NCBI RefSeq assembly: GCF_003390845.1
Contig: NZ_QMEK01000001.1
Coordinates: 930,001-994,000, forward strand
Origin: Tropicimonas sp. IMCC34043
GTDB lineage: Bacteria; Pseudomonadota; Alphaproteobacteria; Rhodobacterales; Rhodobacteraceae
Length of the DNA stretch: 64,000 nucleotides
Direction of reading: 5' to 3'
The position numbers were made by a program, and so were the translations under genes. The notes below the pieces were generated by a model. It saw only the letters and a list, made by a program, of their open reading frames with translations, had not been told where the DNA came from and did no database searches. This document shows, piece after piece, positions 1 through 64,000 of the stretch; positions within the stretch are counted from its first letter, which is position 1; each line of letters begins with the position of its first letter.

Positions 1-282
1 GCCGGTATGCTGTTCGTCTACGAGGCGCCGCAGCATGCCAGTTTCTGGATGAAGAACACACTGATCCCGCTCGACATGATCTTTGTCGATGCCCGGGGCG
101 TGGTGACCCGCGTTCACTCCGGGGCTGTGCCGGGCGATTTGACCCCGATTGACGGCGGTTCCGGCGTGCTCGCAGTGGTCGAGATCAACGCCGGCCTCGC
201 CAGGGCGATGGGAATCGGCCCGGGGACCGAGTTGCGTCACCCGGCCTTCGGTGACTCGGCGGCCTGGCCCTGCACCGAGTGA
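1..282 (+). CDS. DUF192 family protein, C-terminal part
   Basis: The reading frame is open from the first base, so the N-terminus lies outside the window and 93 codons remain. The retained part carries the family hallmark FWMKNTLIPLDMIFVD (about residues 18-33 of the fragment), followed by the V-x-R-V-H-x-x-x-V-P segment typical of DUF192. Family members are small, often exported beta-barrel-like proteins of unknown biochemical function. A hairpin follows the stop at 316-343. Family assignment is secure; function is not known. Confidence 0.9.
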   Translation, partial: AGMLFVYEAPQHASFWMKNTLIPLDMIFVDARGVVTRVHSGAVPGDLTPIDGGSGVLAVVEINAGLARAMGIGPGTELRHPAFGDSAAWPCTE

Positions 283-315
283 AAATCCCGGCCGACTGAA
301 TGCCTCGGCTGGGTG

Positions 316-343
316 GCGACTGGCGCACCAGCAGGCCAGTCGC
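316..343 (+). terminator. Hairpin after the DUF192 gene
   Basis: GCGACTGGC (316-324) pairs perfectly with GCCAGTCGC (335-343) around a 10-base loop. No T-run follows, so it may be a factor-dependent terminator or processing hairpin. The rest of 283-558 holds a 12-base direct repeat GCTCCTGCCCGT (378-389 and 412-423) and no convincing gene. Confidence 0.45.
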
Positions 344-558
344 AGCGTGAGACTCGTCTCCTCGTCAAATTGCCGATGCTCCTGCCCGTGGCACGGGGCC
401 GAAGCCGCGGGGCTCCTGCCCGTCGGATGCGCCACGCCGGTTCGGCCAGGCACGCTGCGCGTGCGATTGCGCCGGCTTCCGGCAGAGTGCCTTTGGGCCC
501 AGATCGGCGAACGAGGGGGCTTCCCAAGGGTGCGCTCCTTGCGTAGGAAGGCCGGTGT

Positions 559-635
559 CGGGGCGTGGCGCAGCTTGGTAGCGCGACGGTTTTGGGTACC
601 GTAGGTCGTAGGTTCGAATCCTATCGCCCCGACCA
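559..635 (+). tRNA. tRNA-Pro (anticodon TGG)
   Basis: A full cloverleaf can be drawn. The acceptor stem CGGGGCG (559-565) pairs with CGCCCCG (625-631), followed by discriminator A and an encoded CCA (633-635). The anticodon stem ACGGT/ACCGT closes the loop TTTGGGT, giving anticodon TGG, which reads proline codons. The T-arm shows GGTTCGAATC. The gene is 77 bases and the CCA end is chromosomally encoded. Confidence 0.97.
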
Positions 636-1020
636 TTTTCCTATGAGCATCGGACTAAGAGGCACAGGCCCGGTGCGGGCCAACGGGTCGGATGCGCTCG
701 CCCTCTCGCGGTTCGAGCCAGCCAGGCACCAGATGTGGTGTGTCCATTCCGCTACTGCGCCGGGCCATGCTGCGGGTGCAGCATTTGCGGCTTCTCGCGC
801 AGACTATCCCGCGCCTCCCCCTCAGAATCCCATATTTTGTTGATGCTGCCACGCAGAATACCTTAACTTGCGGATTGTTAACGAATTTTCCAAGAATCGG
901 GCAGGGGCCACGCGCCTGATACGGGTCGGTAGGTCAAGCGAAAAATCTGGGTCGGGAGACGGATATTTCCGTTGACCATCGGTGCCCATATACGTCAGTT
1001 TGTGTTGGCGGGCGAGAGAT

Positions 1021-1036
1021 CCACAATATGTTGTAG
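1021..1036. promoter_or_regulatory. NrdR-box-like site upstream of nrdJ
   Basis: CCACAATATGTTGTAG matches 12 of 16 positions of the NrdR consensus ACACwATATATwGTGT. NrdR is the ATP/dATP-sensing repressor of ribonucleotide reductase genes and usually binds two boxes about three helical turns apart. The only candidate partner (983-998, core ATATAC) is weak and 38 bases upstream, not about 31, so the second box is doubtful. Confidence 0.5.
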
Positions 1037-1060
1037 CCGAAACGACATGGACTGGATCAC

Positions 1061-1125
1061 GCAGCGGAGGAGGATCGCAGGGTCGGCCAAGAGGACAGTT
1101 GGCCCTGATGCGTCCCCTCCGCTGC
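1061..1125 (+). promoter_or_regulatory. Folded 5' leader of nrdJ (candidate structured RNA)
   Basis: A perfect 10-bp helix, GCAGCGGAGG (1061-1070) with CCTCCGCTGC (1116-1125), encloses a second hairpin, GGCCAA (1085-1090) with TTGGCC (1099-1104). The leader lies between the NrdR-like box and the nrdJ start. It does not show the conserved core of a cobalamin riboswitch. Whether it is a regulatory RNA or chance pairing in GC-rich DNA cannot be decided by eye. Confidence 0.4.
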
Positions 1126-1194
1126 CGAACCGCCCGACCAGTTTCACAAGACCGCCACAAAGGCGGACCGGACCGCGGCAAGGGGACAGGCGCA

Positions 1195-4100
1195 ATGAAA
1201 ATCGAGCGGAAATTCACCAAGGCCAATGAGGATGCCTATGCGGGGGTGGCGTTCACGACCACCAACTCCGAGATTCGCAATCCCGACGGCACCATCGTGT
1301 TCCGCCTCGACGATATCGACGTGCCCGCGGGCTGGAGCCAGGTCGCCTCGGACGTCATTGCCCAGAAATACTTCCGCAAGGCCGGTATTGCCCGCCATCT
1401 GAAGCCAGTGCGGGAAAAGGGCGTGCCGTCGTTCCTGTGGCGCTCGGTCCCCGATAACAAGGCGCTGGCCGACCTGCCCGAGGACGAGCGTTTTACCGGC
1501 GAGACCTCGGCGCGCCAGGTATTCGACCGGCTGGCGGGTGCCTGGGCCTACTGGGGCTGGAAGGGCGGCTATTTCACCTCCGAGGACGACGCCCGCGCCT
1601 ATTTCGACGAAATGCGCCATATGCTCGCCACCCAGCGGGCGGCACCGAACAGCCCGCAGTGGTTCAACACCGGGCTGCACTGGGCCTATGGCATCGACGG
1701 GCCGAGCCAGGGCCATTTCTATGTCGATTTCAAGACCGGCGAGCTGGTGAAGTCCGCATCGGCCTATGAACATCCCCAGCCCCACGCTTGCTTCATCCAG
1801 TCGGTGAAGGACGATCTGGTGAACGAGGGCGGCATCATGGACCTCTGGGTCCGCGAGGCGCGGCTGTTCAAATACGGCTCGGGCACCGGCACCAACTTCT
1901 CCAGCTTGCGCGCCGAGGGCGAAAAGCTGTCGGGCGGTGGCAAGTCCTCGGGCCTGATGGGGTTTCTCAAGATCGGCGACCGCGCGGCGGGGGCGATCAA
2001 GTCGGGCGGCACCACGCGGCGCGCGGCCAAGATGGTAATCTGCGATGCCGATCACCCCGATATCGAGGAATTCATCAACTGGAAGGTGAAGGAGGAGCAG
2101 AAGGTCGCCTCCATCGTTGCCGGATCGAAGATGCACGAGGCGAAGCTGAACGCGATCTTCGCCGCCATCCGCGGCTTCGACGGCCTCGAGGGGCAGGCGG
2201 CCGATCCGTCCGCGAACCCGCAACTGAAGGCCGCGATCCGCGACGCCAAGAAGGTCGCCATTCCCGAGACCTATATCAAGCGCGTGCTGCAATACGCGGC
2301 CCAGGGCTATGCCTCGATCGAATTCCAGACCTATGACACCGATTGGGACAGCGAGGCCTATGCCTCTGTCTCGGGCCAGAACTCCAACAACTCGGTCCGC
2401 GTGACCGATGCCTTCCTGCAAGCTGTGCGCGAGGATGGTGACTGGGAACTGATCCGCCGCACCGACGGCAAGACCGCCAAGACCATCAAGGCGCGCGACC
2501 TGTGGGAACAGATCGGCCACGCCGCCTGGGCCTGCGCCGACCCGGGCATCCAGTTCCACGATACCGTCAATGCCTGGCACACCTGCCCGGAAGACGGGGC
2601 GATCCGGGGCTCGAACCCGTGTTCGGAATACATGTTCCTCGACGATACGGCCTGCAACCTCGCCTCGTTGAACCTGCTGACCTTCCTGCGCGACGGGCAG
2701 TTCCAGGCCGATGAATACACCCATGCAACGCGGCTCTGGACGCTGACGCTGGAAATCTCGGTGACCATGGCGCAGTTCCCCTCGAAGGAGATCGCGCAGC
2801 TTTCCTATGATTTCCGCACCCTTGGTCTTGGCTATGCCAATATCGGCGGGCTGCTGATGAACATGGGCTACAGCTACGACTCGGCCGAGGGACGGGCGCT
2901 CTGCGGTGCGCTGACCGCTGTCATGACCGGTGTCGCCTATGCCACCTCGGCCGAGATCGCGGGCGAGCTTGGCCCCTTCGCGGGCTATGAGCGCAACGCG
3001 CACCACATGCTGCGCGTCATCCGCAACCACCGCAACGCCGCCTATGGCCATGCCGAGGGCTATGAGGATCTGGCGGTCACCCCGGTGCCGCTCGACCACG
3101 CATCGAACCCCGACGCGGCGCTTGGCGATCTGGCCCGCAAGGCCTGGGACGAGGCGCTGCGTCTGGGCGAGCTGAACGGGTATCGCAACGCGCAGGCCAC
3201 GGTGATCGCGCCCACGGGCACCATTGGCCTCGTGATGGATTGCGACACCACCGGCATCGAACCCGACTTCGCGCTGGTGAAGTTCAAGAAGCTTGCAGGC
3301 GGCGGCTATTTCAAGATCATCAACCGCTCGGTCCCCGGCGCGCTGGAAAAGCTCGGCTATGCGCCCTCGCAGATCGGCGAGATCGTGGCCCACGCGGTCG
3401 GTCACGGCAGCCTCGGCAATGCGCCCGGGATCAACCACACCTCGCTTGCCGGCAACGGCTTCAGCCAGACCGAGATCGACAAGATCGAGGCAGCGCTGCC
3501 GTCGGCGTTCGACATCCGCTTTGTCTTCAACCAGTGGACGCTGGGGACGGAGTTCTGCACCGACGTGCTGGGGATCCCGGCGGCCAAGCTGAACGACCCG
3601 AGCTATGACCTGCTCGGCGATCTCGGCTTCACCAAGGCGCAGATCGAGGCCGCCAACGACCACGTCTGCGGGACCATGACCCTGGAAGGCGCGCCGCACC
3701 TGAAGCCCGAGCACTACGCCATCTTCGATTGCGCCAATCCCTGTGGCCGCAAGGGCAAACGCTTCCTGTCCGTCGACAGCCACATCCGCATGATGGCGGC
3801 GGCGCAAAGCTTCATCTCGGGCGCGATCAGCAAGACGATCAACATGCCCAACGACGCCACGATCGCGGATTGCCAGAAGGCCTATGAACTCTCGTGGTCG
3901 CTGGGCACCAAGGCGAACGCGCTGTACCGCGACGGCTCGAAACTCAGCCAGCCGCTGGCCGCGGCCCTGGTCGAGGACGACGACGAGGCGGCCGACGTGC
4001 TCGAATCCGGCACGCCCACCGAAAAGGCCAAGGTGCTGGCCGAGAAGATCATCGAGAAGGTGATCGTCAAGGAGATCGTGCGCTCGCACCGCGAGAAGAT

Positions 4101-4869
4101 GCCGCAACGCCGCAAGGGCTATACCCAGAAGGCGACGGTCGGCGGCCACAAGGTCTATCTGCGCACTGGCGAATATGCCGACGGCACCCTGGGCGAGATC
4201 TTCATCGACATGCACAAGGAAGGCGCGGGCTTCCGGGCGATGATGAACAACTTCGCAATCGCGGTGAGCGTCGGGCTGCAATACGGTGTTCCGCTTGAGG
4301 AATTCGTCGACGCCTTCACCTTCACCAAGTTCGAGCCGGCCGGGATGGTGCAGGGCAACGAGACGATCAAGTCCGCGACCTCGATCCTCGATTACATCTT
4401 CCGCGAACTGGCGGTCAGCTATCTCGACCGCACCGATCTTGCCCACGTCAAGCCGGCTGGCCACAGCTTTGACGACCTCGGCCATGGCGATCCCCACGAG
4501 GGCCTGTCGAACATCCAGGAACTGAGCGAGACCGCCGCCAGCCGATCGCTGGAAGTCTTGAAGCAAATCAGTTCGACCGGCTACCTGCGCAAGCGCCTGC
4601 CGCAGGAACTGGTGGTGCTGAACGGCGGGGTCGAGGCGATGGCGGCCGGCATTGCGCCCGGCGGCGCGCTCGACCGTGCCGCCAACCTGCGCGGCATCGG
4701 CGCGGCCCAGACCGCCATCGCCACCGTCACGGCACTCGACGACCGCACCAAGGCGCGGATGCAGGGCTATGAAGGCGAGGCCTGCGGCGAATGCGGCAAC
4801 TACACGCTGGTCCGCAATGGCACCTGCATGAAGTGCAACACCTGCGGCGCGACGAGCGGGTGTAGCTGA
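1195..4869 (+). CDS. nrdJ: Adenosylcobalamin-dependent (class II) ribonucleotide reductase
   Basis: Converts ribonucleotides to deoxyribonucleotides with adenosylcobalamin as radical source, with or without oxygen. The product is 1224 residues, the length usual for long alphaproteobacterial NrdJ. Recognisable blocks are [11 protein letters not shown] (from residue 153), [32 protein letters not shown] and APTGTIG. The C-terminus is cysteine-rich (CGECG...CMKCNTCG), the region that re-reduces the active site and may bind zinc. The ATG at 1195 is chosen over the upstream in-frame start (982) because the family begins near MKIERKF, and the extension reads through the NrdR-like box and leader. A strong terminator follows. 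Confidence 0.97.
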
Positions 4870-4994
4870 CCGTTGCACGCGGCACCGGCGTTCCAAGGGG
4901 CTGCGCCAGGCAAGGGTGATGCCTCAGGCCAGACGGATCGGGCCAGAGGCAAACAAACCGGGCGATGTCTCCGAACGCGCCGGATCAGCCAGAC

Positions 4995-5019
4995 CGGGGC
5001 GCCCTTGGGCGCCCCGTTT
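4995..5019. terminator. Intrinsic terminator between nrdJ and the Dabb gene
   Basis: CGGGGCGCCC (4995-5004) and GGGCGCCCCG (5007-5016) are perfect inverted repeats, followed by TTT. The element sits between two convergent genes and can serve nrdJ directly; being symmetrical it may also stop transcription from the opposite strand. Confidence 0.75.
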
Positions 5020-5095
5020 CATTCGGCAGGGCACCACGCGATGATCTGACCCGCGTCAAAGGCCGCAAGAATCCGGCCTCTGCCGCCGAGACCGT

Positions 5096-5386
5096 TCAAA
5101 ATTCGTGCTGGATCGCAGCAATCTTCGCCACGGCCTTCGCGGGACCCTCGACATAGGCCTTGTGGGCGGGGCTGGCGATATAGCGGCGGAATGCCTCCAT
5201 GTCGTCGAAATCGGCAACCACGGCAAAATCGTGGTGGTTCGGGCTGCTACCGATGTTGTCGCCGCAGACCAGCGCACGCAGCTCTGGCACCTGATCGCGA
5301 AATCCCTCGACCGCCGCCCGCACCGCGGCACGGTCCTCCGCAGTCGCCTCGGGCTTGAAACTCAGCAAGACGATGTGCCGCAACAT
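5096..5386 (-). CDS. Dabb family (stress-responsive alpha/beta barrel) protein
   Basis: A 96-residue protein opening with MLRHIVLLSFKPEAT, the hallmark start of the Dabb (dimeric alpha+beta barrel) family. It also has the central HHDFAVVADFDD and C-terminal SPAHKAYVEG segments. Family members are small cytosolic dimers linked to stress responses or used as cyclases; this one has no assigned reaction. The start at 5386 is preferred over 5416 because GGGAG lies six bases upstream and the family begins exactly here. It stands alone, convergent with nrdJ. Confidence 0.88.
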   Translation of the reverse strand: MLRHIVLLSFKPEATAEDRAAVRAAVEGFRDQVPELRALVCGDNIGSSPNHHDFAVVADFDDMEAFRRYIASPAHKAYVEGPAKAVAKIAAIQHEF

Positions 5387-5566
5387 TCCGAACTCCCGCC
5401 CGCGTTGGATTGCCATTGCCGAAGTGTCCGGCGCCCGGCGCCACTGTCAAGTGCCCCCTGACCGCCGCCACAGGCACCCCCGCCGCTGCTGCACCCGAAA
5501 CCCGGCCCTTCTTCTGTTCGAAAATATCCCCGCCGGAGGCACCGCGCGCCAGCGCGGTTCGCTGCC

Positions 5567-6349
5567 TCAGGCGTCGAGCTCGACCCAGACCGGCACGTGG
5601 TCCGACGGCTTCTCCCGCGCCCGCACGTCCTTGTCGATCCGGCAGTCGGTCATCAGGTCGGCCGCCTGCGGGGTCAGCAGCAAATGATCGATGCGGATGC
5701 CGTTATTGCGCTCCCATGCGCCGGCCTGATAATCCCAGAACGTGTAGTGGCCCGGCCCCTGACTGCACGCGCGGAAGGCTTCGGTGAAACCGAGGTTCAC
5801 GATCTCGCGGAACGCGCGGCGGCTTTCGGGCCGTGCCAGCGCATCCTCGCGCCAGGCCTCGGGGCGCGCGGCATCCTCGTCCTGCGGGATCACGTTGTAG
5901 TCGCCCGCCATCAGCGCCGGCGCCTCCGCGCTCAACAACGCCGTGGCGCGCGCCTTCAGCCGGTTCATCCAGGCGAGTTTGTAGTCGAACTTCGGCCCCG
6001 GCGCCGGGTTGCCGTTGGGCAGATAAAGCCCGCAGAGCCGCACCGCCGCCTTCTCGCCCACCACCGTCGCCTCGATCCAGCGCGCCTGTTCGTCGGCCGC
6101 GTCGCCGGGCAGGCCGCGCGTCACATCCTCGAGCGGCAGTTTCGACAGGATCGCGACCCCGTTGAACCCCTTCTGGCCATGGGTCGCGACGTTATAGCCA
6201 CGCTCCTCGAACGGCTCGGCCGGGAAGCCCTCGTCGACCGACTTGATCTCCTGCAGCAACGCCACATCGGGCTGCGCCTCGTCCAGCCAGTCGCAGAGCG
6301 CGGGCCCGCGTGCCTTGATGCCGTTGATGTTGAAGGTCGCGATCTTCAT
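5567..6349 (-). CDS. xthA: Exodeoxyribonuclease III
   Basis: AP endonuclease / 3'-5' exonuclease of base-excision repair. The 260-residue product has the full set of catalytic positions of the exonuclease-endonuclease-phosphatase fold: Asn8 (FNINGIKAR), Glu34 (LLQEIKS), Asp150 and Asn152 (GDYNV), Asp221 (IRIDHLL) and the Asp250-His251 pair (SDHVPV). The start at 6349 gives the canonical MKIATFNINGIKAR beginning; longer in-frame versions are not family-like. It is divergent from the membrane protein at 6471, and the 121 bases between them must hold both promoters. Confidence 0.96.
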   Translation of the reverse strand: MKIATFNINGIKARGPALCDWLDEAQPDVALLQEIKSVDEGFPAEPFEERGYNVATHGQKGFNGVAILSKLPLEDVTRGLPGDAADEQARWIEATVVGEKAAVRLCGLYLPNGNPAPGPKFDYKLAWMNRLKARATALLSAEAPALMAGDYNVIPQDEDAARPEAWREDALARPESRRAFREIVNLGFTEAFRACSQGPGHYTFWDYQAGAWERNNGIRIDHLLLTPQAADLMTDCRIDKDVRAREKPSDHVPVWVELDA

Positions 6350-6470
6350 GGGGACTCCCGGGGCCACTGTTTCGCGGCGAAGGTGGGGCAGGGGCGCGAG
6401 CTTGTCCATACTCGGCGCTTGATCTGTTTCTGCCGTTGGGGAAATCTGAACGGAGAAGCGGGGGGCAAAC

Positions 6471-7037
6471 ATGGACCAGATCATACTTTTTCGGATCGCC
6501 GAGCGGATGACGCTGACCCTCGTCGTTCTGATCGTCGCGTCGGTGGTCATGGTCGGCTTCTGGCGCACGGTGCAGAAGCTCGATGTGCAGAACACCGGCG
6601 GCATCGGCGGCAGCTTCGTGTTCTCGACCCCAGTCTTCGTGCTGCTGGCGATCATCGGCTATGCCTGGGTGTCGCTCGAACACCCGATCCAGGTCGGCCC
6701 GGCGGCGGGCGGGGAGGAGGCGCTGCAAACCGCTTCGGCCGGCGCGGGGGCCTTCATCGGTGCGGCGCCGGGCGGGGCGCCCGCGCGCGATCCCGACTTT
6801 GCGCTGCACCAGGCCGAACTCAAGGTCCGCAGCCTCAATTGCCTTGCGCGCGGTCAAGACCTGAGCCCGCAGGTCGAGGACGATCTGGTGCAGGTCAAGC
6901 TGGGGTTGCTGGAGCCGGTCTGGCCGGCGGCCTGGGGCGGCTTCGGCGCCTTCGCCGACTGGGCGACGGGGCGCAGCACGGCCGCCCCCGACGCGGGCGC
7001 CCGAACGGCCTTCGACAAGGAACATCTGGCATGCTGA
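6471..7037 (+). CDS. Two-helix membrane protein, unknown function
   Basis: A 188-residue protein not recognised as any named family. Hydrophobic helices at about 13-30 and 50-67 anchor it; the rest (about 70-188) is soluble and rich in Ala, Gly, Asp and Glu. GGAGAAGC lies upstream of the ATG. Its last seven bases overlap the start of the secreted metallopeptidase, suggesting translational coupling and a shared task at the membrane. Which side the C-terminal domain faces cannot be told. Confidence 0.75.
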   Translation: MDQIILFRIAERMTLTLVVLIVASVVMVGFWRTVQKLDVQNTGGIGGSFVFSTPVFVLLAIIGYAWVSLEHPIQVGPAAGGEEALQTASAGAGAFIGAAPGGAPARDPDFALHQAELKVRSLNCLARGQDLSPQVEDDLVQVKLGLLEPVWPAAWGGFGAFADWATGRSTAAPDAGARTAFDKEHLAC

Positions 7038-7957
7038 TGCGGGCGCTGACGCTGCTTGCGCTTTCCGCCACGCCGGCTTCGGCCCAGTTCTATACCGACG
7101 CCGAATTGCAGCGGGTGCAGGACCGCGCGGTGCCAAAGCTCGAACTGGTGCTGCACGAGGACATCGTCGGCCTGCTGCCGCGGGCCGAGCGCCCGCTTGC
7201 CGCCCGGATCGCGCTGGAGTTTCCCGCCAAAGGCCCCGATCCGCTCGCCTTCTATGCCGAGCCCGACCGGCTGACCATCACCATGCCGCTCGAATCGATC
7301 CGCTTCTTCGACGACATCGCGACACTCTTCGCGTGGTTTCAAAGCAAGGGCTGCGCCTTCGAGCCGACCCAGAGCTATCTGCACGCGCTGTTGCGCGAGC
7401 ATCAGCCACTGCCGCCGCCGCTCGTGGCCTTCGGCATCGACCGCGACGCGGCCTTTGACGATGAATATACCTATGATCTGTCGTCCAAGATCTATTCGGC
7501 GGGGCTGCTGTTCATCCTTGCCCACGAGGTCGGCCATCTGGTGCTGGGCCACGAGGTCGGCCTGACCGGACCCGCAAGTCAGGCGCAGGAGATCGCAGCC
7601 GACGCCTTTGCGATGGACCATTTCGCGCGGGTGGGCACCATGCCGGTCGGGATCCTGTTTTACTATATCGCGGCCTGGTGGCGCGATCCGGTGGGGCCTG
7701 CGGCCGCGGCCAGCACCCATCCGGTCTCGCCCGGGCGCATGGCGGCGCTGGCCCGGCGGATGGCCGACACGCCGATGGACTTTGCCCATGGCGAACCCGA
7801 CCCCGAGGCGGCGGCCGTACGCGTCACGGCGACCGCCGGGCAGATCGCGGTCTTTGCCAACCTTGCCTCGGACGAGGGAATGCTGACGCTGATGCCGCTC
7901 GGGTTGCAGCGCGATTTTCCGCTATCGAGGCTTCAGACCGTCTGCCCCTCGGACTAG
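7031..7957 (+). CDS. Secreted M48-like zinc metallopeptidase (DUF4344-type)
   Basis: A 308-residue protein with a cleavable signal peptide (hydrophobic run ending about residue 18 at SAQF). It has a zinc-peptidase site HEVGH (165-169) and downstream Glu187/Asp191 in QEIAADAFA, the E-x-x-x-D pattern that supplies the third zinc ligand in M48-like enzymes. It probably acts in the periplasm. I associate this layout with DUF4344 metallopeptidases but cannot verify the family by search. The ATG at 7031 overlaps the preceding gene by seven bases; ATG 7037 is an alternative. Its partner is probably the membrane protein encoded just upstream. Confidence 0.82.
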   Translation: MLMRALTLLALSATPASAQFYTDAELQRVQDRAVPKLELVLHEDIVGLLPRAERPLAARIALEFPAKGPDPLAFYAEPDRLTITMPLESIRFFDDIATLFAWFQSKGCAFEPTQSYLHALLREHQPLPPPLVAFGIDRDAAFDDEYTYDLSSKIYSAGLLFILAHEVGHLVLGHEVGLTGPASQAQEIAADAFAMDHFARVGTMPVGILFYYIAAWWRDPVGPAAAASTHPVSPGRMAALARRMADTPMDFAHGEPDPEAAAVRVTATAGQIAVFANLASDEGMLTLMPLGLQRDFPLSRLQTVCPSD

Positions 7958-8005
7958 GGTTGGCGTCGTCGACATCTCGTGACGCGCACAAGGAGCCGGT
8001 TGACC

Positions 8006-9841
8006 ATGCCCCACGGATCCGGGCTTTCGCCCGAGATTGCCTTTGCCCTGATCGGCCTTCTGGGGGTCGGGTCGCAATGGCTGGCCTGGCGGCTGCAGTT
8101 GCCGGCAATCGTGCTGATGCTGGCCACGGGGCTTCTGATCGGGCCGGTCACCGGCGTCATGGTGCCCGCGCGCGACATCGGCCCGCTGGTCAGCCCGCTG
8201 ATTTCGATTGCCGTGGCGGTGATCCTGTTCGAGGGCGGGTTGACGCTGCGCCTTGGCGGGCTCAGCGATGCCGCGGCGGGGGTGCGTCGGCTGGTGCTGA
8301 TCGGGGCGCCGCTCGGCTGGCTGCTGTCGGCGCTGAGCCTGCATTTTATCGCCGGGCTGGGGTGGGAATCCTCGGCCGTCTTCGGCGGCATCATGATCGT
8401 GACCGGCCCCACGGTGATCGCGCCGCTGCTGCGCCAGGCGCGGCTGGCGCGCCGGCCGGCGGTGATGCTGCAGTGGGAGGCAATCGTCAACGACCCGATT
8501 GGCGCCCTTGCCGCCCTTGCCGCCTTCAAGCTGGCCGAGGTCTGGCACAACGACCTGCAATTGTCGGAATCGCTGCTGCTGATGTTGGTGCGGGTGACGC
8601 TCGCCGCCATTATCGGCTGGGCCGCGGGCAAGGCCATCGTGCTGGCGTTCCGGCGCGCGCTGGTGCCCGAATACATGAAGGTGCCGGTGCTGTTCGTGGC
8701 CGTGCTCGCCGCCTTCGTGCTGGCCGAGACGATCACCCACGAAACCGGGCTGCTGACCGTCACGTTGATGGGCCTTGTCATCGCCAATTCCGATCTGCCC
8801 TCGTTCGTCGAATTGCGCCGGTTCAAGGAGCAGGCGACGATCCTACTGGTCTCGGGCGTGTTCATCCTGCTGGCGGCGGGGATGGATCTGAAAACGCTCG
8901 CCGCACTCGACTGGCATGCCGCGGCCTTCATCGTCGTGGTGATCCTGGTCGCGCGGCCGCTCAGCGTGCTAGCGGCGCTGGCCGGATCCGGGCTGCCGCG
9001 CAACGAACGGCTGCTGATCGCCTTCACCGGTCCGCGCGGCGTCGTTCTGGTCGCGGTTGCCGGATTGTTCGCCGAGCGGCTGGTGCGGGTCGGGATCGAG
9101 GATGGCGCGCGGCTGGTTCCGCTGGCCTTTGCGCTCGTTGTCGCAACCGTCGTGCTGCATGGCTTCACGCTCGCCCCGCTTGCGCGGGCGCTCGGCCTTG
9201 CGGGGCACGAGGCGCCGGGGCTGATGATCGCGGGTGGATCGCGCTTTGCGACCGCCCTCGGGGTGGCGCTGAAGGCCGCGGGCATCCCGGTGCTGGTGAC
9301 GGACCGAAACTACACCCGTCTGCGAAGCGCGCGCGAGGCGGGGCTGGCCAACTATTACGGCGACATCCTGTCGGAAAGCGCCGAGCACGGGGTGGAAATG
9401 GTCAGCTTCGGCCTGCTTCTGGCCGCGACCGAAAACGACGCCTACAACACGCTTGTCGCCACCGACCTTGCCCCGGAATTCGGCCGCGAGAACGTGTTCC
9501 AGTTGAAGCGCGCCGGCGAACAGAGCCGGCGCCATGCGCTGCCTGCCTCGCTGGGTGGTCAGGCGGTGGGGCAGGGCGAGGGATTTTTCGACCTCGACCG
9601 CAAGATGGCCGAGGGCTGGGAGGTCAAGGTGACCCCGATCAGCGAGGAATTTCCGGTCGCGGAATGGCGCCGGACCCATCCCGAAGCGGTGGTGCTGGGA
9701 ACCATCGGCTCGGCCGGGCTGCGGCTGCGCACCGACGAGGCCGAACCGAAGGTCGGGCCGGGCGCGAAGATCGTGGCCATGGTGCCGCCCGAGGCCGCCG
9801 GTCCGCATCATGGCGGCGCCGACATCCGTGGTGCCGGTTGA
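8006..9841 (+). CDS. CPA1-type Na+/H+ antiporter with C-terminal RCK/TrkA-N-like domain
   Basis: A 611-residue membrane protein. Residues about 8-390 form a dozen hydrophobic helices of a cation:proton antiporter. The NDP signature (Asn162-Asp163 in IVNDPIGA) is the ion-binding pair typical of electroneutral CPA1/NhaP exchangers. From about 405 onward a Rossmann-like segment (LMIAGGSRFATALG ... VTDRN) resembles a TrkA-N regulatory domain, implying nucleotide control. AAGGAG precedes the ATG at 8006; a GTG at 7979 is in frame but poorer. With the N-ATPase, TrkH and betaine-binding genes elsewhere in the window it fits a cell that manages sodium. The exact ion is inferred. Confidence 0.88.
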   Translation: MPHGSGLSPEIAFALIGLLGVGSQWLAWRLQLPAIVLMLATGLLIGPVTGVMVPARDIGPLVSPLISIAVAVILFEGGLTLRLGGLSDAAAGVRRLVLIGAPLGWLLSALSLHFIAGLGWESSAVFGGIMIVTGPTVIAPLLRQARLARRPAVMLQWEAIVNDPIGALAALAAFKLAEVWHNDLQLSESLLLMLVRVTLAAIIGWAAGKAIVLAFRRALVPEYMKVPVLFVAVLAAFVLAETITHETGLLTVTLMGLVIANSDLPSFVELRRFKEQATILLVSGVFILLAAGMDLKTLAALDWHAAAFIVVVILVARPLSVLAALAGSGLPRNERLLIAFTGPRGVVLVAVAGLFAERLVRVGIEDGARLVPLAFALVVATVVLHGFTLAPLARALGLAGHEAPGLMIAGGSRFATALGVALKAAGIPVLVTDRNYTRLRSAREAGLANYYGDILSESAEHGVEMVSFGLLLAATENDAYNTLVATDLAPEFGRENVFQLKRAGEQSRRHALPASLGGQAVGQGEGFFDLDRKMAEGWEVKVTPISEEFPVAEWRRTHPEAVVLGTIGSAGLRLRTDEAEPKVGPGAKIVAMVPPEAAGPHHGGADIRGAG

Positions 9842-9881
9842 GGCGGATTGACGCCGGACAATCCCGTGATACACCCCGGCC

Positions 9882-11627
9882 ATGAACATCTATACCGACA
9901 TTCACGCCCTGGTCGTCGGGGCGTTGCAGCGGATCACCGCCGAGGGCGGTCTGCCCGCCGGGCTCGATCTGTCCAACGTCTCGGTCGAACCGCCGCGCGA
10001 CCCCGCCCATGGCGACATGGCCACCAACGCCGCGATGGTGCTGGCCAAGCCCGCCGGGATGAAACCGCGCGACATTGCCGACCGTCTGGCCGCCGAACTT
10101 GCAAGCGATCCGCGCATTGCCACCGCCGAGGTTGCGGGGCCGGGGTTCCTGAACCTGCGGCTCGCGGGCGAGGTCTGGGCCGCCGTGACGCGCGCCGTGC
10201 TGACGCTTGGCGGCGATTATGGCCGATCCACACTGGGGCAGGGCCGGCGGATCAACGTCGAATTCGTCTCGGCCAACCCGACCGGGCCGCTGCATGTCGG
10301 CCATACCCGCGGTGCCGTCTTTGGCGATGCGCTGGCCTCGGTGCTCGACTTTGCCGGCTTTGACGTCACCCGGGAATATTACATCAACGATGGCGGCGCA
10401 CAGGTCGATACGCTGGCACGCTCGGTCTATCTGCGCTATCTCGAAGCCTTCGGCGAGACGGTCGATTTCCCGGCCGGCACCTATCCGGGCGATTATCTGA
10501 TCGAAGTCGGCGAGGCGCTGAAGGCCGAGGTGGGCGACGCCTATGTCGGCCAGCCCGAGGATGTCTGGCTGGCGCCGGTGCGCGATTTTTCGACCGACCG
10601 GATGATGGTGCTGATCCGCGCCGATCTGGCCTCGCTCGGCGTCACCATGGACCGGTTCTTTTCGGAGAAATCGCTCTATGGCACGGGCCGGATCGAGGCG
10701 GCGCTGAAGGCGCTCGACGCCAAGGGGCTGATCTATCAAGGCGTGCTCGAACCGCCGAAAGGCAAGCTGCCTGAGGATTGGGAACCGCGCGAGCAGACCC
10801 TGTTCAAGTCGACCGATCATGGCGACGACGTCGACCGGCCGGTGAAGAAATCGGACGGCGCCTGGACCTATTTCGCCCCCGACATCGCCTATCACTTCGA
10901 CAAGATCGAACGCGGCTACGACGGGCTGATCGACGTCTTCGGCGCCGATCACGGTGGCTATGTCAAACGGATGAAGGCGGCGGTCTCGGCGCTGTCGGAC
11001 GGCCGCGTGCCGCTCGACATCAAGCTGACGCAGCTGGTCAAGCTCTACAAGAACGGCGAACCGTTCAAGATGAGCAAGCGGGCAGGGACCTTTGTTACCC
11101 TGCGCGATGTGGTCGAACAGGTCGGCCCGGACGTGACCCGCTTTGTCATGCTGACGCGCAAGAATGACGCGCCGCTCGACTTCGATTTCGACAAGGTGCA
11201 GGAGCAATCCAAGGAAAACCCGGTCTTTTATGTGCAATATGCCCATGCCCGGGTGAATTCGGTGCTGCGCAAGGCAATCGAGGCCGGGATCGCGGTTGAC
11301 GACGCGAGCCTCGCCGCGACCGACCTTTCCGGCATGACCCATCCCGCCGAAATCGCCATGGCGGCGAAACTTGCCGAATGGCCGCGGTTGATCGAGATCG
11401 CTGCGCGCACCAATGAGCCGCATAGAATTGCCTTCTATCTCTACGAGTTGGCGGGTCTTCTTCATGCGCTGTGGAACCGTGGCAACGACGAGTCCGGGCT
11501 GCGGTTCCTGCAGGAGGGCGATCCGGTCACGTCTCAGGCGAAAATCGCCCTGGCACGTGCTGTCTCCGTTGTGATTTCTGCCGGTCTTGGTATCCTGGGG
11601 GTGACCCCGGTCGAGGAAATGCGCTGA
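9882..11627 (+). CDS. argS: Arginyl-tRNA synthetase
   Basis: Class I aminoacyl-tRNA synthetase charging tRNA-Arg; 581 residues, normal length. The HIGH-type motif is HVGH at 138-141 ([13 protein letters not shown]) and the KMSKS-type motif is MSKR at 397-400. An N-terminal arginyl domain and the DALR anticodon-binding C-terminus ([12 protein letters not shown] region) are present. No strong ribosome-binding site is seen before the ATG at 9882, but the N-terminus [11 protein letters not shown] is family-like. It leads the argS - SPOR - nagZ - scpA - scpB block common in Rhodobacteraceae. Confidence 0.97.
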
Positions 11628-11721
11628 AGAACAGGCGCAGGCGGGGTCAGGCAGGCAAGACCTCGCGCAGCGTCTCCGCATCCGGCGGCGCAGATGGCGC
11701 GGAAGGATAACGAGGCGGAGC

Positions 11722-12726
11722 ATGACGAACCCGGCAACGCAGCACGGGATCCGAACGGGCAATCCGGCGCCTGATCCGGATATCCAGGATTTCGACGACG
11801 GTGGTATTGCGCCGGTCGAGGTCTATCGCACGACGACCCCGGGAAACGGCCTGCGCGGCACCCTGCACATTCTGGGTGCGGTTCTGTCGCTGGTGGTGCT
11901 GGGGTTCGGTGGTTACTGGGGCTACAAGCAGACCATGCGCGACCTGCACGGGGTGCCGGTGGTGCGCGCGCTCGAAGGCCCGATGCGGGTTGCCCCCGAC
12001 AATCCGGGCGGGCAGATCACCGATCACGCCGGGCTTTCCGTCAACGAAGTGCAGGCCAGCGGCAGCGCGGCCGCCCCCGAATCCGAACTTGTGCTGGCGC
12101 CCGATCCGGTGCCGCTGACAGACGAGGACCTTGCCGGTTCGGTGTTGAATTCACCGACCGCGGACGCCGAGGCGGGCGATGGTCCGCTGATCGACCCGGC
12201 CGAACGCGCCGAACGGCTGCAGGCCGCGATCCGCGCCGACGACCCGATTGCCCAGGCGCTGGCCGATGCCGGTGTCTTCGACGAATTCCTCGAACCCCAG
12301 GTCGAGGAAGAAACGACTGCAGGCATCGAGGACGAGACCGCCGCGGCCGACACCCCCGACATCCCCCGCCCGGAGCCGCGCCCCGGATCCGCCGCTGCCG
12401 CCGGCATCTCGCCCGAGATGCTGGCGCTTGTCCCGCCGAGCCCGGCGAAAGAGGTCGATGCCGCCTCGATCGACCCCGGGACACGATTGGTTCAGCTTGG
12501 GGCCTTCGACACGCCCGACGATGCGCGGGCGGCCTGGAACACGCTTGCCGGCCGGTTTGCCGGGCTGATGCAGGACAAGTCGCGTGTGATTGTCGAGGCG
12601 CAGGCCGGTGGCCGCAGCTTCTGGCGGCTGCGGGCGCTTGGCTTTGACGATCTGTCGGCGGCGCGGCGGTTCTGCGCCGCACTTGTCGCCGAGCGTGCCG
12701 ACTGCATTCCGGTCGTCGTCCGGTGA
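11722..12726 (+). CDS. SPOR domain protein
   Basis: A 334-residue single-pass inner-membrane protein. It has a cytoplasmic N-terminus, one helix at about 46-66, a long acidic low-complexity periplasmic linker (about 75-245) and a C-terminal SPOR domain (about 251-333, starting TRLVQLGAF). SPOR domains bind denuded peptidoglycan glycans at division sites. The stop overlaps the GTG start of nagZ (GTGA), so the two are translationally coupled. NagZ recycles peptidoglycan fragments, so the pair is coherent. AACGAGGCGGAGC precedes the ATG. Confidence 0.92.
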   Translation: MTNPATQHGIRTGNPAPDPDIQDFDDGGIAPVEVYRTTTPGNGLRGTLHILGAVLSLVVLGFGGYWGYKQTMRDLHGVPVVRALEGPMRVAPDNPGGQITDHAGLSVNEVQASGSAAAPESELVLAPDPVPLTDEDLAGSVLNSPTADAEAGDGPLIDPAERAERLQAAIRADDPIAQALADAGVFDEFLEPQVEEETTAGIEDETAAADTPDIPRPEPRPGSAAAAGISPEMLALVPPSPAKEVDAASIDPGTRLVQLGAFDTPDDARAAWNTLAGRFAGLMQDKSRVIVEAQAGGRSFWRLRALGFDDLSAARRFCAALVAERADCIPVVVR

Positions 12727-13739
12727 GGGCTGCAAGCGCCACAATCCTCGGCTGCGCGGGGACAGCGCTTTCCGCTGATGAACGCGACTTCTTTGCCGAG
12801 GCGCAGCCCTGGGGATTCATCCTGTTTGCCCGCAACGTCGAGACGCCCGACCAGATCCGCCGCCTGACCGGCGATCTGCGCGCGGCTGTCGGGCGCGACG
12901 CCCCGGTGCTGGTCGATCAGGAGGGCGGGCGGGTCCAGCGGATGCGCGCGCCGCACTGGCGCGAATGGCTGCCGCCGCTCGACCAGATGGCCCGGACGCC
13001 CGACCCTGAACGGGCGGCGCGTGCGATGTTCCTGCGCTATCGCCTGATTGCCGAAGAACTGCGCGCGGTCGGCATCGACACCGATTGCGCCCCGATGGCC
13101 GACATTGCCCGCCCTGACACCCATCCGTTTCTGAGAAACCGTTGCTTTGGCGAGGATGTCGCGACTGTGGTTGCCGGCGCCCGTGCCGCGGCCGAGGGGC
13201 TGATGGCGGGCGGGGTGCTGCCGGTTCTGAAGCACGTCCCCGGCCATGGCTTGTCGCGGCTCGACAGTCATCTCGACCTGCCCGTGATCGACGCGCCCGC
13301 GGATCTGCTCCGCGCCGAGGATTTCGCCGCCTTTGCCGGGCTTGCCGACCTGCCGATGGCGATGACCGCGCACCTGACATTCACGGCGTTCGACCCCGAT
13401 CGCCCGGCCACCCAGTCGGCGCGCATGGTCGGGTTGATCCGCGACGAGATCGGCTTTGACGGGTTGCTGATGTCCGACGATCTGTCGATGCAGGCGCTCC
13501 GCGGCGGACCGGCCGAAAGGGCAGAGGCGACGATTGCCGCGGGCTGCGATCTGGTGCTGCATTGCAATGGCGTGATGGCAGAGGCGGCGGAGGTGGTTGC
13601 GGCCGCGGGCAGGTTGACCCCGTCCGCCGAACGCCGCGCCAGGGTCGCGCTTGCCCGCCGCGGGGCCGCGCAACCGATCGATGTGGCAGCCGCGGACGCC
13701 GAGCTTGCCGCCCTGCTGGAGGGAGACCCACATGGCTGA
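12723..13739 (+). CDS. nagZ: Beta-N-acetylhexosaminidase NagZ
   Basis: Cytosolic glycoside hydrolase family 3 enzyme that removes GlcNAc from anhydromuropeptides during cell-wall recycling; 338 residues. It shows the NagZ signature KHVPGHG (170-176), which carries the mobile catalytic His. The SDD motif (251-253) contains the nucleophilic Asp, and VDQEGGRVQR (64-73) is a substrate-binding loop. It starts with GTG overlapping the TGA of the SPOR gene by four bases, and its end overlaps scpA by eight bases. The tight packing suggests one operon. Confidence 0.96.
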   Translation: MRAASATILGCAGTALSADERDFFAEAQPWGFILFARNVETPDQIRRLTGDLRAAVGRDAPVLVDQEGGRVQRMRAPHWREWLPPLDQMARTPDPERAARAMFLRYRLIAEELRAVGIDTDCAPMADIARPDTHPFLRNRCFGEDVATVVAGARAAAEGLMAGGVLPVLKHVPGHGLSRLDSHLDLPVIDAPADLLRAEDFAAFAGLADLPMAMTAHLTFTAFDPDRPATQSARMVGLIRDEIGFDGLLMSDDLSMQALRGGPAERAEATIAAGCDLVLHCNGVMAEAAEVVAAAGRLTPSAERRARVALARRGAAQPIDVAAADAELAALLEGDPHG

Positions 13740-14529
13740 GGACGGATTTCGCGTAGCCGCCGACGAGGCGGTGGCCGAGCGGCTGGCAGCCGAGGCGTTC
13801 ATCATCGATGTCGACGGGTTCGAGGGGCCGCTCGACCTGCTCTTGATGCTGTCGCGAACCCAGAAGGTCGATCTGCGCAAGATCTCGGTGCTGAAACTCG
13901 CCGAGCAGTACCTCGCTTTCGTCAATCAGGCAAAGTCGCTCCGGATCGAGCTTGCCGCCGATTATCTGGTGATGGCGGCCTGGCTTGCCTATCTCAAGTC
14001 CCGCCTGCTGCTGCCGCCCGATCCGACCGAGGATGGCCCGACGGGCGACGAGCTGGCCGCGCATCTCGCGTTTCAGCTTGAACGCCTGCAGGCGATGCGC
14101 GACGTCGCAGCAAGGTTGATGGCGCGCGACCAGAAAGGGCGCGATTTCTTTGTGCGCGGTGCCACCGAGACGGTCGAGCGCACCCGGCGCGTGACCTTCA
14201 CCGCGACACTTCTCGACCTGATGCAGGCCTATGCCCGCATTCGCACCAAGGACGAATTCCGCCCCTTCGTGATGGACCGCAAGGATCTTTACACGATGGA
14301 GGAGGCGTTGGCGCGGCTGAGGCCGCTGGTCGGCTATGCCGGCGAATGGACCGACCTCATGTCCTATCTCCCCGAGGGCTGGGAGCTTGACCCGATGCGG
14401 CGGCGCACCGCGACCGCTGCCACATTTGCGGCCTCGCTGGAACTGGTGAAGGCCGGCCGCATCCACATTCGCCAGCCCGAGAGCTTTGCCCCGATCCAGA
14501 TCCGCGCGGTGGAACGGGATGATGGCTGA
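13732..14529 (+). CDS. scpA: Segregation and condensation protein A
   Basis: Kleisin subunit of the bacterial SMC-ScpAB condensin; 265 residues. The signature FEGPLDLLLMLSRTQKVDL lies near residues 31-49, followed by the YLVMAAWLAYLKSRLLLP helix. The C-terminal winged-helix part has the RHIRQPE-like end (IHIRQPESF). GGAGGGAG lies seven bases before the ATG at 13732. It overlaps nagZ by eight bases and scpB by eleven. It bridges the SMC heads and recruits ScpB. Confidence 0.96.
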   Translation: MAEDGFRVAADEAVAERLAAEAFIIDVDGFEGPLDLLLMLSRTQKVDLRKISVLKLAEQYLAFVNQAKSLRIELAADYLVMAAWLAYLKSRLLLPPDPTEDGPTGDELAAHLAFQLERLQAMRDVAARLMARDQKGRDFFVRGATETVERTRRVTFTATLLDLMQAYARIRTKDEFRPFVMDRKDLYTMEEALARLRPLVGYAGEWTDLMSYLPEGWELDPMRRRTATAATFAASLELVKAGRIHIRQPESFAPIQIRAVERDDG

Positions 14530-15196
14530 GCACGACGGCCGGGAGCCCGAGCAAAGCCTGTTCGAGGCGCCGCCCGAGGCCGAGCAGGAGCGCATGGTCG
14601 AGGCGATCCTGTTTGCCGCAGCCGAACCTGTGACGGTCGCCGAACTGAATGCCCGGATGCCGCATGGCGCCGATGCGGCCCGCGCGCTTGAATCGCTGCG
14701 CCGCCGCTACGACGGCCGCGGTGTGCAGGTCGTGCGGATCGACACCGCCTGGGCCATTCGCACCGCCCCCGACCTTGGCTTTCTGATGCAGAAAGAAGTC
14801 GTCGAGACCCGCAAGCTTTCCCGCGCGGCCATCGAGACGCTGGCGATCATCGCCTATCACCAGCCGGTCACCCGCGCCGAGATCGAGGAAATCCGCGGCG
14901 TCGCGGTCAGCCGCGGTACTGTCGATCAATTGCTGGAGATGGAATGGATCCGGTTCGGCCGCCGCCGCATGACCCCGGGCCGGCCCGTCACCTTCGTGGT
15001 GACGTCGGAGTTCCTCGATCATTTCGGGCTTGAAAGCGCCCGCGATCTGCCGGGCCTGCGGGATCTGCGCGCTGCCGGATTGCTGGAGAACCGCCCGCCG
15101 CCCGGTACCGACGACGGCGAAGACGGGGATCAGGGGCAGTCCGAGATGTTCACGCCCGATCCCGAGGATGGCAACGACGGCGAGCCGCCAGCCTGA
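14519..15196 (+). CDS. scpB: Segregation and condensation protein B
   Basis: Partner of ScpA in SMC condensin; 225 residues with two winged-helix domains (about 25-95 and 100-175). The conserved ETLAIIAYHQPVTRAEIEEI and VDQLLE segments are present. The C-terminus (about 190-225) is an acidic disordered tail rich in Asp, Glu, Gly and Pro. Two adjacent ATGs (14519 and 14522) lie inside the end of scpA; either could be used. It is the last gene of the block. In the relatives I recall tatABC follows here, but in this window it does not. Confidence 0.95.
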   Translation: MMAEHDGREPEQSLFEAPPEAEQERMVEAILFAAAEPVTVAELNARMPHGADAARALESLRRRYDGRGVQVVRIDTAWAIRTAPDLGFLMQKEVVETRKLSRAAIETLAIIAYHQPVTRAEIEEIRGVAVSRGTVDQLLEMEWIRFGRRRMTPGRPVTFVVTSEFLDHFGLESARDLPGLRDLRAAGLLENRPPPGTDDGEDGDQGQSEMFTPDPEDGNDGEPPA

Positions 15197-15258
15197 GGCA
15201 TTGCCGCCCGAAGCCCATGTCCTGAAATAACTGGCATTGGGCTGGCTTCAGAGGTAAG

Positions 15259-15270
15259 CGTGTATACACG
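15259..15270. promoter_or_regulatory. 12-bp perfect palindrome CGTGTATACACG
   Basis: A fully symmetrical 12-mer in the 277-base AT-richer gap between scpB and the MarR gene. Its symmetry and position suggest a dimeric regulator's operator, perhaps for a promoter of the MarR - amidohydrolase pair, but it lies about 200 bases upstream of that start. No factor can be named from sequence. Confidence 0.35.
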
Positions 15271-15459
15271 TTGGCGGCGTTGGTGACCATGTCACGATTG
15301 CCCGAAACGTTCCTGCGACTTTGCCCTGGGGCGATGCACCTTTGGGGTATCTATCACGTAAGCGAATGCCTCGGCCAAAAAATTCCACTTATTTGCATCT
15401 TGCGGTAGGCTGTCACGCATTCAACAGGCTAAGACGATTGTAATTCCCTCAAAACCCTC

Positions 15460-15470
15460 ATACGACGTAT
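15460..15470. promoter_or_regulatory. Inverted repeat ATACG-A-CGTAT at the MarR start
   Basis: Five-base arms around a single A, ending three bases before the ATG at 15474. MarR-family repressors commonly bind short dyads over their own promoters, so autoregulation is a reasonable guess. The site leaves no room for a Shine-Dalgarno sequence, consistent with a very short leader or leaderless mRNA. Confidence 0.35.
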
Positions 15471-15473
15471 ATC

Positions 15474-15992
15474 ATGTGTGCCGATATCCCCACCGATCCC
15501 CCACCGTCGGCGGCGCCTCTCGAGATCATACCCGGCCTGTTCATGCAGGTGGCTGCGCGTCTTGCGCAGGATCTTTGTGTCGAGGCCAGTCGAACTGCTC
15601 CGCTGAGGCCCCCGTTTCTGGGGGTTCTTGCATTGATAAAGGCCAATCCCGGTATACGGCAGGGGCTTTGTGCCTCTGCCCTGGGGTTTGATGCCACGAC
15701 CTTTGGCCGTTACGTGGACCGTATGGTGCGCGATGGCTATGCGGAACGTTCGGTCCCTACCGAGGACCGGCGCGCCGTATGCCTGAGCCTGACACCCACG
15801 GGACTCGAAGCGCTGGAGGCAACCGAAGACGAGCTTGCAAACATGGGCGACATCTTCCGCCAAAGGATGGGTGCGCGTGACTGGGATCGGCTGAACAGCC
15901 TCCTGGTGCGCTTCCTGACCGTCCATGATCACCCCTTGCCAAGCCTGGCTCAGGAGGAAAGGCTGCCGAACGATACCTTTCCCCTCGAATAG
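15474..15992 (+). CDS. MarR family transcriptional regulator
   Basis: A 172-residue protein with a winged helix at about 50-125. It has the helix pair FDATTFGRYVDRMVRDGYAE and the wing motif TEDRRAVCLSLTPTG, both typical of MarR. MarR dimers usually repress nearby genes and release DNA on binding small aromatic or amphipathic ligands. An inverted repeat touches its start codon. Its stop lies nine bases before the M20 amidohydrolase start, whose GGAGCT ribosome site begins right after it, so the two are probably co-transcribed and the hydrolase may be the regulated function. The ligand is unknown. Confidence 0.9.
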   Translation: MCADIPTDPPPSAAPLEIIPGLFMQVAARLAQDLCVEASRTAPLRPPFLGVLALIKANPGIRQGLCASALGFDATTFGRYVDRMVRDGYAERSVPTEDRRAVCLSLTPTGLEALEATEDELANMGDIFRQRMGARDWDRLNSLLVRFLTVHDHPLPSLAQEERLPNDTFPLE

Positions 15993-16001
15993 GAGCTTGC
16001 C

Positions 16002-17165
16002 ATGCCCGTGAAGAACCGCTTTGCCGAAATGCTGGACGAGATCAGCGCCTGGCGGCGGGACATTCACACGCATCCCGAGCTTCTGTTCGACACGCATCGC
16101 ACCGGCGCCCTGGTCGCCGAAAGGCTGCAGTCCTTTGGCTGCAACGAGGTCGTTACCGGGCTTGCGCGGACCGGCGTCGTGGGCGTGATCCATGGCCGGA
16201 CCAAGCGCTCGGGCCGGGTGATCGGGCTGCGCGCCGACATGGACGCGCTGCCGATCGCCGAGGCGACGGGGCTGCCCTATGCCTCGAACACCCCCGGCGT
16301 GATGCACGCCTGCGGCCATGACGGCCACACGGCGATGCTGCTTGGCGCTGCGAAATATCTGGCCGAAACCCGGAACTTCGATGGAACCGTCGTGGTCGTC
16401 TTCCAGCCCGCCGAAGAGGGCGGTGCCGGCGCCAAGGTGATGTGCGACGAAGGTCTGATGGACCGCTTCGGTATCGACGAAGTCTATGGCCTGCACAACT
16501 GGCCCGGAATGCCCACCGGCAGCTTCGCGATCCGTCCGGGCCCGTTCTTTGCCGCGACCGACGAGTTCCGGATCGTGATGGAGGGCAGGGGCGGCCATGC
16601 CGCGAAGCCGCACGAGACGGTCGACGCCACGGTGATGGCGGCCCATGCGGTGGTCGCGCTGCAAAGCATCGTTGCCCGCAACGCCGATCCGGTCGAGCAA
16701 CTGGTGGTTTCTGTCACCTCGTTTCAGACATCGAGCAACGCCCACAACGTGATCCCGCAGAAAGTGTCGCTGCGCGGCACCGTGCGGTCGCTGACGCCCG
16801 CGATGCGCGACATGGCCGAGGCGCGGCTGACGCAGATCGTCAGCGGAACCGCGGCGATGTTCGGCGGCACCGCGACAATCGACTATCAGCGCGGCTATCC
16901 GGTGATGGTGAACGCCGATGTCCAGACCGAATTCGCGGCCGAGGTCGCGGCGGCGGTGGCGGGCAGTTGCGCCGAGGCGCCCCTGGTCATGGGCGGCGAG
17001 GATTTCTCCTATATGCTTCAGGAGCGGCCGGGGGCCTATATCCTGCTTGGCAACGGCGATACCGCCGCGGTGCATCATCCGGCCTATGATTTCTCGGACG
17101 AGGCGATCCCGGCGGGCTGTTCCTGGCTGGCCGAGATTGTCGAACGTCGGATGCCTGCTGCCTGA
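16002..17165 (+). CDS. M20 family amidohydrolase (hippurate hydrolase-like)
   Basis: A 387-residue cytosolic metal-dependent amidohydrolase of the M20D type, which cleaves N-acyl or indole-acyl amino acids (HipO, AmaA, IAA-amino acid hydrolase relatives). The di-metal site is visible: HACGHDGH (102-109), the catalytic Glu pair 138-139 (QPAEEGG), HN in VYGLHNWPG and the C-terminal GGEDFSYM/VHHPAYDF. The RHIHTHPEL-like start (RRDIHTHPEL) is also typical. AGGAGC lies upstream of the ATG. It is probably in one operon with the MarR gene. The substrate cannot be told. Confidence 0.93.
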   Translation: MPVKNRFAEMLDEISAWRRDIHTHPELLFDTHRTGALVAERLQSFGCNEVVTGLARTGVVGVIHGRTKRSGRVIGLRADMDALPIAEATGLPYASNTPGVMHACGHDGHTAMLLGAAKYLAETRNFDGTVVVVFQPAEEGGAGAKVMCDEGLMDRFGIDEVYGLHNWPGMPTGSFAIRPGPFFAATDEFRIVMEGRGGHAAKPHETVDATVMAAHAVVALQSIVARNADPVEQLVVSVTSFQTSSNAHNVIPQKVSLRGTVRSLTPAMRDMAEARLTQIVSGTAAMFGGTATIDYQRGYPVMVNADVQTEFAAEVAAAVAGSCAEAPLVMGGEDFSYMLQERPGAYILLGNGDTAAVHHPAYDFSDEAIPAGCSWLAEIVERRMPAA

Positions 17166-17237
17166 AGCGTCCCGCCGACGGGGCCGGGGCTGGCGGTTCC
17201 GGACGACGCGGGCTAATGGATGGCAAAGGAGGCCCGC

Positions 17238-18038
17238 ATGTCCATTGCCAACGTCATCTGCATCAAATGGGGCGACCTCTTCGGGCCGGAATACGTGAAC
17301 CGGCTCTATTCCGGGGCGCGGCGCAACTTGTCGGGACCGGTGCGGTTTTTCTGCATGACCGAGGATGCGGACGGGCTGCACCCGGATATCGAAGTGCTGG
17401 AGCTGGCGCGCGAACCCTATCTTGACGAGATGGACGCAGCCCTTGCCGTTGCCAACCGCCAGGGCGCGATGCGCAAGGTCAGCCTGTTCCGCCCCGGGCT
17501 GATCCCCGATCTCGACGGGCCGCTTTTGGGCTTCGACCTCGACGCGGTAATCACGGGCTCGCTGGACGAGATCCTGCACTTTGCGCCGGGCAAGGTTGCC
17601 ATGCGTGCCGACTGGGTCGAGGCGCGGCGCGGCCGCCCGACAGGCCATGGTTCGGTCTTCCGCTATGATCCGGCGCTGCACGGCTGGCTTTATGACACGC
17701 TCGCCGCCGATCCGAAGGGCGAGGTCGAGCGGGCGCGCGGCTCCGAGCAGCGCTATACCTCGACACTGGCGCAGGCCAAGGGAGCCTTCGCCTATCTGCC
17801 GCCCGATCAGGTGGTCAGCTTCAAGCACGGTTGCCTCAGGCTTCCGCCGATGAACTATCTGGCCGAACCGCGGTTGCCTGCGAATGCGCGTATCGTCTGC
17901 TTTCACGGACGGCCGAAAATGAGCGAGGCGGTCGAAGGCTATCACGGCTCGATCCTGCGCCACAGCCTGCCCTGTGGCTGGTTGAGGGATCACTGGATCG
18001 ACCGGACCCGGGACGATCTGGGAAGCGACTGGGGGTAG
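17238..18038 (+). CDS. Glycosyltransferase-like protein (GT-A type, unassigned)
   Basis: A 266-residue soluble protein. The layout is a nucleotide-sugar-transferase-like N-terminus (ICIKWGDLFGPEYVNRLY), then LLGFDLDAVITGSLDEI with a DLD motif at 100-102 resembling the metal-binding DxD of GT-A enzymes. A C-terminal CFHGRPKM segment is also common in such proteins. The acceptor and sugar are unknown. The ATG at 17238 is chosen because a perfect AAAGGAGG lies five bases upstream; the in-frame ATG at 17220 would bury that site inside the gene. It appears monocistronic. Confidence 0.78.
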   Translation: MSIANVICIKWGDLFGPEYVNRLYSGARRNLSGPVRFFCMTEDADGLHPDIEVLELAREPYLDEMDAALAVANRQGAMRKVSLFRPGLIPDLDGPLLGFDLDAVITGSLDEILHFAPGKVAMRADWVEARRGRPTGHGSVFRYDPALHGWLYDTLAADPKGEVERARGSEQRYTSTLAQAKGAFAYLPPDQVVSFKHGCLRLPPMNYLAEPRLPANARIVCFHGRPKMSEAVEGYHGSILRHSLPCGWLRDHWIDRTRDDLGSDWG

Positions 18039-18091
18039 GCCCGGACCCGGCCGGTATCCTTGCAACCGGTCCGGCAATGACCTTTTGAGGC

Positions 18092-18235
18092 GACGCCCGA
18101 AGGGGGTCGGCCGGCCAACCCGATCGCGCCGCGATCATAAACAGGGCCGCAAGGCTGTTGCACGAACGGGTCGAGGATCTGTCGCGCACCATGACGCTCG
18201 AAATGTGCAAGCGCATCGGCGAGGCGCGGGGCGCG
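18092..18235 (+). pseudogene. Aldehyde dehydrogenase remnant (succinate-semialdehyde dehydrogenase-like)
   Basis: About 48 codons without a start and without the rest of the gene. The frame reads LLHERVEDL then RTMTLEMCKRIGEARG, which closely matches the helix of NAD(P)-dependent aldehyde dehydrogenases whose usual form is TLEMGKRIGEARGEV. The fragment stops matching exactly where the reverse-strand Crp/Fnr gene ends. It looks like a relic of a larger gene deleted when the regulator arrived or the region rearranged. It carries Cys where family members have Gly (EMCK). No promoter or ribosome site is seen. Confidence 0.6.
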
Positions 18236-18967
18236 CTACCGCAGCAGTGGACCGTCCTGATCCAGATAGGCGTGGTCGAACTCGGCCAGATCGACCAGCG
18301 CCTCGAAGTTGTGGATGATCACTTGGCCTTTCTGGAACGTCAGCAACTCGCATTCGCGCAGTTCGCGCAAAACACGATTGACGTGCACCGGGCTCAGACC
18401 CAGCGCATCGGCCAGGTGGTATTGCGTAAGCGGGCAGGCGAACCCGGCGCGCGTGCCGCGTCCCACCAGGATCAGCCGCGCGCTGAGTTCAAGCAGGAAA
18501 TGCGCCGTGCGCTCCAATGCGTCGCGCCGTCCGATGCTGACCAGATGTTCGACCACCATCGCCTCGTCCCGCGACGCGGCCCACAGCACTGCCGTCGCCA
18601 GGCGCGGGGTTGTATTGAACGCGTTCAGAAGGTCGCTTTCCTGCACTTCCGAGGCCTCGACCTCGGTCACCGGTTCGATATTGTGGTCGGCCGTGCGGAA
18701 AAGTACCGACCGCAGGCCCAGAAAATCGCCCGGGATCTGGAAGTCGACAATCTGCCGGGAGCCGTCGCGCAACAGCTTGTAGGAACAGACCCAGCCTTCG
18801 GCGAGGATGTATGCGGCGGCACTTACCTGGCCCTCGTGAACCAGATCGCGGCCCGCGGCAAAGGTGCGTCGCCGCCGGTGCAGACCTTCGAGGACCTTCA
18901 GATCGCCATCTGAAAGGACGACGAAGTTTCCAAGTTTACGGATCAGTGGACTTTGCGCAATGTTCAT
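18236..18967 (-). CDS. Crp/Fnr family transcriptional regulator
   Basis: A 243-residue regulator with an N-terminal cyclic-nucleotide-binding-like beta-roll (about 20-130) and a C-terminal winged helix (about 165-220; LTQYHLADALGLSPVHVNRVL). It lacks the N-terminal cysteine cluster of oxygen-sensing FNR, so it is not an iron-sulfur sensor; its ligand is unknown. The start at 18967 is supported by AAAGG six bases upstream; an in-frame start at 19012 has none. The gene abuts the aldehyde dehydrogenase remnant on the other strand, and its 5' side faces a 620-base gap. Confidence 0.9.
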   Translation of the reverse strand: MNIAQSPLIRKLGNFVVLSDGDLKVLEGLHRRRRTFAAGRDLVHEGQVSAAAYILAEGWVCSYKLLRDGSRQIVDFQIPGDFLGLRSVLFRTADHNIEPVTEVEASEVQESDLLNAFNTTPRLATAVLWAASRDEAMVVEHLVSIGRRDALERTAHFLLELSARLILVGRGTRAGFACPLTQYHLADALGLSPVHVNRVLRELRECELLTFQKGQVIIHNFEALVDLAEFDHAYLDQDGPLLR

Positions 18968-19589
18968 CGAATGCCTTTTCGGCCCTTGGCCGGTTGGAAC
19001 GGATTTTGCCAATCATGAGTTGTGGCCGCTCGTCCCGACAATCGCGGCATGAATATAGGCATGTATAATTCAACGCTGCAATGATGACGATGTTCCATTT
19101 TTTTGCGGATCGGAATGCCACACGCCGCTGAAAAAGGCAGGTGCGCTACGCCATTGTTTCCGTGTGCGGGTTTTCATGGCATCTGCCACTATATAGGTCG
19201 AAAATGGGACAGATGCAGGTTCCAATTCGGGCTTTGGGTATTTTGTGCGATCTTTTGCGGTCCGACGCCCTTTCGTTCCGCTGCGGAGGCCGGGGTCAGG
19301 TATGCCCGACCTCGCCGGCGCGGTCGGCGACAATGACACCGCGCTGCGTCGTGTTGGGCAATTCTCTGCACCGACCCGAAAGATGTCAGCAGGCCAGTTG
19401 ATCGAGGATCCGACCAGGGCGATGCGCCCGCGTTCCGGCGCGGGGCGCGGGGCGCGGGTCAAGGCAAGGCCTGCGGCCGCGAACGGGCAGGGACGGGCAG
19501 TATCCAACGAGGCCGGGAGACGCCCGATCCTTCACCTGCCTGCCGCGATCGGATAGGCCAAAGGTCAGAATCGATGACGGGACTGCAAC
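18968..19589. other. 622-base gap without a convincing gene
   Basis: It holds the promoters of the reverse-strand Crp/Fnr gene and of the forward gene at 19590. Base composition is visibly more AT-rich than the neighbourhood between about 18990 and 19260. A 35-codon reverse frame (19070-19177) has no ribosome site. Open frames on both strands over 19240-19560 are arginine/alanine-rich GC artefacts. No repeat or RNA gene was recognised. Confidence 0.4.
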
Positions 19590-20270
19590 ATGCTGCCATG
19601 GACGCAACTGGCGACAGCGACCGCCCCGCAGGGAGGGGCGCTCAGGCTTTTTCGGCGGGGCGAGGAATTCTCGATCCGGCTCGAAGGCGGAAACGAACTG
19701 ATGAACAGCCGCCTCGGCGGATCGGAAGAGGCGTTGGCCAGGCTTGCGCTGGATCGTCTGGCGGACCGGCGCGCGCCACGCGTGCTGATCGGCGGCCTCG
19801 GCATGGGATTCACGCTGCGCGCCGCGCTGTCGGTCGTGCCGTCCGATGCCCGCCTGATCGTTTCGGAAATCGTGCCAGAGCTGATCGACTGGGCCTCGCT
19901 GCACATGGGAGCGGTGTTCGGGGCGTGCCTTTCGGACCCGCGGGTCGAGGTGAGACAAGGCGACGTCGCCATGGCGATTGCAGAGGCGACCGGGGCGTTC
20001 GACGCCATCCTGCTTGACGTCGACAATGGCCCCGATGGCCTGACGCGTGCGGGCAACGACGCTCTCTATGGGCTTGTGGGGCTGCAATCCGCGCGCCGGG
20101 CGCTGACCGCGGGCGGCGTCCTTGCCGTCTGGTCCGCCGCGCCGGACCAGAGCTTTTCAAAGCGGCTGTCTCAAGGCGGGTTCGATGTCAGGGAGCAAAC
20201 GGTTCGCGCCGGCCGCACCAGACGCGGCCCCCGGCACACGATCTGGACCGCCGTTCGAAACGGGACCTGA
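19590..20270 (+). CDS. Spermidine synthase-like methyltransferase-fold protein
   Basis: A 226-residue cytosolic protein with a class I SAM/decarboxylated-SAM fold. It has a glycine-rich loop GGLGMGFTLR (68-77), acidic Glu93 at the end of strand 2 (VSEIVPEL) and the DAILLDVDNGPDGL segment (138-151) that in polyamine synthases carries the catalytic region. It lacks the full polyamine-binding N-terminus of true SpeE, so it may be a paralogue with another substrate. The ATG has only a weak ribosome site. A DMT exporter gene follows 101 bases downstream. Confidence 0.8.
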   Translation: MLPWTQLATATAPQGGALRLFRRGEEFSIRLEGGNELMNSRLGGSEEALARLALDRLADRRAPRVLIGGLGMGFTLRAALSVVPSDARLIVSEIVPELIDWASLHMGAVFGACLSDPRVEVRQGDVAMAIAEATGAFDAILLDVDNGPDGLTRAGNDALYGLVGLQSARRALTAGGVLAVWSAAPDQSFSKRLSQGGFDVREQTVRAGRTRRGPRHTIWTAVRNGT

Positions 20271-20371
20271 CGTCCCGGAGCCGCCGTTCGCGTGCTGGGC
20301 CGGCAACCCGGCCCGGGCGTGACAAATCGCGAAGTAGACCAGTTTGGCGTCAATGACGTCGGGAGAAGATA

Positions 20372-21253
20372 GTGCAAATCGCTTTGCTTGGATCGCAAAA
20401 GGACAAGACCGCAGGGATCGTGATGATGTGCGCCGGCGTTGCATGTCTCAGCGTCAATGACGCCCTCGCGAAAACTCTGACCGCGGGCTATTCACCGCTC
20501 CAGATCCTGTTCCTGCGAAATCTGATCGCTCTGCCCTTCACGCTGCTTATCGCGCTGACGATGGGCGGGACGGCGGCACTGCGGTCTCATCGGCCTGTTG
20601 CACATCTTCTGCGCGGGGGGCTGTCGATCGGCGCGGCTATCCTGTTTTTCACAAGCCTCATGCACCTCGGGCTGGCAGAGGCGACAGCGCTGATCTTTGT
20701 CGCGCCGTTTTTCATCACCGTACTCTCGGCCATCTTTCTTGGCGAGCATGTGGGCTGGCGGCGCTGGGTGGCGGTAGTTGCAGGCTTTCTGGGGGTCCTG
20801 ATCGTTATCAGGCCCGGCACAGCGGCGTTTCAGCTTGTCTCGCTGTTGCCGGTCGCGACGGCGCTCCTTTATGCGCTGCTGATGCTCAGCGCGCGGTGGG
20901 TCGATCCGCGCGAGAGCGTCTGGACGCTGCTGCTTTATCTGACCGGGGCGGGTGCCATCCTGAGCGCAATCATCGTGCCGTTCGTCTGGATTCCTGTCGG
21001 GGCAGGCGATCTCTGGCTTTTTGCCGCCATCGCGCTGTTCGGAACAGCCGGCATAACGCTGATCACGCAAGCATTTCGACTTGCCCCTGCCGTCGTTGTG
21101 GCGCCGCTGGACTATACGGGTCTGATCTGGGCGACGGCTTTGGGCTGGCTTGTCTGGAACGAGATCCCGGACAGCCTGACATTCGTCGGCGCGGCCATCA
21201 TCATCTTAAGCGGCGTGGTGACGATATTGCGGGAACAGGCATCACATGACTGA
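20372..21253 (+). CDS. DMT superfamily transporter (two EamA domains)
   Basis: A 293-residue inner-membrane protein with ten hydrophobic helices forming two EamA repeats (about 14-145 and 155-287), the drug/metabolite transporter fold. Conserved features include the first-helix segment with NDALAK and AEATALIFVAPFF at the end of the first repeat. It starts with GTG at 20372 preceded by GGAGA. The substrate is unknown; family members export amino acids, nucleosides or other metabolites. It is convergent with the N-ATPase operon. Confidence 0.9.
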   Translation: MQIALLGSQKDKTAGIVMMCAGVACLSVNDALAKTLTAGYSPLQILFLRNLIALPFTLLIALTMGGTAALRSHRPVAHLLRGGLSIGAAILFFTSLMHLGLAEATALIFVAPFFITVLSAIFLGEHVGWRRWVAVVAGFLGVLIVIRPGTAAFQLVSLLPVATALLYALLMLSARWVDPRESVWTLLLYLTGAGAILSAIIVPFVWIPVGAGDLWLFAAIALFGTAGITLITQAFRLAPAVVVAPLDYTGLIWATALGWLVWNEIPDSLTFVGAAIIILSGVVTILREQASHD

Positions 21254-21658
21254 TGTCTCGGCAGATCCGCGCCGCAACCTTCGTCCGCCGGAAGCTCGAT
21301 ATTTCACGGTCTGCAGATCCGTCGAACCTTGCCGCGCGTGCATGGATTGAAATTTTTCCGTTGGACCTGGTAAGTGTAATTGCCTCCCGAATGGCGCAAA
21401 CAACTGCGAGCCGTGTGCCGATCTATTGAAACCGTCGGAGGGTCTCAGAAAATAGCGACGTCTCAATGCGGGCAAGCGGACTTCTGAATTCTGCACTCGA
21501 ATGGTCCGTCGCTGGCATAGATGGGTTTCTGCGGGCGACTCGCGGTCGGGCTGATATGGACGTTCGACGTGGCGCCTGCCGGGCCGGACTGTCCGGTCAA
21601 ATGGCAGTGGCAGGTCAGGGCCATTCCGGGCCGAAGCACGGGGCGTGGTTTGCCGGCA
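21254..21658. other. 405-base gap between convergent DMT gene and atpG
   Basis: No supported gene. Contents are a somewhat AT-rich first half and a 13-base dyad CCGGAC-T-GTCCGG (21584-21596), which could be a terminator stem for the N-ATPase operon but lacks a T-run on either strand. Open frames across 21463-21860 look like GC-rich shadows or decayed sequence. Confidence 0.4.
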
Positions 21659-22504
21659 CTACCGCGCGTCGTGCGCCGCGGCGGCACCTGTGCCGAGTTC
21701 GATGATCTCTTCGGTGATTGCTTCCTGCCTGACCCGGCGCAGCGTGGCCTCGAAGGTTTCAAGCTCGCGCGCAATCTGGCTGCCCGCGGCGGCCATGGCC
21801 TCCATCCGCGCTTCGTTCTCGGCCGCGAAGGCGTGAAGCGCGGTTCTGCAGACAAGCGCGTGAAAATAATCTGCCCCCAGACGGTCGATCAACGCGTCGA
21901 CGGGGATTTGCATCAGCGGGCGTTCGCCCACGGGCGCCGGAAGATCGGACAGATCGATCGGGAAAAGGGTCTGGCGCGCGACCGTCGGTCGCCCGGCAAC
22001 CAGGCTGGTGAAAACGACATCGAGGCGGTCGATGCGGCCTGTGCCGACCGCATGATAGATCGCGCGCGTCGCCCTGTCGGCGAGCTTGGGGATGCCGGCT
22101 GTGTGCGATGGCATGGCAGCGCTCCAGACCGGCAATAGGCCGCGGGCCGCGGCAATGCCAATGCCGCGGGTTCCGATCAGAAACAGGGTCTCGGGATCGG
22201 GCTTTGCGCCGATGCTGTCGAGCACGCGTTCGCTGAAGGCGCCGGCAAACCCCTGTTCGGCGCAGAACGCCAGCAGACCGGTCTTGCCCGGGTCCGGCCC
22301 GGGGTCTTCAGAGGGCTTGGTTCCCGGGCCAAGCGCGCTCGCCATCGCAGCCGCAATGGTCGCGGCATAACTGTCGACGGCATCGATCTGGGTCCGGGCC
22401 ACACGGGCGCGTGCCGCGGCGATGCCCTTCATGGCGTTCACGACCGCCCCCAGTTGTCGGATGCCGTCGATCCGGGCGCTGATATCGGCCAGCCGTTCGG
22501 TCAT
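21659..22504 (-). CDS. atpG: N-ATPase gamma subunit
   Basis: Central rotor shaft of the F1 sector; 281 residues. The N-terminal helix ([34 protein letters not shown]) and C-terminal helix ([20 protein letters not shown]...[12 protein letters not shown]) are the coiled-coil ends typical of gamma. The middle Rossmann-like part is divergent, as expected for the N-type. It is the last gene of atpDCQRBEFAG and overlaps atpA by four bases. Confidence 0.93.
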
Positions 22505-24048
22505 GGCACTGCGGCGGCTTCGCGCGCGTCTGCCTTGCCGTCCGCCAGGGATGCGGCAAGGCGGGCGAGCACGCCTGTCAGATCCTCGCGCGCCTTCGGG
22601 TCGAGTTTGCCCGTCTCGGCCAGCGCCCGCAGGACCCCGCCCGCATCACTGTCGAGCGCCGCAGGCAGGCCCGCGCAGAACGCCGTGACGGCGGTCAGCG
22701 GCAACGGATCGAGCAGACCGGACTGAACGGCCAGCATCAGCGCAACCTCGTCGACAAGCCGGAACGGCATATGCTGAGGCTGGCGCAGGGCCTCGCGGAT
22801 CCTTGCGCCACGGGTCAGTTGCTGGCGCACCCGGCCATCGGGCATGCCACCGAAGCGGGTGAAAACCTCAAGCTCCAGAAACTGCGCATAGTCGAGCCGC
22901 AGCGTGCCTGCCGCATCTCGCAGACCGGGCGCCTGGGTCTTGCCGCCAACCCGGCTGACGCTCAGCCCCACATCTATGGCCGGCTTCTGGCCCTGCTGGA
23001 ACAACGCGGCGTCCAGCACGATCTGCCCGTCGGTGATCGAGATCAGGTTGGTCGGGATATAGGCCGACAGGTTGCCTGAATCCGTCTCGGCAATCGGCAG
23101 GGCGGTCAGCGACCCGCCGCCGCGATCCGGCGACAGCTTTGCCGCCCGTTCCAGCAGCCGGGCGTGAATATAGAAGACATCGCCGGGATAGGCCTCGCGC
23201 CCCGGCGATTGCCGGGTCAGCAGCGCGATCTCGCGGTGTGTGGCGGCGTGCTTGGACAGATCGTCGATCACGATCAGGGCGTGCTGGCCCTTGTCGCGAA
23301 AATACTCGGCCATCGTCATCCCGGCATAGGGGGCGATCCACTGCAACCCGGGCGCGCTGGCGGCACCTGCCACCAGCACGATGCAGCGCGCGAAATCGCC
23401 CTTGGCCTGCAGCGCGTCGATGGCGCGGCGCACGCTCGACGTCTTTTGCCCGACGGCGACATAGATGCAGATCACATCGCTGTCGCGCTGCGCAACCAGC
23501 GCGTCGATGGCCAGCGTCGTCTTGCCGGTCGAATGGTCGCCGACGATCAACTCGCGCTGACCGCGGCCCAGCGCGAACAGCGTGTCCATGGCGACGATCC
23601 CGGTCTGCATCGGTTCGGTCACCAGATCGCGTTCGATGATCGCGGGGGCAGGGCGTTCGATCGGCAGCTGGGTCTCGGCCACGATGTCGCCTTTGCTGTC
23701 GAGCGGTCGGCCGAGCGGGTCGACGATCCGCCCCAGAAGGACCTCGCCGACGGGAACCTGCACCACCGCGCCGGTGCCGAACACCGCGTCGCCTGCCTCG
23801 ACATCGGTTGCGGCGTCAAGCAGGACACAGCCGATCCTGTCGGCGTCGAGCACGCGCGCGAAGCCGACCTGACCGCCCTGGAACCGCAGCACCTCGTCGA
23901 GCCGTACGTCGCGCAGCCCCGAGATTATCGCGACCCCGTCGCCGATTTCCTCGACCCGGCCACGGTGTTCGGCGCGCGGCCCCAGTGGGGCGGCGCGCAG
24001 CGCCCCTTGTGCGGCGGCAAGCCAGTCCGAAGTATCGTCAGGCCGCAT
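22501..24048 (-). CDS. atpA: N-ATPase alpha subunit
   Basis: Non-catalytic nucleotide-binding subunit of F1; 515 residues. The P-loop is GDHSTGKT (170-177), a variant of the common GDRQTGKT. The [12 protein letters not shown] Walker B region and the [19 protein letters not shown] segment are intact. It overlaps atpF by eleven bases and atpG by four. Sequence divergence from housekeeping alphaproteobacterial AtpA and the operon order mark it as the N-type paralogue rather than the main ATP synthase. Confidence 0.96.
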
Positions 24049-24775
24049 CCTTCATCTCCTTCAGGATCGCGGCAAGGTCCGCCTGCCAGCTGTTGCGCAG
24101 CACGAAATGCGCGCTGCGCAGTTCGAGGCCCGCGATCAGATCGGGGTCGGTGGCGAAAGTCAGCCTCGGCGCCCCGCCAAGCGCAGCGCTGATCGCCGTC
24201 CCGATCTCTGCCCACTCGGCGTCGGTCAGGGCGGCGGCGGTCACGATCTCGATCTCGGCGGCAGAGGCGACAAGCGAAGCGCGCTCCGCAGCCGACATGC
24301 CGGCAATGGCCTTCAGCAACCGGGCAAGGAAGGCCGTCTGGACCGCGGGGCCGTTCAACTGACCCAATAGCCTTGCGGCAATGTCCACCGACAGCGCCGA
24401 GGCCTCGGCTGCGGTTTCCCTGCGCGCCGCCGCCCTGTCGCGGTCGATGGCGGTTTGCGCGTCTGCCAGCAGCGTCTCGGCCTTGGCCCGCGCCTCGGCC
24501 AGGGATGCCTGCGCCGCGGCCTCGGCCTTTGCTGCGGCCTCGGCGAGCAGCGCCCTGCGTTCTGCTGCAATGCCGTCGCGGGCCTTGCCAACCTCGGCCA
24601 GTGCGGCACCGGCCTTGACCTCCGCCGCCTTTGCCGCGGCGAGCATCGCCTGCGTGGTTTCCTGACGCCGGGCAATGGCCCCTGCGACCGGGCGCCAGAA
24701 TACCCGCGACAGAAGCCAGACCAGGATCAGGACATTGACCGCCTGCAACCCCAGTCCCCAGAAGTCGATGGTCAT
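24038..24775 (-). CDS. atpF: N-ATPase b subunit with delta-like C-terminus
   Basis: Peripheral stalk subunit, 245 residues, longer than a normal b (about 160). One membrane helix (about 8-26), then an Ala/Glu/Arg-rich coiled coil (about 30-130), then a C-terminal domain (about 140-245) ending [20 protein letters not shown]. That end resembles the C-terminus of the delta subunit. No separate delta gene exists in the operon, so this protein probably supplies both functions, consistent with what is described for N-ATPases. The ATG at 24775 follows the atpE stop by four bases. Confidence 0.9.
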
Positions 24776-24779
24776 GGCA

Positions 24780-25028
24780 TCACGCCAGCAGCGGGTTGGC
24801 GAACAGCAGCAGCAGCGCAATCACCAGACAATAGATCGCCGTCGTCTCGATCATCGCGAGACCGACGAACAGCGTGCGAGAGATCGTGTTTGCGGCCTCG
24901 GGTTGTCGCGCGATGGCGTCCATCGCGGCGGCGACGGCACGACCCTCGGCAAGGGCGGGACCGATCGCCCCGAACGCGACGGTAAATGCCGCGCAGACGA
25001 TGCTGGCAAGGGGAAGATAGTCCATCAT
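24780..25028 (-). CDS. atpE: N-ATPase c subunit with sodium-binding signature
   Basis: Proteolipid of the rotor ring; 82 residues in two helices joined by the RQPE loop (41-44). Helix 2 holds Glu61-Thr62-Thr63-x-x-Tyr66, matching the E-S/T-T-x-x-Y sodium ligand set known from Ilyobacter-type c rings. Helix 1 has Glu28 (PALAEGRA) at the position of the sodium-ligating Gln, giving two carboxylates per hairpin as reported for N-ATPases. The pattern predicts Na+ coupling. AAAAGG lies upstream of the first of two adjacent ATGs; it overlaps atpB by four bases. Confidence 0.95.
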   Translation of the reverse strand: MMDYLPLASIVCAAFTVAFGAIGPALAEGRAVAAAMDAIARQPEAANTISRTLFVGLAMIETTAIYCLVIALLLLFANPLLA

Positions 25029-25738
25029 GGATCCTTTTGCTTTGGGGAAGGGACCGGCCCGGCTTCGGCCCGCCTCGGCTGGCCGTCCTCGACCGCCGAG
25101 GTGATGAAGACCATCGCCAGAACCGCGAAGATGTAGGCCTGCACCAGCCCGGTCAGCAGATCGAGCGCGATAAGCGGGATCGGCACCAGAAGCCCCGCCA
25201 GCGAGGCGACGATGCCGATCACGAAGACGCCGCTCATCACGTTGCCGAAGAGACGGACGAACATCGAAAAGACCCGGGTCACGCTTTCCAGCATGTTGAG
25301 CGGGATCATCACCACGTTGGGCGCGGCGAAGGATTTGAGGTAGCCGCGCAGGCCTGCGCCGCGCACGCCGAACCAGATTACCGACAGGAAAACGAGGAGC
25401 GCGAGGGCCGCATCGGTTTCGAGTTTTGCGGTCGGCGGGTCGACCCCCGGCACCAGCGAACTCCAGTTCGCCACGAGGATGAACAGAAACAGCGTGCCGA
25501 TGAAGTCGCGATAGGGCGCGGGTGCGGCCCCCGTCGTCTCGCGGATCTGGGTGTCGAGCATCGCGACCAAAAGCTCGAGCGCGGCCTGACGCTTGTCCGC
25601 GATCAGCGCAAGCCGACGGGTCAGCAGCTTGGCCCCAAGCACCAGCACCGCCATGATCGCCCAGGTCGTGAGGATTGCCTGCGTGATCGGCACCGGTCCG
25701 ATGTAGAACAATGCGACCGATTCAAGCGGCGAGTTCAT
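25025..25738 (-). CDS. atpB: N-ATPase a subunit
   Basis: Stator ion-channel subunit of Fo; 237 residues with five or six membrane helices. The essential arginine is present as Arg162 in FVRLFGNVMSG, the site that faces the c-ring carboxylate. The start overlaps atpR and the end overlaps atpE by four bases each, giving an unbroken chain of coupled translation. Confidence 0.95.
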   Translation of the reverse strand: MNSPLESVALFYIGPVPITQAILTTWAIMAVLVLGAKLLTRRLALIADKRQAALELLVAMLDTQIRETTGAAPAPYRDFIGTLFLFILVANWSSLVPGVDPPTAKLETDAALALLVFLSVIWFGVRGAGLRGYLKSFAAPNVVMIPLNMLESVTRVFSMFVRLFGNVMSGVFVIGIVASLAGLLVPIPLIALDLLTGLVQAYIFAVLAMVFITSAVEDGQPRRAEAGPVPSPKQKDP

Positions 25739-26025
25739 GTGTCATGCCTCCGCACCCGGCGCAGCATCAGGGCCTTGGCACCAAGCACGCCCGCGAGCGC
25801 CGCGAGAAGCGCAAAGGCCCCGGCCTGCACGGCCAGATAGAACCCCGCAGCCAGCAGCGTCAGACGCCCCAGCGTCAGCGCCAGCCCGAGCAGGGGGCGA
25901 CCCTGGCCAACGATCAGATCCGCGGTCATGCGCAAGGCGCGGAAATAGGTGTAGCCCAGAACAAGCCCGCCGAGAAGGCAGACCGGCAGGACGACAGACA
26001 AGGGCAGGGCAGCGAGATCGATCAT
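25735..26025 (-). CDS. atpR: N-ATPase accessory membrane protein AtpR
   Basis: A 96-residue protein with three hydrophobic helices (about 4-28, 44-64, 67-85). An arginine (Arg54) lies inside the second helix, unusual in a membrane segment and possibly pairing with c-subunit carboxylates. The family is found only in N-ATPase operons; its role (assembly or ion access) is unproven. The start at 26025 overlaps the end of atpQ by four bases; a longer frame to 26235 would run through atpQ and is rejected. Confidence 0.88.
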   Translation of the reverse strand: MIDLAALPLSVVLPVCLLGGLVLGYTYFRALRMTADLIVGQGRPLLGLALTLGRLTLLAAGFYLAVQAGAFALLAALAGVLGAKALMLRRVRRHDT

Positions 26026-26311
26026 GGTGCGTTCATCCATTTCCAGGCGATCCAGCCGCCAAGGCACAGCCCCAGCACCAGGAAGGGCGCAGTCCAGAAG
26101 ATGCCGGTGCCGAGCCGCGCGTCGAGCCAGCGGCCAAAGAACATCCCGCCGAGCGTCGGAACCACAAAGATCCAACCCAACACACCGATCTGCGCCAGAC
26201 GGCGGCCGACCGACATGTCGCCCTCGCGCAGCCACCGGTCGCGCCGGTCGCGGCGCAGGCGGGTTTCGCGGACAAGGGGATCTTCCTCGGGCGGGTCTGG
26301 CCGGTCATCGC

Positions 26312-26315
<4 letters not shown>
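26022..26315 (-). CDS. atpQ: N-ATPase accessory protein AtpQ (AtpI-like)
   Basis: A 97-residue protein: a charged cytoplasmic N-terminus (1-38), then two membrane helices (about 42-62 and 71-92). This is the AtpI/F0F1-ATPase-subunit-1 layout. Between epsilon and AtpR it occupies the position of AtpQ in N-ATPase operons. AtpI relatives help assemble c rings; this is assumed here. Four-base overlaps link it to atpC and atpR. Confidence 0.88.
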
Positions 26316-28524
<2,209 letters not shown>

Positions 28525-28836
28525 ATGATACATGACAGCAAGACCACCAAAGGCGCTTCGGTCGACAGTGATCTCGAAGAGGTAAGCCGTCAGATGGCGG
28601 CGCTGCGGGAGGATATGGCGAAGCTTGCACAATCCGTCACCGGGATTGCCGGACGCCGCGGCAGCGGCATGGCTGCGGACCTCGCGGAGGGGTTCGGCGA
28701 GGCCAGGAACTATGCCGTGAAGACGGGCAGGTCGGCAGAGGCCCGACTTGAGGGCACGGTCGCCGCGCACCCCCTTCTTGTCATTGGCCTTGCGGTGGGC
28801 GCGGGCCTTCTGATCGGTGCCTTGTCGCGGCGGTAA
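28525..28836 (+). CDS. DUF883 (ElaB/YqjD-like) membrane-anchored protein
   Basis: A 103-residue protein: an amphipathic N-terminal coiled coil (about 12-75) and one C-terminal membrane helix (about 83-100) ending SRR. This is the layout of ElaB/YqjD, tail-anchored proteins that tether ribosomes to the membrane in stationary phase in E. coli. GGAG lies six bases before the ATG at 28525; an in-frame ATG at 28513 lacks a site. It is divergent from the N-ATPase operon, sharing the repeat-bearing region. Confidence 0.82.
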   Translation: MIHDSKTTKGASVDSDLEEVSRQMAALREDMAKLAQSVTGIAGRRGSGMAADLAEGFGEARNYAVKTGRSAEARLEGTVAAHPLLVIGLAVGAGLLIGALSRR

Positions 28837-28840
28837 GGCA

Positions 28841-28858
28841 AGCCGCCCTGCGGCGGTT
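28841..28858. terminator. Hairpin between convergent DUF883 and moaA genes
   Basis: AGCCGCC (28841-28847) pairs with GGCGGTT (28852-28858), one G-U pair, four-base loop. Its place between two convergent stops suggests a shared terminator; no T-run follows. Confidence 0.45.
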
Positions 28859-28919
28859 GCTCGATAATGCTGCGGACGGGTGCCATGGCCCGGCGGGTGG
28901 CGCGGCTGGACCAGCCGCC

Positions 28920-29951
28920 TCAGCCGCCGGTGTGGCTCATGTGCCGGCTCATCTCGCCGGCGATCTCTTGCCGCGAGTAATCGAAATCGTGGCCCTTCGG
29001 CTTGCGGGCGATGGCGGCGCGGATCGCAGACTCGAGCGCCTCGGGATCGCCCGGCGCGTTGCGCAGGGGCGCGCGAAGGTCGGCGCAGTCCTCTTGCCCG
29101 AGGCACATGAAAAGCTCGCCGGTGCAGGTCAGCCGCACGCGATTGCAGCTTTCGCAGAAGTTGTGGGTCAGAGGCGTGATGAAGCCGATCTTTTGCCCGG
29201 TTTCCTGCAGGCGCACATAGCGGGCGGGTCCACCGCTGGATTCGTCGAGATCGATCAGGGTAAAGCGCCCGGCCAGGCGCGCGCGCAGATCCTTCAGCGG
29301 CCAGTATTGATCGCGCCGGTCCTCGGCGCCAAGATCGCCCATCGGCATGACCTCGATAAAGGTCAGGTCCATGTCGCGGGCCGCGCACCACGCCGTCAGG
29401 TCGAACAGCTCGTCCTCGTTGAAGCCTTTCAGCGCCACGGTATTGATCTTGACCCGCAGCCCCGCGGCAAGCGCCGCATCGATGCCGCGCTGCACCTGGT
29501 CGAACCGGCCCCATCGGGTGATGCGGGCGAATTTCTCGGGCTGGAGGGTGTCGAGAGAGACGTTGATCCGGCGCACCCCGACCTCGGCCAACGGCGCGGC
29601 AAAGCGCGTCAACTGGCTGGCGTTGGTGGTCAGCGTCAACTCGTCCAGCGCACCGCTGTCGAGATGCCGGGCCATCGCCTCGAAATAGGTCATGATCCCG
29701 CGCCGGACCAAGGGCTCGCCCCCGGTAATCCGCAGCTTTTGCACCCCGAGCCGGATGAAGGCCGACGAGAGGATGTCGAGCTCCTCAAGCGTCAGCAGGT
29801 CCTTCTTGGGCAGAAAGGTCATGTTCTCGGCCATGCAATAACTGCAGCGGAAATCGCAGCGGTCGGTCACCGAAACCCTCAGATAGCTGACGCTACGCCG
29901 GAACGGGTCGACAAGCGGGGCGGCAACAGGCATGGCAAGGGGCGCGTTCAT
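28920..29951 (-). CDS. moaA: GTP 3',8-cyclase MoaA
   Basis: Radical-SAM enzyme that starts molybdenum cofactor synthesis from GTP; 343 residues. The N-terminal [4Fe-4S] motif is Cys32-x3-Cys36-x2-Cys39 (RCDFRCSYC). The C-terminal cluster cysteines lie in [20 protein letters not shown], and the chain ends with the essential [11 protein letters not shown] binds SAM. The start at 29951 is a choice between two close ATGs. No other moa gene is nearby. Confidence 0.96.
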
Positions 29952-30063
29952 GGCAGCGACGCTACGCAGAGGCGGCAATGCTTGCAAGGGGCGGCTTGGC
30001 GATTGTCGGAATGGTGAGGGACCGGGTAAACTTGCCGCAAAGGCAACAGGCGGGAGCGAGAGA

Positions 30064-30573
30064 ATGAATCCGAATGTCTGGACTGCCCTTGCTGCGGTGG
30101 CCTTGCTGGCCGGCTGCAGCGAGCTGTCACAATTCGGCGGGCCTGGAAAACCGCTCGGTGCGCCGATGCAGACCGTTGCCGGCGGAAACGGTGGTGCCAG
30201 CGTCACCCCCGCCGCAATGCAGGCGCCGCCGCCACCGAAAGCGGCCGTGACCCCCGAACAGTTCGACACCACGACCGAGGCGCAGCGCGCCGCTGCCGCG
30301 ACGGCCCCCGCGGCGACCGGCGAAAGGCGGCTTGGCACCACCATCGCCTCGCTCGGCGATCCGGCCGATCCGGGGTTCTGGGCCGAGACCGGGCTGGTCA
30401 CGGAGCGCGTATCCGGGCGGCTTCAGAACCCGATCACGGGCGAATCGGTGCAGGTGGAACTGCGCCCCTCCGGCGCGGCGCCGGGGGCGGGAACGCGGGT
30501 CAGCCTGCCGGCGATGCGGGTGCTTGAATTGCCGCTGACCGGGCTGCCCGAACTGATCGTCTATAGGAACTGA
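30064..30573 (+). CDS. Predicted lipoprotein, unknown function
   Basis: A 169-residue protein with a lipoprotein signal: hydrophobic helix then LLAGC with Cys18 as the lipidation site. The mature part is Ala/Pro-rich (about 30-90) and then folds into a short domain (about 95-169; [24 protein letters not shown]). That domain is seen in conserved Rhodobacteraceae lipoproteins near moaA, as far as I recall. No catalytic motif. GGGAGCGAG lies before the ATG. It is divergent from moaA. Confidence 0.75.
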
Positions 30574-30641
30574 GGCGTCCTCGCCGGCTCAGGCGTCTGG
30601 GCCGGCGCATCTGGGGCGGGGCTGCCGCCGGGCAGGGCCCG

Positions 30642-30659
30642 AGCGGCGGTGGCGCCGCT
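30642..30659. terminator. Hairpin between the lipoprotein gene and ychF
   Basis: AGCGGCG (30642-30648) and CGCCGCT (30653-30659) form a 7-bp stem with a GTGG loop between two convergent genes. No T-run. Confidence 0.4.
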
Positions 30660-30689
30660 GGCGCGGCGCGGCCCCGCGCGACACAGATG

Positions 30690-31787
30690 TCAGGCGTTGA
30701 ACAGGAAGTGCAGGACGTCGCCGTCCTTGACCGCATAGGTCTTGCCCTCGACGCGCATCTTGCCCGCATCCTTGGCGCCCTGTTCGCCGCCAAGGGTAAC
30801 GAAGTCGTCATAGCTGATGGTCTCGGCGCGGATGAAGCCGCGTTCGAAATCGCCATGGATGACGCCCGCCGCCTTTGGCGCCAGATCGCCCTTGTGGATC
30901 GTCCAGGCGCGCGCCTCTTTCGGCCCGACCGTGAAATAGGTCTGAAGCCCCAGCAAGGTGTGACCGACACGGATCAACTGGTCGAGCCCGGCCTCTTCGA
31001 GACCGAGTTCCGACAGGAACATCCCCGCCTCTTCGGGGTCGAGCTGCGCGATCTCTTCCTCGATCCGGGCCGAGATCACCACCGCCGCCGCACCCTCGGC
31101 CGCGGCCATCTCCTGAACGGCACGCGACAGATCGTTGCCGCTGGCGGCGTCCTCCTCGGCGACGTTGCAGACATAGAGGATGGGCTTGGAGGTCATGAGC
31201 TGCAGCGTGGCCCAGACCCGGGCATCCTCGGCATCGACGGCGACAGTGCGTGCCGGGCGGCCGTCTTCCAGCGCCGCAAGTGCCGCCTTCAGCAGGCGCT
31301 CCTGCTGCAGGGCTTCCTTGTCGCCGCCACGCACCTTGCGCGACAGGTTCTGCAGCCGCTTCTCGATCGATTCCATGTCCGCGAGCATCAGTTCGGTCTC
31401 GATGGTCTGGGCGTCCGCGACCGGATCGACGCGGCCGTCGACATGGGTCACGTCGTCGTCCTCGAAACAGCGCAGCACATGGGCGATGGCGTCGCATTCG
31501 CGGATGTTGGCGAGGAACTGGTTGCCGAGGCCTTCGCCGCGGCTGGCGCCCTTCACCAGACCCGCAATGTCGACAAATGTCATGCGGGTCGGAATGATCT
31601 GTTTCGATCCGGCGATGGCGGCGAGTTTCTCGAGCCGCGGGTCGGGAACGGCGACATCGCCGACGTTCGGTTCGATGGTGCAGAAGGGAAAGTTCGCGGC
31701 CTGCGCCGCGGCGGTGCGGGTCAGTGCGTTGAACAGGGTGGATTTGCCGACGTTCGGCAGGCCCACGATACCGGTCTTGAAGCCCAT
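30690..31787 (-). CDS. ychF: Redox-regulated ATPase YchF (OLA1 type)
   Basis: Obg-family P-loop protein that hydrolyses ATP in preference to GTP and associates with ribosomes; 365 residues, canonical length. G1 is GLPNVGKSTL (9-18), G3 is DIAGLVKGAS, and the C-terminal TGS domain contains GDFERGFIRAETI. The start at 31787 gives the universal MGFKTGIVGLPNVGKS. It is divergent from the VOC gene at 31909. Confidence 0.97.
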   Translation of the reverse strand: MGFKTGIVGLPNVGKSTLFNALTRTAAAQAANFPFCTIEPNVGDVAVPDPRLEKLAAIAGSKQIIPTRMTFVDIAGLVKGASRGEGLGNQFLANIRECDAIAHVLRCFEDDDVTHVDGRVDPVADAQTIETELMLADMESIEKRLQNLSRKVRGGDKEALQQERLLKAALAALEDGRPARTVAVDAEDARVWATLQLMTSKPILYVCNVAEEDAASGNDLSRAVQEMAAAEGAAAVVISARIEEEIAQLDPEEAGMFLSELGLEEAGLDQLIRVGHTLLGLQTYFTVGPKEARAWTIHKGDLAPKAAGVIHGDFERGFIRAETISYDDFVTLGGEQGAKDAGKMRVEGKTYAVKDGDVLHFLFNA

Positions 31788-31908
31788 CGTCAGATCCTTC
31801 GGGAAAACTTGGCGCCTTCTAGTGCCTGGGGGCAGGCGCCGCAAGCCGGGCTGTCCGGGATGGCGGATTCGGGATAGACTGCGCGGGCGAACATCAGGGA
31901 GGACATCC

Positions 31909-32325
31909 ATGCCATCCATCAGCCCCTATCTGTTCTTCGACGGCACCTGCCGGGAGGCGATGACCGCCTATGCCGAGATCCTCGACGCCGAGATCCTGTC
32001 CATGATCCCGTTTTCGGAAGCCCCCGAGGGCGAGGGGATGCCCGATGTGCCGGGGGATCTGATCATGCACGCCGGCCTCGGCTTCCACGGCCAGTACCTG
32101 ATGGCCTCGGACGACATGCCGGGGCGCAACAAGGTGCCGGCCTCGAGCCATGTCATGGTCTCGCTGGCAGATCTCGATGCCGCGCACGAGGTATTCGACC
32201 GGCTTGCGGAGGGCGGCGAAGTCAGGATGCCGTTTGCGCCGACCTCGTGGTCTGCGGGCTTTGGTGTTTTGCGGGACCGCTGGGGCCAGTTGTGGATGGT
32301 GGGAACGGACGAGACCGCCGCCTGA
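31909..32325 (+). CDS. VOC family (PhnB-like) protein
   Basis: A 138-residue glyoxalase/bleomycin-resistance fold protein of the PhnB group. It opens with the typical ISPYLFFDGTCREAMTAY and ends with GVLRDRWGQLWMV. Such proteins are small dimers, often of unassigned activity. AGGGAGG precedes the ATG. It may be co-transcribed with trpA 94 bases downstream, though no functional link is known. Confidence 0.88.
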   Translation: MPSISPYLFFDGTCREAMTAYAEILDAEILSMIPFSEAPEGEGMPDVPGDLIMHAGLGFHGQYLMASDDMPGRNKVPASSHVMVSLADLDAAHEVFDRLAEGGEVRMPFAPTSWSAGFGVLRDRWGQLWMVGTDETAA

Positions 32326-32419
32326 TCGGCCATCCGCATCGATTGTCGCCAGGGTTCCGCCTTGATCTTCCTGCCGATTGTCTGCAGGAGAGAGCGGATC
32401 ACTCGCGAGGACTCCCGAC

Positions 32420-33211
32420 ATGACCCGGATCGACGACACGTTCACCCGCCTGAAAGCCGAGGGAAAGAAGGCCTTCGTGGCCTATGTCATGGCGGGCGAT
32501 CCCGATTACGAGACGTCCCTTGAGATCGTGAAGGGGCTGCCTGCCGCTGGCGTCGACATCATCGAGCTTGGCGTGCCCTTCACCGATCCGATGGCCGACG
32601 GGCCGACCATCCAGCTTGCCGGTCAGCGGGCGCTTGACGGCGGCCAGACGCTGGAGAAGACGCTGGCGATGATTGCGGCGTTCCGCGAGGGCGATGCGAC
32701 GACCCCGATCGTGCTGATGGGCTATTACAACCCGATCTATAACCGGGGCGTGGCGCGATTTCTGAAAGATGCCGTGCTGGCCGGGGTCGACGGGCTGATC
32801 GTGGTCGATCTGCCGCCCGAGGAAGATGCCGAGCTGTGCATTCCGGCGCAGGCGGCAGGGCTGAACTTCATCCGGCTGGCGACGCCGACGACCGACGACA
32901 AGCGGCTGCCGAAGGTGCTGCAGAATACTTCGGGCTTTGTCTATTACGTCTCGATCACCGGAATCACCGGGTCGGCGGCGGCCGAGGCCGGCGATGTCGG
33001 ACCCGAGGTGGCGCGGATCAAGGCCATGACCGACCTTCCCGTGATCGTGGGCTTCGGAATCCGCACGCCCGAGGCGGCCGAAGCGATTGCCGCCGTTGCG
33101 GATGGCGCCGTCGTCGGCTCGGCCATCGTCGGCCAGATCGCCGAGGGGCGGGCGGTCGACGAGATCCATGCCTTCGTCAAGCGGCTGGCCGAGGGCGCGC
33201 ACCGGGCGTGA
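32420..33211 (+). CDS. trpA: Tryptophan synthase alpha subunit
   Basis: Splits indole-3-glycerol phosphate to indole and passes it to TrpB; 263 residues. Catalytic Glu49 ([11 protein letters not shown]) and Asp60 (MADGP) are present, as are the phosphate-binding [11 protein letters not shown] and GFGIRTPE loops. The start at 32420 fits the family. trpB is not in this window, so alpha and beta genes are separated, or the partner lies elsewhere. Confidence 0.97.
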
Positions 33212-33591
33212 GCCCGATGGCACTGTCACGGAGCCTGTCCTGCAGGCGCTTGCCCTGACACGACTGGCAAGGGCAGGCGCGGTTCGGCCACCGGGTGACC
33301 CGATTTGGCTCCGCGACCTGCAAGGGTTCAACGGATACCGGAACGTCCCGTGGCCGACCTTGGTAGAGGCAGGGGTGCTTCATTCCGCGTCAAGCGGATG
33401 AACAACCGAAAGTCTACCTAAAACAGTTGCAAGAATCTTTAAACGCGAATTATCTTTCCCCAAGGTCCTGTCCACCCACGGATTTCATTTCAGGACAGTG
33501 TCGGCATTGCACCGGGACCCTATACGTAATTTTCGCCGCCGCCGCCGCAGCAGCCTGGAGTGGAGCATTATCATTTTGGAACTTGAGACAC
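33212..33591. other. 380-base gap upstream of the VPLPA-CTERM gene
   Basis: No supported gene. It contains a long-stem hairpin (33247-33279: CGCTTGCCCT pairing with AGGGCAGGCG, one G-U), which may end trpA transcription. An AT-richer stretch around 33405-33450 could hold the promoter, followed by CTGTCC/GGACAG inverted arms (about 33467-33500) and a run of GCC triplets (33538-33550). Confidence 0.4.
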
Positions 33592-34362
33592 ATGAAGACG
33601 CAAATTTCCGCGCTCTGCGCCTTTCTGGCGATCGCGCCTTGTTCGGCTTCGGCCCTTGCCATCGGATCGCTTGACGCAAGCCGCAGCTATGGCGGGAGCT
33701 TTCTTGAAGGCTCCGATCTGGCTGACCTGAAATCCATGATCTTGGCGGACGGGCATACGGTCGTCGCCCCTGTCGCAACCCTGACGGCATCCTATCTTTC
33801 CGGCCTCGATGCGGTCTTCATCGGCGTGACGAGCTCAGACTTTGAAACGAACGGGGCGGCTTCGGCCGAGGAGGCCCTGGCGCTTGCGAATTTCGTGTCT
33901 GGCGGCGGGATTGCCTTGATTCTCGGCGAGAACGGCCAGTTCGATGCCAACACCAACACCTGGCTCGCTCCCTTCGGGCTGGCCCTTGCGAGCAATCAAT
34001 ACCTTTGGGGCGGAACATGGGAGACGTCCGTCGACCCGCTGCTGAGCGGCGGCGTTTCGGGATCGGATCTGGGGTACTATTCGGGATCGACCTTCGCGTC
34101 GGGCAGTTACGACATCTATGCGACGCTGAATGGCGATGCGGCCGTCGTGGGCAAGGCCTTCGGGTCCGGCCATGTCTATGCCACGGGGGACGGCGATTTC
34201 CTGTATCTGAATGACGCAACGAGCGGGTACAGCCAGACCTTCATCCTGAACGCATTGACCGCGGCGAGCGTTCCGGCGGTTCCGCTGCCCGCGGGTCTTC
34301 CCCTGGCGCTTGGCGGCTTTGGCGTGCTGGCGCTGACGCGCCGGCGGCAACGCAGCGCCTGA
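33592..34362 (+). CDS. VPLPA-CTERM sorted surface protein
   Basis: A 256-residue secreted protein. It has an N-terminal signal peptide (1-22), a mature beta-rich domain with many Gly, Ser and Thr, and a C-terminal sorting signal. That signal starts VPLPAGLPL at residue 230, runs through a hydrophobic helix and ends RRRQRSA. This is the exosortase substrate layout (VPLPA-CTERM, matched with XrtD-type exosortases in Rhodobacteraceae). No exosortase is in the window. The body (ILADGHTVV..., ANFVSGGGIALILG) resembles a glutamine-amidotransferase-like flavodoxin fold without a clear nucleophile. Function unknown. Confidence 0.88.
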   Translation: MKTQISALCAFLAIAPCSASALAIGSLDASRSYGGSFLEGSDLADLKSMILADGHTVVAPVATLTASYLSGLDAVFIGVTSSDFETNGAASAEEALALANFVSGGGIALILGENGQFDANTNTWLAPFGLALASNQYLWGGTWETSVDPLLSGGVSGSDLGYYSGSTFASGSYDIYATLNGDAAVVGKAFGSGHVYATGDGDFLYLNDATSGYSQTFILNALTAASVPAVPLPAGLPLALGGFGVLALTRRRQRSA

Positions 34363-34379
34363 ACGGCAGGGCGGGGGCG

Positions 34380-34401
34380 CGGACGGGATCATTCCCGTCC
34401 G
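34380..34401 (+). terminator. Hairpin after the VPLPA-CTERM gene
   Basis: CGGACGGGA (34380-34388) pairs perfectly with TCCCGTCCG (34393-34401) around TCAT. A 9-bp GC-rich stem 18 bases after the stop; no T-run. Confidence 0.5.
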
Positions 34402-34492
34402 GCACCGACCCCGCATCCTTGCCGACAAGATTGCCCGACTGCCTCCCGCTTGCTACCCCTTGGCGACGGACACTGTGCGCAAGGGGTAAGCC

Positions 34493-35662
34493 ATGCCTGT
34501 CATCACCTGCATCGACGATCTGAAGCCGATCTATCGGCGGCGGGTGCCGAAGATGTTCTATGACTATGCCGAATCCGGAAGCTGGACCGAGCAGACCTTT
34601 CGCGAGAACGTCACCGACTTCGACCAGATCCGGCTGAAGCAGCGGGTGGCGGTGGACATGACCGGGCGCTCGACCGCCACGACCATGCTGGGGCAGGAGG
34701 TGGCGATGCCGGTGGCGCTGGCACCCGTCGGTCTGCTCGGGATGCAGCATGCGGATGGTGAAATTCTTGCCGCGAAGGCGGCCGAGGCATTCGGCGTGCC
34801 GTTCACGCTGTCGACGCTCTCGATCTGTTCGATCGAGGATGTGGCCGAGAACACGACAAAGCCGTTCTGGTTTCAGGTCTACACCCTAAAGGACGACGAT
34901 TTCATGCGCCGGCTGATGGAACGGGCGCGGGCGGCCGGCTGTTCGGCCATCGTCATCACGCTCGATCTGCAGGTGCAGGGGCAGCGCCACAAGGATCTGA
35001 AGAACGGCCTGTCGGCGCCGCCGAAACCGACGCTGAAGACCTGGGCGAACCTTGCCACCAAATGGGCCTGGGGCATCGACATGCTGCAAACTAAGCGGCG
35101 CAGCTTCGGCAATGTGATCGGCCACGCCAAGGGGGTGAGCGACCCGTCCTCGCTGACCTCCTGGACCGCCGAGGCATTCGACCATGCGCTCGACTGGAAG
35201 CGTGTGGCTGAACTGATGGAGATGTGGGGCGGCAAGGTCATTCTGAAAGGGATCCTCGACCCCGAGGACGCACGCCGTGCGGCCGAACTGGGTGCCGATG
35301 CGATTGTCGTGTCGAATCACGGCGGCCGGCAGCTCGACGGCGCGCTGAGCGCAATCCGGATGCTGCCGCAGATCGTCGATGCAGTCGGCGACACCACCGA
35401 AGTCTGGATGGACAGCGGGATCCGGTCGGGACAGGACGTGCTGAAGGCGCTGGCGCTGGGGGCGAAGGCAACGATGATCGGCCGCGCCTTTGTCTATGGG
35501 CTGGGGGCGATGGGACAGGCCGGCGTGACCCGGTCGCTGGAGGTGATCCAGCGAGAGCTCGACGTGTCGATGGCGCTCTGCGGGCGGCGGCGGATCGCGG
35601 ATCTGGGGCGCGACATGTTGCTGGTGCCAGAGGATTTCGAAGGCCGCTGGAAGACCTGGTGA
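34493..35662 (+). CDS. lldD: FMN-dependent L-lactate dehydrogenase / alpha-hydroxy-acid oxidase
   Basis: A 389-residue flavoenzyme of the LldD family oxidising L-lactate (or a related 2-hydroxy acid) to pyruvate at the membrane. The catalytic His276 lies in SNHGGRQLDG, FMN-binding ALAPVGLLGMQHADGE is near residue 75, and the GRAFVYGLGAMGQAG phosphate loop is near the end. AAGGGGTAAGCC precedes the ATG. The usual partners (lactate permease, LldR) are not adjacent, so the substrate is probable rather than certain. Confidence 0.92.
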   Translation: MPVITCIDDLKPIYRRRVPKMFYDYAESGSWTEQTFRENVTDFDQIRLKQRVAVDMTGRSTATTMLGQEVAMPVALAPVGLLGMQHADGEILAAKAAEAFGVPFTLSTLSICSIEDVAENTTKPFWFQVYTLKDDDFMRRLMERARAAGCSAIVITLDLQVQGQRHKDLKNGLSAPPKPTLKTWANLATKWAWGIDMLQTKRRSFGNVIGHAKGVSDPSSLTSWTAEAFDHALDWKRVAELMEMWGGKVILKGILDPEDARRAAELGADAIVVSNHGGRQLDGALSAIRMLPQIVDAVGDTTEVWMDSGIRSGQDVLKALALGAKATMIGRAFVYGLGAMGQAGVTRSLEVIQRELDVSMALCGRRRIADLGRDMLLVPEDFEGRWKTW

Positions 35663-35889
35663 CAGGCGCCGCGGCGCGAGTCGCGGCGGGCCGTTCGGCG
35701 CAGGATCGGGGACGGTGCAGGGACGGCCTTCGCCTCAACATGCCGATTTGTCGCGCGCGCCCGGTTCGCCGCACCGTGGCCCGATCACCCGGGGGGCTGC
35801 CTGTACCACTCGAAACTTTACCGATTCGGTCCGAGTCAAATGCCTGAGTCGAAAAGATTTTGTCCTCGATGGCTGAAGCGTATTGACCG

Positions 35890-35911
35890 ATTGACTGTTT
35901 TTTCCGTCAAT
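35890..35911. promoter_or_regulatory. Inverted repeat ATTGAC-N10-GTCAAT upstream of acs
   Basis: Six-base arms separated by the T-rich spacer TGTTTTTTCC; an extra TTGAC just upstream (35883-35887) makes a direct repeat with the left arm. A candidate activator or repressor site for acs, about 170 bases from the start. The factor is unknown. Confidence 0.4.
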
Positions 35912-35944
35912 GAGTTTACAAAAAAACCTTTCCTGAAAAAAGGG

Positions 35945-35974
35945 TTACGACTTTTTTGACGAATAGAGTATGAT
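35945..35974 (+). promoter_or_regulatory. Candidate sigma-70 promoter of acs
   Basis: TTACGA (35945-35950), 18-base spacer, TATGAT (35969-35974). The -10 is a good match and the -35 fair. It would give a leader of about 95 bases before the acs ATG. Confidence 0.4.
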
Positions 35975-36077
35975 CTCCCCAAGCCGCGGCTGGGGGAGGC
36001 GCGTCGAGGGGTGCAATTGATTGCACCGCGTGATTCCCTCAGCAATTGCGGAGAGAGTCACAAGGGAGGAATTCTCA

Positions 36078-38045
36078 ATGTCTGCTAAATCGAAGGGCGC
36101 TCCGGAAACGGGCGCGATTCCGGCCGATTTTCTGGCCAAGGCCCATCTGGACGCGGCCGGCTATGAAAAGATGTATGCAGAATCGATCAATGATCCTGAA
36201 AAGTTCTGGGGGGAACAGGGCAAGCGCCTGGACTGGATCAAACCCTATACCAAAGTGAAAGATACCAGCTTCGCGCCCGGCAATGTGTCGATCAAGTGGT
36301 TCGAGGACGGCACGCTGAACGTTGCCGCCAACTGCATCGATCGCCATTTGGCCAAGCGCGGCAATCAGACCGCCATTATCTTCGAACCCGATGACGTGCA
36401 CGAGCCGGCGCAATACATCACCTATCGCCAGTTGCACAATCAGGTCTGCAAGTTCGCCAACGTGCTCGAGACCCTGGGCATTCGCAAGGGCGACCGGGTG
36501 GTCCTGTATCTTCCGATGATCCCCGAAGCGGCCTATGCGATGCTGGCCTGCGCGCGGATCGGCGCGATCCATTCGATCGTCTTCGCCGGTTTCTCGCCCG
36601 AGGCACTGGCCGCCCGTGTCAACGGCTGCGACGCCAAGCTCGTCATCACCGCCGACTATGCCCCCCGCGGCGGCCGCAAGACCGCGCTGAAGGCAAACAC
36701 CGACGCCGCGATGCTGCACGTGATCCACGACCCGAGCGTTCTGGTTGTCCGCCGCACCCGCGAGCAGACCACCTGGGTCGAGGGCCGCGACTTCGACTAT
36801 GGCGAGATGATGCTGGAGGCCAGCGACGTCAACACGCCGGCCGAGATCGGTGCCGAGGATCCGCTGTTCATCCTCTACACCTCGGGGTCGACCGGCCACC
36901 CGAAGGGTGTGGTTCACACCTCTGGCGGCTACCTGCTTTATGCCGCGCTCACCCATGAATACGTGTTCGACTATCACCCGGGCGACGTGTTCTGGTGCAC
37001 GGCGGACGTGGGCTGGGTAACCGGGCACAGCTATATCGTCTATGGCCCGCTGGCGAACGGCGCGACGACGGTGATGTTCGAGGGCGTGCCGACATTCCCC
37101 GATGCCGGCCGGTTCTGGGAGGTCTGCGAGAAGCACAAGGTCAACCAGTTCTATACCGCGCCGACCGCAATCCGGGCCCTGATGGGGCATGGCGACGAGT
37201 GGGTCGCCAAGCACGACCTCAGCTCGCTGCGGCTGCTCGGCTCGGTCGGCGAGCCGATCAACCCCGAGGCATGGCACTGGTACAACGAGAAAGTCGGCAA
37301 GGGCAGATGCCCGATCGTCGACACCTGGTGGCAGACCGAAACCGGCGGCCACCTGATCACGCCGCTGCCGGGTGCGATCCCGACCAAGCCCGGCTCGGCC
37401 ACGGTGCCGTTCTTCGGCGTGCAGCCGGTGGTTCTCGACCCGCAGACCGGCGAGGAGATCCAGCAGACCGAAGCCGAGGGCGTGCTGTGCCTGAAGGACA
37501 GCTGGCCGGGCCAGATGCGCGGCGTCTGGGACGACCATGGCCGGTTCGAAAAGACCTATTTTGCCGATTACAAGAACTATTACTTCTCGGGTGACGGCTG
37601 CCGGCGCGATGCCGACGGCTATTACTGGATCACCGGCCGGGTCGATGACGTCATCAACGTCTCGGGTCACCGGATGGGCACGGCGGAAGTGGAAAGCGCG
37701 CTGGTCGCGCACCCGAAAGTCGCCGAGGCCGCGGTGGTCGGTTATCCGCATCAGCTGAAGGGGCAGGGCATCTATTGCTATGTCACGCTGATGAACGACG
37801 TCGAACCCAGCGACGAGCTCTACAAGGAATTGCGGACCTGGGTCCGTCACGAGATCGGCCCGATTGCGACACCCGACCTGATCCAGTGGTCGCCCGGGCT
37901 GCCAAAGACACGATCGGGCAAGATCATGCGCCGCATCTTGCGGAAGATTGCCGAAAACGACTACGGCACGCTTGGAGATACCTCCACGCTCGCCGACCCT
38001 TCCGTCGTCGAGGATCTGATCAACAACCGCATGAACAAGGGCTGA
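36078..38045 (+). CDS. acs: Acetyl-CoA synthetase
   Basis: Activates acetate with ATP and CoA to acetyl-CoA, AMP and pyrophosphate; 655 residues. The ANL-family core motif [15 protein letters not shown], the WWQTETGGH loop and the [18 protein letters not shown] hinge are intact. [15 protein letters not shown] carries Lys615, the lysine that is acetylated to switch Acs off in other bacteria. AGGGAGG lies before the ATG at 36078. It heads an acetate module: adk follows after three bases, then DUF4212, symporter and regulators. Confidence 0.97.
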
Positions 38046-38048
38046 GCA

Positions 38049-38726
38049 ATGAGCGAAGCGAACACGCCTCCCGTATTGATCCTGTTGGGGCCTCCGGGCG
38101 CCGGCAAAGGCACCCAGGCGCGCATTCTCGAAGAGAGATTCGGGTTGGTCCAGCTATCCACCGGCGATCTGCTGCGTGGTGCTGTGGCCGCGGGGACCGA
38201 GGCTGGCAAGAAGGCCAAGGCAGTGATGGAAGCCGGGGAGCTGGTGAGCGACGAGATCGTTCTTGCGGTTCTGCACGATCGTCTGGCCGAGCCCGACGTC
38301 GGCAAGGGGGTGATCCTTGACGGATTTCCCCGCACCACCGGCCAGGCCGAGGCGCTTGACACGATGCTGGCCGACACCGGCCAGAAGATCAACGCCGCGA
38401 TCAGCCTCGAGGTCGAGGATGAGGCGATGGTCGAGCGGGTTTCGGGCCGCTACACCTGCGCCAACTGCGGCGAGGGCTATCACGACACGTTCAAGAAGCC
38501 CGAGGTCGACGGCGTCTGCGACAAGTGCGGCGGCACCGAATTCAAGCGTCGGGCCGACGACAATGCCGAGACCGTGCGGTCGCGGCTGTCGGCCTATCAT
38601 GAACAGACTGCACCGCTGATCGATTTCTACAAAAGCCGCGGGCAGTTGAAAGAAGTGGATGCGATGGGTGAGATCGACGCGATCTCGGACGCCCTCGCAG
38701 GTATCGTCGAGAAGGTTCAGGCCTGA
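38049..38726 (+). CDS. adk: Adenylate kinase with zinc-type LID
   Basis: Converts AMP + ATP to two ADP; 225 residues, long form. The P-loop is GPPGAGKGT (14-22) and the AMP site includes STGDLLR and DGFPRT. The LID carries four cysteines, Cys137-x2-Cys140 and Cys157-x2-Cys160, expected to bind zinc. It begins three bases after acs, whose product AMP it can recycle, so it may be a dedicated partner rather than (or in addition to) a ribosomal-operon adk. Confidence 0.97.
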   Translation: MSEANTPPVLILLGPPGAGKGTQARILEERFGLVQLSTGDLLRGAVAAGTEAGKKAKAVMEAGELVSDEIVLAVLHDRLAEPDVGKGVILDGFPRTTGQAEALDTMLADTGQKINAAISLEVEDEAMVERVSGRYTCANCGEGYHDTFKKPEVDGVCDKCGGTEFKRRADDNAETVRSRLSAYHEQTAPLIDFYKSRGQLKEVDAMGEIDAISDALAGIVEKVQA

Positions 38727-38845
38727 TCGGCTGGTCGGGGGCCGATGGTCCCCGGCCGCTTCCGGACCGACAGGTCCGGGCAAAGGGAACGCCGCGAGCG
38801 GGAGGCTCGGGGTGGGAGTTGCAACCCATTAGGGGGGAGGGCCGC

Positions 38846-39106
38846 ATGTCGGACAATCCTGAAAATAACACGTACTGGTCGGCGAATATTCGTATCGTCA
38901 CCTGGTGCCTTGTGATCTGGGCAATTGTGCCTTTCGGCTTCGGCATTCTGCTGAGGTCGATGTTCTCCGGAGTGATGATCGGCGGTGCGGACCTGGGCTT
39001 CTGGGTCGCGCAGCAAGGCTCGATCCTCGTCTTCCTTGCGATCATCTTCTTCTACGCCTGGCGGATGAACAGGCTCGACGCCCAGTACGGCGTGGACGAG
39101 CAATAA
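38846..39106 (+). CDS. DUF4212 small subunit of the symporter
   Basis: An 86-residue protein with two membrane helices (about 15-39 and 51-72) and the family start NTYWSANIRIVTWCLVIW. DUF4212 proteins are found immediately upstream of VC_2705-type sodium/solute symporters and are taken as a small subunit. AGGGGGGAGGG precedes the ATG at 38846; longer in-frame starts bury that site. The symporter gene starts 20 bases downstream. Confidence 0.92.
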   Translation: MSDNPENNTYWSANIRIVTWCLVIWAIVPFGFGILLRSMFSGVMIGGADLGFWVAQQGSILVFLAIIFFYAWRMNRLDAQYGVDEQ

Positions 39107-39126
39107 GATCAGGGGAACAGGGACAA

Positions 39127-40914
39127 ATGGATCAGTTTACAATCAACCTGCTGTTTGTGGGGGCCTCTTTTGCGCTCTACATCGGCATCGCGATCTGGGC
39201 CCGCGCGGGTTCGACCAGCGAGTTCTATGCCGCCGGCCGCGGCGTTCACCCGGTTCTGAACGGCATGGCCACCGGTGCCGATTGGATGTCGGCGGCCTCG
39301 TTCATCTCGATGGCGGGCCTCATCGCCTTCGTGGGCTATGACAACTCCACCTATCTGATGGGCTGGACCGGCGGCTATGTGCTGCTGGCGCTGCTGCTTG
39401 CACCCTATCTGCGCAAGTTCGGCAAATACACCGTGCCCGAGTTCATCGGCGACCGGTTCTACAGCCCGACCGCCCGCATGGTGGCGGTGCTGTGCCTGAT
39501 CATCGCCTCGGTCACGTACGTGATCGGCCAGATGACCGGCGTCGGCGTGGCCTTTGGCCGCTTTCTCGAAGTCTCCAACACCACTGGCCTGCTGATCGGT
39601 GCAGTCGTCGTTTTCGCCTATGCGGTGTTCGGCGGCATGAAGGGGGTGACCTATACCCAGGTGGCGCAATACTGCGTGCTGATCCTGGCCTACACGATCC
39701 CCGCAGTCTTCATCTCGCTGCAACTGACCGGCAAGGTGATCCCCGGGCTTGGCCTCTTTGGCACCGACATGTCGTCGGGCGAGCCGCTGCTGCTCAAGCT
39801 TGACCAGATCGTCACCGACCTCGGCTTCAAGTCCTACACCGGTCACCACACCGACACGCTGAACATGGTTCTGTTCACCCTGTCGCTGATGATCGGCACC
39901 GCCGGATTGCCGCACGTTATCATGCGGTTCTTTACGGTGCCGCGCGTGGCCGATGCACGCTGGTCCGCGGGCTGGGCGCTGGTCTTCATCGCGCTGCTCT
40001 ATCTGACGGCCCCGGCCGTGGGCGCGATGGCGCGGTTCAACATCACCAACCAGTTCTGGCCGAACGGGACCGAAGGCGAAGCGGTGTCTCTCGAAACCAT
40101 TGCCAACGATCCGGCCTATCACTGGATGGCGACCTGGGAGAAGACCGGTCTTCTGAAATGGGAAGACAAGAACGACGACGGCAAGATCCAGTACTACAAT
40201 GACAAGAACCCCGACATGGAAGCCCGTGCCACGGCGAACGGCTGGGTCGGGAACGAGCTGACGAAGTTCGACAACGACATTCTGGTTCTTGCGAACCCGG
40301 AAATTGCAAACCTGCCGGGCTGGGTGATCGGTCTGGTGGCTGCCGGTGGCCTTGCCGCCGCGCTGTCCACGGCTGCGGGTCTGCTGCTGGCGATCTCGTC
40401 GGCCGTGTCGCACGACCTGATGAAGGGGCAACTGACGCCGAACATGTCGGAATCCTCGGAACTGATGTCGGCGCGGGTTGCCATGGCGGTTGCCATCGCG
40501 GTTGCGACCTATCTCGGGCTCAACCCCCCGGGCTTTGCCGCCCAGACGGTTGCACTCGCCTTCGGTCTGGCCGCCGCGTCGATCTTCCCGGCGCTGATGA
40601 TGGGGATCTTCACCAAGCGGATCAACAACGTGGGTGCGGTTGTCGGCATGCTCGTCGGCCTGCTGTTCACCATGGTGTACATCTTCCTGCACAAGGGCTG
40701 GTTCTTCATCCCCGGCACCGCAAGCTTCCCCGACACTGTCGAGGGCTCGCTGTTCGGGATCCAGTCGACCGCCATCGGTGCGGTCGGGGCGCTGCTCAAC
40801 TTCGTCGCCGCGTTCGTGGTGTCGAGCATGACGGCCGCACCGCCGAAGGAGATCCAGGATCTGGTCGAAAGCGTCCGCATTCCGCGCGGCGCCGGGGCTG
40901 CGACGGATCACTGA
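39127..40914 (+). CDS. Sodium/solute symporter, acetate-uptake type (VC_2705 family)
   Basis: A 595-residue membrane protein with about 13 helices of the sodium:solute symporter family. Signatures are GADWMSAASFISMAG in helix 2 and MRFFTVPRVADARWSAGW. Between helices there is a long insertion (about 301-400) absent from shorter relatives. It contains a loop D347-K-N349-D-D351-G352-K-I354 that resembles a calcium-binding EF-hand loop, with Asn358/Asp359 at the last ligand position. Position beside acs and DUF4212 points to acetate (or a short carboxylate) uptake. AGGGGAACAGGGAC precedes the ATG at 39127. Confidence 0.93.
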   Translation: MDQFTINLLFVGASFALYIGIAIWARAGSTSEFYAAGRGVHPVLNGMATGADWMSAASFISMAGLIAFVGYDNSTYLMGWTGGYVLLALLLAPYLRKFGKYTVPEFIGDRFYSPTARMVAVLCLIIASVTYVIGQMTGVGVAFGRFLEVSNTTGLLIGAVVVFAYAVFGGMKGVTYTQVAQYCVLILAYTIPAVFISLQLTGKVIPGLGLFGTDMSSGEPLLLKLDQIVTDLGFKSYTGHHTDTLNMVLFTLSLMIGTAGLPHVIMRFFTVPRVADARWSAGWALVFIALLYLTAPAVGAMARFNITNQFWPNGTEGEAVSLETIANDPAYHWMATWEKTGLLKWEDKNDDGKIQYYNDKNPDMEARATANGWVGNELTKFDNDILVLANPEIANLPGWVIGLVAAGGLAAALSTAAGLLLAISSAVSHDLMKGQLTPNMSESSELMSARVAMAVAIAVATYLGLNPPGFAAQTVALAFGLAAASIFPALMMGIFTKRINNVGAVVGMLVGLLFTMVYIFLHKGWFFIPGTASFPDTVEGSLFGIQSTAIGAVGALLNFVAAFVVSSMTAAPPKEIQDLVESVRIPRGAGAATDH

Positions 40915-40924
40915 TCGGTTGGCA

Positions 40925-40955
40925 GCGGTCCGGCTGACGCAAGCATCCGGGCCGC
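40925..40955 (+). terminator. Hairpin after the symporter gene
   Basis: GCGGTCCGG (40925-40933) pairs with CCGGGCCGC (40947-40955), one G-U pair. An alternative stem GCAAGC/GCTTGC (40939-40944 with 40957-40962) overlaps it. It may reduce read-through into the regulatory genes; no T-run. Confidence 0.35.
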
Positions 40956-41036
40956 CGCTTGCACAATGACCGGCGCGTCTCCTTTCCCGAGGGGGCGCGC
41001 CGATGTCTTTCAGTCCCCAATTGCGATGGTGATCCG

Positions 41037-42878
41037 ATGTCAGACCCGGTCTCTGCCGACCACAAGCGCGTCATGCGGTTTCTCGAAGGCGTCCATCCCT
41101 ATGACAGTCTCGAACGCGAGGAATTGCGTCGGCTTGCCGGCATCTTCCGGCAGCGCGAGGTTGGACCGGGCGAGGTGGTCTATCGGATCGGCGACGTGCT
41201 CGAAGGTCTTTTCCTGATCGAGACCGGCGGGATCGAGATCACCGACGAAAACGACGCGCCGGTGTCGTTGCTGCGCGGGCGCAATTCCTTTGGCGAACGT
41301 GGGCTGGTGCGCGAGGGCGCGGCGATGACCAATGCGCGCGCGATCGAGGAGACCCGGCTGCTGCTGTTGCCGGTCGAGGAATTTCGCCGCCTGATGCAGT
41401 CGAGCCCGGTCTTTGCCCGGTTTTTCGACCGCGGCCGCACCGTGCTGCGCGAACGCCGCGGCGAGCTGGCGACACAGCGGGTCGGCGACCTGATGGCGCG
41501 CGACCCGATCACCGTTCCGCCTGAAACCCCGATCCGCCGGGCGGCGGAACTGATGCGCGACAACCATGTGTCGAGCCTTGCCATCACGGTGGACGAGGGG
41601 CGGCTTCTGGGCATCGTCACGTTGCGGGACATGGCCACACGGGCGGTCGCCTCGGGCCTGCCGGGCGATATTCCGGTCAGCCGGATCATGACCACCGATC
41701 CGGTCAGCCTTTCGCCATCGGCGCTCGGTTCGGACCTGTTGCACGTGATGCTGGAACGCCGGGTCGGCCATGTCACCGTGACCGAGGGCGACCGCATTGT
41801 CGGCATTCTGACCCAGACCGACCTGACCCGGTTTCAGGCCGTCAGTTCGGCCTCGATGGTCAGCGACATCGCCATGGCCGAGACACCGCAGCAGATGGCT
41901 GCGGTGACCGCCCGGTTGCCGCAACTTCTCATGCATCTGGTTGGCGCCAGCAGCCGGCACGAGGTTGTCACCCGGCTGATGACCGACATCGCCGATGCCT
42001 GCACCCGCCGGCTGCTGGCACTGGCCGAGGCAGAGCTCGGTGCGGCGCCGGTCGGCTATCTGTGGCTGGCCTGCGGATCGCAGGGCCGGCAGGAACAGAC
42101 GGGCGTGTCCGACCAGGACAACTGCCTGATCCTCGACGATGCGGCGACCGACGACGATCTGGTCTATTTCGACAGGCTGGCAAAGTTCGTGTCCGACGGG
42201 CTCGACGCCTGCGGATACTTCTATTGCCCGGGCGAGATGATGGCGACGACGCCGCGCTGGCGGCAGCGCGCCGCGACCTGGCGCAGCTATTTCCGCAGCT
42301 GGATCGAAACGCCCGACCCGATGGCCCAGATGCTGGCCTCGGTCATGTTCGACCTGCGCCCGATCGGCGGCGCGACCCGGCTGTTTCAGGACCTGCAGCT
42401 CGACACGCTCAGGCTCGCCCGCGCCAATTCGATCTTCGTCAGCCATATGATCGCCAATTCGCTGAAGCACACGCCGCCTCTGGGCCTGTTTCGCGGCTTT
42501 GCCACGGTCAAGTCGGGCGAACACAAGAACGAACTGGACCTGAAGATGAACGGCGTCGTGCCGGTCGTCGATCTGGGGCGGATCTATTCGCTGCGGGGCA
42601 CGCTGACCCAGGTCAACACCCGGGCGCGGCTGGAGGCAGCCGAGGCGCAGGGGGTCATCTCGCGCTCGGGCGCGCATGATCTGATTGACGCCTACGACCT
42701 GATCGCCGAGACCCGGCTGCGCAATCAGGCAAGCGAGATCCGCAATGGCCTGAAGCCCGACAACTTCATGCCGCCCTCGGATCTGAGCGATCTGGAACGC
42801 AGCCACCTGCGCGATGCCTTCGTCGTGGTGCGCACGATGCAGTCGGCAATCGGGCAAGGCAAGGGTATGCTGAGTTGA
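41037..42878 (+). CDS. cNMP-binding / CBS-pair / DUF294 nucleotidyltransferase-like protein
   Basis: A 613-residue soluble protein with four parts: a cyclic-nucleotide-binding domain (about 15-130), two CBS repeats (about 148-272), a DUF294 nucleotidyltransferase-like domain (about 300-440) and a C-terminal helical DUF294_C domain (about 470-610). The transferase-like site GSQGRQEQTGVSDQDN (347-362) keeps the G-S and D-x-D (Asp359, Asp361) features of GlnD/KNTase enzymes. The protein therefore may transfer a nucleotide to a protein or small molecule under control of cyclic nucleotides and adenylates. It lies downstream of the symporter, as in many acetate-uptake clusters. Target unknown. Confidence 0.93.
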   Translation: MSDPVSADHKRVMRFLEGVHPYDSLEREELRRLAGIFRQREVGPGEVVYRIGDVLEGLFLIETGGIEITDENDAPVSLLRGRNSFGERGLVREGAAMTNARAIEETRLLLLPVEEFRRLMQSSPVFARFFDRGRTVLRERRGELATQRVGDLMARDPITVPPETPIRRAAELMRDNHVSSLAITVDEGRLLGIVTLRDMATRAVASGLPGDIPVSRIMTTDPVSLSPSALGSDLLHVMLERRVGHVTVTEGDRIVGILTQTDLTRFQAVSSASMVSDIAMAETPQQMAAVTARLPQLLMHLVGASSRHEVVTRLMTDIADACTRRLLALAEAELGAAPVGYLWLACGSQGRQEQTGVSDQDNCLILDDAATDDDLVYFDRLAKFVSDGLDACGYFYCPGEMMATTPRWRQRAATWRSYFRSWIETPDPMAQMLASVMFDLRPIGGATRLFQDLQLDTLRLARANSIFVSHMIANSLKHTPPLGLFRGFATVKSGEHKNELDLKMNGVVPVVDLGRIYSLRGTLTQVNTRARLEAAEAQGVISRSGAHDLIDAYDLIAETRLRNQASEIRNGLKPDNFMPPSDLSDLERSHLRDAFVVVRTMQSAIGQGKGMLS

Positions 42879-42957
42879 AAGGGTCCGTCCGGGGTTTGCC
42901 CCCGGAGCGGACCGGAGCGCGCCGCCCGGGGCGGACGCGCGTATCGTGGGAGGGGAC

Positions 42958-43482
42958 ATGTTTCTGGAATTGATTGCCGCCGTCGTTGCCGGGATCATGA
43001 CCGCCGGCATCGTGATGGGGCTGTCGCGGCTGAGCGGTGGGCGCCTGCCGCGCTGGCTGACACCTGTGGCGGCCGGCTTGGGGATGATCTTTGTCGCCAT
43101 GGTACTGGAATACACCTGGTTCGAACGCACCAAGGCCGATCTGCCCGAGACCTTCGTGGTCACGGCGACCCATGGCCTGCGTCAGGCCTGGCGGCCCTGG
43201 ACCTATGGCTATCCGATCGTCGACCGCTTCGTTGCCGTCGATGCCGGGTCGGTGCGCCGCCATCCCGGTGCGCCGGGGCTGCGGATCGCCGATCTGCTGG
43301 CGTTCGGTCGCTGGGCGCCGGTGCGGAAGGTGACCATGATCTGGGATTGCGAGGGGCGCCGCGTCGCGCCGCTGGTCGAGACCGTGACGCTGGAGGAGAG
43401 CGGCGCGGTGACCGGTGCGGTCTGGGTGCCGCTTGCCGAGGATGACACCGCAGCAGAAGCTCTGTGCAAGGAGGAGCAATGA
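42958..43482 (+). CDS. Small membrane protein of the acetate module
   Basis: A 174-residue protein of no recognised family. Two helices (about 1-20 and 31-50) are followed by a soluble domain (about 60-174) with ADLPETFVVTATHGLRQAWRPWTYGYP. GGGAGGGG precedes the ATG at 42958. It ends one base before the receiver-domain gene, so co-translation is likely. Conservation in relatives at the same place is my recollection, not shown here. Confidence 0.75.
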   Translation: MFLELIAAVVAGIMTAGIVMGLSRLSGGRLPRWLTPVAAGLGMIFVAMVLEYTWFERTKADLPETFVVTATHGLRQAWRPWTYGYPIVDRFVAVDAGSVRRHPGAPGLRIADLLAFGRWAPVRKVTMIWDCEGRRVAPLVETVTLEESGAVTGAVWVPLAEDDTAAEALCKEEQ

Positions 43483-43483
43483 G

Positions 43484-43888
43484 ATGCATGCAGAGACCCG
43501 TCCCGCCCGCATCCTGATTGTCGAGGACGAGGACAATATCGCGCTTGCGCTGATCCATGTGATGGGGCGCGAGGGATGGGCGGTCAGGCGGGTCGACGCC
43601 GGCGAGGCGGCGATGACCGAGATCGCGACCGAGCGACCGGATCTGGTGCTGCTCGATGTCATGCTGCCGGGGATCTCGGGCTATGAGGTCTGCCAGCAGA
43701 TCCGCCTCGATCCCGAGCTTGCGAGCGTGAAGATCCTGATGATGACGGCGCGCGGCAATGCGATGGAGCGGCGCAAGGGGCTGGCACTCGGGGCCGACGG
43801 GTTTGTCGCCAAGCCCTTCAACCTGTCGGATCTGATGGCCGAGGCGCGCCGCCTGCTGTCGGGTGCAACGGAGGAAAGCGATGCTTGA
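43484..43888 (+). CDS. Single-domain response regulator (receiver only)
   Basis: A 134-residue stand-alone receiver with all key residues: acidic Glu14/Asp15, phospho-acceptor Asp58 (LVLLDVMLPG), Thr88 and Lys110 (AKPF). There is no DNA-binding output domain, so it must act through protein contact or as a phosphate sink. GGAGGAGC precedes the ATG. It overlaps by eight bases the sensor-exonuclease gene, whose kinase part lacks a phospho-acceptor His, so its phosphodonor is not obvious from this locus. Confidence 0.93.
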   Translation: MHAETRPARILIVEDEDNIALALIHVMGREGWAVRRVDAGEAAMTEIATERPDLVLLDVMLPGISGYEVCQQIRLDPELASVKILMMTARGNAMERRKGLALGADGFVAKPFNLSDLMAEARRLLSGATEESDA

Positions 43889-45989
43889 CCGAATGGAACG
43901 GCTGAGCCTGCGCCTCAGGGTGTTCCTGTTTTTCGTCGTGCTGGCATTGGGCGGCGTCGGGGTGATCCTTGCCGGTCTCTGGATCGGATACAACAAGGTG
44001 CCGCCGGGGGTCGAGGCAGCGCCAGCCTTCATCGACGCCGGTCTGGTGGCGATCTTCGGTCTGCTGGGGCTGATCGTCTGGATCTGGCTGATGTTCGACG
44101 AACATGTCGCAAAGGCAATCCTGAAGCTTGCCGGGCTGTTGCGGGCGCGGGCCCACGCCGAGGTGGCGGGCGATATCGATCTGAAACACGTACGCTATCT
44201 GGGCGATCTGGCGCCGGCCGCACAGGCGATTACCGGCACCCTGGCCGAGACCCGCAATGCGCTTGCCGAGGCGGTCGAGCGCGAAACCACGCGGCTCGCG
44301 ATCGAAAACGCCCGGTTGCAGGTGCTGTTGGCCGATGTGCCGGCGGGCGTCATGCTGTGCTCGTCCGACCACCAGATCGTGTTCTACAACGGCACAGCCC
44401 ACGGGCTGTTGTCGGGCGAGATGACGCCGGGGCTCGACCGGTCGGTGCTGGATTATCTGAGCCAGGGACCGATCTGCAACGCCTATGACCGGCTTGTGCA
44501 GAGCCAGCAGCGCGATGCGGCCTGCGATGTGCTGTGCGTGGCGGTGCAGTCGGGCCAGATGCTCGCGGGGCGCATGCGCCTGGTCACGTTGCCCGGCCGC
44601 AGCGCCGAGGCGCCGGGATATGTCTTGACGCTGCGGGACGTTACCGCCGATCTTGCACTGCACGCGGGCCGCGAGGCACTGCTGGAGGAGTTGTTCGACC
44701 GGGTGCGTCGGCCGGCGGCAAATTTGCAGACCGTTCTCGCCTCGGGGGCGGGCGAGGCGGGCGAGGGGAGGGCGGCGCTGATGAGCGAGGTGGGGTCTTT
44801 GAGCCAAGCGATTACCGATCTGGCGCAACGCTATGACACCGAACACGGCAACTGGTGGCCCATGGAGGACGTGCAGGCGTCGGAACTGGTCGAGAGCGTC
44901 GTGGCGCTGATGGCACGCGACCGCGTCACGCTGATCGCAGAGGCGGAACCGCTCGTGTTGCATTGCGATGCCTTCCAGATCGGCGCGCTGCTGACCCACC
45001 TGTGCGAGCGGCTGGTCACCGTTCTCGGCGCCCGCGCGCTGTCGCTCAGGATCGCTGTTGACGACGACGGGGCCGGAGCGTTGCTGACGCTCGGCTGGCA
45101 GGGGCCGGTGTTGCAGATCGGGCTGCTGGAGGGCTGGCTCGACGTGCCGCTCGAAGTGGGGCTTGCAAATGTCACCGGGCGCAGCGTGCTCGAGGCGCAT
45201 GGCACCGAGGCCTGGCCGGAGCCCGGGATGGCGGGGCGCGCGATCCTGCGCATGCCGCTGCCGGTGGCACGGCCGGCCAAGGCGGCGGTGGCTCCGGCAC
45301 GGCGTTCGGCGGTCTATGACTTCGACCTGCTCGACCGCGAGCCGAGCGGAGAACTGGCAAAGACCCCGTTGCGCGATCTGACCTGCGTGGTCTTCGACAC
45401 CGAGACCACCGGGCTTCTGCCATCCTCGGGCGACGAGATCGTTCAGATCGCGGCGCTGCGGCTGCTTGGCGGCAAACGCGTGCCGGGCGAGGAATTCGAG
45501 AGCCTGGTCAACCCCGGCCGGACGATCCCCGCGGCCTCGACCGAGGTGCATCACATCACAGACGCGATGGTGGCCGATGCACCGCCGATTGCCGTCGCCG
45601 GGCGCAGGTTTCATGCCTTTGCCAAGGGGGCGGTGCTGGTCGCCCACAACGCGCCCTTCGATCTGGAGTTCCTGCGCCGGCATGAGGCGGATATCGGCGT
45701 GCAGTTCGACAACCCGGTGCTCGACACCGTGCTGCTGTCGGCCGTGGTGTTCGGGCAGTCCGAGACCCATACGCTCGACGCGCTGACCGAGCGGCTGGGG
45801 ATCGTGATTCCGGCCGAGGCGCGGCACACCGCGATGGGCGACACGATTGCGACCGCGGCCGCGCTGGAAAAGATGATCCCGATGCTGGAGGGCAAGGGCT
45901 GCCGCACCTTTGGCGATGTGATTGCGGCGGTGCGCAAACATGGCCGGCTGCTGAAGGATCTCAACAGCCCCGAGCACGCCCCGGAGTAG
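43881..45989 (+). CDS. Membrane sensor pseudokinase fused to a DEDDh 3'-5' exonuclease
   Basis: A 702-residue protein. Two membrane helices (about 13-35 and 51-72) are followed by a short linker, a PAS-like domain (about 140-255), a dimerisation/histidine-kinase-like region (about 258-320) and a degenerate ATPase-like part (about 330-460). A complete DnaQ-type exonuclease (about 500-680) forms the C-terminus. Exonuclease residues are Asp506/Glu508 (FDTETTG), Asp594 (VAHNAPFDLEFL), His649 and Asp654 (RHTAMGD), a full DEDDh set. In the kinase H-box (LFDRVRRPAANL) Asp273 stands where the phospho-acceptor His is expected, and no clear N- or G-box follows. GAGGAA precedes the ATG. The substrate could be RNA or DNA. 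Confidence 0.88.
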   Translation: MLDRMERLSLRLRVFLFFVVLALGGVGVILAGLWIGYNKVPPGVEAAPAFIDAGLVAIFGLLGLIVWIWLMFDEHVAKAILKLAGLLRARAHAEVAGDIDLKHVRYLGDLAPAAQAITGTLAETRNALAEAVERETTRLAIENARLQVLLADVPAGVMLCSSDHQIVFYNGTAHGLLSGEMTPGLDRSVLDYLSQGPICNAYDRLVQSQQRDAACDVLCVAVQSGQMLAGRMRLVTLPGRSAEAPGYVLTLRDVTADLALHAGREALLEELFDRVRRPAANLQTVLASGAGEAGEGRAALMSEVGSLSQAITDLAQRYDTEHGNWWPMEDVQASELVESVVALMARDRVTLIAEAEPLVLHCDAFQIGALLTHLCERLVTVLGARALSLRIAVDDDGAGALLTLGWQGPVLQIGLLEGWLDVPLEVGLANVTGRSVLEAHGTEAWPEPGMAGRAILRMPLPVARPAKAAVAPARRSAVYDFDLLDREPSGELAKTPLRDLTCVVFDTETTGLLPSSGDEIVQIAALRLLGGKRVPGEEFESLVNPGRTIPAASTEVHHITDAMVADAPPIAVAGRRFHAFAKGAVLVAHNAPFDLEFLRRHEADIGVQFDNPVLDTVLLSAVVFGQSETHTLDALTERLGIVIPAEARHTAMGDTIATAAALEKMIPMLEGKGCRTFGDVIAAVRKHGRLLKDLNSPEHAPE

Positions 45990-46279
45990 GGGACGGGGGC
46001 TGCTCCCGCCAGTTCCGGCCGCATTGCCCATGCGGCCGTGACAGTTGGGCATGGCACCGCCTACAGCGGTGCGGTCCGGGCGATGTCGCAGCCCGGCATG
46101 GCTCCCACCGGGGCTGGCAGGGACTTTCCGGCAAATTTGCACCGAATGGGTGTATTTGCGGAGAATTTCTGCATTCTTATTGGTGCGCAGCTTGATCGCT
46201 CTTGCGCGGCAGTGCCAGTCTGCGGGCATTGCCAACGGCCCATTTGTCGCGATCGGCCACCACCCGAAAGGACCCCCGC

Positions 46280-47443
46280 ATGACATTTCTGTCCGCAACC
46301 CCCACCTGGAGACAGGCGGCCCTCGCCCTGTGCGTTGCCACCACGCCCGGTCTTGCGGCCGCCGAAGGCGCAGAACAGGCGATGCTGGACGACATCGCGC
46401 AGATGTACGAGATTTTGCTCGAATATCAGGTCGATCCGCCGGCGGGCGTCCTTGTCGCCGTCATGGGCGATGCGTCCTACATCGGCACGGTCGGCAGTGG
46501 CCCGGGCGGCGAGCCGCCGGCTGCAGACAGCATCTTTCGCATCGGGTCCGTCACAAAGGTGCTGACGGGGCAGGTGATGGCGGCGATGATCGCCGCGGGC
46601 AAGATTGCGGCCGAGGATCCGGTGACGACGTATCTGCCCGATCTGCCCGGCGCAGAGCTGAATGGTGTGCCGCTGCGGCTGATCGATCTGGTGGGTCAGG
46701 CTTCGGGGCTGCCGCGGGACCTGCCGGTGGAACCGGGGCCGGATGGCAACCCGGATATGGCCAGGACGCTGCCCGCCATCGAAGCCTGGATGGGCGCGCA
46801 CGATCTGATGTTCGAACCGGGGTCGCGGATCCTCTATTCGAACTTCGGCTTCCAGATCCTCGGCGCGGCGCTCGGCGCGGCGAACGGCACCAGCTATACC
46901 GAGGCGCTGGCCGAATACGTGACTGGACCGCTCGGAATGGTCGACACCGCGAACGAGGTTGCGCCCGCGGCGATGGACCGGCTGCTGCCGTCCTATTTCT
47001 TCGACGGGTCGGAACTGCCGATGGTGCCGGGAAGCGATCTGGTCGGGGCCTCGGGCGGGATCTTCACCACCGCGCAGGATCTGCAGACCTGGATGCGCTG
47101 GAACCTTGCGAGCGGCGACGGCACCGGCGATGACCGGGTGCGAAAGATCTACCATGCGCCGCATGGCCGGCGGTCCGACTACAAGTCGGTGTCGTTGATG
47201 GACGAATCCGGTGCGCTCGATGCGATGGGGATGGGCTGGGTGTTCATGGACGGCACCGATCACACCCCCGCCACGATGCAGAAGGCGGGCGCACATGCGG
47301 GTTACATGGCCTATGTCGCCTTTGCCCCCGAAAAGCAGGCGGCGGTGTTCATGGCAATCAACAAGTTCGATTTCGACATGGACGAGACCATGACCGGGCT
47401 GGCCAATTCGATGCTGGCAAGCCTGCCGGGCGCGATGGACTGA
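46280..47443 (+). CDS. Serine hydrolase, class C beta-lactamase / DD-peptidase fold
   Basis: A 387-residue secreted protein: signal peptide (1-28, cut near LAAAEG), then a penicillin-binding-protein-like fold. The nucleophile Ser90 and Lys93 lie in RIGSVTKVLTG, and the Y-x-N motif Tyr186-Ser-Asn188 (ILYSNFGFQ) follows. The third KTG-like element is probably HAGY near residue 340 (KAGAHAGYMAY). Members include AmpC-like enzymes, D-aminopeptidases and esterases; the substrate is not predictable. AAAGGA precedes the ATG. The gene stands alone. Confidence 0.9.
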   Translation: MTFLSATPTWRQAALALCVATTPGLAAAEGAEQAMLDDIAQMYEILLEYQVDPPAGVLVAVMGDASYIGTVGSGPGGEPPAADSIFRIGSVTKVLTGQVMAAMIAAGKIAAEDPVTTYLPDLPGAELNGVPLRLIDLVGQASGLPRDLPVEPGPDGNPDMARTLPAIEAWMGAHDLMFEPGSRILYSNFGFQILGAALGAANGTSYTEALAEYVTGPLGMVDTANEVAPAAMDRLLPSYFFDGSELPMVPGSDLVGASGGIFTTAQDLQTWMRWNLASGDGTGDDRVRKIYHAPHGRRSDYKSVSLMDESGALDAMGMGWVFMDGTDHTPATMQKAGAHAGYMAYVAFAPEKQAAVFMAINKFDFDMDETMTGLANSMLASLPGAMD

Positions 47444-47601
47444 TGCCGCAACGGGTGCGAGCGCGTGCGCCAGCACGCGCCCGGCCCAACCGGAGGCGGC
47501 GCAGCAAGGCGCCGGACGACGGGCGGCAGGGCTGCCGCCAAAGGGCCCGTGCAGCCCTCAGGTGGCACAGACAGGCACGACCGGCACGCGGCCGCGCAGG
47601 C

Positions 47602-48876
47602 TCAGTCCTTGCGCTCAAGCGCGCGCCAGCCGATGTCGCGGCGGAAAAAGCCCTCGGGCCAGTCCACCGCCTCGGCCAGCGCATAGGCGCGCTCGCGTGC
47701 CTCGGCGAGCGTCCGGCCGCGCGCCGTGGCGTTCAGCACCCGGCCTCCGGTTGCGGTGACCTTGCCATCGACCAGCGTCGTGCCGGCGTGAAACACCTTT
47801 TCCCAGCTCGTCTCGGGCAGGCCGTCGAGCCCGCCGATCACGCTGCCCTTCGGATAGTCGCCGGGATAGCCCTTGGTTGCCAGAACGACCGTCAGGGCAA
47901 AATCTTCCGCCCAGTTGACCTTGCGCGCGCCGAGCCGGCCCTCGGCCGCAGCAAGCAACAGATCGAGCGCCTGCGCGCCAAGCCGCATCATCAGCGCCTG
48001 ACATTCGGGATCGCCGAAGCGGACGTTGTATTCGACAAGCCGCGGTTCGCCGTCCTCGATCATCAGCCCGACGTAGAGCACGCCCTTGTAAGGCGTGCCG
48101 CGGCGCGCCATCTCGGCCATCGTCGGCTTCACGATACGCTCGAGCGCGCGTTCGGTCACTTCGGGCGTCATCACCGGGGCCGGGGAATAGGCGCCCATGC
48201 CGCCGGTATTGGGGCCGGTGTCGCCCTCGCCGACGCGCTTGTGATCCTGCGCTGTGCCGACGGGCAGCACGGTTTCACCGTCGCAAAGAACGAAGAAGCT
48301 TGCCTCTTCGCCCTCCATGAATTCCTCGATCACCACTTCGGCGCCGGCCGCGCCGAAGGCGCCCGAGAACATCTCGTCAATCGCCGCCAGTGCCTCGTCC
48401 TCGGTCATCGCCACGATCACGCCCTTGCCGGCGGCAAGCCCGTCGGCCTTGACCACGATCGGGGCGCCCTGGTCCCTCACATAGGCCTTTGCAGGGCCGG
48501 CCGCGTCGAACCGCGCCCAGGCAGCGGTTGGGGCGCCGGCGGCGTCGCAAATTTCCTTGGTGAAGCGCTTCGACGCTTCGAGCCGCGCGGCCGCGGCCGA
48601 GGGACCGAAGACCGGGATACCGGCCTCGGCCAGCCGGTCGGCGACGCCCGCGGCAAGCGGCGCCTCGGGGCCGACGACGACAAAGTCGATTGCCTCGGCC
48701 TCGGCGAATTCGACCACAGCGCCGCCATCGCAGATGTCGAACGAGGCGCATTCGGCGATCTGTTCGATCCCGGCATTGCCCGGCGCGACGATCAGTCGGT
48801 CGCATTTCGGGTTCTGCAGGATGGCCCAGGCGAGGGCATGTTCGCGGCCGCCGCCGCCAAGGATCAGGATGTTCAT
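47602..48876 (-). CDS. purD: Phosphoribosylamine-glycine ligase
   Basis: ATP-grasp enzyme of purine synthesis; 424 residues. The N-terminal GGGGREHALAW, KADGLAAGKGV (ATP-grasp lysines), and EYNVRFGDPECQ (metal ligands) motifs are all present. The start at 48876 gives the canonical MNILILGGGGREHA; a longer frame to 49014 has no support. It is divergent from a 63-residue protein and xseA, a neighbourhood common in Rhodobacteraceae. Confidence 0.97.
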   Translation of the reverse strand: MNILILGGGGREHALAWAILQNPKCDRLIVAPGNAGIEQIAECASFDICDGGAVVEFAEAEAIDFVVVGPEAPLAAGVADRLAEAGIPVFGPSAAAARLEASKRFTKEICDAAGAPTAAWARFDAAGPAKAYVRDQGAPIVVKADGLAAGKGVIVAMTEDEALAAIDEMFSGAFGAAGAEVVIEEFMEGEEASFFVLCDGETVLPVGTAQDHKRVGEGDTGPNTGGMGAYSPAPVMTPEVTERALERIVKPTMAEMARRGTPYKGVLYVGLMIEDGEPRLVEYNVRFGDPECQALMMRLGAQALDLLLAAAEGRLGARKVNWAEDFALTVVLATKGYPGDYPKGSVIGGLDGLPETSWEKVFHAGTTLVDGKVTATGGRVLNATARGRTLAEARERAYALAEAVDWPEGFFRRDIGWRALERKD

Positions 48877-48997
48877 GGCTTTCCCCGGTATGCTCGTCGG
48901 TTCCCGATACCGAACGCGGCCCGCGCGGACAAGCGCTGGAACCCCGTGCCGATCCATGGGAAAGATCGGCAAGCGCGCGTTTCGAGGGAGGCCTGCC

Positions 48998-49189
48998 ATG
49001 GGCAAGACCAACAAGGACTGGCACGGGGACCATCCGATGCCGAAGAACCCGACCGAAGAGCAGCGTCTTGCCTGGCATCTCGATCATGCCGCCCATTGCG
49101 GCTGCCGCGGGATCCCGGGCACGATCCTGGCGCTGATGGAAGAACGCGGCATTGCGGTGCCGGAATTGCAGCAACCGGAGTTGCGCTGA
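48998..49189 (+). CDS. Small conserved-looking protein (63 aa)
   Basis: 63 residues with TEEQRLAWHLDHAAHCGCR in the middle: a His/Cys cluster that could bind metal. No named family. GAGGGAGG lies seven bases before the ATG and its stop is two bases before xseA, so it is very probably translated with xseA. The composition and strong ribosome site argue that it is a real gene. Confidence 0.72.
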   Translation: MGKTNKDWHGDHPMPKNPTEEQRLAWHLDHAAHCGCRGIPGTILALMEERGIAVPELQQPELR

Positions 49190-49191
49190 GC

Positions 49192-50799
49192 ATGTCCGAT
49201 CTTCTTGACGACGATTTCGAGGATGCGGGCGGTCAGGGCCCGGGATCGAACGCGCCGGAATACACCGTGTCCGAAATCTCGGGCGCGGTGCGCAAGACGC
49301 TCGAGGGCGCCTTTGGCCGGATTCGGGTCAGGGGCGAGGTCGGCCGCGTGTTTCGCGCCCGCTCGGGGCATCTTTATTTCGACATCAAGGATGCGCAGAA
49401 CGTTCTCGCCTCGGTGACCTGGAAAGGGCAGTTGCCCGGCCTGACCGTGATGCCCGAGGAAGGGATGGAGGTGGTGGCAAGCGGCAAGCTGACCACCTTC
49501 GGTAGCCAGTCGAAATATCAGCTGACCGTCGATCAGGTCGAACCTGCGGGCGTCGGCGCGCTGATGGCAATGCTCGAGAAGCGCAAGAAGCAGCTCGAGG
49601 CCGAAGGACTGTTCGCGGCGGAACTCAAGCGCCCCTTGCCCTATCTGCCCGAGGTCATCGGGGTTGTCACCTCGCCCTCGGGCGCTGTCATTCGCGACAT
49701 CCTGCATCGCCTGCGCGACCGGTTTCCCCGCAAGGTGCTGATCTGGCCGGTGGCGGTGCAGGGCCGGGACTGCGCGCCCCAGGTCGCGGCCGCGATCCGT
49801 GGCTTCAATGCGCTGGCCCCTGGCGGGGCGATCCCGCGGCCCGATGTGCTGATCGTCGCCCGCGGCGGCGGCTCGATCGAGGATCTGTGGGGCTTCAACG
49901 AGGAGATCGTGGCCAGGGCGGCGGCGGCCTCGCAGATCCCGCTGATTTCGGCTGTGGGGCACGAAACCGATACGACGCTGATCGACTATGTCTCGGACCG
50001 CCGGGCTCCGACGCCGACCGCGGCGGCCGAGATTGCGGTGCCGGTGCGGCTCGAACTGATCGCGCAAAGCGATGCGCTGGGGGCGCGGCTGTCGGGGGCG
50101 CTGGCGCGGGGAATGGGGCGGCGCGGCGAACGGCTGCGCGACCTGAGCCTTGCGCTGCCCGGGGCCGAGAGCCTGCTGGCCGGCCCGCGACAGCGGCTCG
50201 ACATGGCGGCCTCCCGGCTGCCTGCCGCGCTGCAGGCCTGGGTGTTGCGGCGTCAGGCGCGGCTGGCGCAGGTGTCGGCGGTGTTGCGGCCGGGCACCTT
50301 GCGCGCGCGGCTTAGGGACCTGTCCGAGCGGGTCGCCGGGCTCGACGCCCGCAGGCTTCCGGCGCTGGCCCGGCGGCAGGGGCTGGCCCGGCGCGAGGTC
50401 GACCAGCTTGCCGCGCGTCTGGTGCCGGCGATGATCGAACGTGAAAACCGCCGCCGCCGCCGCGAGATGGAGGATATTGCGCGGCGGCTGGCCGCCGACG
50501 GCGCGCGCCGCACCGGACAATGGCGCGACCGGCTGGCGGGGCTCGACCGGGTTCTGCAGAGCCTGAACTATGAAGAGACGCTGAAGCGCGGGTTTGCCGT
50601 CGTGCGCGCCGAGGGGCGGGTGATTGCAACGGCCGCCGCCGCCGAAGCCGCAGCGGCGCTGGAGATCCAGTTCCAGGACGGGCGGGTCACGGTTTCAACG
50701 GGCGGAAGCCCCACGGCCGCGCCGGAAACCGATGCCGGGGGGCAAAAGCCTGCGCCGCGGCGTAAGAAACCCAAGCCCGAGCAGGGAAGCCTGTTCTGA
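49192..50799 (+). CDS. xseA: Exodeoxyribonuclease VII large subunit
   Basis: Single-strand DNA exonuclease subunit; 535 residues. An N-terminal OB-fold (about 22-115; VRGEVGRVFRARSGHLYFDIKD) is followed by the catalytic core with VTSPSGAVIRDILHRLRDR, VARGGGSIEDLWGFNEE and SAVGHETDTTLIDYVSDRRA. Arg-rich coiled coils (about 290-470) follow, then a basic tail. The ATG at 49192 follows the small gene by two bases. The small subunit xseB is not in the window. Confidence 0.97.
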   Translation: MSDLLDDDFEDAGGQGPGSNAPEYTVSEISGAVRKTLEGAFGRIRVRGEVGRVFRARSGHLYFDIKDAQNVLASVTWKGQLPGLTVMPEEGMEVVASGKLTTFGSQSKYQLTVDQVEPAGVGALMAMLEKRKKQLEAEGLFAAELKRPLPYLPEVIGVVTSPSGAVIRDILHRLRDRFPRKVLIWPVAVQGRDCAPQVAAAIRGFNALAPGGAIPRPDVLIVARGGGSIEDLWGFNEEIVARAAAASQIPLISAVGHETDTTLIDYVSDRRAPTPTAAAEIAVPVRLELIAQSDALGARLSGALARGMGRRGERLRDLSLALPGAESLLAGPRQRLDMAASRLPAALQAWVLRRQARLAQVSAVLRPGTLRARLRDLSERVAGLDARRLPALARRQGLARREVDQLAARLVPAMIERENRRRRREMEDIARRLAADGARRTGQWRDRLAGLDRVLQSLNYEETLKRGFAVVRAEGRVIATAAAAEAAAALEIQFQDGRVTVSTGGSPTAAPETDAGGQKPAPRRKKPKPEQGSLF

Positions 50800-50838
50800 G
50801 CCTTGAGGTTCGGGCTGCGGCCCGTGAGGCCCGCGGCC

Positions 50839-51252
50839 TCAGGCGCCGACTTCGGGACCGAGGCACATCATCGGCTGGTCAGCCTCGCCTGCCTCGTAAA
50901 GCTCGGTTTCGCCCGGGCGATCCTCGAACAGGGCGCGCAGCCGGTCGCCCTCGGCATAGAAGGTCCAGCATTGGGGCTCGGGAACGTCGTCATAGGCGAA
51001 ACAGATGAACCGCCCCTGTTGATACCAGCGGCCGTCCTTGCAGCGGCCATCGAGGAACGACCAGGTCACGCGGTGGTCGGGACGATAGCGTTCGATGCCA
51101 TAGGCCTGACCCTCGGCATAGAAGTAAAGCGTCCTTCCCTGGGTATGGGCATCGAACTCTTCCGCGGTCATCGGCGGTTCAGCCGCCCGGGCCTCGGGCA
51201 GGGAGATCAGCAGAAGCGCGGGCGCCAAGACGAGGGCAAGGGCTGGATTCAT
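50839..51252 (-). CDS. Secreted protein of unknown function
   Basis: A 137-residue protein with a signal peptide (cut near ARAAEPP, residue 23) and a mature part with an EEFDAHTQGRTLYFYAEGQ beginning. Several Cys and Trp residues suggest a small disulfide-bonded periplasmic domain. Rhodobacteraceae genomes contain many such paralogues; function is unknown. It is convergent with xseA and divergent from ftsY. Confidence 0.8.
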   Translation of the reverse strand: MNPALALVLAPALLLISLPEARAAEPPMTAEEFDAHTQGRTLYFYAEGQAYGIERYRPDHRVTWSFLDGRCKDGRWYQQGRFICFAYDDVPEPQCWTFYAEGDRLRALFEDRPGETELYEAGEADQPMMCLGPEVGA

Positions 51253-51419
51253 GTCGGACCGGGTGTTGACTGCACCCCCAGCATGGCAGATCGGGAACGC
51301 ACGATCCAGTCACCTTGCAGGGACCCGACCCGCCCGGACCCAGATCCTGCCAAACCGGAGGCTTCCATATTCTCCCGCGTGTGATTAGGTGATCTCATGC
51401 CTAGCGGAAGGACACGACC

Positions 51420-52730
51420 ATGGCATTCTTCAAGAAACTCAAGGACAGGATGTTCAAGTCCTCCTCGAAGATCGGGGAGGGGCTCGACGCCATCGTTCAG
51501 GATGGCGGCAAGGCAGAACTTCTGTCCGCAGCAGACCCGGTTCCCGAGATCGAGGACGAGCTTCGCGCCCGCGTCGGTGCGCCGGCCGGGACCGAAGCGG
51601 GTGACGACGAGGACGGAGCGATCCCCGATCGGGTGCTCGAAACCGCGCGCGTCGGGGCAAGCGACGATCCAGACTGGTCTGACCCGCCCGTCGAGGTGCC
51701 CGACATCCCCGATCCGATGCCCGACCAGCCGCCTCCCGGCAACCCGCAGCCGACCGACCCCGAGCCCATCGATCCGGGCGGGCCCGGTCCCGACCTGCCG
51801 CCCGAGAGCCCGCCGCAAGAGGTGCCGCCGGAGTATCGGCCGGGGTTCCTCGGCCGATTGCTCGGCCGGGGCGGCGCCGAGCCGCGCACGGTCATGCGGC
51901 GGGTGCTGGACGACACGATGCTGGAAAGCCTCGAAGAGCTTCTGATCGCCTCGGACATGGGGGTCGACACCGCGCTGAGGGTGACGGCGAACATTGCCGA
52001 GGGCCGCTTCGGCAAGAAGCTTTCGACCGACGAAATCAAGGACCTGCTAGCAACCGAAGTGGCGCGCATCATGGAGCCTGTGGCGCGCCCGATGCCGATC
52101 TATCCGAAAAAACCGCAGGTGGTGCTGGTCGTCGGCGTCAACGGATCGGGCAAGACCACCACCATCGGCAAGCTCGCCAGCCAGTTCCGCGCCGCCGGCA
52201 AGACCGTGGTCATTGCAGCGGGCGATACCTTTCGGGCCGCTGCCGTCGAACAGCTGCAGATCTGGGGTGAGCGCGCCGGGGTGCCGGTGCTGACCGCGCC
52301 CGAGGGCTCGGACCCCGCCAGCCTTGCCTGGGACGCGATGGAAAAGGCGCAGCGCGACGGCGCCGACCTTTTGATGATCGATACCGCCGGCCGGCTGCAG
52401 AACCGCGCCGATCTGATGGAAGAGCTTGCCAAGATCGTCCGCGTGATCCGCAAGAAGGATCCCGACGCCCCGCACAACACGCTGCTCGTGCTTGACGCCA
52501 CCACCGGCCAGAACGCGCTGAGCCAGGTCGAGACCTTCTGCAAACTCGCCGATGTCTCGGGCCTTGTCATGACCAAGCTTGACGGCACCGCAAAGGGCGG
52601 CGTGCTGGTGGCGCTTGCCGACCGTTTCGGCCTGCCGATCCACGCCATCGGCGTCGGCGAGCAGATCGACGATCTGCAGGCCTTCGACCCCGACGACTTC
52701 GCCCGCGCGCTGACCGGTGCTGCTGCGTGA
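51420..52730 (+). CDS. ftsY: Signal recognition particle receptor FtsY
   Basis: GTPase that receives ribosome-SRP complexes at the inner membrane; 436 residues. A basic amphipathic N-terminus (MAFFKKLKDRMFKSSSK) for membrane binding is followed by a long acidic, proline-rich linker (about 40-140). The NG domain starts near 150, with P-loop GVNGSGKTTT (from 239), DTAGRLQNRADL, TKLDGTAKGG and GVGEQIDDL. The linker is longer and more proline-rich than the usual A domain. It is convergent with the MgtC-like gene with no bases between stops. Confidence 0.97.
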   Translation: MAFFKKLKDRMFKSSSKIGEGLDAIVQDGGKAELLSAADPVPEIEDELRARVGAPAGTEAGDDEDGAIPDRVLETARVGASDDPDWSDPPVEVPDIPDPMPDQPPPGNPQPTDPEPIDPGGPGPDLPPESPPQEVPPEYRPGFLGRLLGRGGAEPRTVMRRVLDDTMLESLEELLIASDMGVDTALRVTANIAEGRFGKKLSTDEIKDLLATEVARIMEPVARPMPIYPKKPQVVLVVGVNGSGKTTTIGKLASQFRAAGKTVVIAAGDTFRAAAVEQLQIWGERAGVPVLTAPEGSDPASLAWDAMEKAQRDGADLLMIDTAGRLQNRADLMEELAKIVRVIRKKDPDAPHNTLLVLDATTGQNALSQVETFCKLADVSGLVMTKLDGTAKGGVLVALADRFGLPIHAIGVGEQIDDLQAFDPDDFARALTGAAA

Positions 52731-53222
52731 TCACTTGTCGTGCGGCGGCCTTTCCAGCCATTTCAACGGACCCAGTATGACGACTGCCAACGCCGTCGCG
52801 ATCAGCGCGAGGCCGAGGCTGCCGATGCCAGTGGCCAGTCCGACCGCCCCCGCCAGCCACATGCCGGCCGCCGTGGTCAGACCCTTCACCCGGTGGAGCG
52901 CGACGATGATCGTGCCGGCACCGAGGAACGCGACACCGTTGGTGATCGCCGCGACCAGGCGCAGCGGATCGAATCGCATGTCAGGCCCCGTCGCGGACAT
53001 TGTGACGGTGATGTGCTGGGCAATCAGCGCGAAAAGACAGGCGGCCAGTGCGACGAGGATATGGGTGCGCATCCCCGCGGGTTTGCCCGTCACCTCGCGT
53101 TCAAAGCCGATCACAGCCCCCATCAGGCTTGCCATCACCAGCCGCAGCGTCGCCACCCGCCAGTCGGTGCCGGCGAACGACCCCGCCAGTTCGGCGGAGA
53201 GGAGATCGAGGATCTGTTGCAT
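52731..53222 (-). CDS. MgtC/SapB family membrane protein
   Basis: A 163-residue protein with four or five helices and the MgtC signature LMGAVIGFEREVTGKPAGMRTHILVALA (split about residues 33-60), then NGVAFLGAGTII and VKGLTTAAGMWLAGAVG. Family members influence magnesium homeostasis or ATPase activity; MgtC in Salmonella is a virulence factor. Here no Mg2+ transporter is adjacent. Confidence 0.92.
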   Translation of the reverse strand: MQQILDLLSAELAGSFAGTDWRVATLRLVMASLMGAVIGFEREVTGKPAGMRTHILVALAACLFALIAQHITVTMSATGPDMRFDPLRLVAAITNGVAFLGAGTIIVALHRVKGLTTAAGMWLAGAVGLATGIGSLGLALIATALAVVILGPLKWLERPPHDK

Positions 53223-53252
53223 CGCCTGTGACCCTAGCACGGGCCGCGCCTG

Positions 53253-54167
53253 ATGGTCAGCAATCCGGCCGACTGGATCCAGTCCCTCGAAGGGACAGAC
53301 GCCGGACGCCAGATGGCGATGGTGTTGGCGCTTTCGGCGGCCCTGCTGCACGCCATTTTCGGTGCATTGCAGAAGGGCCGGTTCGATCCCTGGCTGAGCC
53401 GCGGCATGATCGATGCCTGGCTGGCGGTGCTGTCGGCGCCGATCGCGCTGTTTCTGGTGCCCTGGCCCGAGGGCGGGGCCTGGCTGATTCTCGGCGGCGC
53501 CATGGTGATCCATTTCGCCTACAAGGTCGGGATGGCGCTGGCGTTCTCGCGCGGGGCCTTCACCGTGGTTTATCCGGTCGTGCGCGGTTCGGGGCCGCTG
53601 TTTGCCGTGATCGGCGCCTGGCTGATCTTTGGCGAGACCTTCGCGCCCTTGCAGTGGCTTGGCATGGCAGTGCTGCTGTCGGGGATCTTCGGACTTGCCG
53701 TCTATAACCTGATCCATGTCGAGGTCGACCGCGACACGCTGGTTCATGCGCTGATGCTGGCGGTCGGAACCGGCGCGCTGGTGGCACTTTATACCACCTA
53801 CGACGCCTATGGCATTCGCTTCACCCCCGATCCCTTCACCTTCCTTGCCTGGTTCTTCATGATGACGGCACTCGACATGCCGGTGATTGCAGCACTGCGC
53901 TGGAAGAACCTGCGCCACCGCCCCGATCCTCGTCCATTGATCTGGCGCGGGCTGATCGGCGCCTTCGTCGCCTGGGGCAGCTTCGGTTCGATCATGCTGG
54001 CGACGCGGCTCGACAAGGTCGGCGAGGCGGCGGTGCTGCGCGAGACCTCGACCGTCTTCGCCGCGGCAATCGGCTGGCTGTTTCTGAAGGAAACCGTCGG
54101 CCCGCGGCGGCTGGCCCTGATGATCGTCATCGCGCTCGGTGCCGTGATCGTGGAGTTCGGCGGTTGA
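53253..54167 (+). CDS. DMT superfamily transporter (EamA)
   Basis: A 304-residue protein with ten helices in two EamA repeats (about 20-150 and 165-302). ARG-like loop FSRGAFTVVYPVVRGSGPLFAV marks the end of the first repeat, and GEAAVLRETSTVFAA the second. Substrate unknown. It is divergent from the MgtC gene (30-base gap) and followed by yciB. The ATG at 53253 has no clear ribosome site; the first helix suits ATGs at 53253 or 53313. Confidence 0.87.
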   Translation: MVSNPADWIQSLEGTDAGRQMAMVLALSAALLHAIFGALQKGRFDPWLSRGMIDAWLAVLSAPIALFLVPWPEGGAWLILGGAMVIHFAYKVGMALAFSRGAFTVVYPVVRGSGPLFAVIGAWLIFGETFAPLQWLGMAVLLSGIFGLAVYNLIHVEVDRDTLVHALMLAVGTGALVALYTTYDAYGIRFTPDPFTFLAWFFMMTALDMPVIAALRWKNLRHRPDPRPLIWRGLIGAFVAWGSFGSIMLATRLDKVGEAAVLRETSTVFAAAIGWLFLKETVGPRRLALMIVIALGAVIVEFGG

Positions 54168-54237
54168 CAGGATGGTTGACACGGCCCCGAAAACGCGGTG
54201 TCAGCGGCCAAGGCATTTCCCGCCCCGAGAGGACGAC

Positions 54238-54849
54238 ATGCAAGAAAAGACCGTGAACCCGATCCTGCGGCAGGCGCTCGAACTCGGACCGCCGCTGGCG
54301 TTCTTCGTTGCCTACCTGTGGATGCGCGACAGCACCTTCCACATCATGGGGCGCGACTACGACGGTTTCATCGTCGCGGCTGCCGCCTTCGTGCCGATCC
54401 TGCTCGTCGCGATGGCAGTGCTGTGGAAGCTGACCGGGCAATTGTCGCGACTGCAGGCAATGACGGCAGTGCTGGTGATCGTGTTCGGCGGGCTGACGGT
54501 GTGGTTCAACGACGAAACCTTCTTCAAGATGAAGACGACCATCGTCTATGGCATCTTCGCGATCATGCTCGGCATCGGGCTGTTGCAGGGCAAAAGCTAC
54601 CTCGCCTGGGTGCTGGGAGATTTCCTGCCCATGGCACAGGAAGGCTGGATGAAGCTGACCCGTCGCCTTGCCCTTGGCTTTGCCGTGCTGGCCATCGCCA
54701 ACGAGGTGGTGTGGCGCACCATGTCGACCGACGCCTGGGTCAAGATCGAGACCTTCGGCTTTCCGATCGCGCTGATGGTCTTTCTCTGGCTGCAGATCCT
54801 GGGACTGCAGAAATACCTCGAGGTCGATCAGGAAGAGGACGCGAAATAG
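54238..54849 (+). CDS. yciB: Inner-membrane-spanning protein YciB (septation protein A family)
   Basis: A 203-residue integral membrane protein with five or six helices and the YciB features LELGPPLAFFVAYLW, NDETFFKMKTTIVYGIFA and NEVVWR. YciB/IspA affects envelope integrity and cell division in other bacteria; mechanism unknown. GAGAGGA precedes the ATG at 54238; an in-frame start at 54172 is unlikely. Confidence 0.93.
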   Translation: MQEKTVNPILRQALELGPPLAFFVAYLWMRDSTFHIMGRDYDGFIVAAAAFVPILLVAMAVLWKLTGQLSRLQAMTAVLVIVFGGLTVWFNDETFFKMKTTIVYGIFAIMLGIGLLQGKSYLAWVLGDFLPMAQEGWMKLTRRLALGFAVLAIANEVVWRTMSTDAWVKIETFGFPIALMVFLWLQILGLQKYLEVDQEEDAK

Positions 54850-54850
54850 C

Positions 54851-54873
54851 GTCCGGCGCCGCGGTGGCCGGAC
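54851..54873. terminator. Hairpin between convergent yciB and phosphoesterase genes
   Basis: GTCCGGC (54851-54857) pairs with GCCGGAC (54867-54873) around a nine-base loop; it starts two bases after yciB. A shared terminator is likely; no T-run. Confidence 0.5.
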
Positions 54874-54880
54874 AGGGCCG

Positions 54881-55672
54881 TCAAGGCGACGGCGCCTGAC
54901 GCCACGCGCGGCCCTCGCGGTAAAAGCCGATCTCGCCCACAGTTTCGAACGCGTCCGACTCGGCCCCGAAGGTGGTGATCCGTACCGACTGGCGCGAGAC
55001 GTCGAGCAGGTTGAAGGTGTTGGGCTCGCCGCGCAGCCGGGTCGACAATCCGGTGCCTGCCTGCACGAACAGCAGCCCCGGCGCCGCGGCAAAGGGGGTG
55101 GTGCGCAGATTGTGCAGATGCCCCGACAGCACCAGATCCGCGCCGCAGGACTCGAACTCGGCCAGCGCCCCGCGCGCGCCCCGCATCAACCGCTTGTCGA
55201 TGTCGGGACCATGCTCCAGCGGGTGGTGCAGCACCAGGATCCGCACCCTGTCGCCCGCGTCCTCAAAGGCCGCACAGACCCGGCCAACGGCACGGGAAGA
55301 GATCCGCCCGCGCTGCCAGGCGAAGCGGTTCACGGTGTTGACGCCCACAACCGCGATCCTGTCGTCGCAATAGCGCGGCTCCAGATCCCGCGCGATGGCG
55401 GCGCGATAGCGCGCCCAGGGCCAGAGCATCCGCACGAACAGATTGTCGAGCGGCGTATCGTGGTTGCCGGGTACCGCCAGCACCCTGGCCCCGATCCGGC
55501 CGAGGAAGGCGCGGGCGCGTTCGAACTGCGAGATCCGCGCCCGCTGGGTAAAATCGCCCGAGATTGCGACCAGATCGGGCGCCAGCCGGTCGATCTCCGC
55601 CAGCAACGGCGCCTCAAGCTCGGGCCTTTCGCGACCGAAATGCAGGTCGGACAGGTGCAGGATCCGGCTCAT
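54881..55672 (-). CDS. Metallophosphoesterase (calcineurin-like)
   Basis: A 263-residue cytosolic two-metal phosphoesterase. The five family blocks are visible: Asp9/His11 (SDLHFG), Asp40 (SGDFTQ), Asn70-His71 (PGNHD), HHP (ILVLHHPLEH) and GHLH (LSGHLHN). Relatives cleave cyclic nucleotides, UDP-diacylglucosamine or phospholipids. Its start overlaps the end of a diacylglycerol-kinase-like gene by four bases, so a lipid-related substrate is a fair guess. Confidence 0.93.
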   Translation of the reverse strand: MSRILHLSDLHFGRERPELEAPLLAEIDRLAPDLVAISGDFTQRARISQFERARAFLGRIGARVLAVPGNHDTPLDNLFVRMLWPWARYRAAIARDLEPRYCDDRIAVVGVNTVNRFAWQRGRISSRAVGRVCAAFEDAGDRVRILVLHHPLEHGPDIDKRLMRGARGALAEFESCGADLVLSGHLHNLRTTPFAAAPGLLFVQAGTGLSTRLRGEPNTFNLLDVSRQSVRITTFGAESDAFETVGEIGFYREGRAWRQAPSP

Positions 55673-56655
55673 GTGCTGGCCGTTCCCCCGGACAGGGCCG
55701 CATGTTGTGGCGGTAGCACGATCTGCAGCCGGTCCTCGGACATCCGGAACGTGAACGGCGTTGGCGCGCGCCGCTTCTCGCCGTCATAGGCAAGATAGAG
55801 GTGACGCCGCGACGGTGCCTCGATCACCAGTTCGGACGCGCTGTGAAAGTCATAATCGCTGCCCGGTTCGGCCACCCGCGCGGCAAGCTTGGCGGCGGTG
55901 CGCCACAGATCGCGGCGGCGGTCGGCCCGTGCCACCAGCACGGCGAACCGATCGTCCGAGATGGCCGCCTCTCCCGCCAGTCCGAAGCGGTCGAGCTGGA
56001 ACGTCGAGCGGGCGATGAACACCAGCGCGGTGCGGTGGATCGTTTCGGCGCCGTCGATGCGCAGCCGCAGTCGCATCGGCTTGCGGAACCGCAGGAAGCA
56101 CCGGATCACCGACCAATGTGCCGCCAGCCGGCTGCGGCCCCAGGTGGCATAGATGCTTTCCCGCTCGCGCAGGATCCGCGGATACAGCCCGATGCTGGCA
56201 TTGTTGAGAAAGACCTGGCCGTTCACGACCCCGATCCGGATCGGGTGCACGCCACCGGCAAGGATCTGCTGCGCCGCTTCGGCCGGATCCTCGGAAAATC
56301 CCAGTCCGCGGGCAAAATAGTTGAAGGTGCCAAGCGGTAGCACCGCCATCGGCACCTCGCGCCCCAGCATTGCCGCGGCAACCCCGTTCGCGGTCCCGTC
56401 GCCGCCAGCCGCCACGATCAGCCCCGCACCCTGCTGGCAGGCATCCTCGACCAGCGTTTCGATGCTTTTGCCGGGGCCGAAGCGGGCAAGATGCACACGC
56501 TCGCCCAAGACCTGCAGCGCGGCGTCAAGCGCACCGCGATCGCGGGCATTGGTGCCCGACCGCGGGTTGGCGATGACATGGATCGGCCGGTCGTCGCCGG
56601 CGGCGAACGGGATGGCGACGGGAGCGGAACTGGCGGTCTCGGCATGGATCAGCAA
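55669..56655 (-). CDS. Diacylglycerol kinase / lipid kinase family protein
   Basis: A roughly 328-residue protein of the DAGK catalytic family (YegS/DgkB/sphingosine kinase-like). It has the ANPRSGT opening, GGDGTANGVAAAM nucleotide loop and LGTFNYFARGLG. The start is uncertain: no ATG precedes the first domain. TTG at 56655, with GAAGG nine bases upstream, is preferred; GTG at 56718 is possible. It is translationally coupled to the downstream phosphoesterase. Lipid substrate unproven. Confidence 0.87.
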   Translation of the reverse strand: MLIHAETASSAPVAIPFAAGDDRPIHVIANPRSGTNARDRGALDAALQVLGERVHLARFGPGKSIETLVEDACQQGAGLIVAAGGDGTANGVAAAMLGREVPMAVLPLGTFNYFARGLGFSEDPAEAAQQILAGGVHPIRIGVVNGQVFLNNASIGLYPRILRERESIYATWGRSRLAAHWSVIRCFLRFRKPMRLRLRIDGAETIHRTALVFIARSTFQLDRFGLAGEAAISDDRFAVLVARADRRRDLWRTAAKLAARVAEPGSDYDFHSASELVIEAPSRRHLYLAYDGEKRRAPTPFTFRMSEDRLQIVLPPQHAALSGGTAST

Positions 56656-56848
56656 GGGCGTCGGCCTTCGGTTGGAACAGGGGACCCGGAGTGCAAGTCG
56701 GTCAAGACATGGGGTCACAACGCGGTGGCGGGGGTTCTGTTCCAGGGCATGTCACGGGAGGCGGGATCGGGGCGGCACAGCCCCGGGCGACGCGGCTGGC
56801 GCGCCGTCCCGTGTCGACCGAGGCGACCGTCGTCCCCGTCCGGCAGTG

Positions 56849-57778
56849 TCAGGATGCCTGACCCCGTGCCAGCAGCAGGGGGCGAAGCGCTGCCTGTCCC
56901 AGCCGCGCGCGCAGCGACGGTGCGGATGGCGGCGCCGGCTGGCGCAGTGCCGAAAGCGGCAGCCGGCGGTCCAGCACGGCGCGATAGAACGGGAAAAGAC
57001 CGGGCCTCAGATAGACCGACCAGTGGCAGACCCAGGATTTGCGCGGCGCGATCCGGTGGCCATGGGCGGCGAGCGTGCGGCGCACCTCAGGCCGGTCGAT
57101 GTCGAGGCTGGTCCAGTTCGGCGCCGGGGCGGCGGCAAGACCGAGCGCCCTGTCGCCGATCCGGTGCGGCGCCACCAGCCAGCCGAGCGCGCGGTCATAA
57201 AGGCCGTTCTCGCCGGTCCGCACCGCGAGGATCTCGACCGTGCGGCCGGCGGGCGTGGCAAGCCAGGCCGCGGCAGGCGAACACATCTCGGCCGGTGCCA
57301 GCAACACGGCGCGACCCATCGCGCCGGCGGGCAGGTGCGGCAGGGCGGCAAGGGCGACACGGGCCCCGAAGGAATGCGCCAGCACATCGACCGGCCGGCC
57401 CGGACAGATCTGCCGGATCAGCGCGATCAGACGGGCCAGCGCCTGTCCGGTTTCGGCGGCCCGTCCATAGGCCTGCCAAAGCGTGCCGCGCGCCTCCCAT
57501 CCGAACGCGATGCAGAGCGGTTCGTCCGGCGCGTCATGGCCGATCCCCAGCGCGCGCGGCCAGGACAGGGTCTTCCAGTCGGACCGCACGGGATCGAGGG
57601 ACAGGATATGCGTGTGGGGGCTGGTCTTGGCCCGGGCGGGCGAGAACTTGTAGCCATGGATCAGCACCACCACCGGCGCCTCGGGACTGGTGGCGGCAAG
57701 CGCTGCCCGCAGCCCTGCATCGAGCTCTGCGAGGTTGGCAAGCTGGCCTGCGGTGGCATTGACCTTGAACAGTGGCAT
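56849..57778 (-). CDS. Alpha/beta hydrolase
   Basis: A 309-residue predicted serine hydrolase. The oxyanion strand is VVLIHGYKFSP (38-47), nucleophile Ser136 lies in LAHSFGARVAL (a G-x-S-x-G variant with Ala/His), and a plausible His is in AAHGHRIAP near the C-terminal third. It resembles DUF900-type or lipase-like proteins of unknown substrate. A 16-base dyad (57789-57804) lies just upstream of its start and could be an operator. No Shine-Dalgarno is visible. Confidence 0.82.
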   Translation of the reverse strand: MPLFKVNATAGQLANLAELDAGLRAALAATSPEAPVVVLIHGYKFSPARAKTSPHTHILSLDPVRSDWKTLSWPRALGIGHDAPDEPLCIAFGWEARGTLWQAYGRAAETGQALARLIALIRQICPGRPVDVLAHSFGARVALAALPHLPAGAMGRAVLLAPAEMCSPAAAWLATPAGRTVEILAVRTGENGLYDRALGWLVAPHRIGDRALGLAAAPAPNWTSLDIDRPEVRRTLAAHGHRIAPRKSWVCHWSVYLRPGLFPFYRAVLDRRLPLSALRQPAPPSAPSLRARLGQAALRPLLLARGQAS

Positions 57779-57788
57779 GACACGGGTT

Positions 57789-57804
57789 CCACAACATCTT
57801 GTGG
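57789..57804. promoter_or_regulatory. Dyad CCACAA-CATC-TTGTGG before the hydrolase gene
   Basis: Perfect six-base arms, ten bases upstream of the reverse-strand ATG at 57778. It could be an operator or a leader hairpin; the lack of a Shine-Dalgarno sequence between it and the ATG leaves either possible. Confidence 0.4.
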
Positions 57805-57899
57805 TAACAATACCGCGAGACTGCTTCAGTCCGGTGAAGCTGGTGTTACAGCATCGTGACGGCGGGGTAACGGATCGGCAATCGGTGGCCTTCGGTTGC

Positions 57900-57928
57900 T
57901 TGACGCCACCACCGTTCCGGGGCTACGG
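57900..57928 (+). promoter_or_regulatory. Candidate promoter of metZ
   Basis: TTGACG (57900-57905), a 17-base spacer and CTACGG (57923-57928). The -35 is excellent and the -10 weak, as often in these GC-rich bacteria. It predicts transcription starting at about 57934-57935, exactly where the riboswitch stem begins. Confidence 0.55.
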
Positions 57929-57934
57929 GGAGCC

Positions 57935-57990
57935 ACGTGGCGATTTGGGCACCGGCTTGCGGACCACGTTAAACAATCCGCTAAAGAGGT
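57935..57990 (+). promoter_or_regulatory. SAM-II riboswitch (metZ leader)
   Basis: An H-type pseudoknot with the SAM-II layout. P1 is ACGTGG (57935-57940) with CCACGT (57964-57969), followed by the conserved CGATTTG in loop 1. P2 is GCGGA (57959-57963) with TCCGC (57977-57981). The diagnostic conserved strand CGTTAAACAATCCGCTAAAGAGG covers 57967-57989. SAM-II senses S-adenosylmethionine and in alphaproteobacteria controls methionine synthesis genes, which fits the downstream metZ. Confidence 0.92.
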
Positions 57991-58004
57991 CAGAGACGTG
58001 GGAT

Positions 58005-58037
58005 ACCCCGCCGCTGGCTTGCGGTGGGGTTCTTTGT
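58005..58037 (+). terminator. Intrinsic terminator between SAM-II riboswitch and metZ
   Basis: ACCCCGCCGC (58005-58014) pairs with GCGGTGGGGT (58021-58030), one G-U pair, six-base loop TGGCTT. It is followed directly by TCTTTGTTT. It lies 15 bases after the aptamer and before the metZ ribosome site, pointing to control by transcription attenuation. Confidence 0.8.
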
Positions 58038-58051
58038 TTGGAGGTCCTCCG

Positions 58052-59230
58052 ATGGACGACTGGAAAGCGCGCACGAAACTCGTTCACTCCGGCACCCGCC
58101 GTAGCCAGTACGGCGAAGTGGCCGAAGCGATCTTCATGACCCAGGGCTTCGTCTATGACAGCGCCGAACAGGCCGAGGCGCGGTTTATCGAGGCGGGCCC
58201 CGACGAGTTCATCTATGCCCGCTATGGCAACCCGACGGTGCGGATGTTCGAGGACCGGATCGCAGCACTTGAAGGCGCCGAGGATGCCTTTGCCACGGCA
58301 AGCGGCATGGCGGCCGTGAACGGGGCGCTGACGGCACTGCTGAAGGCGGGCGATCATGTGGTCGCGGCGCGCGCGCTGTTCGGGTCGTGCCTGTATATCC
58401 TCGAGGACATTCTCGGCCGCTTCGGGGTCGAGGTCAGCTTCGTCGACGGCACCGATCTTGACGCCTGGGCCGCGGCAATCCGGCCCGACACCAAGGCGGT
58501 GTTCTGCGAGACCATTTCGAACCCGACGCTCGAGGTCATCGACCTGCCGGCGGTGGCCGAGATCGCCCACAAGGTCGGCGCCACAGTGATTGTCGACAAC
58601 GTCTTTGCCACGCCGGTCCTGTCGCGGGTGCTCGATCAGGGCGCCGATGTGGTGATCTATTCGGCGACCAAGCATATCGACGGGCAGGGCCGGGCGCTGG
58701 GAGGCGTGATCCTTGGCAGCAAGGCGTTCATCCGCAAGATCGTCGAGCCCTATCTCAAGCATACCGGCGGATCGATGAGCCCCTTTACCGCCTGGATCAT
58801 GCTCAAGGGGCTCGAAACCATGGACCTGCGGGTCAGGGCACAGGCCGCCACGGCGCAGGCCATGGCCGAGGCGCTGCAATGGGACGGCCGGCTCGATCGG
58901 GTGATTTATCCGGGGCTCGAAACCCATCCCCAGCACGCACTGGCGGGCCGTCTGCTCGAAAAGGGCGGCACGGTGCTGGCGCTCGACCTCAAGGGCGGGC
59001 AGGCGGCGGCGTTCCGGTTCCTGAACGCGCTGAAGATCGTGCTGATCTCGAACAACCTCGGCGACGCCAAGTCGATCATCACCCATCCCGCGACCACGAC
59101 CCATCAGCGGCTGTCCGATGCGCAGAAGGCCGAACTGGGGATCACGCCCGGTCTGGTGCGGCTGAGCCTTGGGATAGAGGATACGGACGACCTGATCGCC
59201 GACGTCAAGCAGGCGCTCGACGCGGTCTGA
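58052..59230 (+). CDS. metZ: O-succinylhomoserine sulfhydrylase
   Basis: PLP enzyme making homocysteine from O-succinylhomoserine and sulfide; 392 residues. Lys207 (YSATKHIDGQGR) binds PLP, and IYARYGNPTVRMFEDRIA and NPTLEVIDL are Cys/Met-metabolism PLP-family hallmarks. The IDGQGR continuation matches MetZ rather than MetB/MetC. GGAGG (58040-58044) is the ribosome site and sits in a small inverted repeat GGAGG-T-CCTCC. Expression is predicted to fall when SAM binds the SAM-II leader. Confidence 0.95.
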   Translation: MDDWKARTKLVHSGTRRSQYGEVAEAIFMTQGFVYDSAEQAEARFIEAGPDEFIYARYGNPTVRMFEDRIAALEGAEDAFATASGMAAVNGALTALLKAGDHVVAARALFGSCLYILEDILGRFGVEVSFVDGTDLDAWAAAIRPDTKAVFCETISNPTLEVIDLPAVAEIAHKVGATVIVDNVFATPVLSRVLDQGADVVIYSATKHIDGQGRALGGVILGSKAFIRKIVEPYLKHTGGSMSPFTAWIMLKGLETMDLRVRAQAATAQAMAEALQWDGRLDRVIYPGLETHPQHALAGRLLEKGGTVLALDLKGGQAAAFRFLNALKIVLISNNLGDAKSIITHPATTTHQRLSDAQKAELGITPGLVRLSLGIEDTDDLIADVKQALDAV

Positions 59231-59338
59231 GCGGATGCCTGTCGTGACCGGCCGGGTGCTGATGTGGGGGCTCTGGGGCGGGGTGCCTGATCTTTGGCGG
59301 CAGCTTGCGACAACAGTCGCGGCGTCAAGGAGGATGCG

Positions 59339-60076
59339 ATGACGAAACCCTTCCTTATCCTGCAGTTGCGCCCCGAACCTGAGGCATCGGACAACGAGTT
59401 CGAGGCGATTCTGGACAAGGGCGGGCTGCGCGACGATCAGACTCGCAGGCTGCGGCTCGAACGCGAGGCGATCCCGGACGATCTGGACCTGACGGACTAT
59501 GCCGGGGTGATCGTCGGCGGGGGGCCGGGCTGCGTCTCGGACCCTGACGAGGGCAAACCTGCGGTCGAGAAGCGGATCGAGGCCGGGATCCTCGGCCTGA
59601 TGCCGCAGATCACCGCGCAGGACATTCCGTTCCTCGGCTGCTGCTATGGCATCGGGATCCTTGCGCATCATCTCGGCGCCGAAGTTTCCAAGGCGCGATA
59701 TGGCGAGCCGGTAGGCGCCGTGGCCTGCAATGTGACAGCGGCCGGCCGATCCGATCCGATCCTTGCCGGTCTGCCCGACCGGTTCGAGGCGCTCGTGGGC
59801 CACAAGGAGGCGGTGCAGGCGCTGCCGCGCGGTTGTGTGCAGATCCTCGGTTCAGAGCCATGCCCGTTCCAGATGATCCGCCACGGCCAGAACGTCTATG
59901 CCACCCAGTTCCACCCCGAAGCCGACGGACCGGTGTTTGCGCTGAGGATCGAGATCTATAAGCACAAGGGCTATTTCCACCCCGACGAGGCCGCGGCGCT
60001 GACAGCCGCCGTGCTGGCCAGCGACACCTCCCACGCGCCACGGATCCTGCGGAACTTCGTGGCGCGGTATGGCTGA
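59339..60076 (+). CDS. Class I glutamine amidotransferase domain protein (GuaA-like)
   Basis: A 245-residue stand-alone GATase. Nucleophile Cys102 (FLGCCYGIGIL), His192 and Glu194 (TQFHPEAD) form the triad, and VIVGGGPGC is the typical early loop. Such stand-alone proteins can hydrolyse gamma-glutamyl compounds or supply ammonia to a partner; none is adjacent. A perfect AAGGAGG lies five bases before the ATG at 59339. Confidence 0.9.
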   Translation: MTKPFLILQLRPEPEASDNEFEAILDKGGLRDDQTRRLRLEREAIPDDLDLTDYAGVIVGGGPGCVSDPDEGKPAVEKRIEAGILGLMPQITAQDIPFLGCCYGIGILAHHLGAEVSKARYGEPVGAVACNVTAAGRSDPILAGLPDRFEALVGHKEAVQALPRGCVQILGSEPCPFQMIRHGQNVYATQFHPEADGPVFALRIEIYKHKGYFHPDEAAALTAAVLASDTSHAPRILRNFVARYG

Positions 60077-60329
60077 GGGCGGAAGGGCCATCGCCCCTGT
60101 GTCACGCGAATGGCCGGACGGACGAGGGCAGGGACCATGGGCAGGGCGGCCGGGTATCTCCCCGGGGCGCGCAGGCATCCAAGGCAATTTCCCCGACGTC
60201 CTGCGCGCACCGTGCCCCCAGACTGATCCGATCCGTGCCAACGCCCGTATAAAAGTCTATCTGACACTGGACAAATCGGCCCCCAGTCCCGACTTTGGTC
60301 GGGCGCCAGGCTGACTGACGAGGTTTGCA

Positions 60330-61433
60330 ATGAATCTGCACCTGACCGACATGTTCCGGGATCCGACCCGGGAGGAGGCGCGCCAGGCGCTGGAGTTGCT
60401 GCGCAGCTGGGCTGCGGCCGCAAGCGACGTCGAGATCACCGATCTCGACCCGGCCGTGGCCGGACTTGTCGCGCAGGGCAGCGGCAATCTCTATCCGGCG
60501 CTCAGCCGCGCCTATCCCGAGGCATTCGATGCCGACGACGACTATCGTGCGACCATGCCCGATCTGCAGAATGGCCCCGAGAGCCTGATCCGTGGCGACA
60601 AGCGGCGCATCGAGCATGTCGGGATCTCGAACTTTCGCCTGCCGATCCGCTATCGCCGTCGCGATGGCGGCGAGTGGACGCTCGAGACTTCGGTCACAGG
60701 CACGGTCAGCCTCGAGGCCGGGCGCAAGGGTATCAACATGTCGCGCATCATGCGCAGCTTCTATCGCTCGGCAGAAGATACCTTCAGCTTCGAGGTGATC
60801 GAGCGGGCGCTCGAGGACTACAAGCGCGACCTCGACAGTTTCGACGCCCGGATCCTGATGCGGGTCTCGTTCCCGATGAAGGTCGGTTCGCTGCGCTCGG
60901 GGCTCGAGGGCTATCAGTACTACGACATCGCGCTGGAAATGGTGGACCGGGACGGCGTTCGGCTGAAAATCCTGCATCTCGATTATGTCTATTCCTCGAC
61001 CTGCCCCTGTTCGCTGGAACTGTCGGAACACGCGCGCCAGCAGCGCGGCCAGTTGGCCACGCCGCATTCCCAGCGCTCGGTCGCGCGGATCTCGGCTGTG
61101 ATTGCGCCTGATGCGGGGTGCCTGTGGTTCGAGGACCTGATCGAACTCTGCCGCCGCGCGGTGCCGACCGAAACCCAGGTCATGGTCAAACGCGAGGACG
61201 AACAGGCCTTTGCCGAGCTGAACGCCGCCAATCCGATCTTTGTCGAGGATGCGGCCCGGTTGTTCGCGGCAGAACTGCAGGCCGATCCGCGGATCGGCGA
61301 TTTCCGCGTGGTTGCCAGCCATCAGGAAAGCCTGCACAGCCATGACGCGATCGGGCTTCTGGTCGAGGGAACGACGTTCGACGCGCAAAGCCTCGATCCG
61401 CGGCTGTTCCAGACCCTTTCCCACGTCGGCTGA
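60330..61433 (+). CDS. folE2: GTP cyclohydrolase IB (FolE2)
   Basis: Zinc-independent enzyme opening the folate / queuosine pathway by converting GTP to dihydroneopterin triphosphate; 367 residues. The catalytic Cys lies in VYSSTCPCSLELSEH (Cys225/Cys227), followed by TPHSQRSVARI, and the C-terminal HNHDAIG-like HSHDAIG is present. In many bacteria FolE2 replaces FolE1 when zinc is scarce, under Zur control; no Zur box is evident upstream. The 253-base gap before it has no supported gene. Confidence 0.95.
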   Translation: MNLHLTDMFRDPTREEARQALELLRSWAAAASDVEITDLDPAVAGLVAQGSGNLYPALSRAYPEAFDADDDYRATMPDLQNGPESLIRGDKRRIEHVGISNFRLPIRYRRRDGGEWTLETSVTGTVSLEAGRKGINMSRIMRSFYRSAEDTFSFEVIERALEDYKRDLDSFDARILMRVSFPMKVGSLRSGLEGYQYYDIALEMVDRDGVRLKILHLDYVYSSTCPCSLELSEHARQQRGQLATPHSQRSVARISAVIAPDAGCLWFEDLIELCRRAVPTETQVMVKREDEQAFAELNAANPIFVEDAARLFAAELQADPRIGDFRVVASHQESLHSHDAIGLLVEGTTFDAQSLDPRLFQTLSHVG

Positions 61434-61483
61434 CGCCGCGGGTCCGCTTGACAGCCGGCGCGCCGACCGCCAACGCTGCGCGC

Positions 61484-62932
61484 ATGATCGACTTGCGTCC
61501 GGTGGGATACGTCGTGGGCCTTCTGGTCGCCACGCTTGGGGTGGTTATGCTGGTGCCGCTGGCGGTGGATCTGTATTCCGGCAACGGCCACTGGACGGTG
61601 TTCTTCGAATCCTCCGTCATCACCATCATGTGCGGCACGATCATGGCAATCGCCTGCCGCAATGTGGTCAGCGCGGGGCTGACGATCCAGCAGACCTTCT
61701 TTGTCGCCACCAGCGTCTGGGCGGCGCTGCCGCTGTTCGGGGCGCTGCCCTTCATCTTCGGCGCGACCGAGGCAAGCTTTACCGATGCCTATTTCGAGGC
61801 GATGTCGGGCGTGACAACGACCGGCGCGACCGTGTTCGTGGACCTCGAGTCGCTGCCGAAAGGGCTGTTGCTGTGGCGTGCGCTGCTGCAGTGGCTGGGC
61901 GGTATCGGGATCATCGTCGTCGCGATGGTGTTTCTGCCAGAGCTTCGGGTCGGCGGCATGCAGATCTTTCGCACCGAGGCCTTCGAGACCATGGGCAAGA
62001 TCCTGCCGCGTGCGGCCGAGATCGCGGGGCGCATTACCTGGATCTATATCGGGCTGACGATCTTTGCGACCGTCGGCTATGTGGCGCTGGGGATGGACAC
62101 CTACAACGCCTTCTATCACGCGATGACGTCGATCTCGACGGGGGGGTTTTCGTCCACCGATGCCTCGTTCGGGCCCTATCAGGGCGCGCCCGAATACTTT
62201 GCCACGCTGATCATGATCCTTGCCAGCATCCCGTTCGTGCGCTTCATCCAGCTGCTGGCCGGGCAGGCGCAGCCGCTCTGGCGCGATACCCAGATCCGGA
62301 CCTATCTGGGGTTCATCTTCACGGTGGCGCTGGTGCTGGCGCTGTTTCAGGTCGCCTTTGACGAACGCGGGTTCGAGGAGAGCTTTCGCGAGGCGCTGTT
62401 CAACTCGGTCTCGATCATCTCGGGCACAGGCTATGCCAGCGTCGACTATCAGCTTTGGGGTCCGTTCCCGATGATCCTGATTTTCTTTGCCGGGCTCGTC
62501 GGCGGCTGCGCGGGCTCGACTGCCTGTTCGGTCAAGATCTTTCGCTATCAGATCCTGTTCGGCGCGATCATGACCCAGATCCGCGCGCTGCATTCGCCGC
62601 GCGGGGTGTTCCCGCTGCGCTATGACGGGCGGCGGGTCGGCGAGGATGTGGTCAGTTCGGTCATGTCGTTCTTCCTGTTGTTCACGGTCTCGCTCGGGAT
62701 CCTGTCGGTCCTGCTGGCCATGACCGGGCTCGATTTCACCACCTCGATCTCGGGGGCGGCGACGGCGCTGGCGAACATCGGTCCGGGGCTTGGCGACGTG
62801 ATCGGACCCTCGGGGAATTTCGGGCCGCTGAATTCGACCGCAAAATGGCTGCTGTCGGCGGCGATGCTGATTGGACGGCTCGAGGTGCTGACGGTCTACG
62901 CAATCTTCACCGTCGCCTTCTGGCGCGGCTGA
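61484..62932 (+). CDS. trkH: TrkH family potassium uptake protein
   Basis: K+ channel-like subunit of the Trk system; 482 residues. Four pore-loop repeats with filter glycines are visible: GVTTTGATV, SISTGGFSS, ISGTGYASV and ANIGPGLGD. The MIDLRPVGYVVG start is typical; the frame can be extended to a TTG at 61448 but the ATG at 61484 fits the family. The NAD-binding TrkA partner is not in the window. It fits the osmotic theme with the adjacent betaine-binding gene. Confidence 0.96.
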   Translation: MIDLRPVGYVVGLLVATLGVVMLVPLAVDLYSGNGHWTVFFESSVITIMCGTIMAIACRNVVSAGLTIQQTFFVATSVWAALPLFGALPFIFGATEASFTDAYFEAMSGVTTTGATVFVDLESLPKGLLLWRALLQWLGGIGIIVVAMVFLPELRVGGMQIFRTEAFETMGKILPRAAEIAGRITWIYIGLTIFATVGYVALGMDTYNAFYHAMTSISTGGFSSTDASFGPYQGAPEYFATLIMILASIPFVRFIQLLAGQAQPLWRDTQIRTYLGFIFTVALVLALFQVAFDERGFEESFREALFNSVSIISGTGYASVDYQLWGPFPMILIFFAGLVGGCAGSTACSVKIFRYQILFGAIMTQIRALHSPRGVFPLRYDGRRVGEDVVSSVMSFFLLFTVSLGILSVLLAMTGLDFTTSISGAATALANIGPGLGDVIGPSGNFGPLNSTAKWLLSAAMLIGRLEVLTVYAIFTVAFWRG

Positions 62933-63265
62933 GGTGCCACCGGAGTTCAGCCCGCTATCCTGCTGCCATTGAAGCAGTTTTTGCCAACTCCCGGCTTCTT
63001 GGATCGGGTGCGTCCGCCATGCGGTAAAGGGCCATCGCGCCCTTGCCATACGGCGTCGAACGCTGCGGCAAGTCCGATGCGCGGGACGGGTTCGAGCGAA
63101 AAAATCTCCACCTCTCAACCCGGTCGAGTCGAGGAAACGCGACGTATCCTGTCGTATTTCGGCAATGTCGGGTTGGAATCTCGGACATAGTCGAATAAAG
63201 ACATGTCATGTGATCTTGATGAATGCTGCGACAGACCGTTCAAGTGCTGGTGAGACCGGCGCTGC

Positions 63266-63285
63266 GGATCTCTGCAGATCCTTTT
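63266..63285 (+). terminator. Terminator-like hairpin GGATCT-CTGC-AGATCC-TTTT
   Basis: A perfect 6-bp stem (63266-63271 with 63276-63281), four-base loop and four T. It lies about 330 bases after trkH and 150 before the betaine-binding gene, so it may end trkH transcription or act as an attenuator in the next leader. Confidence 0.55.
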
Positions 63286-63372
63286 ATCGTTCGGGTTGAA
63301 ACCGATCCGGACATGACCGCTGCGGCCACCATCGCAGATCATTCACAAATGACGCATCCGTCCCGGCGGCCC

Positions 63373-63390
63373 TGACAGCGAACGCTGTCA
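63373..63390. promoter_or_regulatory. 18-bp dyad TGACAGCG-AA-CGCTGTCA
   Basis: Perfect eight-base arms around AA, ending 44 bases before the ATG of the betaine-binding gene. Length and position are those of an operator for a dimeric repressor (LacI-, TetR/BetI- or GntR-like). No regulator is visible in the window. Confidence 0.6.
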
Positions 63391-63434
63391 CGAGGGCACG
63401 TGGGGGCATCCAAAAAATGCCAAAGGAGCATCCT

Positions 63435-64000
63435 ATGAACCGCAAGACACTGTTTTGTGCCTCGGTCCTCACACTGGGCCTTCCGCTCGCCGCACATGCC
63501 GATTGCGGCGAGGTGTCGATCGCCGAAATGAACTGGGCCTCGTCCGAGGTCGTGACCAATGTCGAAAAATTCCTGATGGAACAGGGGTATGGCTGCGAGG
63601 TTTCGGTCGTGCCCTCTGATACCGTTCCCGCGATCACCTCGATTGCCGAAAACAACGAACCCGATACCGTGTCCGAACTCTGGGTCAATTCCGCCGGCGA
63701 CGCCTATGCCAAGCTCAAGGCGGGCGGCAAGGTTGAGGAACTTGGCAGTGTGCTCGATCCGGGTGGGGTCGAGGGCTGGTGGATCCCGTCCTACCTGGCC
63801 GAAGCGCATCCTGAACTGAAGACGATCGAGGGCGTTCTGGCCAATCCCGAGCTGGTTGGCGGTGTCTTCAACAATTGCCCCGACGGCTGGGGCTGCCGCA
63901 TCGTCAATGACAACCTGATCCCGGCCTTCGACCTGCAGGGTCACGGCATCGAGGTCTTCAGCCACGGGTCGGGCGAGACTCTGGCGACCTCGATGGCCTC
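63435..64000 (+). CDS. Glycine betaine/proline-type ABC transporter substrate-binding protein, N-terminal part
   Basis: 188 codons before the window ends, no stop. It has an N-terminal signal peptide (1-22, MNRKTLFCASVLTLGLPLAA) and a mature start GEVSIAEMNWASSEVVTNV typical of ProX/OpuAC-type periplasmic receptors. WWIPSYLAEAHPEL, with the Trp pair that cages quaternary amines in this family, and CPDGWGCRIVNDNL follow. AAAGGAGC lies before the ATG. The permease and ATPase are expected to follow. The ligand may be glycine betaine, choline or a related osmolyte. Confidence 0.93.
   Translation, partial: MNRKTLFCASVLTLGLPLAAHADCGEVSIAEMNWASSEVVTNVEKFLMEQGYGCEVSVVPSDTVPAITSIAENNEPDTVSELWVNSAGDAYAKLKAGGKVEELGSVLDPGGVEGWWIPSYLAEAHPELKTIEGVLANPELVGGVFNNCPDGWGCRIVNDNLIPAFDLQGHGIEVFSHGSGETLATSMA

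Follow-up and report, generated by a model that had tools for sequence, protein, structure and literature searches.

The locus studied here raises the question of whether a membrane-bound protein with a dead histidine-kinase core could control the exonuclease to which it is fused. It lies in a window of 64,000 nucleotides from Tropicimonas sp. IMCC34043 (contig NZ_QMEK01000001.1, positions 930,001 to 994,000), and all the features described below are on the forward strand. The original prediction had placed a protein of 702 residues at positions 43881-45989, and translation of this open reading frame returned exactly that position and length. Near full-length matches to the window protein, with 41-74% identity, were found at 29 loci (L003-L031). 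From the translation, the relatives, an AlphaFold model made from 50 of them (mean pLDDT 87.2) and Foldseek searches, the architecture was confirmed as one polypeptide carrying two membrane helices, a PAS domain, a kinase-like DHp hairpin followed by a CA fold, and a DEDDh exonuclease.

The two membrane helices that had been proposed were recovered as hydrophobic 19-residue windows at approximately residues 5-38 and 43-77. By hydropathy and the model, they were set at residues 10-38 (positions 43908-43994) and 47-75 (44019-44105), the second continuing into a signalling helix. As only eight residues separate them in the model, an outer sensor domain would have no room in the presumed orientation of the helices. 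Moreover, some relatives (L153, L156 and L158) consist of membrane helices plus exonuclease only, so that the idea of sensing at the membrane itself was not borne out. The PAS domain, presumably cytoplasmic, occupies residues 152-256 (44334-44648) in Pfam and in the model. In the window protein it was matched by PAS_4 with an E-value of 0.0012, below the cut-off of that profile, while in 50 relatives (E ≤ 0.1) PAS_4 matched 34, PAS_8 29, PAS_9 22 and PAS 20.

Regarding the kinase-like core, neither HisKA nor HATPase_c of Pfam matched the window protein, and the sole NCBIfam match of a kinase core was NblS, with 29.5 bits against a cut-off of 1000. Among 50 relatives, HisKA matched five (best E-value 5e-4) and HATPase_c one (0.052). 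Since profiles miss this core in the window protein, structure was used in their place. A DHp-like two-helix hairpin was delimited at residues 255-325 (44643-44855) from the model, Foldseek and the alignment, and a degenerate CA/ATPase-like domain at residues 329-465 (44865-45275) from the model and the alignment. The hairpin helices (255-287 and 294-325) had pLDDT values of about 75-85, and the CA-like part values mostly of 91-97. Searched against the PDB with Foldseek, the middle part of the model matched the sensor kinases WalK (9a5d), 4i5s, chimeric LOV kinases, ThkA (3a0r, with TrrA) and DivL (4q20), with E-values from 7e-16 to 5e-8, low TM-scores and rmsd values of 14-22 Å, which are large because several domains were superposed at once. 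DivL matched at 5e-8 and was outranked by many other kinases. Judged from the model, the kinase core is real despite being missed by Pfam HisKA, and it has the DHp plus CA fold of functional sensor histidine kinases, as read from these E-values and large multi-domain rmsd values. The kinase-like dimerisation region foreseen at residues 258-320 was upheld by the model and Foldseek, which relate it to histidine-kinase DHp domains. With the full protein as query, no kinase-like paralogue was found in the genome itself, in which 29 HisKA matches occur, none of them at 43881-45989.

The residues that make such a core catalytic were largely replaced. The place of the phospho-acceptor His is taken by Asp273 (44697-44699), as had been claimed, and in 80 aligned hairpin-bearing relatives this place holds Glu (37), Asp (28), Ala (5), Thr (3), Ser (2), Pro (2), Gly (1), Met (1) or Gln (1), and never His. 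An acidic residue is thus present in 65 of the 80, and neither the window protein nor these relatives carry the phospho-acceptor His of functional HisKA kinases. Because the loss is common to the family, it is not a peculiarity of the window protein, and the replacement must be old. A phosphorylatable His at another place in close homologues, which would have spoken against a dead core, was sought and found neither at the H-box nor as a general feature elsewhere in the hairpin: among 50 relatives, His was found at position 261 in 29, at 318 in 11, at 309 in seven and at 266 in five. An invariant histidine, His440 (80/80), belongs to the CA part and follows the G2 region. Moreover, the Asp of the G1 box is replaced by Trp406 (Trp in 48 of 50 and then 78 of 80 relatives) and the Asn of the N-box was not recognisable at the places compared, the boxes being placed by eye, so that functional N and G1 boxes are lacking and the ATPase part is degenerate, as originally described. 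Other positions were retained, namely Trp445 (78 of 80) and Arg276 (44706-44708), three residues after the His place, found in 77 of the 80. The combination of a non-His acceptor place with Arg at His+3 is that of DivL.

The exonuclease domain covers residues 500-690 (45378-45950) according to Pfam, fold and alignment, and is preceded by a conserved linker motif, YDFDLL (residues 479-484, 45315-45332). The Pfam profile RNase_T matched residues 503-661 with an E-value of 1.2e-33. The DEDDh set had been assigned to Asp506, Glu508, Asp594, His649 and Asp654, and was found at these very places and intact in all 120 aligned relatives. Foldseek matched this part to DnaQ/PolC exonucleases, mostly within 2-3 Å, and its nearest solved relatives are of the DnaQ/PolC type by both sequence and fold. 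The exonuclease is therefore apparently intact, with a predicted 3′-5′ activity.

A single-domain response regulator of 134 residues (43484-43888; Response_reg, 1.9e-26 in Pfam) is encoded directly upstream and overlaps the exonuclease gene by eight bases. It has no output domain, and its phospho-acceptor Asp58 and its Lys110 were kept in all 76 aligned regulators. With a phospho-competent CheY-like regulator directly upstream, it is more probable that the kinase shell serves to receive this regulator than that it is an orphan. The joint retention of both parts was examined with an H-box motif that was defined, after the data had been seen, as a complete hairpin with Arg at His+3. In 120 relatives, motif and adjacent regulator agreed in 116 (both present in 75, neither in 41), two having only the motif and two only the regulator; the first 100 rows gave 57 with both, 40 with neither, two with the motif only and one with the regulator only. 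The motif is kept next to no regulator in L144 and L209, while L020 and L206 kept the regulator with Ser at His+3. Hairpin length alone agreed with the regulator in 117 of 120 (exceptions L108, L144 and L209), or in 115 if L154 and L155 are scored as regulator-bearing. These two have no hairpin and carry the same regulator family 1.5-1.6 kb off, on the far side of the DUF294 gene; they were scored as regulator-less because it lies more than 800 bases away.

The same trend was seen across the different forms of the protein. The family of the window also contains a short form, some 470 residues long, that keeps PAS and exonuclease without hairpin and CA, and the regulator adjoins none of the 29 short forms. 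It is likewise absent from six loci that form one clade and have a decayed hairpin (L026, L027 and L042-L045). In the class, it accompanies 10 of 11 long-form loci (nine above 100 bits and the divergent L146, with L144 as the exception). Other families contributed 19 more long-form loci, of which 17 lie outside the class, and 18 of these 19 have the regulator, L209 being without it. The label of L146 was changed to regulator-bearing on reading its divergent regulator, and those of L200-L219 were also set by reading. This divergent REC domain (L146:6759-7415, 44 bits) lies upstream of the long form and retains an Asp and a Lys-Pro-Phe motif. Three loci were dropped before the 100- and 120-row counts: L003 (sharing a contig with L032), L051 (cut) and L111 (gene split in two ORFs, regulator present). 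From the 20 class loci, seven without an alignable PAS/kinase half were also dropped (L153 and L156-L161), whose maps show no match to the regulator family above 65 bits; weak REC matches occur in two ORFs of L160 and, at L158, once in an upstream ORF of 858 residues.

Alignment A1 comprised 39 of 58 long forms, to which the 11 class loci L142-L152 were joined in A2. The trees were built quickly and contain several long branches (L108, L109, L110 and L146 among them). A test on phylogenetically independent pairs gave a mean of 4.8 pairs one way and none the opposite way for the 100-row set (median P-value of 0.0625), and 4.4 and none for the 120-row set (median of 0.125), with P-values ranging up to 0.25. 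This test is small, and the co-retention of hairpin and regulator is suggestive rather than decisive. Furthermore, in the covariation between regulator and hairpin the docking faces ranked higher, with P-values of 0.03 and 0.015 and then of 0.011 and 0.0004, which stem from 45 region-by-face comparisons. The exonuclease and the linker also covaried with the alpha5 face of the regulator (0.0004 and 0.0006), and the hairpin was not enriched among the top 200 covarying pairs (6 vs. 5.2 expected). Covariation is thus a weak indicator of the known docking faces and no proof of docking.

Two rival explanations bear on the kinase-like part. It might be a dying remnant, the working protein being the anchor, PAS and exonuclease, with the regulator lost as operons were trimmed; the 29 short forms that do without hairpin and CA would fit this, as would L154 and L155, where the hairpin is gone and the regulator is still nearby. 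Selection gives a divided answer. In the five pairs with at least 85% identity, among the 23 listed, dN/dS was 0.15-0.36 in the CA part, which evolves faster than the other parts, but only 0.07-0.17 in the hairpin, and 0.06-0.09 in the exonuclease. For pairs with 76-83% identity, the hairpin gave 0.38 and 0.35 in two regulator-less pairs vs. 0.39 in a pair with the regulator (L046/L049), so that this ratio does not separate the two groups; more distant pairs were saturated and left out of use. A decaying part would, however, hardly keep Arg276, Trp406, His440 and Trp445, each in at least 77 of 80 relatives, nor would a regulator be expected beside nearly all long forms, in the class (10 of 11) as well as among the additional loci (18 of 19), and we consider a remnant unlikely. 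Slightly less probable still is that the protein handles phosphate, whether as the regulator's phosphatase, as its phosphate sink or through phosphorylation at another residue, with the exonuclease as a passenger. The regulator gene directly upstream, with its phospho-site kept in 76 of 76, would suit this, but the hairpin has no generally conserved His, the G1 Asp is lost and the N-box is unrecognisable; moreover, no kinase or phosphatase activity is shown by DivL, the closest example that has been studied (PMC4211667).

The genes preceding the regulator place this protein in an operon of acetate type. An acetyl-CoA synthetase (acs) is encoded at 36078-38045 (ACAS_N and AMP-binding in Pfam) and lies, with adk, upstream of the symporter/DUF294 operon. 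There follow a small membrane subunit (38846-39106), presumably DUF4212, identified by reading and placement and conserved beside the symporter; a sodium:solute symporter (39127-40914, SSF in Pfam), which from the operon type we take to be ActP-like; and a cNMP-binding/CBS/DUF294 nucleotidyltransferase (41037-42878), recognised from Pfam, the nucleotidyltransferase motif and co-occurrence. Its polymerase-beta-type motif was found in 79 of 79 proteins. After it, a conserved small protein with no Pfam match (42958-43482) ends one base before the regulator. Among the loci listed for the window's family, this small protein occurs in most (it is absent from L051, L108 and L109), and it is also kept where the regulator is absent.

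In 149 genomes of the window's family, the exonuclease family was found in 72 (E ≤ 1e-60) and DUF294 in 74 (at least 100 bits), all 72 being shared. In the other two genomes with DUF294, and in one outside the family, the exonuclease, two CBS domains and DUF294 were joined in one ORF. Fusions of RNase_T, two CBS domains and DUF294 in this manner lie at L162:4506-6776, L163:5188-7284 and L164:4062-6320, and Pfam detected no membrane domain in them. The pairing in 72 of 72 genomes and the natural fusions are strong evidence, drawn from comparative genomics, that the exonuclease and the DUF294 nucleotidyltransferase serve one process.

As for its distribution, named relatives of the window's family come from Tropicimonas, Celeribacter, Roseovarius, Shimia and others, by which the phylum is taken to be Pseudomonadota. 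The coupling of a membrane sensor to an exonuclease had been called unusual, a view that the counts do not favour: whole-protein matches (E ≤ 1e-30) were present in 29 of 385 class genomes and matches to the exonuclease part (E ≤ 1e-28) in 55 of 349 phylum genomes, not all of them with the same architecture. Among the matches listed from the open-licence literature (titles and beginnings of abstracts), no description of the fusion was found. At L157:6243-7763 and L160:6274-7782, next to DUF294, an RNase_T exonuclease was seen joined to an EamA transporter. From the membrane-helix and EamA fusions of the relatives, membrane tethering appears to be recurrent, though not universal. The locus is part of a conserved module of known parts, in which a pseudo-kinase probably acts as the reader of a response regulator, the output being an exonuclease and the companion a nucleotidyltransferase.

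The best reading of the fusion is still the one first proposed, that of a signal-controlled nuclease, in which the gating would fall to the sensor half. In particular, we lean, by a modest margin of confidence, towards a membrane pseudo-kinase that would dock the regulator and gate the exonuclease, which would itself act together with DUF294 in the use of acetate and pyruvate. The single-domain regulator would be phosphorylated by another kinase or by acetyl phosphate and, in the manner of DivK~P on DivL, would then dock on the dead DHp hairpin. Hairpin and PAS might in turn determine how active the exonuclease is, or its access, on the inner side of the membrane, and exonuclease and DUF294 from the same operon may together control the uptake and use of monocarboxylates such as acetate and pyruvate.

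The substrate invites two further proposals. It is conceivable, as a tentative alternative compatible with docking, that the exonuclease trims mainly the 3′ ends of mRNA or tRNA and so tunes carbon-use genes, with DUF294 as an RNA-tailing enzyme. Its closest solved relatives, the DnaQ/PolC-type enzymes, act on DNA, and no RNA-binding domain was among the Pfam matches of the window protein, both of which speak against RNA; yet the RNase_T match, the polymerase-beta-type motif of all 79 DUF294 proteins and a speculation made by the authors who studied Pseudomonas putida PP_0353 (PMC9927547) agree with it. More doubtful is a writer/eraser switch, in which DUF294 would add nucleotides, the exonuclease would remove them and the phosphorylated regulator would set the rate of the eraser through the dead kinase. 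DUF294 would then sense a cAMP-like ligand and ligands of its CBS domains, and its nucleotides could be attached to an RNA 3′ end, to the symporter or to some other protein.

Two-component parts lead in most cases to the control of genes or to motility, while the conserved receiver and dead kinase found here appear to lead to a nuclease. Within the phylum, the exonuclease family is spread over many groups of family rank; in the family of the window it is tied to DUF294 and to the acetate-type operon. If the docking reading holds, the protein would join DivL among the pseudo-kinases that act as readers of response regulators, and its output would be an enzyme that is easy to assay. For DUF294 nucleotidyltransferases the locus also offers a partner that can be tested, as it does for the PP_0353-type exonuclease, whose role was left open by the authors who studied it. 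If the writer/eraser switch were true, an exonuclease removing nucleotide marks under two-component parts would be a new type of control.

Compared with known systems, the window protein shares fold and catalytic set with the DEDDh exonucleases of DnaQ/PolC type, but differs from them in its fusion to a membrane anchor, a PAS domain and a dead kinase. A looser analogy is offered by the GlnD-type nucleotidyltransferases, where an enzyme that adds nucleotides is likewise paired with a remover. GlnD carries its own HD remover domain, while a Pfam scan found no such domain in the window's DUF294 protein and the candidate remover would be the DEDDh exonuclease. DUF294_C has been grouped with the C-terminal domains of GlnD and GlnE (PMC3710099).

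The nearest studied genes to the module are those of P. putida PP_0353 (RNase_T) and PP_0354 (a CBS protein), which share an operon, are targets of MxtR/ErdR (CrbS/CrbR) and are linked to actP (PMC9927547). Compared by gene content, both modules hold an exonuclease and a CBS/DUF294-type protein near a symporter, but the available text of that study mentions no regulator or kinase-like part (PMC9927547). Deletion of PP_0353 slowed growth on pyruvate, as did loss of actP-I, and deletion of PP_0354 had no effect on it, while growth on acetate was unharmed by deleting either gene (PMC9927547). The growth tests argue against DNA scavenging as a role for PP_0353 (PMC9927547). In P. fluorescens, a mutant in the CBS/nucleotidyltransferase gene was without phenotype, and the annotation of Pflu5625 lists domains for cAMP binding, CBS and nucleotidyltransferase (PMC5715377); in P. 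aeruginosa PA3232-PA3235 rose about 16-fold on propionate (PMC9765439).

The closest studied logic, by analogy, is that of DivL and DivK in Caulobacter. As in the putative pair of the window, a PAS domain precedes a His-less kinase core with Arg at His+3 and a poor ATP site, and the partner is a single-domain regulator; in DivL this Arg, R553, is required for binding DivK~P (PMC4211667). DivL has Tyr at the acceptor place and modulates CckA, whereas the window protein and most of its relatives have Asp or Glu (PMC4211667 for DivL). Unlike DivL, the window protein has its putative binding partner encoded next door and an exonuclease fused to its own kinase-like core.
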